A stretch of 25,687 nucleotides of DNA from a virus. Shown here piece after piece: positions 1-25,687 of this stretch. The translations under genes and the position numbers were made by a program. The notes under the pieces are model-generated. The model saw only the letters and a program-made list of their open reading frames with translations. It was not told the origin of the DNA and ran no database searches. Each line of letters starts with the position of its first letter. Within the stretch, counting starts at the first letter, position 1. Where the stretch lies: positions 1 to 25,687 of IMG/VR virus record IMGVR_UViG_3300028392_000269, one strand, 5' to 3'.

Positions 1-141
1 CGCCACTGCACAGTTGAGGTCGATGTCTACGAAGTGGTTGGGTTCGATGGTCCAGTCGCCGTTGACGTACAGGTCGAAGCCTGCGTCGTCTGCGTGTGCT
101 CTGGTCGGTCGTGTGCCTTTGTAGCGTAGTACGTTCTTCAT
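1..141 (-). CDS. dut: dUTPase, N-terminal part (gene runs off the left edge)
   Basis: This is the first 47 codons of a gene whose 3' end lies outside the window. The product begins MKNVLRYKGTRPTR and contains DAGFDLY at residues 19-25, which matches motif 1 of trimeric dUTPases (AG-[FY]-D-L). It is followed by a W-T-I-E-P...D-I-D-L stretch, as in phage dUTPases. The family hydrolyses dUTP to dUMP and pyrophosphate, keeping uracil out of DNA and feeding dTMP synthesis. Its ATG overlaps the stop of the upstream gene by 4 bases (ATGA), so the two are probably translationally coupled. The remaining motifs are not visible, so the call rests on motif 1 and on the nucleotide-metabolism neighbours. 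Confidence 0.8.
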   Translation of the reverse strand, partial: MKNVLRYKGTRPTRAHADDAGFDLYVNGDWTIEPNHFVDIDLNCAVA

Positions 142-539
142 TCGGTGGTCGCTTTCACGGTCAGTTCGTTTCGGAGCACTTCGAGGTTGTCAAATATGAT
201 GACGTTTCGCAGTCTGGCTAACGCCCAACTGTTCTTGTAGTCGGGGGCGTACAGGTAGATGAACATACCAAGTTTGTTGGCGAGTTTGAGTTCTAGCACC
301 GTGCCGATGGTTGGCACGCCTTTCACTAGGAACGCCACCAGTATGTCGGTTTGTGCTAGTGCGTATTCGTTGATTTGTTGCAGTGCTGGTGTTGGTTTGG
401 TGTCGGCGTGCACGGTCCATGCGCTGGCTGGGTTGTAGTAGGTGTAACCTGTCTCTTCTAACAGGTCTTGCAGTTGAGCGCGTGTGTCTTGTACGTCTTT
501 GTTTGCGTAGTCGATTGGTCCTGCGAGGTACACTATCAT
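138..539 (-). CDS. Nucleoside 2-deoxyribosyltransferase-like protein
   Basis: This 133-residue protein begins MIVYLAGPID. The N-terminal YLAGP loop and the later GT-V-L-E-L segment (residues 79-84, Glu83 in the catalytic-Glu position) are typical of the nucleoside 2-deoxyribosyltransferase superfamily. Enzymes of this fold move 2-deoxyribose between bases or hydrolyse deoxynucleoside monophosphates. I start it at 539 because the fold begins there and the ATG overlaps the upstream stop (ATGA at 536-539). The open frame continues upstream to 830, but that part is Arg-rich shadow sequence. It lies between dUTPase and the MazG-like gene, so a role in the deoxynucleotide pool is likely. Whether it acts on diaminopurine or guanine deoxynucleotides cannot be told from sequence. 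Confidence 0.7.
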   Translation of the reverse strand: MIVYLAGPIDYANKDVQDTRAQLQDLLEETGYTYYNPASAWTVHADTKPTPALQQINEYALAQTDILVAFLVKGVPTIGTVLELKLANKLGMFIYLYAPDYKNSWALARLRNVIIFDNLEVLRNELTVKATTE

Positions 540-886
540 GGGAAGATTCCGCCTGTCGCGCGTACGCGTTGCGCCATCATCGCGTAGATGCCTGTGTCGT
601 ACCATGTGTCGTCGCTGGGTGCGTGTCCGTCTGCGTATCCGCCTACGATTCGTCCGACTTTGCCTAGCAGGTAGAAGGCGATGCCTAGTTCTGCTGGGTG
701 CACTTTGCCTTCGAGTTGTGGCATCATCTTCATCATGACTTCGCCTACGATTTGCAAGTCGGTACTGCCGTATTCGCGCACTTTGGGCAGCATGCCTGCG
801 AGTGATTTGTCTGCGTGTTCTAGCCACCACTCAGCGAATTCGTCTATTCTTAGGTCTTTATCGGTTTCTTGGTTTTTGCCTTCCAT
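536..886 (-). CDS. mazZ: MazG-like nucleotide pyrophosphohydrolase, candidate MazZ
   Basis: This is a 116-residue, all-helical protein. It contains R-E-Y-G-S-T-D-L (residues 37-44), then E-L-G-I-A-F-Y-L-L-G-K (66-76) and a D-D-T-W-Y-D...Y-A-M-M block (92-104). That acidic spacing is seen in phage MazG-like pyrophosphohydrolases, which cleave (d)NTPs to (d)NMPs with metal held by Glu/Asp. In aminoadenine phages the MazZ member converts dGTP to dGMP, the substrate of PurZ, and purZ lies two genes upstream in this operon. The start at 886 has a GGA ribosome-binding site about 10 bases upstream; the longer open frame to 1081 is an Arg-rich shadow. MazG-like assignment is fairly firm. The MazZ role is inferred from PurZ. 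Confidence 0.7.
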   Translation of the reverse strand: MEGKNQETDKDLRIDEFAEWWLEHADKSLAGMLPKVREYGSTDLQIVGEVMMKMMPQLEGKVHPAELGIAFYLLGKVGRIVGGYADGHAPSDDTWYDTGIYAMMAQRVRATGGIFP

Positions 887-891
887 GGCGT

Positions 892-1122
892 TTATTCCTG
901 TTCTGTCTCGTCGTCGTCTAGATAGACTACGATAACTGTTTGCGGTTCTGGTTCGTCTTGCGGTTCGTAGTTGTGTGAACCCCAACGTGTCATATGCCAC
1001 CCTGAGCAGAAGTGGTAGTCTCCTTCGTGGGTGGACACGACGAGCCAGTCTACGGAGTTGCGGTCGTCTAAGGTTATCCACTTATCGCAGTCTGGCTCGT
1101 CGCATTTTAGGGCTTCACTCAT
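892..1122 (-). CDS. Small Cys/His protein, unknown function
   Basis: This 76-residue protein carries C-D-E-P-D-C near the N-terminus (residues 7-12) and H-F-C-S-G-W-H around residues 37-43. The four Cys/His positions could bind one zinc ion. The C-terminus is strongly acidic (D-D-D-E-T-E-Q-E). Its ATG overlaps the purZ stop (ATGA at 1119-1122), so it is translated with purZ, and it lies directly before the MazG-like gene. I do not recognise the family beyond small zinc-binding phage proteins. Its position inside the purZ-mazZ pair makes an accessory role possible but unproven. Confidence 0.7.
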   Translation of the reverse strand: MSEALKCDEPDCDKWITLDDRNSVDWLVVSTHEGDYHFCSGWHMTRWGSHNYEPQDEPEPQTVIVVYLDDDETEQE

Positions 1123-2159
1123 TGATTCCAGTAGATGGTCGCCATCGTAGTTGGGCTTGTCCCGACTAGAGCGACTGTCGCTCCTGTTTCTGCTTGTAGG
1201 TTCTCGATGTAGTCGCGGTAGGGCTTCTCATCTGGAACTATTGTAGCATTTTTGAGTTCTGGGAAGACGTAGTCGAACATGGTTAGGGCGATTCGGGCTT
1301 TCGGTGCGCCACCGTTGGCTTGGACGGCTCGTTTGACGATTTCGGCGTCGAACGTTCCTACGCGTCTAACTTTGTTGGTTACGGTGGTCCGTTCTACTTC
1401 CAGCCCGAGGGTTGCCCAGTCGGTTTCGTTGGCTAGTGGTCCGCTGTTTCCTGCTACGCGGATTGGGTGTGTTCGTGCGACGACCCACACGTCGAGGTCG
1501 ACGATTCCGTGTTGCCACGGGCTGATTCCTGCCATGGCTAGGAAGTCGATGGCTCGGCAGTCACTGGAGGTACAGAAGGGGTATTCTCCTGCGTGTGTGC
1601 CTAGTCCGTAGCCTTGTGTACCTTCGATGAGCACGTGGGTGTCTTCTTGGGTGAGGGCGTCTTGGAGTATGGCTACGGTGTTGCAGTCGCCACCGTACAG
1701 TTCTGCGTTGCGCATGATTCGGTCGGCACGGGCTGCTCCGATTCCTTTGGCGGTTGAGCCTAGCCGTTCTTGCATAGCGTCTATGCGTTCGCGGTCTTGG
1801 TGTCGCTGGTCGATGATGGTAGCCTCGCGGTCGATGTAGAGTCGGTCGCTGGCTTGGTAGCCTGCTCGGTCTAGTCGGTCGAGTTCGTCGTCTAGCACGG
1901 CTAGTTCGATTTCAGACCCTGCTGCGATGATTAGGGTGCTTCGGGGGTCGGTTACGGCTGTGACGGGGACGGTGCGCAGTTTCCATGCGTAGTTGGTTTC
2001 GCCGTCTGGTCCGTTGCCGTAGACGGTGTGTCCTGCGTTTGGTCCTGCGACGCGTACGCCGTAGTTCCTCCAGCCGATTTGCTGGCTGAGGTAGCCTGTT
2101 ACAGCACCTTTGCCTTCCGACCCGTATTGTCCGCCTACGATGACGCTTACTTTGCTCAT
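1119..2159 (-). CDS. purZ: PurZ: N6-succino-2-amino-2'-deoxyadenylate synthase
   Basis: This is a 346-residue homologue of adenylosuccinate synthetase, much shorter than bacterial PurA (about 430). The P-loop reads G-G-Q-Y-G-S-E-G-K-G (residues 9-18). Ser14 replaces the catalytic Asp of PurA, as in the phage PurZ enzymes that use dGMP plus aspartate. N-A-G-H is kept (41-44), as are E-G-T-Q-G (179-183), Y-P-F-C-T-S-S (193-199) and the Arg pair at 265-266. The guanine-reading T-K-x-D is T-M-F-D (293-296), which fits loss of GTP preference. The product goes to adenylosuccinate lyase to give dZMP, the 2-aminoadenine nucleotide. The start at 2159 follows AAGGAAATAG; the in-frame ATG at 2192 lies inside the upstream gene and lacks this site. 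Confidence 0.9.
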   Translation of the reverse strand: MSKVSVIVGGQYGSEGKGAVTGYLSQQIGWRNYGVRVAGPNAGHTVYGNGPDGETNYAWKLRTVPVTAVTDPRSTLIIAAGSEIELAVLDDELDRLDRAGYQASDRLYIDREATIIDQRHQDRERIDAMQERLGSTAKGIGAARADRIMRNAELYGGDCNTVAILQDALTQEDTHVLIEGTQGYGLGTHAGEYPFCTSSDCRAIDFLAMAGISPWQHGIVDLDVWVVARTHPIRVAGNSGPLANETDWATLGLEVERTTVTNKVRRVGTFDAEIVKRAVQANGGAPKARIALTMFDYVFPELKNATIVPDEKPYRDYIENLQAETGATVALVGTSPTTMATIYWNQ

Positions 2160-2161
2160 TT

Positions 2162-2431
2162 CTATTTCCTTCGCTTTGTTGTTGTGGGGCATTTGTCCCC
2201 GTGTCTGGTGTAAGAGTCAAATATCCATGCACATTTAGGGCAGGTGTAGTTGACGTATTCACATGCGGTTTCGCATGCTTGTTGGTGTCGCTGGATGGTG
2301 AGGTCTCTCAGTGTACCTATCCAACCACAGCCTTCGCTGGGGCATGTGTTGGGGTAGAGGTTGCATTCGGCGCAGGTGCGCCGTTTGCCGATTCCGCCGT
2401 GTTGCTGGCACAGTTCCCAGTTCGCGCTCAT
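2162..2431 (-). CDS. Cys-rich zinc-finger protein, unknown function
   Basis: This 89-residue protein is rich in Cys and His. It has C-Q-Q-H and C-A-E-C near the N-terminus. A C-P-S-E-G-C...H-Q-Q-A-C unit follows, then C-P-K-C-A-W...R-H-G-D-K-C, which has the CxxC-x10-H-x3-C spacing of a C2HC zinc finger. Two or three zinc sites are likely. A Lys/Arg-rich tail (T-T-T-K-R-R-K) suggests nucleic-acid contact. The ATG overlaps the stop of the upstream gene (ATGA at 2428-2431), and its own stop is two bases before the purZ start. No specific family is recognised. Confidence 0.7.
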   Translation of the reverse strand: MSANWELCQQHGGIGKRRTCAECNLYPNTCPSEGCGWIGTLRDLTIQRHQQACETACEYVNYTCPKCAWIFDSYTRHGDKCPTTTKRRK

Positions 2432-3282
2432 GCTGCCACCTGCACGATTTCTGCTTTGGTTGGTCGCTTGGCGAAGGCGAACAGTGGGTCTTTGTCGCTT
2501 CGCTCTAGGGTGGCGGTGAAGGTAACGCGGTCACCTTTCTCGGCTTCGCTGATTGAGGTGGGGATTGTGCACCAAACTGCCCAGCCTTCGTCGGTCTTAA
2601 CGACCATCTTATAGGTGATGCCGTAGTCGGATTCGACGGTCTTGGTGCTGACGATTTCGCCTGTGACGGTTAGGCGTCCTTCGGGGGCGGTTACGCCTGC
2701 GGCTATGAGTTCTGCTTTCTGTGCGTCGATGATTTCGCGCTTGGCTACGCGTTCGTCGACTTGCGCCATGACCTTGAGGACGAGGGCGACTTGCTTGTCG
2801 CTGATTTCGCCTTTACGGTGCAGTTGGCTGTTGATGTCGTCTACTAGGTAATTGAAGAAGCGCGAGGTGTTGTCGGTGTAGTCGGTCATGCGCTGTAGTT
2901 CTGGGTGCTGGGCTAGGAATGCTTCGACCTTCTCGGCTTTGCGCATGCGGTCGCGGTTAAGCATGGCTTCTTTGCGTAGTCGCTGGAACTCGCCTGCGGT
3001 GAGTGTGCTGTCGAAGCGGTTGTCTAGGCAATCCTGCCCGACGTATATCATTTCCATGACGTCGTCGCGTGTCATGAGTGCGCCGTAGCGAATGTATGCG
3101 CCACAGTGTCCACAGCCTGCGCCACTTCCACCGAATGAGTAGCCTGCGTCGACTAGGCGTGAGACGGTGTTTACGCGTGCGCGGTTGTCGGCTGGGTCGA
3201 ACAGGTCGTATATGCCGTTCAATTTGTATGCTTGTGGGTTGAAGTCTGAACTGCTTGGTGCGTGTACGTCGGTGCGTGCCAT
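2428..3282 (-). CDS. Phage protein with Cys-rich N-terminal part and OB-like C-terminal part, unknown
   Basis: This 284-residue protein appears to be built in three parts. The N-terminal part carries C-G-H-C around residue 57-60 (G-A-G-C-G-H-C-G-A-Y-I-R-Y-G). A helical, charged middle follows (about 95-200). The beta-rich C-terminal segment (about 204-278) alternates hydrophobic residues like an OB fold (G-R-L-T-V-T-G-E-I-V ... Y-K-M-V-V-K-T ... K-G-D-R-V-T-F-T-A-T). An OB fold would suggest single-stranded nucleic-acid binding, but this is inference. It is the first gene of the block leading into purZ. Its leader holds a GC-rich hairpin and an AGGAGAG ribosome-binding site. Confidence 0.7.
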   Translation of the reverse strand: MARTDVHAPSSSDFNPQAYKLNGIYDLFDPADNRARVNTVSRLVDAGYSFGGSGAGCGHCGAYIRYGALMTRDDVMEMIYVGQDCLDNRFDSTLTAGEFQRLRKEAMLNRDRMRKAEKVEAFLAQHPELQRMTDYTDNTSRFFNYLVDDINSQLHRKGEISDKQVALVLKVMAQVDERVAKREIIDAQKAELIAAGVTAPEGRLTVTGEIVSTKTVESDYGITYKMVVKTDEGWAVWCTIPTSISEAEKGDRVTFTATLERSDKDPLFAFAKRPTKAEIVQVAA

Positions 3283-3312
3283 TTGAATCTCTCCTAAGAT
3301 TTTGGGGGCTGT

Positions 3313-3338
3313 GGGGGACGCCCGTGTTAGCGTCCCCC
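3313..3338 (-). other. GC-rich stem-loop in the leader of the 2428-3282 gene
   Basis: GGGGGACGC (3313-3321) and GCGTCCCCC (3330-3338) are perfect 9-base inverted arms with an 8-base loop. They lie in the 64-base gap between two co-directional genes. No U-run follows on the minus strand (CCCCCAAAATC instead), so it is not a standard intrinsic terminator. A stabilising or processing hairpin is more likely. The AGGAGAG ribosome-binding site of the next gene follows about 20 bases downstream. Confidence 0.65.
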
Positions 3339-3346
3339 GTGTGGGT

Positions 3347-3967
3347 TTAGTGGTTTGGCTGGGTTTCTACGATGCGGACTACGTTACCTGTGCGTGCGCA
3401 AATCTTGCTCCATTTGTCGAGTTGCTTCTGTGCGAGGTCGTAGCGTCCGCACCATGTAACTACTGACCATGAACGCTCAACGCGCACTGTCTCGTGTGTG
3501 AGTTCCTGTGCGCGAGTGAGGGCGTGCTGTGTGCGATTGACGTCTTCATCAAGGCGAGCCAAAATCCATGCCTTGATGCTAATTTTGCTGTAGCGTGATT
3601 CGGTTTCACCATAGCGTGGCTCGGTGTCGCCGTTGCTGTCGCAGTATCCCCATGACTTGCCGTCTGCGGTGATGTATTCGTAGTTGGTGTACGAGTATTC
3701 GCCTGTGTAGCCTAGGTCTTTGTCTGTGTCTGCGCTGTAACGCGGTGCGAAAATCTTACGGCGGATTGAGACCTTCTGGTCGCTGTCGATGAATGCGTCG
3801 CGTGCTGACTGTGCTGTAAGGAATCGAGCCTGCGCTACGGCGATTTCGCTGGCGATTGCCATGTCTAGGTCGGCTGGTCCAACTTCGATTGCGTATGGGT
3901 ACTTGTTGCCTGCGCTGTTACGGGTGCTGGTCTTACCATCTTCGTGGCGGACGATGTGCTTGTTCAT
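3347..3967 (-). CDS. Unknown phage protein (206 aa) under its own promoter
   Basis: The product begins MNKHIVRHEDGKTST and matches no family I recognise. The middle is rich in Tyr, Ser, Asp and Gly (about residues 78-125). The C-terminal third looks helical and charged (L-D-E-D-V-N-R-T-Q-H-A-L-T-R-A-Q-E-L). It has no membrane segment or signal peptide. It has its own promoter (4012-4041), a 5' leader hairpin (3988-4003) and a strong AAGGAGAG ribosome-binding site. That arrangement is shared with the unknown genes at 13632-14309 and 17094-17390, so it probably belongs to a co-regulated, well-expressed set, possibly early host-takeover proteins (inference). Confidence 0.75.
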   Translation of the reverse strand: MNKHIVRHEDGKTSTRNSAGNKYPYAIEVGPADLDMAIASEIAVAQARFLTAQSARDAFIDSDQKVSIRRKIFAPRYSADTDKDLGYTGEYSYTNYEYITADGKSWGYCDSNGDTEPRYGETESRYSKISIKAWILARLDEDVNRTQHALTRAQELTHETVRVERSWSVVTWCGRYDLAQKQLDKWSKICARTGNVVRIVETQPNH

Positions 3968-3987
3968 TTCTAACTCTCCTTAGACTA

Positions 3988-4003
3988 GGGGCGGTGTTGC
4001 CCC
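3988..4003 (-). promoter_or_regulatory. 5' leader hairpin downstream of promoter A
   Basis: GGGGC (3988-3992) and GCCCC (3999-4003) enclose a 6-base loop. With a -10 at 4012-4017, the transcript should start around 4005, so the stem would sit at the very 5' end of the mRNA. That placement is typical of stems that protect mRNA from decay. The AAGGAGAG site follows. Equivalent hairpins lie downstream of promoters B, C and E. Confidence 0.55.
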
Positions 4004-4011
4004 ATACATCA

Positions 4012-4041
4012 AGTAAACCATATCCCTTGCCAGTTTGTCAA
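4012..4041 (-). promoter_or_regulatory. Promoter A (repeated promoter family)
   Basis: On the minus strand: -35 TTGACA (4036-4041), 18-base spacer containing TGGCAA and ATATGG, and -10 TTTACT (4012-4017) preceded by TG-N (extended -10). The -35 overlaps the stop codon of the RuvC-like gene. Close copies occur at 14353-14382 and 17435-17464, with weaker ones at 17829-17858 and 11882-11911. The elements TTGACA and TGGCAA form an imperfect inverted repeat (5 of 6 arm positions) that could be an operator. Confidence 0.75.
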
Positions 4042-4475
4042 GCAGGGGTCTCTAAGCCCGTGTCGTCGGGGTTCTTGAAGTGCCACCACCACCCGTGGGC
4101 TACGGCGTCCCTCATGTGCTGACCACCCTTCGGCATATCGAACCCTTGGGCGTCCATCCGCTCGAACGCGTGCCTCTTGATAGTCGCTGGCTGCATCGCT
4201 ACGGGGCTGCCGTTACGGTGTGCCAGATATTTCAGTGCGCCGATGAGTTGAGGCGTCTTCATCGCACTGAACCCTTGCTTCTGCGCGAGCCACGGGTACA
4301 ATTTAAAATCTTCAATCACCACCATGTCGAACTTAATGACTTCGATAATCTCCGCCATCTTCAACGGCTCAATCGTCTTAGCCTCTTCAATCTGACCGCC
4401 CAGCCAAACGCACATTCCTACGTGCTTGTCGCCTGGGTCGATTGAAACAACGTGAAGGTTTTTTATTTTGCCCAC
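4038..4475 (-). CDS. RuvC-like Holliday junction resolvase
   Basis: This 145-residue RNase H-fold nuclease has the acidic residues in RuvC order. Asp13 is in V-V-S-I-D-P-G (9-15), Glu55 in M-V-V-I-E-D-F (51-57), and Asp123 in H-M-R-D-A-V-A-H-G (120-128), with His127 taking the last metal-ligand place. It should cut branched DNA made during phage replication and recombination. The start is GTG at 4475, 13 bases inside the end of the polymerase gene, so the two are translationally coupled. Its base composition is C-rich on the plus strand, unlike the G/T-rich plus strand of the genes between 1 and 3300. Confidence 0.8.
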   Translation of the reverse strand: MGKIKNLHVVSIDPGDKHVGMCVWLGGQIEEAKTIEPLKMAEIIEVIKFDMVVIEDFKLYPWLAQKQGFSAMKTPQLIGALKYLAHRNGSPVAMQPATIKRHAFERMDAQGFDMPKGGQHMRDAVAHGWWWHFKNPDDTGLETPA

Positions 4476-6307
4476 TGTTTGTAGTCCGCCTTGAACTCGA
4501 TACCGAACAGTTCTTCAAATGTCGCCACTAATACGTCGCGCACTTGCATCACTGTCTCTTCGGCTTCCTTTGTTGGAACTTCCAGAACCATCGAATCATG
4601 AATCTGCAGTAGAAGCAAGTTTGGGTAGAGACGTTCAACGTCAATCATCGCCATTTTCATCGCTTCCGCCACTCCGCCTTGGATAACTGCGTTGAACGCT
4701 TTGTGGCTCTGCTCGTCAAAGCCCCAGTGACGTAACCGTCCACTAATGAGTTTTACATATCCGCGCTTTTGCACTGCTTGGTCTGCGTATTTGGCTGCTT
4801 GCACGAACTCGGGGAATGCAGACCTGTATTGCTCAACCCACTGTTTCACTTCGGATTCGCTGGCGTCAACACCTGTGTGCATCTTGATTTGTTCGCGTGT
4901 GGTTCGCACTCCTGCACCGTACAACATGCCGAATGTTAGTCGTTTACCAACACTACGGTATTTGTCCCAATCGGGGTGGTCTTTATCGATGCCGAACACT
5001 AGTTTGGTTGTTGCGTCGTGTGCGTCTTCTCCTCGTTCGAGTCTGTCGCGCATTGGCTGGCAGTTCGCCACTGATGCGGCTACTCTAATTTCTGCTTGGC
5101 TGACGTCAATCTCCCACAGTTCGTGGTTGCCTTTCGGCTGGAAGAACGCCCTGACGCCTTCAACGCCATCACCGAACAGTTGGTTCAGTTGGTAGTCGTG
5201 TGGTATGGCTTGCAGTTGGACGCGTTCTACGCTGAGTCGTCCGCTGACCACTTTGGTCTGGCGGAAGTTGGTTCGCAGTCGTCCGTCTTGTCCGACCAGT
5301 TTGCCCCAATTACCGTACCACTTCTCCAGTGCGCTTTTTACTTCGGTCCACCGTAGGTAGGTCTGTGCGTGCGGTATGTCCTTCTTGGCGAGTTTCTTGA
5401 TGGTCTCGTTGTCGAGGCTTGGTGTTCCGCTCGCGCCGATTTTGCTCGGTATGATGCCTAGTGTGCCGTAGTAGTAGGCTTTGGCGGCTGGGATTGTGGG
5501 CTTGAAGGGCAGTTGCTCTTCCAGTTCGGCTTTGAGTTTGCGCAGGATTTCGGCTGATTTCTCGGCTCGTTCGGCGTCGTATCCGATTCCGCGCTGTTCC
5601 ATCTTGTACAGCACTTTCATCAGTTGAATCTCGCGGTCGGCTAGTACGGCTAGGTGCTGGTCGTCTGTTTCGAGCCTGCGCCATTGTACTTCGGCTAGTC
5701 TGAGGGTGAGGGCTGCATCTTGGGCTGCGTATGGTCCGACGATTGCCCAGTCGACGAGGTCGAATCGTTTGGTCAGTCCTGTGCCTTGCTTTTTGAGGGC
5801 TGCTTGGACGTCGTGCTGTTCTTGGGCTACGCCTTCGCCGAATAGCCGTGAGCAGGTGGGTTTAAGTCCTGAACTTTGTAGTGGGTCGAGTAGGGGCTGG
5901 ACGAGTTGGGTGTCCCACATGGTCTGGTCGAGTAGGTCGACGCCACCCCATTCGCGTGTTCCTTCGCGGAGCATGTGTAGGTCGAATTTGGCGTTGTGGA
6001 ACACTAACTGCTGTTTGCTTAGCCAGTACATGAGGTGTGCCCATTGTTCGCGGTCGAGGTTGATGTCTTGGTCGAATGCGCTTTGGGTTTGTCCTGTCTT
6101 CTCGGAGATGCGCCCTTGGTCGAATGGGAAGGCGTAGGCGGTGATGCCTTTGGCTAGCCGTTCTTGTGTACCTTCTTCTCGCCATGCGATTGAGACGATT
6201 GAGACGGTTGCGCCGTCGTCTACGAACAGTCCGCTGGTTTCGGTGTCGACTGCTACGACCATATTGGTCTTGTTGGGTAGCACGTCGGTTGGGTTGTGGA
6301 TTTGCAT
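4463..6307 (-). CDS. polA: Family A DNA polymerase with 3'-5' exonuclease, DpoZ candidate
   Basis: This 614-residue replicative polymerase lacks a 5' nuclease domain. Exonuclease motifs are intact: D-T-E (Asp21, Glu23), H-N-A-K-F-D (104-109) and Y-A-A-Q-D (193-197). The polymerase domain has S-G-R-L-S (355-359), motif A D-V-S-Q-A-E-I-R (401-408), motif B R-S-V-G-K-R-L-T-F-G-M-L-Y-G (451-464) and motif C Q-I-H-D-S (568-572). Motif C is H-D-S, not the usual H-D-E, and the Tyr after the motif A Asp is Val. With purZ, mazZ and purB in the same genome it is a good candidate for DpoZ, the polymerase whose active site and proofreading favour dZTP over dATP. That preference is inferred. Ribosome-binding site AAGGTGAG precedes the ATG. 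Confidence 0.88.
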   Translation of the reverse strand: MQIHNPTDVLPNKTNMVVAVDTETSGLFVDDGATVSIVSIAWREEGTQERLAKGITAYAFPFDQGRISEKTGQTQSAFDQDINLDREQWAHLMYWLSKQQLVFHNAKFDLHMLREGTREWGGVDLLDQTMWDTQLVQPLLDPLQSSGLKPTCSRLFGEGVAQEQHDVQAALKKQGTGLTKRFDLVDWAIVGPYAAQDAALTLRLAEVQWRRLETDDQHLAVLADREIQLMKVLYKMEQRGIGYDAERAEKSAEILRKLKAELEEQLPFKPTIPAAKAYYYGTLGIIPSKIGASGTPSLDNETIKKLAKKDIPHAQTYLRWTEVKSALEKWYGNWGKLVGQDGRLRTNFRQTKVVSGRLSVERVQLQAIPHDYQLNQLFGDGVEGVRAFFQPKGNHELWEIDVSQAEIRVAASVANCQPMRDRLERGEDAHDATTKLVFGIDKDHPDWDKYRSVGKRLTFGMLYGAGVRTTREQIKMHTGVDASESEVKQWVEQYRSAFPEFVQAAKYADQAVQKRGYVKLISGRLRHWGFDEQSHKAFNAVIQGGVAEAMKMAMIDVERLYPNLLLLQIHDSMVLEVPTKEAEETVMQVRDVLVATFEELFGIEFKADYKQWAK

Positions 6308-6544
6308 TGTCTCACCTTCCGTGGAGAACGAGTGTGTTCATGCGCGCACGCACGCACACGTAATTTATTTTATTTTTAGATATGAGACACCGAGACACAG
6401 GGGTTTTTGGTTTTTGGGGACGGGTTTTTTGGTGTCTCGGGTCGGGTGTGACACGGGGTGTGACACATAGGGTTTCAGACTGAGACGCAACTAGACCGTT
6501 GGTCACGCTTCTTATGTGTCTCATATCGTGCCACACCCTCTGTC
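6308..6544. repeat. Repeat-rich noncoding region upstream of the polymerase gene, candidate origin or control region
   Basis: This is the longest gene-free stretch (237 bases). It holds a 24-base perfectly alternating pyrimidine-purine run (6339-6362), then an AT-rich stretch (6361-6379). The heptamer GAGACAC or its complement occurs four times (6384, 6392, 6432, 6516), with three more GAGAC cores (6309, 6482, 6542). A 12-base inverted repeat, GATATGAGACAC, has arms at 6379-6390 and 6516-6527. A 9-base inverted repeat (CCGAGACAC 6390-6398, GTGTCTCGG 6432-6440) encloses a loop of G-runs separated by T5-T6 tracts. GGGTGTGACAC is tandem at 6444-6454 and 6456-6466, with an inverted relative at 6528-6538. 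Iterons plus an AT-rich element suggest a replication origin; a regulatory region for the polymerase is the alternative. Confidence 0.6.
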
Positions 6545-7360
6545 TCATTTGCCTTGTTCCTCTTCAAAATCGACAAAGCAACCGCAACCACCAATATCAA
6601 ACTCGTCAAACAGGCTTGGCTGTTGCCCCGTCTGCTGGCGCAGTTCCGAAAGCGTAATCATCACTGGCTCGTTGTTTACTCGTTTACGCAAAATAGAAAC
6701 TTCTTTACCTAAGAAGTCACGCACTCCTTGTTCTTGCGCTTCCCATTCTGCGAATCGTTCGGGCATAAGTTCCAGCAGTTTCTTGAACTGTCCTTGACCT
6801 GCACGCACGCACCCCCCACCGCAGTTATTGTGAGCAAACCCAAGGTCATATAAGCGTGGGGTTTTTAGACCTTCGCTATTCGCCCATTCAATCATTTGTT
6901 TCTTGTCTAGGTAAGGTGGTTCGGTTAGCGGTGCTTCAGCCTTGTACGGTAGGTAGTTGCGTACGATGGCTGGTATGCGGTGGGTTTCTGTCCAGTCGAT
7001 ACCAACGTATACGACGGTGTCTTCAGGGTCGCAGTTCTCTTCTAGCCATTTTCGGGCTGGTTTTTGTTTCAATTCATGTGAGCAATTTGCCTGTCGGCTG
7101 TTGCCTAAGAACTTTCGGTCTTTGAATACCTGCCAGATGTCTCTGCCTGTATTGATATAGACGTAATATCCGCCGATGTTGGCTACCGCGTCTTCAATAA
7201 ACCGATAAGTGTCTGGGTCTTCACCTACGTGCGGTGACGGATTGTTACCTTTCACGTCGGTAAACACCAAGTACAAGTCCTCTGTGCCGTGCTGTTCTGC
7301 TACGCGCTTTGCAGCAGCCCACGAACCGATACCGCCACTAAACATGACTACGTGTTTCAT
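6545..7360 (-). CDS. PP-loop ATPase of the PAPS reductase/DndC-like family
   Basis: This 271-residue protein begins MKHVVMFSGGIGSW. S-G-G-I-G-S (8-13) is the PP-loop that binds ATP for adenylation, as in PAPS reductases, DndC and related enzymes. N-C-S-H-E-L-K and C-G-G-G-C-V-R-A-G-Q further on are typical of phage members. The C-terminal G-G-C-G-C-F-V-D-F could bind metal or an Fe-S cluster. The family activates substrates for sulphur transfer, base or tRNA modification, or sulphate assimilation, so the substrate here is open. The start at 7360 is chosen for the PP-loop and the ATGA overlap with the 58-codon gene upstream. No dnd partners are in the window. Confidence 0.75.
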   Translation of the reverse strand: MKHVVMFSGGIGSWAAAKRVAEQHGTEDLYLVFTDVKGNNPSPHVGEDPDTYRFIEDAVANIGGYYVYINTGRDIWQVFKDRKFLGNSRQANCSHELKQKPARKWLEENCDPEDTVVYVGIDWTETHRIPAIVRNYLPYKAEAPLTEPPYLDKKQMIEWANSEGLKTPRLYDLGFAHNNCGGGCVRAGQGQFKKLLELMPERFAEWEAQEQGVRDFLGKEVSILRKRVNNEPVMITLSELRQQTGQQPSLFDEFDIGGCGCFVDFEEEQGK

Positions 7361-7533
7361 TTGCCTAACCTTTCTATGTATTTTGCGATGCGCTGGACTG
7401 TGTCGTACTGCGCCTGTAACGAAGGGCTGTTCTTGGCTTCGTAACAATCGTTGTGCTTACCCTCACAAGCGCAAGTGAATGCGAACGGAGTGAAGTGGTC
7501 ACGGATATGTTGGGCTAGTTCTTGGCTGGTCAT
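7357..7533 (-). CDS. Small Cys-containing protein (58 aa), unknown
   Basis: This short gene begins MTSQELAQHIRDHF and ends KYIERLGK. It has C-A-C and a further Cys (C-A-C-E-G-K-H-N-D-C) in the middle, a possible metal site, followed by a predicted helix. The evidence that it is real is its fit: it fills the gap between its neighbours exactly, with ATGA overlaps at both ends (7530-7533 and 7357-7360), as elsewhere in this gene run. Function unknown. Confidence 0.7.
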   Translation of the reverse strand: MTSQELAQHIRDHFTPFAFTCACEGKHNDCYEAKNSPSLQAQYDTVQRIAKYIERLGK

Positions 7534-7724
7534 ACCTGCTCACCGTCTAAATGTCTAATAGTTGGGCAAGGGTAGGGGTGACGACAAGTCTGGCATTTCT
7601 TACGGCTGTTCGCCTCATGTAACTCGCGTAATCGTCGAATAATATCCTCGTACTGCTGAACCAGTCGGACTGCAAATACAAGGTCACGCTCAAGCGTGTT
7701 TTTGCTTAATTTAGTTCTGCTCAT
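7530..7724 (-). CDS. Small zinc-ribbon-like protein (64 aa), paralogue of 7860-8078
   Basis: The first part is a helical, charged stretch ending R-L-R-E-L-H. It is followed by C-Q-T-C-R-H-P-Y-P-C-P-T and L-D-G-E-Q-V. The pattern RELH - CxxC - PC-x-T - LDG is repeated in the protein at 7860-8078, so the two are probably old duplicates or share a domain. The three Cys plus a His could bind one zinc ion. It overlaps its upstream neighbour by 14 bases. Function unknown. Confidence 0.65.
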   Translation of the reverse strand: MSRTKLSKNTLERDLVFAVRLVQQYEDIIRRLRELHEANSRKKCQTCRHPYPCPTIRHLDGEQV

Positions 7725-7863
7725 TCGGCTTGTCCACCTCGTTAATCAATTTCATGCATTTATCGCAGATATGTGCGAACTCGACTTGTGTGTCCCCGTT
7801 AATCGACACCGCGTGCCTATCCGTGACGCACTTATAGTAGATTTTTGCTGCTTGGTCGTTCAT
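7711..7863 (-). CDS. Small protein with C-D-K-C motif (50 aa), unknown
   Basis: The product begins MNDQAAKIYYKCVTDRHAV and contains C-x-x-C in H-I-C-D-K-C-M-K plus one earlier Cys. This is a possible zinc knuckle. The start at 7863 is chosen because it overlaps the upstream stop (ATGA at 7860-7863). The longer open frame to 7950 is out-of-frame reading of the neighbouring gene. It belongs to a run of four tiny coupled genes between the prim-pol and PP-loop genes. Function unknown. Confidence 0.65.
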   Translation of the reverse strand: MNDQAAKIYYKCVTDRHAVSINGDTQVEFAHICDKCMKLINEVDKPNEQN

Positions 7864-8078
7864 TCCTTCTCCTCTTGTTCCTTCATAGCGGACCACCCGT
7901 CGAGGGCGACCCGTGTACGGCAGGGGTGAATCTCCCCACACCCACCGCAATAATTGGCGCGTTCCAGCCGTGTGTGCAGTTCACGTACGCGCCGTACGCT
8001 CTCCGCCAGTGACTCATACGAAACCGCCACCGTGTTAGTCGTGGTCTTTGTCTTGTTCTCGTATTCGTATTGATTCAT
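7860..8078 (-). CDS. Small zinc-ribbon-like protein (72 aa), paralogue of 7530-7724
   Basis: The product begins MNQYEYENKTKTTTNTVAV, then has a helix ending R-R-V-R-E-L-H-T-R-L-E, and then C-G-G-C-G-E-I-H-P-C-R-T with L-D-G-W. This matches the domain order of the 7530-7724 product. The Cys/His set suggests one zinc site. The C-terminus is Lys/Glu-rich. It begins three bases after the prim-pol/helicase stop, so it is read from the same transcript. Function unknown. Confidence 0.65.
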   Translation of the reverse strand: MNQYEYENKTKTTTNTVAVSYESLAESVRRVRELHTRLERANYCGGCGEIHPCRTRVALDGWSAMKEQEEKE

Positions 8079-8081
8079 GTC

Positions 8082-10481
8082 CTACTCCCAACCGTTACTT
8101 GCGATTTCGACCACGCGGTCTGACCAAAGTACGTCCAAAGCCACGTAACGGGCTTTCGGAGCGTCTCTGCCAACTCCAGTGCGCTTGAACACCGACCCTG
8201 TTATTCCAAGGGCACGGAGTTGCGCTCTGATGGCTTCGGGACTATCTAGACGGTCGGTCTTACCACGCTTCCGAAGTTCCTTCTGCCAAGCACTAGCCAA
8301 GCGGTCTGGGTGCAGGTATACGATACCATCTTCTACAAACGCTGGTGGCTCACCGCCCATACGGTCCACCATCTTACCGAACTCGTCCACCACAGCCCAC
8401 GGTAGCAGTTTCGTGACCAATGTGTTCTCAGAGCCGAAGTCGCGTTGGCTGGCACACCAAGCATCTACACGTTCAACGATGGTGTGGTCGTCCACGATAT
8501 CCGCTAGGATTCGGGCAGCGTTACGCAGGATTGCCAACACTTCATGGTGTCGACCGTGTCCCGTCCTCAAGTCGGTTACTTCGCCGATGAGGTGTTCACG
8601 CTGTAGGGCTAACATCACCATCGTACCTGCGTATTTAGATAGGTCACCTTCGAGCCGTTCCAGCCGCTTCACGTCGTCCCACTGTGGGTAGTCACCCTTT
8701 GTGCTTTTACGTCCTACTGGACTTGGCACTTCGGTCAGTAAAACACGCCTATCGCGTTGTGCCTTCTCGCCACCACCTAGTTCGCCCAGCGATTCGCCTG
8801 TGATAAGGATAGGGGCTACTAACTTAATATCAACTGTGCCTGTATTATCGGCTGCTTTCTTACCTTCAGACCCTTCACCCGTTGCTTGGCGCAATAGGTC
8901 TGCGATGTTATCTAGTCGGTTCGAGTCGTCGATATGAACAATGCCATTACGGTGTGAGCCGATTGCGTCGCGTGTGGCTGCTTTAGTCCATTCGCCGAAT
9001 CTGACTGTACCAGCCAAGTTGAGCATCAATCGGAAGAAGCCTCGGGTCTTGCCAGATTCGCTGGCTGCTTCGATTGCGAAGTATGGGAAGTGTCCGATAG
9101 CACCCATGTATTGACCTTTGAGCAGGGTCGCTACCCACCACGCGCCAAACACTGCGGTTACGGTCTCATCGTGGAAGGTCAGCACTTCGCGCAGAACTTC
9201 TACCGCACGGTCGGGGTTGCCCATTCCGTATTTGACGGGTGCTAGGTTCTGCAAGGCTGGGTTCGGCATCACACCTTCGTGTGATTTCATACCCGTGGCT
9301 GTGATGACGCCTTCGTGCGTAACAAATCCGATTCCGTCAATCCACCCTAAGTGCGGTATCTCTTTATATAGTGTGGGCTGTTGGCTCTCAAGGTAGCGCA
9401 AGATTCGCGCCCCTGCGTTGACGCGTGAACGGTTGTCGTTCTTTGGCGGTACTACGCTGACGCCGTGCTTGGCTAACCAACTGAGTGTGTCGTTCATACG
9501 TCCTAACATCGCGCCTTTAATGAGGTCGTCTCTGCTCTCGCCGTCGGACCTGTGCACGGTCACAGCATAGGTGCGTCCTAGTGGTCCGTCGATTACACCG
9601 CGTGCTTCGATATCAGCGTTACACCAGCGGTCCACCCCGACTATCTTCTGATTGGCGATTTCGGTGACGATTTCGGTGTAGAGCCAAAGCCCGTCACCTA
9701 TCAACCAGCCTGTGTCGGCTGTAGGGGTGTCTGGTTTGGCGTGTTCTTTGTCCCAAACGCCGACTTTCTTCTCAATCTCTTCATCAGTCAGCGGTGAGGG
9801 CAGACTGCGGTTGATGGTGTGCAGTAGGCTCAGGTACGCGTCTGGGTAGGGTACGATTTTGGCTAGGTGTCCAGCAACTCTGGTTACCCAGACGTCACGT
9901 CCACCTTCGGTGGGGGGTTCGTTGAGCAGGGCGGACAGTAGGCTTTTGGGGGCGTCGGTTGCGGTATCGTTCTCGGATGCAACCTGCCCCATATTGGATA
10001 TCGGGGCGACCTGCAGGTGTTCAAGCCCTCGTATGAAGGCGTAGACGTGTCCCGTTTCGTGCACGGACGGTGGGGCTATTACGCCACCCCCGTCGCCTCG
10101 AATGTCAAAGGAGATACCGTTCTCGCGCTGGGAGGCGGTACTGGACCAAGACCTCAGTGCTTCACCGTCTGGTATGCGTAGCCAGTAGTGGTAGCCTTTG
10201 CTGGTCTTAACACACGTGGTGGTGTCTAGCAGGTCTGAGCCTAGGCGTTCGCGCCAGTAGACGTCGCCACCCCTTGAGTCACAGTCAATCACTACGATAC
10301 CGCTGGGTGCGCCTGTTGCTATCCAGATGTTGTTATCGCGGTCGAACCAACTAGCGATTTTTGCTCGGTTCGGTCGGTTCTCGGCTACGTCACGCCACGG
10401 TACTGTAGGTGATTTGCCTCGCGCTGGTAGCGGCAGGATTCCTGCGTCGAAGAATGCGAGGGCTTGGTCTTTATTTGGCAT
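8082..10481 (-). CDS. Bifunctional primase-polymerase / helicase-like replication protein
   Basis: This 799-residue protein starts with an archaeo-eukaryotic primase (prim-pol) domain. It has V-V-I-D-C-D (63-68) with the two metal Asp residues, T-S-K-G-Y-H-Y-W (93-100), and F-D-I-R-G-D-G-G-G-V-I-A-P-P-S (125-139), the standard bifunctional prim-pol ending. The C-terminal half carries a P-loop, A-A-S-E-S-G-K-T-R (472-480), and a Walker B-like G-I-V-H-I-D-D (513-519), as in phage DUF927/D5-type helicases. Together these should prime and unwind DNA at the fork for the family A polymerase. The leader hairpin at 10484-10513 covers the ribosome-binding site. Aminoadenine phage S-2L also uses a prim-pol, but there as its polymerase. 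Confidence 0.85.
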   Translation of the reverse strand: MPNKDQALAFFDAGILPLPARGKSPTVPWRDVAENRPNRAKIASWFDRDNNIWIATGAPSGIVVIDCDSRGGDVYWRERLGSDLLDTTTCVKTSKGYHYWLRIPDGEALRSWSSTASQRENGISFDIRGDGGGVIAPPSVHETGHVYAFIRGLEHLQVAPISNMGQVASENDTATDAPKSLLSALLNEPPTEGGRDVWVTRVAGHLAKIVPYPDAYLSLLHTINRSLPSPLTDEEIEKKVGVWDKEHAKPDTPTADTGWLIGDGLWLYTEIVTEIANQKIVGVDRWCNADIEARGVIDGPLGRTYAVTVHRSDGESRDDLIKGAMLGRMNDTLSWLAKHGVSVVPPKNDNRSRVNAGARILRYLESQQPTLYKEIPHLGWIDGIGFVTHEGVITATGMKSHEGVMPNPALQNLAPVKYGMGNPDRAVEVLREVLTFHDETVTAVFGAWWVATLLKGQYMGAIGHFPYFAIEAASESGKTRGFFRLMLNLAGTVRFGEWTKAATRDAIGSHRNGIVHIDDSNRLDNIADLLRQATGEGSEGKKAADNTGTVDIKLVAPILITGESLGELGGGEKAQRDRRVLLTEVPSPVGRKSTKGDYPQWDDVKRLERLEGDLSKYAGTMVMLALQREHLIGEVTDLRTGHGRHHEVLAILRNAARILADIVDDHTIVERVDAWCASQRDFGSENTLVTKLLPWAVVDEFGKMVDRMGGEPPAFVEDGIVYLHPDRLASAWQKELRKRGKTDRLDSPEAIRAQLRALGITGSVFKRTGVGRDAPKARYVALDVLWSDRVVEIASNGWE

Positions 10482-10483
10482 GC

Positions 10484-10513
10484 GGTGTCCTTCTAGACAC
10501 GAAGGTCGACACC
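10484..10513 (-). promoter_or_regulatory. Hairpin sequestering the prim-pol ribosome-binding site
   Basis: In the mRNA sense GGUGU pairs with ACACC and CCUUC with GAAGG. This gives 10 base pairs with a 3-base bulge and a 7-base loop. The 3' arm GAAGG is the ribosome-binding site, 7 bases before the ATG at 10481. Folded, it should reduce initiation. It may couple prim-pol translation to upstream ribosomes or to a protein. Confidence 0.6.
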
Positions 10514-10545
10514 CCTAAAGGAATGCCGACCTCCGCGTGCGATTG

Positions 10546-10983
10546 TTAGAATGCGAAGTCTTCGGTCTTACCTGTTGCTGTAGAGGAGTCACTTTCGCCG
10601 AGTGCCTGAACCGTATCAATCTGATTGGTTACTTCTCCTGCACGTGCGCCCATTTGGATTGTGCGCTGTACGACTACAGCCTTGACGCGCTTGCCTAACA
10701 ATTCGTCGGTGTCAGTGTCTGGGGTCGTACCGAAAGCGTTGAACACTTCCTTCAACTTCCACAGTGCTGCTTCCGAGAGACTGGTGTTCATCCAGAAACG
10801 GCGACCTGCATACGATTCGCCTTCTGGGATTTCGAAGGTCCAGACCCAGTAAGGTCCTTTTTGTCCTTCTTTGACGTCTACTTCGCGTAGACGCACAACG
10901 TAAACGCCTTCTTCTAACGGCTCGAACCCTGAACCGCCACTTGCCTCTTCAACGGCTGATGCCATCACTTTGTTGAGTTTCAT
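10546..10983 (-). CDS. DUF669-like / single-stranded DNA-binding protein
   Basis: This 145-residue protein begins MKLNKVMASAVEEAS. The core is beta-rich (E-E-G-V-Y-V-V-R-L-R-E-V ... G-P-Y-W-V-W-T-F-E-I-P-E-G), with R-R-F-W-M-N-T-S-L around residue 61-69. This resembles phage DUF669 proteins, which sit beside Sak-type recombinases. The C-terminus is acidic and ends E-D-F-A-F, like the interaction tail of bacterial SSB. It would coat single-stranded DNA and recruit the recombination or replication proteins. Stop and start codons place it immediately after the Sak4-like ATPase. The DUF669 assignment is from pattern memory. Confidence 0.65.
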   Translation of the reverse strand: MKLNKVMASAVEEASGGSGFEPLEEGVYVVRLREVDVKEGQKGPYWVWTFEIPEGESYAGRRFWMNTSLSEAALWKLKEVFNAFGTTPDTDTDELLGKRVKAVVVQRTIQMGARAGEVTNQIDTVQALGESDSSTATGKTEDFAF

Positions 10984-10985
10984 TT

Positions 10986-11813
10986 CTATTTCTCTTCCTG
11001 CGCTGGTGCGCTGTTGTTACTCGCTTCGCGTGCTGCACGCTGGCGAGGGTCTGTTTCTGCCGTGAGTTCGCCGTTAACGTAGGCGACCACTCGGTCTAGC
11101 GTCGGGTCGACTAAGGTCTGTGGCAGGATGCCGAAGCGGTCCTTGCCCGTGAACTTGCCGACTGGTTTACATGTTCCGAGGTGGAACTCTTGTCCGCCGA
11201 TTTCGCGCACTTCGGTGTGAATAATGACGTCCACGTAGCCCATTAGGTCTGTCTGGAACGCTGGTGTTAGTGCTGGTGAGTAGGTCACGCTTCCGTCGTC
11301 GTCCACTTCACGCTTTGGCAGTGCGCCGAACGCTACGTGGCAGGGCAGGTCGCGGAAGCGTCGTGTTAACCGTCGCATCTGCTCTGTGACTACGCCCCAG
11401 TCGGCTCGGTCAATCTGGAACGGGTCGCGGTCCATACCGCGTCCTGTTGCTTTGGCGACTGCTTTGCCGATGATGTTCTCTAGCAGAATCTTTTGGATTT
11501 CGGTTACTGAATCCAGCACAACTGTGGAGATTGAGGTCGGGTCGTCGGTCAGTCGGGCTTTCACTTCGAAGTACACCTGTTCTAGGGCTTCGAATGTGAT
11601 TTGCTGGTGTGGCTCGATTTGGTCGGTTGGGATTCCTAGCCGTGCCAGTGGTCCGCGTTTCAATCCGCTTTCGGCGTCGATGTAGAGGACTGGTCCGAGT
11701 TTCGATGCGCTGGACATCGCGGTGGTTTTGCCTGAGCCTGCGTCGCCGTAGTACAGGATTTTGACCACTTCTTGTTGGTCTGCGAGCGTGGCTCGCGGTG
11801 TTGCTTTTGCCAT
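10986..11813 (-). CDS. Sak4-like RecA-fold ATPase (single-strand annealing/recombination)
   Basis: This 275-residue P-loop protein has Walker A G-D-A-G-S-G-K-T-T (23-31) and Walker B T-V-V-L-D-S-V (97-103). The length and compact RecA-like core fit the phage Sak4 family, which works with SSB-like proteins in recombination. Here it stands next to a DUF669-like protein and a Cas4-like nuclease, a common phage recombination set. The start at 11813 is chosen because AAGG lies just upstream and the fold begins after it. The frame upstream to 11891 is leader sequence containing promoter E and a hairpin. The C-terminal tail (A-P-A-Q-E-E-K) is disordered. Confidence 0.8.
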   Translation of the reverse strand: MAKATPRATLADQQEVVKILYYGDAGSGKTTAMSSASKLGPVLYIDAESGLKRGPLARLGIPTDQIEPHQQITFEALEQVYFEVKARLTDDPTSISTVVLDSVTEIQKILLENIIGKAVAKATGRGMDRDPFQIDRADWGVVTEQMRRLTRRFRDLPCHVAFGALPKREVDDDGSVTYSPALTPAFQTDLMGYVDVIIHTEVREIGGQEFHLGTCKPVGKFTGKDRFGILPQTLVDPTLDRVVAYVNGELTAETDPRQRAAREASNNSAPAQEEK

Positions 11814-11844
11814 TGTCTTACCTTCCGTTGTTTGTATGTTCTCT

Positions 11845-11864
11845 GCACGGGTTGACCGCCGTGC
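11845..11864 (-). promoter_or_regulatory. 5' leader hairpin of the Sak4-like gene
   Basis: GCACGG (11845-11850) and CCGTGC (11859-11864) form a 6-base stem with an 8-base loop. It lies in the leader between promoter E and the start at 11813. It is the fourth leader hairpin downstream of a member of the promoter family. Confidence 0.5.
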
Positions 11865-11881
11865 TCGGTGATTGCTTTCAT

Positions 11882-11911
11882 ACCCTACCACACGGTGTGA
11901 CAGGGTGTCTA
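11882..11911 (-). promoter_or_regulatory. Promoter E (divergent member of the promoter family)
   Basis: On the minus strand: -35 TAGACA (11906-11911), 18-base spacer ending GTGTGG, and -10 TAGGGT (11882-11887) with TG-N before it. It aligns with promoters A to D in spacing and extended -10 but has lost most of TGGCAA. It should drive the recombination and replication genes from 11813 onward. Confidence 0.55.
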
Positions 11912-11924
11912 ATTGGCGGTTACT

Positions 11925-12800
11925 TTAGTGTCTGGTGAAATTCTGGACGAACCCAACTTCACCTAGGTAACCGCGTGTGCCACCGCGTCCATCTTTAGCC
12001 CCGAACAGGCATGCTTCGGTGTACGGGCAACGCCACCTACAGGTGTCGGTGTTGAAATGGCGCGATAGGTCGATGCCTGTCTTTTTAGACTTGCGTAGAC
12101 CAGCGTACGCTTGATATGCGTCTTGGTAGGCGTCTGCTGCTAACTGCGCCAGTTCTGCGTCGGATTTCGCGATTAGGGTGCGACTGAATCGGTCGCCTAA
12201 CGCCATCTCACCCTTGTTACGCTGTGTGCGTAGGGTGTTGTAAATCATGCCGTGCACAGGATACCCAAGTTGGCGCATAGCCCAAGCATAAAGACCGAAC
12301 TGGACGTCAAGGTCGAGTTCTTTATCGGACGGCAGGCGAGCCGCTGTCTTGTGGTCCACCAGCCAGAGCCGACCGTTCCACTCGACCAACAGGTCAATTT
12401 TGCCTTTGATTTTGATGTTGCTGTTCTTGCCGTCGGGCTTGGGCAACGGTAGGACGAAGTCGTGTTCAACCGCTATGACCTTCCACTGGTCGTCATACGC
12501 GTAACGGTCTACGTAGCCTTCCACAATCCAGTGGACGAGTTCCCCTATTTCGTCAAGGTACGCGCCGTTCTGGTCAAAAACAGTACCTTCCGAGGCTCGG
12601 ACGATATCTTCTAGAACTGGGCGCGGACCGTCGGCTGTCTGCAGGGCTTCGTACCAATTCTCCAAGATGGTGTGTACGCGCTTACCGCGGTCTAACGCCA
12701 CGGCATCGACAGGGGAGACCCACCGTTCGCCGTAAGCCAGTTGGTGCTTGAACGGACACTGTCGGTAGGTGTCAAGTTCGCTGAATGAGATGATAGGCAT
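11925..12800 (-). CDS. Cas4-like / RecB-family exonuclease with Fe-S cysteines
   Basis: This 291-residue PD-(D/E)XK nuclease has R-G-K-R-V-H (38-43), G-K-I-D-L-L (133-138, Asp136), V-D-H-K-T (148-152, Asp149 and Lys151) and Q-F-G-L-Y-A-W (167-173), the RecB-nuclease order. One N-terminal Cys (Cys15, R-Q-C-P-F-K) and three C-terminal Cys (254, 258, 264) are positioned as in Cas4 and AddB for a 4Fe-4S cluster. It should resect DNA ends for Sak4-type recombination. No cas1, cas2 or CRISPR repeat is near, so it is not adaptation machinery. Its stop precedes promoter E by 13 bases, and its start abuts the upstream gene stop. Confidence 0.85.
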   Translation of the reverse strand: MPIISFSELDTYRQCPFKHQLAYGERWVSPVDAVALDRGKRVHTILENWYEALQTADGPRPVLEDIVRASEGTVFDQNGAYLDEIGELVHWIVEGYVDRYAYDDQWKVIAVEHDFVLPLPKPDGKNSNIKIKGKIDLLVEWNGRLWLVDHKTAARLPSDKELDLDVQFGLYAWAMRQLGYPVHGMIYNTLRTQRNKGEMALGDRFSRTLIAKSDAELAQLAADAYQDAYQAYAGLRKSKKTGIDLSRHFNTDTCRWRCPYTEACLFGAKDGRGGTRGYLGEVGFVQNFTRH

Positions 12801-13289
12801 CTAAGATACCACCCTTCCGTCTAAGGCGTGCTGGAACTTCAACAGTAACCGCTCGCTGATTGCGCCGACCTGCCTCTTGGCTTCGGCTTCTTCTATCTCA
12901 CCTAACTTGATTGCTAGGCGTAATTTGGCTAGCCAGCGTGCATCGTGTCCTGCACGAAACACACCGCCAGCCGTGAGTTCGGTGCAACCGCAGTGGCACA
13001 CTTTCGACTTAGGCTTCGACTTGGGCTTAGGTTGAGCAACCTCGCCTAGGGTCTGTCGCCAGTGAGCGCGAACTTCGGCGTAAGCGTGACTCGGCGTAGG
13101 CTTCACCCTGCTCTGGTAGCCACATTCACACTGGGCGATGAACCCGTTTTTGTAGTCTACCACCCTGCAGGGGTGACTGCGGTCGATTCCTGCGTAGCCT
13201 TCGCACAGGACACACAAGTTGTCGCCGTGGTCGGGTGCGGTTGTGCCACACAGGTTGTCGCCGTTGTCGTTCTTGTAGTGCTTACTCAT
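12801..13289 (-). CDS. Cys-rich phage protein with two putative zinc regions, unknown
   Basis: This 162-residue protein has an N-terminal region with C-V-L-C...H-P-C-R-V-V-D and C-E-C (about residues 26-56), and a Pro/Lys-rich linker (Q-P-K-P-K-S-K-P-K-S-K). The C-terminal region has V-C-H-C-G-C-T...F-R-A-G-H-D-A-R-W-L-A-K-L (about 97-125). The GHDARWL block is common in small phage proteins of unknown role. Zinc binding is likely and nucleic-acid contact is possible. It is joined to the Cas4-like gene with no gap (TAG then ATG). Confidence 0.7.
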   Translation of the reverse strand: MSKHYKNDNGDNLCGTTAPDHGDNLCVLCEGYAGIDRSHPCRVVDYKNGFIAQCECGYQSRVKPTPSHAYAEVRAHWRQTLGEVAQPKPKSKPKSKVCHCGCTELTAGGVFRAGHDARWLAKLRLAIKLGEIEEAEAKRQVGAISERLLLKFQHALDGRVVS

Positions 13290-13572
13290 GGACTTGCGCT
13301 GTCAGCCGTAGTGCGTTTTTGGTTGCTTGCTGAATGTCGGTAATCCAGTTACCGCGGATTAGGTAGGTTGCGGCGACGTGGCTGGAGTCATCGGCTAGGG
13401 CGTCGATGATTAGGTAAGTACCCGCTGGCAGTTCTACTGAGTAGAGGTTGTGGTGTCCGTCGTGCGCTTGGTAGAACGAGAACAGGCGTCCTAATTTGCC
13501 TGCTGCGATTGATGCTAGTGCGATACTGCCTGCGTGTGAGTCGGTTTCGACTCGGTCTGCGTTGTCAAACAC
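13282..13572 (-). CDS. Unknown phage protein (96 aa), GTG start
   Basis: With a GTG start at 13572 the product begins VFDNADRVETDSHAGSIALASI. AGAAGGAA lies about 7 bases upstream. The longer frame to 13638 would run back through the intergenic hairpin, so I prefer GTG. The sequence is mixed alpha/beta (L-F-S-F-Y-Q-A-H-D-G-H-H-N-L-Y-S-V-E-L-P-A-G-T-Y-L-I-I-D) with no motif I recognise. It overlaps the next gene start by 8 bases. Confidence 0.6.
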   Translation of the reverse strand: MFDNADRVETDSHAGSIALASIAAGKLGRLFSFYQAHDGHHNLYSVELPAGTYLIIDALADDSSHVAATYLIRGNWITDIQQATKNALRLTAQVHE

Positions 13573-13595
13573 GGTATGTTCCTTCTGGGTTGTGA

Positions 13596-13615
13596 GAGGG
13601 GCTTTCGCCCCCCTC
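13596..13615 (-). other. Intergenic GC-rich hairpin before the 13282-13572 gene
   Basis: GGGGC (13598-13602) and GCCCC (13607-13611) close a 4-base loop; the outer GAG/CTC bases can extend the stem past two unpaired C. No U-run follows on the minus strand, so it is a leader or processing stem more than a terminator. Confidence 0.5.
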
Positions 13616-13631
13616 GGTTGTGGGTTGGGGT

Positions 13632-14309
13632 TTAGCACATCACGGCTACGGCGAACTGGTCTGCCTTAGCCTTCTGGTCTGCTAGGTCTGCGCTTGATGG
13701 ATATTGGGTCTTGCCTAGTGCGATTTGGGTGTCCCATGGACCTGTGGTGTTGATTGCCCAAGCCTCGTAGCGGAAGTCAGATTCGCTGCTCCAGCGGTGA
13801 GCGGTGACGCGGTAGACGAAGCCGTTAGTAACTTCGACTTCGGCTTCGAGTACGCGAATGCCTTGGGCTGCGTAGCCCTTGAAGATTTCGATGGCTTCAA
13901 CCTTGCGTAGGGCTTCGGCATCGCGCTCTGCGTCAATCTGGGCTTGGATGCGTGCGGTCTCGTCTGCGTCCCACTGGTTGAAGCCTTCACGTGCTACACG
14001 TACGGTGAGTGAGCGGTTCGTGCCGACTAGCAGTAGGTCCATCTGTGCGTACGGCGTACGACCGTTTTTGCGTGTGTTGCGCTTGACGCTCTCGAATTCG
14101 ACGCCAGCCGCTGCCTTGATAGCCTCAAGGAACTTCGCGCCGTCTGCGGTCTTAGGGTCGAAGATTGACGCTGGAAGTTCTACGGTCCAGTTCTCGTTGG
14201 TACGGGTGATGACTCGGAGTGAGCCGAGAGTGTTGTAGTCGATGCCAATGTTGATGTCGATGTCGAAGGTGGTCTCGCCGATTGTTACGGTTGCGGTGTT
14301 CTTGTTCAT
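13632..14309 (-). CDS. Unknown phage protein (225 aa) under promoter B
   Basis: The product begins MNKNTATVTIGETTFDIDINIG. The N-terminal half looks like beta strands (T-A-T-V-T-I-G-E-T-T-F-D-I-D). The middle is a charged helix (A-R-I-Q-A-Q-I-D-A-E-R-D-A-E-A-L-R-K-V-E-A-I-E). A further beta-rich segment follows (V-E-V-T-N-G-F-V-Y-R-V-T-A-H-R-W). It has no membrane segment, signal peptide or catalytic motif I recognise. It shares promoter, leader hairpin and AAGGAGAG site with the genes at 3347-3967 and 17094-17390. Confidence 0.7.
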   Translation of the reverse strand: MNKNTATVTIGETTFDIDINIGIDYNTLGSLRVITRTNENWTVELPASIFDPKTADGAKFLEAIKAAAGVEFESVKRNTRKNGRTPYAQMDLLLVGTNRSLTVRVAREGFNQWDADETARIQAQIDAERDAEALRKVEAIEIFKGYAAQGIRVLEAEVEVTNGFVYRVTAHRWSSESDFRYEAWAINTTGPWDTQIALGKTQYPSSADLADQKAKADQFAVAVMC

Positions 14310-14327
14310 TTGGTTCTCTCCTTGTTA

Positions 14328-14344
14328 GGGGGCGTTTTGCCCTT
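14328..14344 (-). promoter_or_regulatory. 5' leader hairpin downstream of promoter B
   Basis: GGGC (14330-14333) and GCCC (14339-14342) close a 5-base loop, with two more G-U pairs possible. Given a -10 at 14353-14358 the stem falls at the 5' end of the transcript, as at promoters A and C. Confidence 0.55.
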
Positions 14345-14352
14345 ATAGGACT

Positions 14353-14382
14353 ATCCAACCATATGGGTTGCCAGTCTGTCAA
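14353..14382 (-). promoter_or_regulatory. Promoter B (repeated promoter family)
   Basis: On the minus strand: -35 TTGACA (14377-14382), 18-base spacer with TGGCAA and ATATGG, and -10 TTGGAT (14353-14358) with TG-N. The -35 overlaps the purB stop codon, the same placement as promoter A over the RuvC-like stop. The -10 is the weakest of the three close copies. Confidence 0.7.
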
Positions 14383-15662
14383 ATCAAATCCCTTAGGGCG
14401 GTCCTCAGCGTGTCGCCAAGGTCCGAAAGCCCGTCCACGGACGCCGACATTGAGAATACGTCGTCGAAGTCCACGAAGGTATCTGGGAACGCCGTAGGAA
14501 GCGTCCTGCGCACTTCGCGCTCCAAATCCCCCAAAAGGGCTTTCCGTGCCGTCTCGTGGACGTACGCGTGCGCGTCCTTCCGAGACACCCCAGCCTTCAT
14601 CAAAGCAGCCAGAACTCTGTGGCTGTAGACGTCCGTATTCGACCGAACATTCGTATACATGCTGTTAGTCCGAACGTTCAAACCGTTCAACAGGGACGTG
14701 GTGTCGTCCAGTATCGTGTCCGCCACATGGCACAAGTCCACTAACGCCACGCGTTCCACACTCGAATGTGCGATATCACGTTCATGCCACTGCACAATAG
14801 ACGGTTCAATCGCACTGGCGTAACCGCGAGCCAGCCGAGCCAAACCACAGATACGTTCAGCCGTAATCGGATTTCGCTTGTGTGGCATAGAACTCGAACC
14901 GCGCTGTGATTCAGCAAAAGTTTCGTCGACCTCGCGTACGCCACTATGTGCGGATAAACGAATTTCGGTAGCAATAGCCTCGCACACGCTGGTGACATTG
15001 GTGATGCAGTGCGCCCAATGCACAAGACTGTCGCGCATCAAAATCTGACTTGCAACAGGTACTGTCAACAGACCTAGCGATTTAGCCGCTTGAATCTCGA
15101 CATCACGACTGATATCAGCATATGTGCCTGTCGGTCCGCTCAACTTCGCCACCGAAATGTCTTCGAGTGCACCAGTCAACCGCACCAAATTGCGGTCTAA
15201 TGCATACATGAAATCCGCCATTTTGTGACCCCAAGTGTCCACTGTCCCTCGCTGTCCGTGGGTTCTGCCTACACGGTACGTGTTCCAGTGCTTGACTGTA
15301 TGCTGGTGGCAGACGTGTGACAGTTCCAGTGTCTTACGTAGCAGGACGATACTAGCCCGTTGCAGTGCCATTGACTGCGCGGTCTCCACGACGTCGCTGC
15401 TGGTCAGTCCAAGATGCGCGAACTCTGCACCCCAGACGTCTAGAAACGCCACCACATCGTGACGGGTCTCAAGTTCACGCTCTGCCACCTGCTCAGGTGT
15501 GGGGGTTGGGCAGTTCGCTGCTTGTTTCCAAGCACTGTCGGGCAGGACGCCTTCGCTGACTTGTGCACTCAGTACCGCCATCTCTACCGCGACCCACCTT
15601 TCAAGTCGAGCCTCGTCAGACCAGATAGCGGTCATGGCTTCCGATTCGTATCTGCTAATCAT
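14379..15662 (-). CDS. purB: Adenylosuccinate lyase (PurB), phage-encoded
   Basis: This 427-residue lyase is full length for the bacterial family. It has the N-terminal M-I-S-R-Y...M-T-A-I-W-S (1-15), T-R-H-D-V-V-A-F (66-73), L-T-S-S-D-V-V (86-92), G-R-T-H-G-Q (132-137, His135), the mobile catalytic loop with G-S-S-S-M-P-H-K-R-N-P (255-265) and E-R-D-I-A-H-S-S-V-E-R-V (294-305). It removes fumarate from adenylosuccinate, and in Z phages from N6-succino-2-amino-dAMP, giving dZMP. The usual H-A-E-P-T-T after the catalytic THG is R-G-T-V-D-T here, a change beside the active site. It starts within an ATGA overlap with the gene upstream, and promoter B begins at its stop. Its A/T skew differs from its left neighbour. 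Confidence 0.93.
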   Translation of the reverse strand: MISRYESEAMTAIWSDEARLERWVAVEMAVLSAQVSEGVLPDSAWKQAANCPTPTPEQVAERELETRHDVVAFLDVWGAEFAHLGLTSSDVVETAQSMALQRASIVLLRKTLELSHVCHQHTVKHWNTYRVGRTHGQRGTVDTWGHKMADFMYALDRNLVRLTGALEDISVAKLSGPTGTYADISRDVEIQAAKSLGLLTVPVASQILMRDSLVHWAHCITNVTSVCEAIATEIRLSAHSGVREVDETFAESQRGSSSMPHKRNPITAERICGLARLARGYASAIEPSIVQWHERDIAHSSVERVALVDLCHVADTILDDTTSLLNGLNVRTNSMYTNVRSNTDVYSHRVLAALMKAGVSRKDAHAYVHETARKALLGDLEREVRRTLPTAFPDTFVDFDDVFSMSASVDGLSDLGDTLRTALRDLI

Positions 15663-15844
15663 GGTCGTGTCCTGTTCGCTAGTGGGTCGAATCCGAATTT
15701 GGCTACCAACTCGTCGTAGATAGGGGTCGGTTGGTCGTGGTGTGGTGGTAGGTCCAGCGGCTCGAATTTTGCTACTAAACGGTTGAACACTTTGGTGATG
15801 TGCTTGAACTCTCGTTCGTAGCCTTTAACTAGAAACGTTCGCAT
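15659..15844 (-). CDS. Small unknown protein (61 aa) upstream of purB
   Basis: The product begins MRTFLVKGYEREFKHITKVFN and ends PLANRTRP. It looks like a basic helix followed by a Pro-rich turn (D-L-P-P-H-H-D-Q-P-T-P). No Cys, no membrane segment and no known motif are present. It overlaps the upstream gene by 16 bases and the purB start by 4, so it is translated as part of the same unit. Function unknown. Confidence 0.6.
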   Translation of the reverse strand: MRTFLVKGYEREFKHITKVFNRLVAKFEPLDLPPHHDQPTPIYDELVAKFGFDPLANRTRP

Positions 15845-16122
15845 GGCTTCCCACTTTCCTTGATTACTGTCGCCACGATAGCGCGGTGTCGTGCTGTGGT
15901 ATTAGTATTTGCGTAGCCCGTGATGTGCCACACTTCGGTCTCAGAGTCGTACCGTGCGATGACGGTCTGGTAAGACCAAACGTTGTAGAACCGCCCGTTG
16001 TCGGACCAATACGCTGAGGTGGTGCTGTGCTTGTACGGCATATGCAGTTCGATTGCTCGTTTGACGCGGTCGTAGTTGGTCGCGATTACGACCCCGTTCT
16101 TATCCAAAATCTTGCGTGACAT
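15829..16122 (-). CDS. Unknown phage protein (97 aa)
   Basis: The product begins MSRKILDKNGVVIATNYDRVKRAIE. Aromatic residues are frequent (Y-W-S-D-N-G-R-F-Y-N-V-W-S-Y), in alternating strands that suggest a small beta-rich fold. A strong GGAGGG site lies about 9 bases before the ATG at 16122. It lies directly after an HTH gene and before the small purB-linked gene, so it is part of the purB operon. No family is recognised. Confidence 0.65.
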   Translation of the reverse strand: MSRKILDKNGVVIATNYDRVKRAIELHMPYKHSTTSAYWSDNGRFYNVWSYQTVIARYDSETEVWHITGYANTNTTARHRAIVATVIKESGKPCERF

Positions 16123-16136
16123 AGTGGTTGTCCCTC

Positions 16137-16373
16137 CTAGAACTTGTATTTCGGGCTGATGATTTCCAACGCCACTAGAATCTCATGGGGGGTACTGTCC
16201 AAAGCCTTGCACAGAGGCGGTAGTACGGCGATACTTGGTCGGGTTTCAAGCGTGAAGTACCGCCAGAGGTTGCCTCGGTTGATGCCGATTGCGACCGCCA
16301 CCTGCTCAAGTGAGGTGTAGCCTAGTTCGTTCATGCGATTGCGTAGGAATTTCATTCCTGTTTGGGTCTTCAT
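16137..16373 (-). CDS. XRE-type helix-turn-helix DNA-binding protein (78 aa)
   Basis: The product begins MKTQTGMKFLRNRMNELGY. The helix-turn-helix is about residues 19-45 (T-S-L-E-Q-V-A-V-A-I-G-I-N-R-G-N-L-W-R-Y-F), followed by a capping helix (I-A-V-L-P-P-L-C-K-A-L-D). Proteins of this size act as Cro- or repressor-like transcription factors. The ATG at 16373 is chosen for its AAGGAGA site; an in-frame ATG at 16400 lies in the leader. It is the first gene before purB in this unit, so it may control purB and nearby promoters (inference). A second HTH protein is at 17567-17803. Confidence 0.8.
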   Translation of the reverse strand: MKTQTGMKFLRNRMNELGYTSLEQVAVAIGINRGNLWRYFTLETRPSIAVLPPLCKALDSTPHEILVALEIISPKYKF

Positions 16374-16407
16374 GGTATCTCCTTCTGTGACCTGTCTCAT
16401 CGGTGCT

Positions 16408-16440
16408 GGGCGGTCAGCCCCAACAGACGCCCGAGGGCGT
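16408..16440 (-). other. Tandem hairpins in the leader of the 16137-16373 gene
   Basis: Two stems lie side by side. GGGC/GCCC (16408-16411, 16417-16420) has a 5-base loop. ACGCCC/GGGCGT (16427-16432, 16435-16440) has only 2 bases between its arms. The first resembles the leader hairpins of promoters A to C. No promoter of that family was found here, and no U-run follows. Confidence 0.5.
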
Positions 16441-16445
16441 TTCGA

Positions 16446-16577
16446 CTAGTGCGTTTCTAACCAGCCTACGAAACCTAGAACTAGGATTACGACGGCAATT
16501 CCGATTATGGTCTCGACGATGCTCTTGAATTTAAATCCGCGAGCGGTCCACGGTGCGTTATTCCAGCGTTCAAACAT
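16446..16577 (-). CDS. Single-pass membrane protein (43 aa), unknown
   Basis: The product begins MFERWNNAPWTARGFKFKS, then has one hydrophobic segment (I-V-E-T-I-I-G-I-A-V-V-I-L-V-L-G-F-V-G-W-L). The basic N-terminal side predicts a cytoplasmic N-terminus. GGAGG lies about 8 bases before the ATG at 16577; the frame upstream to 16682 is shadow sequence. Small early membrane proteins of phages may alter superinfection or host membrane enzymes, but nothing here shows that. Confidence 0.65.
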   Translation of the reverse strand: MFERWNNAPWTARGFKFKSIVETIIGIAVVILVLGFVGWLETH

Positions 16578-16579
16578 GA

Positions 16580-16786
16580 TTAGACCTCCGTTTTGGTGAG
16601 CAGGGCTTTGACTTGGGCGTGCACGTCGGACGTGATAGACGAGATGTCTGCTGCATCGTAGCCGACACCCATATCGCTCCAAAGTGTGCCGTAAGTGCTG
16701 TAGCCTGTCGCGTTATTGGTCAACTTGACGGACGGGCGACCGTAACGGGTCGTGACTTCAAAGGTCCAGTCGATTAGTGTGTTCAT
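16580..16786 (-). CDS. Unknown phage protein (68 aa)
   Basis: The product begins MNTLIDWTFEVTTRYGRPSVKLTNN. The first half is beta-rich and polar, and the second half is a helix ending K-A-L-L-T-K-T-E-V. It has a strong AAGGAGAG site and a one-base overlap with the upstream stop (TAATG). No family is recognised. Confidence 0.65.
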   Translation of the reverse strand: MNTLIDWTFEVTTRYGRPSVKLTNNATGYSTYGTLWSDMGVGYDAADISSITSDVHAQVKALLTKTEV

Positions 16787-17091
16787 TACTTACTCTCCTT
16801 GTTGATTCGTACTTGGCTGAATGGGATGCCGTGCTTGTCGGCGTATTCCTTCTTGATTTTGGTAATGGCTAGTGACTTCTCGCGTGCGAGGGCTGTTGTG
16901 TGTAGCAGGTTGATTACGCGTAGGGCTGGCGATGCGATGTCGTCGCAGATGCCGTCCGTGCCGTCAGGGATTGCGCCTGCTTCCCACATCATGTAGAGCC
17001 AGTCGATTACGGTGTCGAGGTCTTCGAGGCTTGGCTTGCCTGCGCCCGTGATGTATTCGTGTGCTAGGTTCTTGATTTCCTCGCTTGTCAT
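16786..17091 (-). CDS. Unknown phage protein (101 aa)
   Basis: The product begins MTSEEIKNLAHEYITGAGKPSLEDL. It looks largely helical, with an acidic middle (G-T-D-G-I-C-D-D-I) and a basic C-terminal helix (A-I-T-K-I-K-K-E-Y-A-D-K). It starts two bases after the stop of the 17094-17390 gene, so it shares promoter C. No family is recognised. Confidence 0.65.
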   Translation of the reverse strand: MTSEEIKNLAHEYITGAGKPSLEDLDTVIDWLYMMWEAGAIPDGTDGICDDIASPALRVINLLHTTALAREKSLAITKIKKEYADKHGIPFSQVRINKESK

Positions 17092-17093
17092 GA

Positions 17094-17390
17094 CTAAGCA
17101 CCAGCCTCTACGCGAGAGGCTTTGATGGCTTTGGCGTGGGCTTTGATTGCCTTCGCGGTTGCGTCGATTCGGGCGCGTGCTTCGGCGTCTGCGTGCGAGA
17201 TTTCGAGATTGACGGTGACGCTGAGTTCAGCGACGGCTGCGATGGCTTTCGCGATAGCGTCGTTATCGATACCTGCTTGAGCGAATGCCCAAGCGACGGC
17301 GTTGAGGGCGGTCTTGGCTGTGATGACGCTTGCATCTGCAGATGAGAGCATGGCGTTGATTGTGGCTTGCGTGGGCTTGGTGGTCTTCAT
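17094..17390 (-). CDS. Ala-rich helical protein (98 aa) under promoter C, unknown
   Basis: The product begins MKTTKPTQATINAMLSSADAS. It is strongly Ala-rich and predicted to be almost all helix (A-K-T-A-L-N-A-V-A-W-A-F; A-I-A-K-A-I-A-A-V-A-E-L; A-T-A-K-A-I-K-A-H-A-K-A-I-K-A). It suggests a coiled coil or helical bundle. The start at 17390 follows GAAGGAGAG; an in-frame ATG at 17456 lies inside the promoter. It shares control elements with the unknown genes at 3347-3967 and 13632-14309. Confidence 0.7.
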   Translation of the reverse strand: MKTTKPTQATINAMLSSADASVITAKTALNAVAWAFAQAGIDNDAIAKAIAAVAELSVTVNLEISHADAEARARIDATAKAIKAHAKAIKASRVEAGA

Positions 17391-17408
17391 TCGAACTCTC
17401 CTTCGATT

Positions 17409-17426
17409 GGGGGCTTTGTTGCCCTC
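17409..17426 (-). promoter_or_regulatory. 5' leader hairpin downstream of promoter C
   Basis: GGGGGC (17409-17414) pairs with GCCCTC (17421-17426), one pair being G-U, around a 6-base loop. Its position relative to the -10 at 17435-17440 matches promoters A and B. Confidence 0.55.
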
Positions 17427-17434
17427 ATACAACA

Positions 17435-17464
17435 AGTCAATCATATCGGTTGCCACCCTGTCAA
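17435..17464 (-). promoter_or_regulatory. Promoter C (repeated promoter family)
   Basis: On the minus strand: -35 TTGACA (17459-17464), 18-base spacer with TGGCAA and ATATGA, and -10 TTGACT (17435-17440) with TG-N. It lies directly downstream of a strong terminator, so it restarts transcription for the genes from 17390 on. Confidence 0.75.
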
Positions 17465-17476
17465 ATAGGGGGGTAC

Positions 17477-17546
17477 AAAAAAGACCCGTCGGCGTGTCTC
17501 AACCAGCAGAAGGAGAGTTGCCGCTGGGAAACGACGCCGACGGGTC
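17477..17546 (-). terminator. Intrinsic terminator with extended stem and anti-Shine-Dalgarno apical loop
   Basis: GACCCGTCGGCGT (17483-17495) and ACGCCGACGGGTC (17534-17546) are perfect 13-base arms. On the minus strand the stem is followed by six U (17477-17482), so it ends transcription of the HTH gene stopping at 17567. Inside, GTCTC/GAAAC (one pair is G-U on the minus strand only) and CCAGC/GCTGG (17503-17507, 17523-17527) extend the stem. The 15-base apical loop (17508-17522) contains AACUCUCCUUC on the minus strand. That is a perfect complement of the GAAGGAGAGTT ribosome-binding site of the next gene. This is an elaborate form for a plain terminator and could be a small RNA 3' end. 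Confidence 0.85.
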
Positions 17547-17566
17547 GGCTTTTGGGAGACTAGACG

Positions 17567-17803
17567 CTACGCGACTAGGCTCGGATTCTCGACAGTGTCG
17601 AAGATATTCTCGCGCAAGAACGAACTGAACGAATTCGGACCGTTCTCATACGCTGATGAAAGGTCGTCCATCTTCAAATCGAACTCATGCGAGATTTTGA
17701 TAAGTGTGCGAACGCTCGGCAGACGGTGACCATTTCTCATACGAGACGCCATCGTGAAATGGCAGCCCACGCGCTCCGCGAACTCTTCATTTGTAACAGC
17801 CAT
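17567..17803 (-). CDS. XRE-type helix-turn-helix protein, repressor/Cro candidate (78 aa)
   Basis: The product begins MAVTNEEFAERVGCHFTMASRMRNGHRLPSVRTLIKISHEF. The helix-turn-helix is about residues 6-27, with L-P-S-V-R-T-L as the next helix. It is close to lambdoid and XRE regulators in length and pattern. It is a one-gene unit with its own promoter (D) and a strong terminator. It sits at the border between the lysis genes and the accessory block. The inverted repeat over the -35 of promoters A to D is a reasonable operator for it (inference). A GAAAGGAG site precedes the ATG. Confidence 0.82.
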   Translation of the reverse strand: MAVTNEEFAERVGCHFTMASRMRNGHRLPSVRTLIKISHEFDLKMDDLSSAYENGPNSFSSFLRENIFDTVENPSLVA

Positions 17804-17828
17804 TAGACCGCTCCTTTCGTTTGAACCA

Positions 17829-17858
17829 AGTCAATCACAGGACTAGCCACCGTGGCAA
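17829..17858 (-). promoter_or_regulatory. Promoter D of the HTH gene
   Basis: On the minus strand: -35 TTGCCA (17853-17858), 18-base spacer starting CGGTGGC and ending CTGTGA, and -10 TTGACT (17829-17834) with TG-N. TTGCCA-N3-TGGCTA is an inverted repeat over the -35 (5 of 6 arm positions). The transcript start would be about 18 bases before the ATG, so there is no room for a leader hairpin, unlike A, B, C and E. Confidence 0.65.
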
Positions 17859-17866
17859 ATTGAGGT

Positions 17867-18079
17867 TTACTTGGTTACCCCATACGCAGAGTCATTCGGA
17901 TTCAACGCACGCAACACAACAGGCAGAAACGCCACCCACACCGCGTGACCAAACTTCACAAAATCAGCATTGCTGGACGGTACACCAGACACCACCAACT
18001 CCGCAAGCAAACAAGTAACCAAAGCGCGAGCATACGTGCCCAACGCCAGACCTAACTTAGTGATTGTATCGTTTGACAT
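17867..18079 (-). CDS. Small membrane protein, holin candidate (70 aa)
   Basis: The product begins MSNDTITKLGLALGTYARALV. Two hydrophobic segments are visible: about residues 8-30 (L-G-L-A-L-G-T-Y-A-R-A-L-V-T-C-L-L-A-E-L-V-V-S) and about 42-59 (F-G-H-A-V-W-V-A-F-L-P-V-V-L). It starts one base after the stop of the M23 endopeptidase gene, and AAAGGAAAC precedes it. Length, topology and position match a phage holin, which opens the membrane so the endolysin reaches the wall. The start at 18079 is chosen over longer shadow sequence. No specific holin family is recognised. Confidence 0.65.
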   Translation of the reverse strand: MSNDTITKLGLALGTYARALVTCLLAELVVSGVPSSNADFVKFGHAVWVAFLPVVLRALNPNDSAYGVTK

Positions 18080-18080
18080 T

Positions 18081-18506
18081 TCAGTTTCCTTTACCCTTGT
18101 AGCGGAAAATCCACTTTGGATTGACGCCCTTACCCACTTGCCAGAACGGAGTAGGCTGTGCCTCGAAATGAAGATGTGAGCCAGTATGCGCGTTGCCCTC
18201 AACACCAACATCGGCGATGTGCTGACCAATCTTCACGATGTCACCAGCCTTCACATAAGACTTCAACACGTGAGCATAAGTGCAGTAGTACGTGCGGAAA
18301 TGGAACTTATGCTTGATAGTAGGCGAGAACTTACCAAGGTTCGGACCTTGCTTGCCTACCGACGTAACAATGCCGTCCGCCACTGCATATACGGGCGTTC
18401 CAATAGGTGCGCCAAAATCAACACCCTGATGCCAGCCCGACATCCACTGATTGCCTTTTACACCATACTCACAAGTCACGTGAGGATTCTTTACTGGATA
18501 TGCCAT
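18081..18506 (-). CDS. M23 (LytM-type) zinc endopeptidase, endolysin
   Basis: This 141-residue protein is a single M23 domain. Metal and catalytic residues are in place: H-Q-G-V-D (His26, Asp30), Y-A-H-V (His79), and H-L-H-F-E (His111, His113). The family cuts peptide cross-bridges in peptidoglycan. No signal peptide or wall-binding domain is visible, so it would need a holin to leave the cell. It is flanked by two membrane proteins, which makes this a lysis cassette. An alternative is a structural tail-associated hydrolase, but stand-alone size and position favour endolysin. Confidence 0.85.
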   Translation of the reverse strand: MAYPVKNPHVTCEYGVKGNQWMSGWHQGVDFGAPIGTPVYAVADGIVTSVGKQGPNLGKFSPTIKHKFHFRTYYCTYAHVLKSYVKAGDIVKIGQHIADVGVEGNAHTGSHLHFEAQPTPFWQVGKGVNPKWIFRYKGKGN

Positions 18507-18508
18507 TT

Positions 18509-18817
18509 CTAGTTCTCCTTAATGTGTTGGTCAAACTTGCCCGTGAGTCGGGCTACCTCGTCACCAATAGACTGCTGACGGGATTCTATTTTGTCTAACT
18601 TGATAGAGATGTTGTTTACCGCTTCGCGCAAACCGCCACCATTAGGACCGAACTGTTTCTCTATGACGTCTAACTTATCACTCATGCGGATAGTCTCGTA
18701 ATGCGCCTCAACCTGCTTACGGTCAATCTTGCGCCACACCCCCCAACCCCCAGCAATAATGGGAAAAACAAGGCTAGCAACTTGTGCAACATTAGCGGCA
18801 ACAGGCAGGTCAGTCAT
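18509..18817 (-). CDS. Membrane-anchored coiled-coil protein, lysis-associated (102 aa)
   Basis: The product begins MTDLPVAANVAQVASLVFPIIAGGWGVWRKIDRK. A single hydrophobic segment (about 9-28) is followed by basic residues and a long heptad-like helix (about 40-95, L-D-V-I-E-K-Q ... I-S-I-K-L-D-K-I-E-S-R-Q-Q-S-I). This layout fits actinophage DUF2746-type proteins and second holin or spanin-like lysis proteins. It sits immediately before the endolysin gene. The functional role is inferred from position. Confidence 0.65.
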   Translation of the reverse strand: MTDLPVAANVAQVASLVFPIIAGGWGVWRKIDRKQVEAHYETIRMSDKLDVIEKQFGPNGGGLREAVNNISIKLDKIESRQQSIGDEVARLTGKFDQHIKEN

Positions 18818-18828
18818 GGTCGAACTTT

Positions 18829-21657
18829 CTATGAGGTCGGTAGATGTGGTGAAACAGTGATACGGGTTAACCAGTCCGCAGACTGCGCATCAAACTCATG
18901 CTCAATCTGCTCAACCCAACCCTTGAATGTGATGGCGGTAGCACCCAGCGGTGAACGAGTCACCTGCACGAAGTCACCGACCTCAAGCCCCAACAGAGCA
19001 CCCCACGTAGATGGGTTGCGAACAGGCGTAAACGTGATGGTCTCCAGACGTGCTTTCGGGTCTTTATATTTAGACAATAAAGTGGTAGCCAACGTCGAAA
19101 CCTCCGACGGGTAAGCGTTCTCCGTAGCGATATTTAAAGTGCGCGGAAAGTAACGGTTAATGCTGGTTGCATCCTCAGCGTAAAACGCAGACCCGTTGCA
19201 AGTCACCGTCACTTGATTATACACGAAAGTTAAATCGTAATTCACCACAACAGAAGTACCATCATACTGAATATCTGTGGCGTTATCAGCAAACTGAACG
19301 GGCGTAAGATTCGGCGTAGTGTATTTGCGGTGAGTCTGGTCCTTGAACGTCACAAAACCTGAACCGTCTACATACCAATAGCCTTGTTCAGTGTCAGACG
19401 TGACCTGCACGACATCTTGCAAAGTACGGTTAGCAAGATTCATAACACCCGAATGATTAATACCCAAATCAGCAGCAATAGGTGTGTAGTTGAACCCCGA
19501 GTAGTTTTGCATCACATCGGCAAAACGTGAACCCGTCTTTGCACCACTGTATCCAGTCCACCCGACCTGAAATAAATTCTTAGTGATTGCTGAACCTTGA
19601 TTAGTTGAACTGTACGCACCATAACGGAACGCTGCACACGACCCGACAAATCCAGACAGAATCGAACCTAGCGTAAACGACAACACATTGGTTGCAGGAA
19701 CAGCAAGCGTGCTGAAACCAAATCCGTAAATAGATGTAGCCGTTGTTGAATCATAATCAGCCATGCCCAGTTTCAAGTTAGTGCCGTCGTAATAAACACG
19801 CACCAAACGCCACACGCCTGTCTGGAAACGATTAGCGTTACCAGATTGCGTAACCGTACCGCCACCTGCACCGCTACGAGTAGCCGTCAAGAATCCTGTA
19901 GTAGTCACACCAACAGTTGTAGTAATACCACTAGCGTGACCGAGGTTAAGGAACGTACCTGCCGTATCCCACTTCACCCAAACGTCAAGCATAAAATTCG
20001 TACCGACAGAAGTTTGCACGCCTGCAGGGATAAGCGCAGTAATCTCTGCAACATCGGCACTACTTGTCGTACTGAAATGAATGTTGGTATCACCATTAAA
20101 ACCTGCAAGCGTATTCTGTTCGCCCAGCGCGATTGTGCCAGAACCAGTCGTGTAGCCCACCGCCGTAGTGTTCGCGTACGCATTACCTGACTGTGAATAG
20201 ACACGTGTAGCAGTAGCAACACCAGCCCCGTACACAGTTCCCGAACCCGTCGCAGAAACCTTGAATGTTATACCGTCACTAAACGTGACCGCTTTATTCT
20301 CAACACTATTAGCACCCATGCCCGTGACCGTCACATAGTCGCCCACAACAAACGAGTTCAACGAACGGTAAGTAATAACACCAGAACTGTGAACAGCCGA
20401 ATATACATCAACACTAATACTATCCGATTCATTCAACGGGAAGTAGAGATAAGTGCTGGCGTCTTGTACCGCCAAAGCCGCATACGGGTTTACTAGAGAG
20501 TTCTGCGACATGAGAGACACCGCATCCGTAGCAGTCATATTAACTTCACCGCGGTTAGGTGCTTGGAATGACTGTGGGAAACGCTCCACAAAACCGTTAA
20601 ACAAATTGTAAATGGTGGGCGTTTCTGTGCTAGCCGTCACGGACGAACCGAACTCCACGCGCACGCCATCCACCGAACACGCGCCACCAGTCACGATAGC
20701 CAGTGTTAACTTAGGCGCAGTCGAGTTGTACGTGACCGAGAACTGTGTATACGAGGCGGAAGCAGACAAAGTGACGCTAGCCGTAGCCGTTGTGCCACTG
20801 CTTATCCAGCCACCGTCAAACAACTTCAGTGTGCTGGACGAACTAGACTTGTACCACAACGACACCGTGAGCGGTTTGCCAGCCACCACAGGTACGTCTA
20901 GCAAATACGTGTTACCTGACGCAAGGCTCATAAAATTAGAACTTGCGTAACCGCCTGTAGTACCGACAGTAGGAGCAGGACTACCGAGAACGTTGTACCA
21001 ATTACTAATTACACCTAACTCAAAATTAGAATCGTTTGCGCAGACGCTAATAGAAGAGTCAGCCCACGTTGCAGGTAAATCGAGCGATGCTGTACCAGTC
21101 TGATTAGTAAACGAGCCTGTAGTCGCATTTTGCACTACAAACGACGTAGTCGTAGCGGAATAAACAATCTGCGCTGACAGATTTAATCCTGCCAGACCAG
21201 TAACAGAAACCTGTTGTCCGACTTGAAACGTGTTAGCACAAGTGTAAGTAACAAATCCACCAGAACTACTAACGGCGGTAACAAACGCCGTAACTTTACC
21301 GATGTAGCCTTGATTCGTGTTATTAAGAATATTGCCTGATGTTGGGTACGCTGCTGTGACGCGAGCAGGGCAAAACGGGTATAAATTGTTACCAGCCACC
21401 AGCGGATTCAACGCGCCATCAGAGTTATCTACGCGCAAATCCATTACGCCAGACTCGGTACGCCCAAGGTCATAAGTTCGACCACGCCTAGTTTTAAACG
21501 AATATGTGCGTCCCGTAATGTTTTGATACAAAGATGTTGGCGTAGTGCTGGTAGGCGTGTTGGCATTCGATTTCAAAACAGACCGCGCGTACCAATCGGT
21601 ATTGGGTTGCACATACGGGGACAAACTAACGCCCACATACGGAATGTCACGGCTCAC
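18829..21657 (-). CDS. Large minor tail / receptor-binding protein with carbohydrate-binding-like domains
   Basis: This 942-residue tail protein has an N-terminal conserved segment (about 45-90, R-T-Y-S-F-K-T-R-R-G-R-T-Y-D-L-G-R-T). A beta module spans 126-190, and a CBM-like jelly roll lies at about 200-340 (N-F-E-L-G...W-Y-N; S-L-W-Y-K-S; V-D-G-V-R-V-E). A second copy of the beta module is at 419-483, and a LamG/concanavalin-like domain at about 515-690 (D-V-W-V-K-W; W-R-L-V-R-V-Y-Y-D-G). The C-terminal part (700-942) resembles baseplate proteins (V-G-D-F-V-Q-V-T-R-S-P-L-G). It follows the tape measure gene with a GTGA overlap and a GTG start. It should contact host surface glycans. Confidence 0.8.
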   Translation of the reverse strand: MSRDIPYVGVSLSPYVQPNTDWYARSVLKSNANTPTSTTPTSLYQNITGRTYSFKTRRGRTYDLGRTESGVMDLRVDNSDGALNPLVAGNNLYPFCPARVTAAYPTSGNILNNTNQGYIGKVTAFVTAVSSSGGFVTYTCANTFQVGQQVSVTGLAGLNLSAQIVYSATTTSFVVQNATTGSFTNQTGTASLDLPATWADSSISVCANDSNFELGVISNWYNVLGSPAPTVGTTGGYASSNFMSLASGNTYLLDVPVVAGKPLTVSLWYKSSSSSTLKLFDGGWISSGTTATASVTLSASASYTQFSVTYNSTAPKLTLAIVTGGACSVDGVRVEFGSSVTASTETPTIYNLFNGFVERFPQSFQAPNRGEVNMTATDAVSLMSQNSLVNPYAALAVQDASTYLYFPLNESDSISVDVYSAVHSSGVITYRSLNSFVVGDYVTVTGMGANSVENKAVTFSDGITFKVSATGSGTVYGAGVATATRVYSQSGNAYANTTAVGYTTGSGTIALGEQNTLAGFNGDTNIHFSTTSSADVAEITALIPAGVQTSVGTNFMLDVWVKWDTAGTFLNLGHASGITTTVGVTTTGFLTATRSGAGGGTVTQSGNANRFQTGVWRLVRVYYDGTNLKLGMADYDSTTATSIYGFGFSTLAVPATNVLSFTLGSILSGFVGSCAAFRYGAYSSTNQGSAITKNLFQVGWTGYSGAKTGSRFADVMQNYSGFNYTPIAADLGINHSGVMNLANRTLQDVVQVTSDTEQGYWYVDGSGFVTFKDQTHRKYTTPNLTPVQFADNATDIQYDGTSVVVNYDLTFVYNQVTVTCNGSAFYAEDATSINRYFPRTLNIATENAYPSEVSTLATTLLSKYKDPKARLETITFTPVRNPSTWGALLGLEVGDFVQVTRSPLGATAITFKGWVEQIEHEFDAQSADWLTRITVSPHLPTS
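20209..20403 (-). repeat. Second copy of an internal beta module in the tail protein
   Basis: Residues 419-483 (S-S-G-V-I-T-Y...S-F-V-V-G-D-Y-V-T-V-T-G) repeat the module at residues 126-190. Order of elements matches throughout; DNA identity is low, so the duplication is not recent. Confidence 0.6.
21088..21282 (-). repeat. First copy of an internal beta module in the tail protein
   Basis: Residues 126-190 (S-G-G-F-V-T-Y-T-C-A-N-T-F-Q-V-G-Q-Q-V-S-V-T-G) match residues 419-483 in order and length. The V-G-x-x-V-x-V-T-G turn and the S-F-x-V strand are shared. Confidence 0.6.
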
Positions 21658-23453
21658 AGTACAGCACCAGTAAACGTCAAACCGTTAGAGATGTTACGAC
21701 GACTGTTACGGGTAGACTGTGTTTGCACAGCCCTAAACACCTCACGTCCATCAATCGAAACAGGCACAGTAACCGAACCAACATTAGACTGTAAAGTACC
21801 AGCCGTATGTGCCGCAAGCCACGATTGCGAACTAATCATGGTGTTATTCAAAGCCCGTTGTTCCTCGTTTGCTTTAGCCGTAGCCGCTGCAGATTTCTTA
21901 GCAGCGTCTGCCAACGCCTTATGTGCTTTAGCAACTTCCGAAATACCATCGGCGGTGTGACTGTACAACAACTGCATCTCCGCCACCGCACTGCGACCGC
22001 CAGCAACAAGTTTCTGGAACTCTGAACTCCAGTCACTAGAACCCATAACCGAATCTACAAGACCTTTAGAAGCACCAAGTTTAAGCAACGCAACGCGTGC
22101 TCGCATTTTGCGCGATTCTTCTTTTAACTGCTGGAACAAAGTTTGGTCAGGCTTACCACCACCACCACCGCTGGTGTCCTTACCACCAGAAGCAACGGCG
22201 GCAGGTTTCCACCCCTTTGCCTTCTCCATCGCAGGAATAGCAATATCCACTTCAGGCGCAGAAGGTAACGACGATTTTAACTTCTTGTAAGCCAACGCAA
22301 TAGCCCCAGCCACACCAGCCGTAGCCACTACAGCCACACCAGCCTGAACCACCGTCATAGTGCCACCAGAAGCAATATCTTCAGCAACAGCCGCAGCAGA
22401 AGCCGCAGCCGTGACCGCTTCCCACGCCGCAGCAATCGCACCGATAGCCGCCACGACAGCGGTAACAACACCAGCGACCTTCATACCAGCAAACAGCGAG
22501 AACAGTACAGCCGCCAACAAAGCCAGTTGGTCTTTATATTTAACAACAAAACCGATGGTACTGCGAATCATCTCGCCCAAGTTGTGTGCAAACGTAGCAG
22601 CAGAATTAAGCCCGTCGTTTACGCCTTTTTTACCAGTCAAACCGTTAGCAAACGCCCTAAACCACGGCACTACATTTTCAGTGATGTAACCTACTAAACG
22701 TGTGAGCATCGGCAACAAATCACGACCGATAGTCATCTGTGCGCCTTTAATAGCCTCGCCCATTTTCTTCTGGGCTAAACTGTATTCTTTAACGGCTTTT
22801 AAATCCTTGCCAGACATGGTGACACCGAGTTTGTCAGACTCTTTGTAAAACTCCTGTAGACCCTTCTTGCCTTGATTCAAAATCGGAATCATCTTTTGAC
22901 CAGAACGACCAAATAAATCAGTAGCCAACGCAGTCTTTTGCAAACCGTCAGGCATAGAAGCAAACCTGTCAGCCAGATTAGCCAACACATCTTTCGTAGG
23001 TAATATATCACCATGAGTATCACGATATGAAATGCCCATACGTTTAATCTGGTCGTCGTTCTTGTCTAAATGACCTGCAAGAATCTTTAGACCCATGCCC
23101 ATGTTCTGCACAGAAACGCCCAATTCGTCACCAGCAAAACGCAAACGAGAAGCGTCTTCAGCCGTACCGCCAATAGTACGTTGAAGTTGCCTAACTTCCT
23201 TGCCCGTATCTTGAAACGCCGAAATTGTTTCTTTGCCAAATTTCATAATCTCGTGCGCAGCCTTCTCGATGCCAGCCGCCATCAACGCACCAGCGGCAAC
23301 AGTACGCGCCTTCAAACCGTCCACATGGTCACTCGTAGTTTTAGCCTTCTTGTCGAAATCACTTAACTGCTTCTCAACCTTAGTCAAAGCCTCAGTAATA
23401 TTCTTAATGTCAGCCTTAAACTCCATATAGATAGGCGGTAATTCTTGCGCCAC
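21654..23453 (-). CDS. Tape measure protein (599 aa)
   Basis: This is a GTG-started protein beginning MAQELPPIYMEFKADIKNI (AGGTAA site upstream). The N-terminal third is coiled coil and helix (A-L-T-K-V-E-K-Q-L-S-D-F-D-K-K). A conserved phage segment follows (R-Q-L-Q-R-T-I-G-G-T-A-E-D-A). A hydrophobic Ala/Val-rich region is at about 310-390 (L-A-L-L-A-A-V-L-F-S-L-F-A-G; A-G-V-A-V-V-A-T-A-G-V-A-G-A). It sets tail length and is ejected into the host at infection. At roughly 0.15 nm per residue the tail would be about 90 nm, short for a siphovirus. It follows the chaperone pair and precedes the large tail protein. Confidence 0.9.
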   Translation of the reverse strand: MAQELPPIYMEFKADIKNITEALTKVEKQLSDFDKKAKTTSDHVDGLKARTVAAGALMAAGIEKAAHEIMKFGKETISAFQDTGKEVRQLQRTIGGTAEDASRLRFAGDELGVSVQNMGMGLKILAGHLDKNDDQIKRMGISYRDTHGDILPTKDVLANLADRFASMPDGLQKTALATDLFGRSGQKMIPILNQGKKGLQEFYKESDKLGVTMSGKDLKAVKEYSLAQKKMGEAIKGAQMTIGRDLLPMLTRLVGYITENVVPWFRAFANGLTGKKGVNDGLNSAATFAHNLGEMIRSTIGFVVKYKDQLALLAAVLFSLFAGMKVAGVVTAVVAAIGAIAAAWEAVTAAASAAAVAEDIASGGTMTVVQAGVAVVATAGVAGAIALAYKKLKSSLPSAPEVDIAIPAMEKAKGWKPAAVASGGKDTSGGGGGKPDQTLFQQLKEESRKMRARVALLKLGASKGLVDSVMGSSDWSSEFQKLVAGGRSAVAEMQLLYSHTADGISEVAKAHKALADAAKKSAAATAKANEEQRALNNTMISSQSWLAAHTAGTLQSNVGSVTVPVSIDGREVFRAVQTQSTRNSRRNISNGLTFTGAVL

Positions 23454-23486
23454 GATTACCTCACAAACTAGAACGGATTTATAATG

Positions 23487-23702
23487 TTAACTGTTGTTTG
23501 AATTTTCAATCTCAGAAGCCTCACCGTGAATAGCAAGCATCCAATCAAGCCACACCGCAGGTTGAGCATCAATTTGGTCTTTCGTCCAGCCAAAGTGTTT
23601 TACCAATAGGTAGTCACGCAACAGTGGTGAAACCCCGTGGCGTTCGTCTACGCTACCGTTTTTGAACACCCAACGGATACGGGCTAACTCACGGTAGTTG
23701 CT
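23487..23702 (-). CDS. Tail assembly chaperone, -1 frameshift extension
   Basis: This 71-codon frame is open from the slippery site to the stop at 23487. It has no convincing start of its own beyond an internal GTG at 23669. Read after a -1 slip at 23702-23708 it adds S-N-Y-R-E-L-A-R-I-R-W-V-F-K-N-G-S and W-T-K-D-Q-I-D-A-Q-P to the upstream product, giving a 181-residue fusion. In lambda-like phages the short and fused forms (G and GT) together load the tape measure and tail tube proteins. Position directly before the tape measure gene fits. The fusion is inferred from frame and site. Confidence 0.8.
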   Translation of the reverse strand, partial: SNYRELARIRWVFKNGSVDERHGVSPLLRDYLLVKHFGWTKDQIDAQPAVWLDWMLAIHGEASEIENSNNS

Positions 23703-24031
23703 TTTGGGTCTTCGACATCGTCTCCAAAATCAGGAATCATCTTGGAAACTAGAGGAGATACCAATTTACGAATGTCGTCGTAAGCCTTAGCAGGTAAATC
23801 TTGCAACGCATCTACAGTAATCGCATCGCCGAAAGACCACGCTTCAATTAACGCCACCGCCAACACGTCGTTCAATTCACTAAAAAACCCCATAACGGTT
23901 GGGTCGTCTTCAATCTCACTAGCCAGTTGTGAAGCCTTGATAGTTTTTTCAAACACTGGACGTCGTAAACGTTCGGGGACTAAATCAGGGTCGCGCAATT
24001 CGACCCAACCGTTAAAAATATCCGTTCGCAT
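23684..24031 (-). CDS. Tail assembly chaperone (short form, 115 aa)
   Basis: The product begins MRTDIFNGWVELRDPDLVPERLRRP and is mostly helical (F-F-S-E-L-N-D-V-L-A-V-A-L-I-E-A-W). The C-terminus is acidic (P-D-F-G-D-D-V-E-D-P-K). Located between the major tail protein and the tape measure gene, it is the G-type chaperone. The stop TAG is at 23684-23686, 16 codons after the start of the CCCAAAA heptamer region that allows a -1 shift into the extension. Frame 0 gives the short protein. Confidence 0.8.
   Translation of the reverse strand: MRTDIFNGWVELRDPDLVPERLRRPVFEKTIKASQLASEIEDDPTVMGFFSELNDVLAVALIEAWSFGDAITVDALQDLPAKAYDDIRKLVSPLVSKMIPDFGDDVEDPKATTVS
23702..23708 (-). promoter_or_regulatory. 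-1 programmed frameshift slippery site CCCAAAA
   Basis: In frame 0 the codons are GAC-CCA-AAA-GCA. The heptamer C-CCA-AAA is a canonical X-XXY-YYZ site. A -1 slip leads into the 71-codon extension without meeting a stop. It lies in the overlap of the two chaperone frames, where siphophages have such sites. Confidence 0.85.
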
Positions 24032-24059
24032 GGTGTGCCTTCCTTCTAGTTATTGTTGT

Positions 24060-25055
24060 TTAGATGTAAGTACCGCTTGCCTTTGCGTTCTGCAAAGTGA
24101 CCTTAATAGGAGAATAGCCACCTGAAGTAGCGTCAGCATCAACCGTATTAGCGATAGCCTTGTAGGTCACGTCAAGAGTAACGTAATCCTGTGAACGGTC
24201 AATCTTAGCGACTTGGAACGCACACTTGTTTAAATGCAACTGAACACTTGTTAACGTTGAACCAGTGCCTTGTGAGAACAAAATGTCCAAAGAAGGCTGG
24301 GTGTTGGTCAAGTAACGAGTCAAATCAGTGTCATCTTCAAAAACAAGTTTTAATGCGCCGTCAACACTGACCGCACCTTGGAAGATTTGGTAAGGATTTT
24401 GGTTGCCGTCAACCGTAAAGATTGGCGTCAACGGACGAGTGATGTTCACGTTGCCCTCAGTCAATTTAGTCGTTACAGAACCGCCAATAGTGGTAACACC
24501 AGTCCACGAAGGAACGTTTACAACCGTACTATATGAAGGGGCTAACGTTGGAGGCTGAACAGCAGCAAGTGCTGAAACGTAACCTTGCGCCGTAGTCGTG
24601 TAATCAAGCAAACCATCAGCGTTGAACTTGAAATCCAAACCGCCAAACTGACACCCTGCAAACTGACGCGCATTGTATGAGTTGTAATCGGTAAGAGTGT
24701 AAGACGTAGCCTGACCTGAACTTGTGTTCTTAGTCGAGATTGCATGTGAATAAGGGGCTGCAGAACCAGTCGTAGTGACCGCACCCAGAACACCAGCAAC
24801 CGCATAGCCAATAGTGTCAGGGAATACGTTTCCGCCAAATTCAAATTCCGCATGGTAAACACCTTGTACCGTGCCGTAAGTCTCAACCATCGACCCACGC
24901 CAGTTGTTATCATCAAGATATTTAATGTTGTCAAACGGCGTGATGGTGTTAACAGGGATAAAATCGCTAGCGGCAACCGCTGTCGGATTTGTACCTGCAG
25001 TTCGTGAAGCCTCTTTAGCGATGCCTAGAAAGGATTTATAACGTGGTAAAGCCAT
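24060..25055 (-). CDS. Major tail protein (331 aa)
   Basis: The product begins MALPRYKSFLGIAKEASRTAGT. It is beta-rich, with Gly/Thr/Ser-rich turns (F-E-F-G-G-N-V-F-P-D-T-I-G-Y). Its length is within the range for siphovirus tail tube proteins. Position is diagnostic: after the completion gene, before the chaperone pair and tape measure. The C-terminal 100 residues (about D-L-T-R-Y-L-T-N to N-A-K-A-S-G-T-Y-I) look like the standard tube closing strands. Expected to be among the most abundant late products; GGAGCG precedes the ATG. Confidence 0.85.
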   Translation of the reverse strand: MALPRYKSFLGIAKEASRTAGTNPTAVAASDFIPVNTITPFDNIKYLDDNNWRGSMVETYGTVQGVYHAEFEFGGNVFPDTIGYAVAGVLGAVTTTGSAAPYSHAISTKNTSSGQATSYTLTDYNSYNARQFAGCQFGGLDFKFNADGLLDYTTTAQGYVSALAAVQPPTLAPSYSTVVNVPSWTGVTTIGGSVTTKLTEGNVNITRPLTPIFTVDGNQNPYQIFQGAVSVDGALKLVFEDDTDLTRYLTNTQPSLDILFSQGTGSTLTSVQLHLNKCAFQVAKIDRSQDYVTLDVTYKAIANTVDADATSGGYSPIKVTLQNAKASGTYI

Positions 25056-25058
25056 GCT

Positions 25059-25271
25059 CTACGCTCCTTGGGTGCTGTCAATCGTTGAATCCTCAACGGC
25101 TGATTGTGTCGGTTCGGTTTGTTTTGATTTTGCTGGTTTAGCCCCATCAACCAGTACGAGACCATGCAGGTCTACCTCATGTTCCAATTGTACCACCTCG
25201 TCGGGGTTGATAACCAACCTTAAACTTGGATATACGCGAATCTCGTCGTTAACTGACTTATATGCTGGCAT
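25059..25271 (-). CDS. Small acidic protein (70 aa) between tail genes, unknown
   Basis: The product begins MPAYKSVNDEIRVYPSLRLVINPDEVVQL. The first 45 residues are beta-like. The C-terminus is polar and disordered (K-P-A-K-S-K-Q-T-E-P-T-Q). It lies between the HK97-gp10-like protein and the major tail protein, where many siphophages place a small tail terminator or connector-associated protein. No family is recognised, so the role is inferred only from position. Confidence 0.6.
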   Translation of the reverse strand: MPAYKSVNDEIRVYPSLRLVINPDEVVQLEHEVDLHGLVLVDGAKPAKSKQTEPTQSAVEDSTIDSTQGA

Positions 25272-25282
25272 CTTTTGTTCCT

Positions 25283-25687
25283 TTACTTGTAAAGAATTGA
25301 TTTAAGAGTGTTCACGTAAATCTCCCTCAATTTACCCGACTCCGTTAACTTTTTAGCGGCAGGTGCGACAAACGGGTAAGTAACGCCCGATTCCCAATTA
25401 GGTGCGCCGAGTTCAACAGCACGACCGTAAACAGCGGTAGGTCCAATCCACGCGTAAAACTCAGCAAACCCTATCTTTTTAACTTCGTGGGTAACCGAAG
25501 CACGCAACGTACCCGTGATATTGGTCGGCGGACTACCGACAGCGGAAGGTGTTTTAGTTCCTTCTTTGTGGTGACCCTTAATCTGGTGCTTAACTTCCCG
25601 TTCAGCCTCAGACGCCATCCTGCTAGTAGCGGTTTTAACCGCAAGTTCAGTCTTCTTTGTAAGTTTATCTAAAGAAGTTAAAACGTC
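25283..25687 (-). CDS. HK97 gp10-like tail completion protein (5' part beyond the window)
   Basis: The frame is open to the window edge, so the gene is partial at its 5' end; an internal ATG at 25618 is not needed as a start. The visible 134 residues contain a helix, D-V-L-T-S-L-D-K-L-T-K-K-T-E-L-A-V-K-T-A, then G-T-L-R-A-S-V-T-H and a beta segment with A-V-Y-G-R-A-V-E-L-G-A-P. This is the HK97-gp10/minor tail pattern. Such proteins join head and tail or finish the tail end. Position upstream of the major tail protein agrees. Confidence 0.75.
   Translation of the reverse strand, partial: DVLTSLDKLTKKTELAVKTATSRMASEAEREVKHQIKGHHKEGTKTPSAVGSPPTNITGTLRASVTHEVKKIGFAEFYAWIGPTAVYGRAVELGAPNWESGVTYPFVAPAAKKLTESGKLREIYVNTLKSILYK

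Follow-up and report, generated by a model that had tools for sequence, protein, structure and literature searches.

Complete substitution of adenine by 2-aminoadenine (Z) has been described for some phages of Actinomycetota (PMC12884076). In the same paper, dutZ was present in all 98 PurZ0 genomes, DutZ and DmtZ activities were reported for Ghobes and Wayne, and ten residues were named for DmtZ. Relatives of the window dmtZ homologue act as dAMP hydrolase or deoxyribose-5-phosphate transferase. The DNA analyzed here, referred to as the window, is a viral stretch of 25,687 nucleotides (IMG/VR record IMGVR_UViG_3300028392_000269); it is a 25.7-kb fragment, in which the absence of a gene says little. 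Judged from its genes together, the window phage is very probably a siphovirus with a PurZ0-type pathway that would replace adenine by Z in its DNA. The likely Z genome proposed in the first-pass annotation is well supported by the predicted PurZ0, DmtZ, DutZ, PurZ0-clade PolA and PurB-like lyase. The PurZ0 system itself is already described, and P5, a phage PurB step and a Tyr-type PolA go beyond the papers cited here. The identities of the genes, their catalytic residues, the operon order, the clade placements and the recurrence of the module were observed directly and are given below, with coordinates in Table 1.

Table 1. Positions of the features discussed, numbered along the window.
Feature	Position	Strand	Remarks
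dutZ homologue (P0007), first 47 codons	1..141	(-)	cut at record end
dmtZ homologue (P0002)	138..539	(-)	NDT superfamily, ATGA overlap with P5
P5	536..886	(-)	116 aa, all-helical, adjoins PurZ in 78/80 IMG/VR PurZ0 loci
Small ORF	892..1122	(-)	76 aa, Cys pairs, start overlapping purZ0 stop
purZ0, 2-amino-adenylosuccinate synthetase homologue	1119..2159	(-)	346 aa, Ser14 at PurA Asp13 position, TMFD motif
Family A DNA polymerase (PolA) with 3'-5' exonuclease	4463..6307	(-)	PurZ0-linked (DpoZ-1) clade, Tyr at helix O
Phosphoadenosine phosphosulfate reductase-like protein	6545..7363	(-)	PHROG 424, E 6e-59
DNA primase/polymerase (Prim-Pol)	8082..10481	(-)	same family as that of known PurZ0 phages
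purB-like adenylosuccinate lyase (P0003)	14379..15662	(-)	427 aa, GSSSMPHKRNP signature
Small repressor-like HTH protein	16137..16400	(-)	
Small repressor-like HTH protein	17567..17803	(-)	

Identity and clade of the PurZ0 protein

The purZ0 ORF was read from the ATG at 2159, which has AAGGAA upstream, and its product starts MSKVSVIVGGQYGSEGKG; an alternative in-frame ATG at 2192 is possible and has weaker support. The protein matched Adenylsucc_synt in Pfam (E 1e-40) and PHROG 1211, '2-aminooxy adenylosuccinate synthetase' (E 1.6e-81). Its nearest relatives were encoded on the IMG/VR contigs L018 (73% identity) and L011 (69%). Matches were obtained in 214 phage records, every one below 60% identity, the top ones being Streptomyces phage Galactica (54%), Arthrobacter phages (46-48%) and Gordonia phage Archimedes (46%). 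Chance was ruled out for this ORF because the homology to the L018 and Galactica proteins covers the full length.

Alignment with E. coli PurA placed Ser14 of the P-loop GSEGKG opposite the Asp of GTQWGDEGKG, which is the catalytic Asp13 in mature-enzyme numbering. The first-pass annotation, which had seen a PurA homologue with Ser for the catalytic Asp, was borne out on this point. All 37 PurZ0 representatives had Ser in the P-loop. The TMFD motif occupies residues 293-296, and Asp296 was invariant across an alignment of five PurZ0 proteins.

A PurZ/PurA tree of 91 proteins, two of them PurA rows, was computed with a quick IQ-TREE run and SH-aLRT support. The window protein fell inside a 44-row clade (SH-aLRT 99) containing all sampled viral PurZ0, together with L091, a row that is labelled bacterial and resembles a phage contig. 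The PurZ proteins of phiVC8, S-2L and SH-Ab 15497 formed a separate branch (SH-aLRT 100), and both PurA rows lay away from the window protein. The best PDB match was 7vf6 (E 2e-82), the PurZ0 of Gordonia phage Archimedes (PMC12884076), followed by weaker matches to P. horikoshii PurA (1e-39), phiVC8 PurZ (1e-26) and S-2L PurZ (9e-23). By these sequence comparisons the window protein belongs to the PurZ0 clade and not to the ATP-using PurZ clade. The tree and active-site alignment, both proposed in the first-pass annotation, thus grouped the protein with PurZ0 and not with PurA, and the S-2L/phiVC8/SH-Ab 15497 type suggested there has to be replaced by the PurZ0 type.

At the T-x-x-D site the window protein reads TMFD, the archaeal P. 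horikoshii PurA TMLD and the Archimedes protein SMAD, and the three ATP-using PurZ show a gap in a part of the alignment that is uncertain. TMFD had been taken for a departure from TKxD, and a preference for (d)ATP had been proposed; the Asp is kept, however, and the site agrees with that of archaeal PurA. Because TMFD matches the archaeal TMLD, and because Tong et al. are said to have reported in 2023 that PurZ0 uses GTP, GTP appears to be the likelier phosphate donor than ATP. PMC12884076 also bears on GTP use, with an ambiguous wording on the donor of the two PurZ subgroups that is taken here for a slip.

The purZ0 operon and the PurB-like lyase

From purZ0 onward, the small ORF, P5, dmtZ and dutZ follow tightly in one direction. 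The ends overlap between the purZ0 stop and the start of the small ORF, between the P5 stop and the dmtZ start (ATGA), and between the dmtZ stop and the start at 141. L018 and L011 also have a similar small ORF separating PurZ from P5.

The putative DmtZ scored 33.0 bits against PF05014 (cut-off 28.8), and a sequence search of the PDB with it gave no match. Its phage relatives, identified by tblastn, came from 116 records (105 Arthrobacter, 6 Gordonia and 5 Streptomyces), and the counts per host equal the PurZ record counts for those hosts. Ghobes gp53 has all ten DmtZ residues of PMC12884076, and the window protein is identical to Ghobes DmtZ at Tyr6, Asp12, Pro57, Asn77, Gly99, Glu103 and Trp124.

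The 47-residue DutZ fragment at the record end begins MKNVLRYKGTRPTRAHADDAGFDLYV, a dUTPase N-terminus, and its N-terminal stretch reads RAHADDAGFDLYV. It matched the dUTPase PDB chain 4gk6 (E 1.5e-4) and scored 19.3 bits against PF00692, under the cut-off of 22. Positions 1-661 of another contig, L245 (IMGVR_UViG_3300010157_000533), are 100% identical to window positions 1-661. Since L245 continues past window position 1, with a complete dutZ (dUTPase-like) and then a portal gene further on, the end of the record is not the end of the genome. On the strength of these homologies, PurZ0, DmtZ and DutZ are all present for the window phage.

Profiles run on the fetched flanks of 80 IMG/VR PurZ0 loci detected P5 in 78, DmtZ in 76, DutZ in 73 and PurB in 38, counts which are descriptive and not independent trials, since the loci were picked for PurZ and are mutually related. 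The module order across these loci, represented by 37 sequences at <90% identity, was PurZ-P5-(PurB)-DmtZ-DutZ, with PurB directly after P5 in 14 of the 80. In Gordonia phages the order was purZ, P5, gp52, dmtZ, gp54, dutZ.

Annotations of Gordonia, Streptomyces and Microbacterium phages list P5 as 'hypothetical protein'. It was found in 31 phage records, including 18 Microbacterium, 6 Gordonia and 5 Streptomyces, which are the PurZ record counts per host. In the reverse test, PurZ lay within 5 kb in 75 of the 77 loci recovered by P5 queries; the two loci lacking PurZ are stretches cut on the upstream side of P5. The P5 slot in the other 2 of the 80 PurZ0 loci, both Arthrobacter-type, was held by DUF5664, which in Wayne is a dATP/dGTP pyrophosphohydrolase (PMC12884076). 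Because of this slot replacement, P5 is proposed to be a dNTP pyrophosphohydrolase that would do the same job as DUF5664. The main text of PMC12884076 names no P5-like gene for PurZ0 phages.

The AlphaFold2 model of P5 is confident and has four helices (pLDDT 89, pTM 0.75). No Foldseek hit to it reached E 0.001. MazG-type chains were among the best of a weak list, at Z 4.8-5.6, which is too low to be relied on when proteins are helical; structural support for a MazG-like P5 is at most suggestive. Two other identifications of P5 were rejected. As a sequence homologue of DUF5664 or MazZ, it gave an hhalign probability of <1% against DUF5664, S-2L MazZ and the phiVC8 gene beside purZ. The match to PHROG 474 'phosphofructokinase' was weak (14 of 36 members, best 6e-4) and absent from DUF5664/MazZ proteins.

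The closest PDB entry to the PurB-like protein was T. maritima PurB (E 7e-71, residues 1-375), and L018 and L011 also carry the gene, at 62-65% identity. PurB matches occurred in 11 Gordonia and Streptomyces records, each of them a PurZ0 phage. A literature search on phage PurB found nothing. The conversion of dSMP to dZMP has been credited to host enzymes (PMC8342488, PMC12884076), and in its main text PMC12884076 is silent on a lyase. It is reasonable to propose that the phage lyase could act on dSMP to give dZMP as an addition to this host-credited step; if it does, the pathway may be independent of the host lyase.

Base composition at third codon positions shifted strongly along the one coding strand (1119-25055). 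The fraction of T was 0.05 in PurZ, 0.07 in PolA, 0.16 in PrimPol, 0.23 in PurB and ~0.41 in tail genes, and from PurZ to the tail genes C fell from 0.49 to 0.14-0.23 and A from 0.34 to 0.13-0.16. No such gradient was seen in the sampled Wayne and Ghobes genes, and a weaker form was present near PurZ in L018. One speculative explanation is that deamination (C to T, Z to G) affects the strands unequally as the DNA replicates.

Ser-type paralogues, the DNA polymerase and alternative readings

A scan with the PurZ0 alignment found a P-loop Ser in 78 of 80 loci with bacterial and archaeal PurA paralogues (L091-L170); the count is biased, since one of the two patterns used included GS, though there is no doubt that such paralogues exist. 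The tree-sampled paralogues stood on branches outside the PurZ0 clade, L091 excepted. Because many bacterial and some archaeal paralogues carry the same P-loop, the Asp-to-Ser change, which the first-pass annotation had treated as a sufficient hallmark, is by itself no proof of a Z genome, a point that matters for the annotation of PurA homologues. The neighboring genes, on which the first-pass annotation is silent, are stronger evidence for a Z genome than Ser14.

In 58 paralogue loci the gene stood in a cassette with an RNase_H_2 and kinase fusion upstream and/or a dCTP-deaminase-like protein downstream, both partners being present in 46. A deoxynucleoside kinase was also found in 16 cassette loci, and in other paralogue loci (L161, for example) the PurA-like domain was fused to a kinase domain. 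The cassette gave no strong PADLOC match, and a literature search on a PurZ-like defence system was empty; it is possibly a defence or nucleotide-modification system.

The window protein could in principle function as a Ser-type paralogue, making a succinylated nucleotide for defence, signalling or a different modification. It shares its P-loop with those 78 loci, many of which are cassettes that also encode a nuclease, kinases and a dCTP-deaminase-like protein, but the paralogues are mostly 33-40% identical to it, against 45-73% for phage PurZ0, they occupy separate tree branches, and the phage operon carries DmtZ and DutZ, whose relatives have roles in Z metabolism; such a function is very improbable. 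An ATP- or dATP-using PurZ of the S-2L/phiVC8 type, to which the P-loop Ser is common and whose phiVC8 member is 30% identical to the window protein, is also improbable. That type forms its own clade and is gapped where the window protein keeps T-x-x-D, the neighbor genes in the window are those of PurZ0 phages, and datZ and mazZ had no match in the 25.7-kb fragment when searched with small home-made profiles. It is scarcely credible that the protein is an ordinary PurA boosting AMP synthesis from IMP, since Ser replaces the catalytic Asp and the tree groups it with PurZ0, apart from the two PurA rows, even though it belongs to the same superfamily and is 25% identical to E. coli PurA.

The window PolA fell in a 47-row clade (SH-aLRT 100), with PurZ nearby for 45 rows. 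PolA was called with a profile derived from PurZ0 phages, which biases the profile scores; for the tblastn ranking, the window protein was the only query. In that ranking, relatives at E < ~1e-35 occurred with PurZ, except for contigs cut near PolA and L188, and relatives at 1e-30 or weaker never did. L188 (IMGVR_UViG_3300037222_000058) carries a PolA of the Phe type at 9911-13115, which falls in the PurZ0-linked clade and is followed downstream by DUF5664, and its whole 42.6-kb contig gave no PurZ or PurB match. This phage possibly lost or never had the pathway, and because of it the PolA clade is not strictly tied to PurZ.

Helix O of the window PolA reads KRLTFGMLYG, with Tyr at the E. coli Y766 position. 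L011, L018, Galactica and the majority of environmental relatives share this Tyr, and the position is Phe in Wayne, Ghobes, Archimedes, Goodman, phiVC8 and SH-Ab 15497. According to PMC8599892, Phe at this steric-gate position is the only change common to both DpoZ clades, and no single residue accounts for selectivity. The existence of a large PurZ0-linked PolA subclade that lacks the helix O Phe bears on the importance of this residue for Z selectivity. The Z selectivity of the window subclade is at most putative, and the claim of complete replacement is limited because its helix O has Tyr and not Phe. The phage might make dZTP and replace adenine only in part, with an unselective Tyr-type PolA and a Z content tracking the pool set by DutZ, DmtZ and P5. 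We consider this rather unlikely. The Tyr kept where those six phages have Phe speaks for it, but selectivity is not down to one residue and the PolA clade lies nearly always beside PurZ. An unspecific polymerase need not mean partial replacement, since S-2L DNA is fully replaced despite an unspecific PrimPol, dATP being removed (PMC8599892). Partial replacement concerns only the extent of the substitution and is compatible with a PurZ0-type Z pathway.

Proposed pathway and comparison with known phages

The reactions of the PurZ0-type pathway proposed for the window phage, and Z in its virion DNA, are read across from characterised relatives. DutZ, and perhaps also P5, would take diphosphate off dATP and dGTP, lowering dATP and supplying dGMP. 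PurZ0 would join dGMP and aspartate to dSMP, probably with GTP, and the phage PurB-like lyase or host PurB would release fumarate to leave dZMP, which host kinases would convert to dZTP. DmtZ may destroy dAMP or move its deoxyribose phosphate onto free Z base, and the genome would be copied with dZTP by the PurZ0-linked PolA and PrimPol. More tentatively, and with less than even probability, the locus may be a self-contained PurZ0 variant. In it, P5 would represent a so far unrecognised family of dNTP pyrophosphohydrolases that has become a fixed part of the module, the last step to dZMP would fall to the PurB of the phage itself, and the Tyr-type PolA would be either selective without Phe or dependent on the pool.

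A megablast comparison of window positions 1-25,000 with 50,697 phage records gave no match, and the phage represents a new lineage among Z-genome phages, without a close named relative. The Gordonia phages Archimedes and Ghobes resemble it in having PurZ0, a P5 homologue, DmtZ and DutZ in the same order, with DmtZ and DutZ as separate genes, and they share with it PolA, PrimPol, a Sak4-like protein and a PurB-like lyase. They differ in that PurZ is 46% identical (Archimedes) and their PolA has Phe where the window has Tyr; the window has all of these genes on one strand. The Streptomyces Hiyaavirus phages (Galactica, Hiyaa, Keanu, Spocter) have the closest named PurZ (54%), the P5 domain, DmtZ and DutZ domains, a PurB-like lyase and a Tyr-type PolA, but their genomes are 81-83 kb and DmtZ and DutZ are fused (L004 gp67). 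Arthrobacter Korravirus (Wayne) is alike in PurZ0, the DmtZ and DutZ domains, the PurZ0-linked PolA and PrimPol, and differs in the DUF5664 dATP/dGTP pyrophosphohydrolase in the P5 slot, the DmtZ-DutZ fusion, the lack of a PurB-like match and a Phe-type PolA. The ATP-using clusters of S-2L, phiVC8 and SH-Ab 15497 (datZ-mazZ-purZ) likewise have, within a phage nucleotide operon, a PurA-family synthetase whose P-loop carries Ser, but they belong to the other PurZ clade, have datZ/mazZ where the window has dmtZ/dutZ, and carry a PolA of another clade or PrimPol only.

Follow-up and report, generated by a model that had tools for sequence, protein, structure and literature searches.

A phage adenylosuccinate lyase gene co-inherited with purZ and its probable role in 2-aminoadenine synthesis

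Introduction

Does a phage that encodes PurZ also supply the lyase for the second committed reaction of 2-aminoadenine (Z) synthesis, the conversion of dSMP to dZMP? Published accounts of Z phages assign this step to the host: bacterial PurB was named for it in a 2025 paper (PMC12783734), and in Poubanne et al. (2026) host enzymes carry out dSMP to dZMP to dZTP, the words "PurB" and "lyase" being absent from the main text (PMC12884076). A sequence-only reading of the viral DNA analyzed here had likewise given the step to the host PurB in the best-studied Z phages, and proposed that this phage carries its own adenylosuccinate lyase (ADSL) for the step. The window, i.e., the whole stretch analyzed, is a linear IMG/VR record of 25,687 bp, and genes absent from it may sit beyond its ends.

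Results

Identification of purB and the predicted structure of its product

The lyase gene was found at exactly the coordinates given by the sequence-only reading, on the minus strand, and the measured distance to purZ, 12.2 kb, agreed with the roughly 12 kb stated there; the claims of full length and intact catalytic motifs were likewise upheld. The product scored 344.7 bits against the equivalog HMM TIGR00928 (purB), above the curated cut-off of 326.2, and matched Lyase_1 at 1.8e-33. The match to ADSL_C (PF10397) was confined to positions 3–35 and, at 26.2 bits, was below the cut-off of 32.7. The nearest solved sequences were the PurBs of T. maritima, S. aureus, and B. subtilis (E about 1e-70). 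An AlphaFold2 model built on 22 aligned sequences (pLDDT 87.5, pTM 0.87) confidently predicted the ADSL fold, with TM values of 0.92 against B. anthracis PurB (2pfm) and 0.86 against S. aureus PurB (2x75).

The omega value of purB against its two nearest relatives, whose PurBs are 65% and 62% identical to that of the window, was 0.17 (0.05–0.32 across the pairs tested), and purB is thus a gene under purifying selection rather than a chance open reading frame. Identity to the PurBs of the Streptomyces phages Galactica, Hiyaa, Keanu, and Spocter was 39–40%. The window PurB resembles bacterial PurB (TIGR00928; S. aureus 2X75, B. anthracis 2PFM, T. maritima 1C3C) in fold, catalytic residues, and full length, but differs in being phage-encoded and co-inherited with purZ, in sharing at most about 45% identity with the bacterial PurBs found, and in occupying a separate branch of the tree.

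Active site of the window PurB

The residues named in the AMP complex of S. aureus PurB are Arg4, Tyr5, His68, Asp69, Ser94, Thr95, His141, Gln212, Ser262, Lys268, Asn270, Glu275, Asn276, Ser306, and Arg310 (PMC2917274). Their equivalents in the window PurB are R4, Y5, H68, D69, S88, S89, H135, Q206, S256, K262, N264, E269, R270, S300, and R304, and the only changes in this ligand and catalytic set, Thr95 to Ser and Asn276 to Arg, were permissive and are frequent in bacterial PurBs too. The three superfamily motifs were all present, namely, TSSD, GRTHG with the acid His, and GSSxMPHKxNP with the base Ser, the Lys, and the Asn. Across 45 aligned Z-phage PurBs, residues H68, S88, S89, H135, Q206, S256, K262, N264, E269, S300, and R304 were invariant save for a single R304K. 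In the S. aureus structure, the contact to the ribose O2' is made by a backbone carbonyl (PMC2917274), and a 2'-deoxy substrate would therefore require no side-chain change.

A clear Z-specific active-site change was sought in the Z-phage PurBs, and none was found. A183 to P, a state shared by 44 of the 45 Z-phage PurBs and located in a loop that positions Gln212 (the N6 ligand) through a backbone carbonyl, was rejected as a Z-specific signature, the same state occurring in an actinobacterial PurB (L150). The P177, R130, R147, and G237 states are all common to this ordinary actinobacterial enzyme, and we therefore claim no specificity switch. The idea that L150 is a hidden phage fragment was discarded as well: it is the top-scoring PurB of its genome, further genomes of the same class carry copies 73–77% identical to it, and the PurZ-model match in its genome was under the cut-off.

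purZ and the minus-strand replication region

As listed in Table 1, purB lies in one minus-strand replication region together with purZ and the genes for the DmtZ-like protein, the DpoZ-like polymerase, the primase, the Sak4-like recombinase, and the exonuclease. The purZ reading frame is open to 2192, and its likely start is the ATG at 2159 (MSKVSVIVGGQ), behind AAGGAAAT. The deduced PurZ, in which Ser replaces the catalytic Asp (GGQYGSEGKG), falls within the PurZ0 clade.

Table 1. Annotated features of the window and the matches on which they are based
Feature	Position	Strand	Evidence
DmtZ-like nucleoside deoxyribosyltransferase, 133 aa from an internal ATG, stand-alone gene	138..539	-	PF05014 2.4e-7
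Conserved 116-aa protein between purZ and dmtZ	536..886	-	Homologs in 105 loci; the likely "mazZ" of the sequence-only reading
purZ (PurZ0 group)	1119..2159	-	NF038379 332.7 bits (cut-off 300); groups with Ghobes/Wayne PurZ
RuvC-like resolvase adjoining the polymerase	4038..4475	-	phrog_1770/159, weak; 71% in L076
DpoZ-like family A DNA polymerase with 3'-5' exonuclease, 614 aa	4463..6307	-	NF038381 phage_DpoZ_2 341 bits, just below the cut-off of 350
Primase/polymerase-helicase	8082..10481	-	PF09250 3.3e-23; phrog_5177
Sak4-like recombinase	10986..11891	-	phrog_124 3.3e-44; AAA_24
PD-(D/E)XK exonuclease	11925..12800	-	phrog_1218 1.6e-60; PF12705
purB, adenylosuccinate lyase, 427 aa, ATG start	14379..15662	-	TIGR00928, Lyase_1, active site, and fold model

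The PurZ0-type PurZ, the DpoZ-like polymerase, and the DmtZ-like gene are shared with the PurZ0 pathway of Gordonia phage Ghobes and Arthrobacter phage Wayne, and the window phage appears to replace A by Z in its DNA. The DmtZ-like protein was 34% identical to the DmtZ-DutZ gene product of Wayne over its N-terminal domain, and 50% to its counterpart in one of the two nearest relatives (L077). In both relatives (L076 and L077), a dUTPase-like open reading frame, dutZ, follows dmtZ at a distance of up to about 0.3 kb; the window ends 137 bp beyond dmtZ, and dutZ was seen only in these relatives, past the window edge. The PurZ/MazZ/DatZ pathway of S-2L, the phiVC8-like phages, and SH-Ab 15497 also derives Z from dGMP by PurZ, as in the window, but has DatZ and MazZ-type pool enzymes in place of DutZ/DmtZ.

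The sequence-only reading had listed purZ, mazZ, and purB as occurring together in this DNA. This did not hold for mazZ: neither Pfam, PHROGs, nor hhalign gave a MazG, DUF550, or DUF5664 match or any named family for the 116-aa protein beside purZ, its assignment as MazZ was dropped, and no MazZ was identified in the window, itself a fragment of the phage genome. Homologs of the protein were present in about 105 of the loci collected, mostly PurZ contigs, and hhalign (8e-25) linked it to the gene that lies behind purZ in the Micrococcus phage Olihed; a Z-pathway or dGTP-pool enzyme not described before may be encoded here. The broader claim that the whole route from dGTP to dZMP is phage-encoded stood at the sequence level for PurZ and the lyase, but not for its first step, the likely dGTPase being the dutZ product of the relatives.

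In the same region, a phosphoadenosine-phosphosulfate-reductase-like gene (6545–7447, minus strand; phrog_424) had no homolog in the related loci collected, including the two closest phages, and is possibly a recent insertion.

Co-occurrence of purB and purZ

Three different Z-phage PurB queries against 50,697 phage records returned the same annotated actinophages. The purB gene was annotated in eight isolates, namely, the four Streptomyces phages mentioned above and Gordonia phages Ghobes, Frizzle, Sapo, and Archimedes, and purZ was present in all eight, its presence in Frizzle being deduced from the count of Gordonia records. Among IMG/VR sequences, 26 of the 58 PurB loci had PurZ in the same record, and PurB was held by 19 of the 27 PurZ contigs of at least 30 kb, in one case (L145) by a weak 58-bit match; these 27 belong to the best 80 of 252 PurZ matches, a sample that leans toward the PurZ0 group and toward PurZs close to that of the window. 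The earlier statement that few described systems combine purZ, mazZ, and purB was thus overturned, as regards purZ and purB, by the eight isolates and by most of the long PurZ0-type contigs sampled.

The two genes were arranged in tandem about 0.3 kb apart, divergently about 0.1 kb apart, or 2–8 kb apart. The PurBs of the Streptomyces phages, encoded near purZ, are of the same type as that of the window; they are annotated by similarity alone, and the literature searched contained no functional study of them. Ghobes gp36 is annotated as an adenylosuccinate lyase, in contrast to the host assignment for this phage (PMC12884076). Searches with the HMM found no PurB in Wayne, Goodman, VP2, SH-Ab 15497, and ZP6, indicating that a phage PurB is not required in every Z phage.

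Several carriers had unusual PurBs. Those of Ghobes, Sapo, and Archimedes (L004, L007, and L008) were short, 365–377 aa, with most of the C-terminal region missing and the catalytic motifs kept, and an IMG/VR group (L051–L070) was largely short as well (363–364 aa). In L145 (record G052, 14320–15117), the PurZ contig with the 58-bit match, the 397-aa PurB-like open reading frame was very diverged and may represent a decaying or changed lyase.

The "phage" purB records from outside the Z phages are doubtful as true phage sequences, the wastewater and fecal records being unverified clones and others looking bacterial. In the record of Microcystis phage MaAM05 (MW495066.1; L009), metG, proS, ftsH, and glgX lie beside purB, and the PurB groups with that of a Vampirovibrio MAG; this record may be bacterial sequence.

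Phylogeny of PurB

An unrooted IQ-TREE analysis of 88 rows under a mixture model placed the Z-phage PurBs on one side of a branch supported at 97/96 and the PurBs of bacteria and of other viruses on the other side; one locus (L064), whose PurB lies at a contig end, was for that reason counted with the Z phages. When closer actinobacterial PurBs were added, the branch was retained at 93/97, and its neighbour was an actinobacterial housekeeping lineage. Rooting by lyase relatives was rejected, the outgroup rows being very long and not monophyletic. One Z-phage PurB (L059) was omitted from the later trees as a long-branch outlier. In this locus, a PurZ-like gene just under the cut-off (283 bits) lies beside the extremely long-branch PurB, and it may belong to a different Z-type lineage.

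Patristic distances of PurB and PurZ were closely correlated (r=0.87, 0/2000 permutations), and 26 of 41 splits were in common; vertical descent within one set of genomes would be expected to give such congruence for any gene. With VP2, SH-Ab 15497, and ZP6 as the outgroup of the PurZ tree, the earliest branches included PurB carriers, the PurB-free phages Wayne, Goodman, Sucha, and Olihed formed a group nested among carriers, and parsimony required six changes of PurB presence. Such nesting of the PurB-free Arthrobacter and Microbacterium phages suggests loss of PurB, which is the simpler reading compared with late gains, although the outgroup branch is long. Most likely, phage purB goes back to a single acquisition of an actinobacterial purB, which was then passed on together with purZ within the PurZ0 group.

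Discussion

We consider it probable that the window purB encodes an active phage lyase that converts dSMP to dZMP in the phage's own Z pathway, with a single actinobacterial origin, co-inheritance with purZ, and loss in some lineages; on the best reading of the data, the PurZ0-type pathway has long included PurB among its enzymes. In such a pathway, a DutZ-type enzyme like those of the relatives would convert dGTP to dGMP, PurZ would join dGMP and aspartate to form dSMP, and a PurB tetramer would cleave dSMP to dZMP and fumarate by the usual ADSL β-elimination, H135 serving as the acid, S256 as the base, and K262 and N264 holding the succinyl group. Kinases would then furnish dZTP for incorporation by the DpoZ-like polymerase. 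The activity on dSMP would be expected from the chemistry of the family. The Arthrobacter and Microbacterium lineages would have lost PurB and come to rely on that of the host.

A bolder version holds that a dedicated phage lyase was the ancestral core step of the PurZ0-type pathway, that the PurB lineage became tuned to the 2-amino, 2'-deoxy substrate, and that host dependence of the Wayne kind is a derived loss; we regard this as possible, though with less than even chances.

A dual role, or one in dosage, overlaps with the preferred explanation and is possible, though clearly less likely than it. The host PurB would be able to act on dSMP, but dSMP would compete with SAMP and SAICAR and slow host purine synthesis, and the phage copy would add capacity for both, as an accessory gene lost where host capacity suffices. 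The patchy absence of PurB in nested lineages, the unaltered general active site, and the published assignment of the step to host PurB in other Z phages are all consistent with this. Retention over deep divergence and strong purifying selection suggest more than an occasional benefit, which is nevertheless still compatible with dosage.

General purine supply, in which the phage lyase would boost the output of AMP and AICAR (SAMP to AMP, SAICAR to AICAR) and the proximity of purZ would be incidental, seems improbable. The ordinary PurB-type active site of the window enzyme would fit such a role, and purB is present, too, in some viral contigs that lack PurZ, a number of them with a PurA-like gene. 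Common occurrence of purB in phages lacking purZ had been put forward as evidence that would speak against a function in Z synthesis; such viral contigs do exist, but the PurB tree places their purBs on different branches. Moreover, the annotations of the complete Galactica and Ghobes genomes include no PurA or other purine-synthesis gene, and the Z-phage PurBs group apart from non-Z viral PurBs, track the PurZ tree, and adjoin purZ in several lineages. Even less credible is a co-occurrence of purZ and purB explained simply by the age of both genes within a single group of related phages, with no functional link, for, although congruent trees are expected under vertical descent and our sampling favoured PurZs close to that of the window, the carriers vary widely in size, gene order, and purZ/purB arrangement (45-kb Ghobes, 81-kb Galactica, and the window phage), and, within the collection, no phage isolates other than Z phages have a purB that is both annotated and non-suspect.

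The literature searched, whose reach did not extend to the Z-pathway papers published in Science in 2021, contained no further account of a phage PurB in Z synthesis, and priority is uncertain. The stronger result is that the window PurB, judged by its sequence relationships, is part of a phage lineage that is old and linked to purZ. If phage PurB does perform the conversion of dSMP to dZMP, a matched PurZ/PurB pair would be available for the synthetic-biology production of Z-DNA in cells. Two Z-DNA papers assign this second committed step to the host, including the 2026 study of the lyase-annotated Ghobes; much of the PurZ0 group would in that case encode both committed Z reactions, and a phage-encoded lyase step would bear on the host range of these phages and on the origin of the Z pathway.

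Follow-up and report, generated by a model that had tools for sequence, protein, structure and literature searches.

The apical loop of the intrinsic terminator that ends the mRNA of a small phage HTH protein is complementary to sequence boxes in front of genes behind a shared set of operator-like promoters, and in two relatives both the loop and the boxes have changed and still fit each other. We consider it rather likely, judging from these sequence relationships, that the 3' end of the HTH mRNA is an antisense RNA which masks the start regions of the operator-regulated genes. The window, i.e. the whole stretch of DNA that was analysed, is a virus record of 25.7 kb. The following features are concerned:

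17844..17858, minus strand: operator-like site D (TTGCCACGGTGGCTA), the HTH gene's own promoter (repeat family D1; operator regex)
17567..17803, minus strand: gene of a small HTH_3 (Cro/CI-type) protein of 78 aa, the mRNA of which bears the terminator hairpin (Pfam HTH_3, E 9.5e-9, above cut-off)
17477..17546, minus strand: intrinsic terminator of the HTH transcript, a hairpin with a U6 tail (MFE -43.8 kcal/mol, z -7.8)
17509..17519, minus strand: apical loop segment AACUCUCCUUC, candidate anti-leader element (11, 8 and 10 nt complementary to the C, B and A leader boxes)
17450..17464, minus strand: operator/promoter C (TTGACAGGGTGGCAA overlapping the -35; repeat family D1; operator regex)
17411..17424, minus strand: 5' leader hairpin of transcript C (GGGC-AACAAA-GCCC; leader folding)
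17394..17404, minus strand: putative target box and Shine-Dalgarno sequence (SD) of gene 17094-17390 (GAAGGAGAGTT; 11-nt Watson-Crick match to the loop)
17094..17390, minus strand: first gene of operon C, 98 aa, first gene after promoter C
16793..16800, minus strand: second AAGGAGAG box inside operon C, gene 16580-16786 (-9.1 kcal/mol, among the best sites outside the operator leaders)
14368..14382, minus strand: operator/promoter B (TTGACAGACTGGCAA; repeat family D1; operator regex)
14316..14323, minus strand: putative target box and SD of gene 13632-14309 (AAGGAGAG), operator B (8-nt match to the loop)
4027..4041, minus strand: operator/promoter A (TTGACAAACTGGCAA; repeat family D1; operator regex)
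3972..3981, minus strand: putative target box and SD of gene 3347-3967 (AAGGAGAGTT), operator A (10-nt match to the loop)

The HTH gene, its terminator and the operator-like promoters

On the minus strand of the window, tail genes (tape measure, minor tail) are followed by an M23 peptidase/endolysin, a small gene, the HTH gene, the terminator and the operons C, B and A. These operons encode a PurB-like lyase, a primase/polymerase, a DNA polymerase I and a PurZ-like synthetase. The operator-like palindrome TTGNCANNNTGGCAA is common to the promoters of operons A, B and C and of the HTH gene.

Three IMG/VR records contain the HTH protein, namely L002, which is of the same species, and two others with 85% (L003) and 78% (L004) identity; L003 lies within a record of 41.6 kb (G001) and L004 within a record of 39.8 kb (G002). 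The TTGNCANNNTGGCAA operators co-occur with the HTH gene in all three phages (3/3), and the HTH protein may bind these operators in the regulon of promoters A to D. More relatives with the region were sought via the primase, the A-gene family, the C-operon family and GTDB genomes, which yielded just the same phages and one short contig of the same species, and an INPHARED nucleotide search with the region gave no match. No comparable terminator was seen by inspection at the distant HTH relatives L009 and Streptomyces Galactica, or, judged by gene order, in Arthrobacter Pumancara, where the next gene overlaps the HTH gene. A 17-nt loop word in L007 turned out to be a chance match in unrelated DNA. 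The feature is thus known from three phages of one lineage.

The terminator consists of an outer stem of 13 pairs (GACCCGUCGGCGU/ACGCCGACGGGUC), the U6 tail (17477-17482) and an inner stem (CCAGCGG/CUGCUGG) with one G-U pair. The initial annotation had described these three elements, and refolding recovered them and favoured the minus-strand RNA (z -7.8) over the weaker plus strand (z -4.1). With its GC-rich 13-bp stem, its U tract and its position at the end of a gene, the hairpin has the features of a rho-independent terminator. The loop described there was present as well, and its size of 15 bases was refined to a strictly unpaired part of 11-13 nt, with two weak A-U pairs possible inside the window loop. 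G001 and G002 have retained the terminator at the corresponding position and with both stems (z about -5.9 in each), and its stability is well past that of shuffled sequences in each of the three phages. A search of Rfam at the gathering threshold gave no match to the hairpin in the window, L003 or L004. The plus-strand word GAAGGAGAG was considered as SD of an antisense gene and dropped, because no ATG or GTG is found at SD spacing.

A CGACACG-like word, which also occurs in the 3' arm of the HTH terminator, recurs in hairpins just before several operator promoters (e.g. L012:19150-19210, L015:740-800 and window 4042-4070). These hairpins could be terminators that lack a U tract.

Complementarity between the loop and leader boxes in three phages

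The pairing segment is located in the apical loop of the hairpin. There, AACUCUCCUUC can pair without mismatch over 11 nt with GAAGGAGAGUU of gene 17094-17390, for which no match was obtained in PHROG or Pfam, and over 10 nt with the box of gene 3347-3967. Both matches agree with those initially reported, as do the boxes in front of the genes 13632-14309 and 16580-16786, where AAGGAGAG was located at 14316..14323 and 16793..16800. In the window AAGGAGAG occurs five times (0.47 expected), four times at SD positions and once inverted in the loop, and the sole occurrence of CTCTCCTT on the coding strand is the loop itself (17509..17519). Likewise, each record has a single coding-strand copy of the exact anti-box, which reads AACTCTCCTT in the window and CACTCTCTCC in both relatives, and this copy is within the loop. 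In most predicted leaders the box is unpaired or weakly paired. A short hairpin of the GGGC...GCCC type opens nearly every operator-led transcript directly before the SD box (A, B and C; L012, L013, L015 and L016), and is predicted to be a 5' stability or regulatory element.

For G001 and G002, the operator-like promoters were listed by patterns independent of the SD, and a simple script of our own, rather than a standard gene finder, identified the gene starts. An initial test per genome relied on a loose operator regex that admitted false positives; an inspected list took its place. In 10 of the 13 operator-like promoters of these two phages that have a downstream start codon (HTH gene excluded), a small 5' hairpin is followed by the box and then by ATG. 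The loop CAGUUCCCACUCUCUCCUG is the same in G001 and G002 and unlike that of the window, and the leader boxes of the relatives (such as GAGAGAGU, GAGAGAGAG, GAGGGAGU or GGAGAGAGU) fit it; in parallel fashion, the AAGGAGAG(UU) boxes of the window fit the window loop. For example, GGAGAGUU is matched by the loop of the window (AACUCUCC) and GGAGAGAGU by that of G002 (ACUCUCUCC). Between loop and leaders, the best matches reach 11, 10 and 8 nt for the window, 8 and 7 nt for G001 and 10, 9, 8 and 7 nt for G002, and two G001 leaders match the loop over just 6 nt. When the loops were swapped between the phages, the run became shorter in 8 of 13 leaders and longer in none; the raw duplex energies were not worse in every case. 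Loop identity between G001 and G002 (20/20, flanks 83%; P 0.02 ignoring gapped columns) is only modest evidence.

At least seven contiguous Watson-Crick pairs with the phage's own loop were found in 9/13 operator leaders and in 12/124 other gene starts of the three phages (Fisher p 4e-6), or in 9/16 leaders if three boxless operator-like promoters are counted as failures (p 4e-5); as the leaders may have spread by duplication or shared ancestry, they are not fully independent, and these p-values overstate independence. The three promoters (L013:4196, L013:15542 and L015:17051; 3/16) have leaders without a GAGAG box, which means that the RNA element is not common to every operator-like promoter. 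The runs complementary to the 16S anti-SD had a mean of 5.0 nt in operator leaders and 4.8 nt in other starts (p 0.45); since these do not differ, the operator leaders are not simply stronger SDs. The SD of the HTH gene itself is a poor match to the loop (5-6 nt in all three phages).

Dimer co-folding, a method that cannot represent a pseudoknot-type contact, predicted no complex of loop and leader. Because standard co-folding cannot form this topology, accessibility-corrected duplex energies were used, which had a mean of -5.2 kcal/mol for the targets and +1.9 kcal/mol for other starts (p 8e-6). The corrected energy was near zero or positive for window A, G001 L013:591, G002 3068 and G002 18786. 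For G001 by itself, the raw duplex energy was not significant (p 0.17).

Any CU-rich loop pairs to some degree with any GA-rich SD. The complementarity could therefore be a chance match, as would be given by any CUCUCC loop, and the terminator a plain insulator between the tail/lysis side and operon C. SDs are purine-rich, 23/124 unrelated gene starts also show runs of at least 6 nt with the loop, and the energy tests for G001 alone are weak. Coincidence is nevertheless unlikely, since the enrichment at operator-led genes has no counterpart in the 16S control, loop and leaders change together across the phages, and the coding strand bears the exact anti-box just once. Furthermore, none of 3000 shuffled loops of equal composition reached the observed mean run of 7.54 (shuffled 4.49 +/- 0.55).

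A possible antisense role of the HTH mRNA

The reading we lean towards is that the apical loop of the terminator serves as an antisense element directed at a group of related leader boxes, which occupy the SD position of the genes behind the promoters sharing TTGNCANNNTGGCAA. The HTH transcript could come alone from promoter D or arise as read-through of the tail and lysis genes that lie upstream, and its 3' end would accumulate. In the A, B and C mRNAs, the loop would then pair with the box, which is mostly single-stranded and lies after the 5' hairpin and before the start codon, and block binding of the 30S subunit. The same genes would thus be hit twice, by the HTH protein at the promoter and by the RNA at the start site. 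Because its own SD matches the loop poorly, the regulator mRNA would largely spare itself. The location of the HTH gene downstream of the tail and lysis genes would suit a switch from early to late expression.

In the initial annotation, the leaders of promoters A to C had been proposed as targets of the 3' end of the HTH transcript, in trans or in cis. There is partial support for this interpretation, which at present explains the evidence best: its core agrees with the joint change of loop and boxes in two relatives, where they still fit, and with a preference for operator-led genes that the 16S anti-SD does not explain. An action in cis only is improbable, given that there are matching leaders many kilobases apart. 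Since the targets lie at several loci far from each other, action in trans is more likely than masking in cis alone, and the RNA probably acts in trans.

Pure insulation in cis would mean that the loop in read-through RNA masks the SD of gene 17094-17390, so that just the RNA from promoter C is translated. Start sites of T4 late genes are hidden in a similar manner in early read-through transcripts. The terminator is indeed situated directly upstream of promoter C, and the adjacent gene has the best match (11 nt). However, matches of like length occur at distant loci (window A 10 nt; G002 11744 10 nt; G002 880 9 nt), and the adjacent C leader in G001 matches over just 6 nt, which makes this explanation quite improbable.

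We give equally little credence to a site acting at the DNA level, where GGAGAGAG would be bound by a protein downstream of each promoter and, inverted, in the terminator, with the RNA match being incidental. The stoperators of mycobacteriophages would be a parallel. The boxes do keep a constant position behind the operators, and the inverted copy is in an intergenic region. However, the boxes are at SD distance from the ATG and the inverted copy lies within an RNA loop. In addition, GAGGGAGU in two leaders of different genes keeps the RNA pairing via G-U and alters the DNA word.

Finally, the pairing might protect or remodel the mRNAs and thus activate or stabilise them, as in the case of IsrK of prophage Gifsy-1, a phage RNA with messenger and trans-acting roles which turns on translation of an inactive transcript (PMC4825925). 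The boxes of G001 and several of those in G002 match the 16S anti-SD poorly (3-5 nt), so a free SD may not be needed for translation; this option is nevertheless the least probable one, as pairing would cover the ribosome-binding region and the box is mostly accessible in the predicted leaders, which leaves little to open.

A more far-reaching version of the antisense reading, which we put forward tentatively and with slightly less than even confidence, is a bifunctional repressor mRNA. The protein would close the promoters of the regulon, and the terminator loop would close in trans the ribosome-binding sites of mRNAs already made, with loop and boxes co-evolving as a private code of each phage. 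This would be an RNA counterpart of T4 RegA/RegB. If true, it would be a compact way to switch off a set of phage genes, as a single transcript supplies both the transcriptional repressor and the antisense RNA for the same genes. A further consequence would be that a trans-acting code can reside in the intrinsic terminator loops of phage regulators, and comparisons of such loops with leader boxes in phage genomes could serve to look for it. The natural matched changes in loop-leader pairs make a direct test simple.

Known RNA systems and further features of the window

In Listeria, LhrC1-5 block translation by means of C/U-rich loops, among them the terminator loop, which pair with the SD region, and RNAIII, RsaE and SprD of Staphylococcus and FsrA of Bacillus are named as further sRNAs with a UCCC motif (PMC4132741). 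As in anti-SD loop sRNAs of the LhrC or RNAIII type, the phage loop is C/U-rich and complementary to several SD regions. The loops of G001 and G002 contain UUCCCACUCUCUCC including UCCC, yet their pairing part is CUCUCUCC, and the window loop has UCUCC, not UCCC. Unlike LhrC-type RNAs, which are stand-alone host sRNAs, the phage loop sits in the mRNA of a regulator; its best matches comprise 8-11 nt and are tuned to one set of leaders, as judged here from sequence.

A regulator mRNA with an anti-SD motif in the 3' region is also represented by icaR of S. aureus, where UCCCCUG in the 3'UTR pairs with the mRNA's own SD and invites RNase III (PMC3868564). In contrast to icaR, the SD of the phage HTH gene is spared in all three phages (runs of 5-6 nt), and other genes with operator-like promoters are matched.

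Among phage antisense RNAs are the CI RNA of P4 and the C4 RNA of P1. A further one is lambda OOP (review PMC12197685). The proposed phage RNA would resemble these three as a small RNA that controls phage developmental genes by base-pairing. OOP, P4 CI and P1 C4 act mainly on one locus (cis-encoded or one leader), whereas the loop described here fits 3-5 separate leaders per phage. Phage T4 silences its early mRNAs by the nuclease RegB, which cuts the SD word GGAG, and by RegA, which acts at start sites (PMC3014915). The mechanism proposed here would likewise be a post-transcriptional shut-off of phage genes at the start region; unlike the protein effectors of T4, its effector would be an RNA loop on a repressor mRNA. 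Within the literature covered, which was partial, no paper was found in which the terminator loop of a repressor mRNA targets the regulon of that repressor.

Beside the regulatory elements, the window encodes a PurZ-like 2-aminoadenylosuccinate synthetase (1119-2192; PHROG 1211, E 8e-81), with relatives in Arthrobacter and Streptomyces phages, a DNA polymerase I with a 3'-5' exonuclease domain (4463-6307) and an adenylosuccinate-lyase-like protein (14379-15662). Judging from these genes, the phage may carry 2-aminoadenine (Z) DNA.

Furthermore, a type II hammerhead ribozyme (Rfam RF02276; 43.4 bits, cut-off 37) was detected on the minus strand at 16386-16447, inside operon C and just upstream of a second HTH gene (16137-16373). 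It was not found in the scanned parts of G001 and G002 (L012, L016). The catalytic core of this ribozyme is CCGAUGAG instead of CUGAUGAG.
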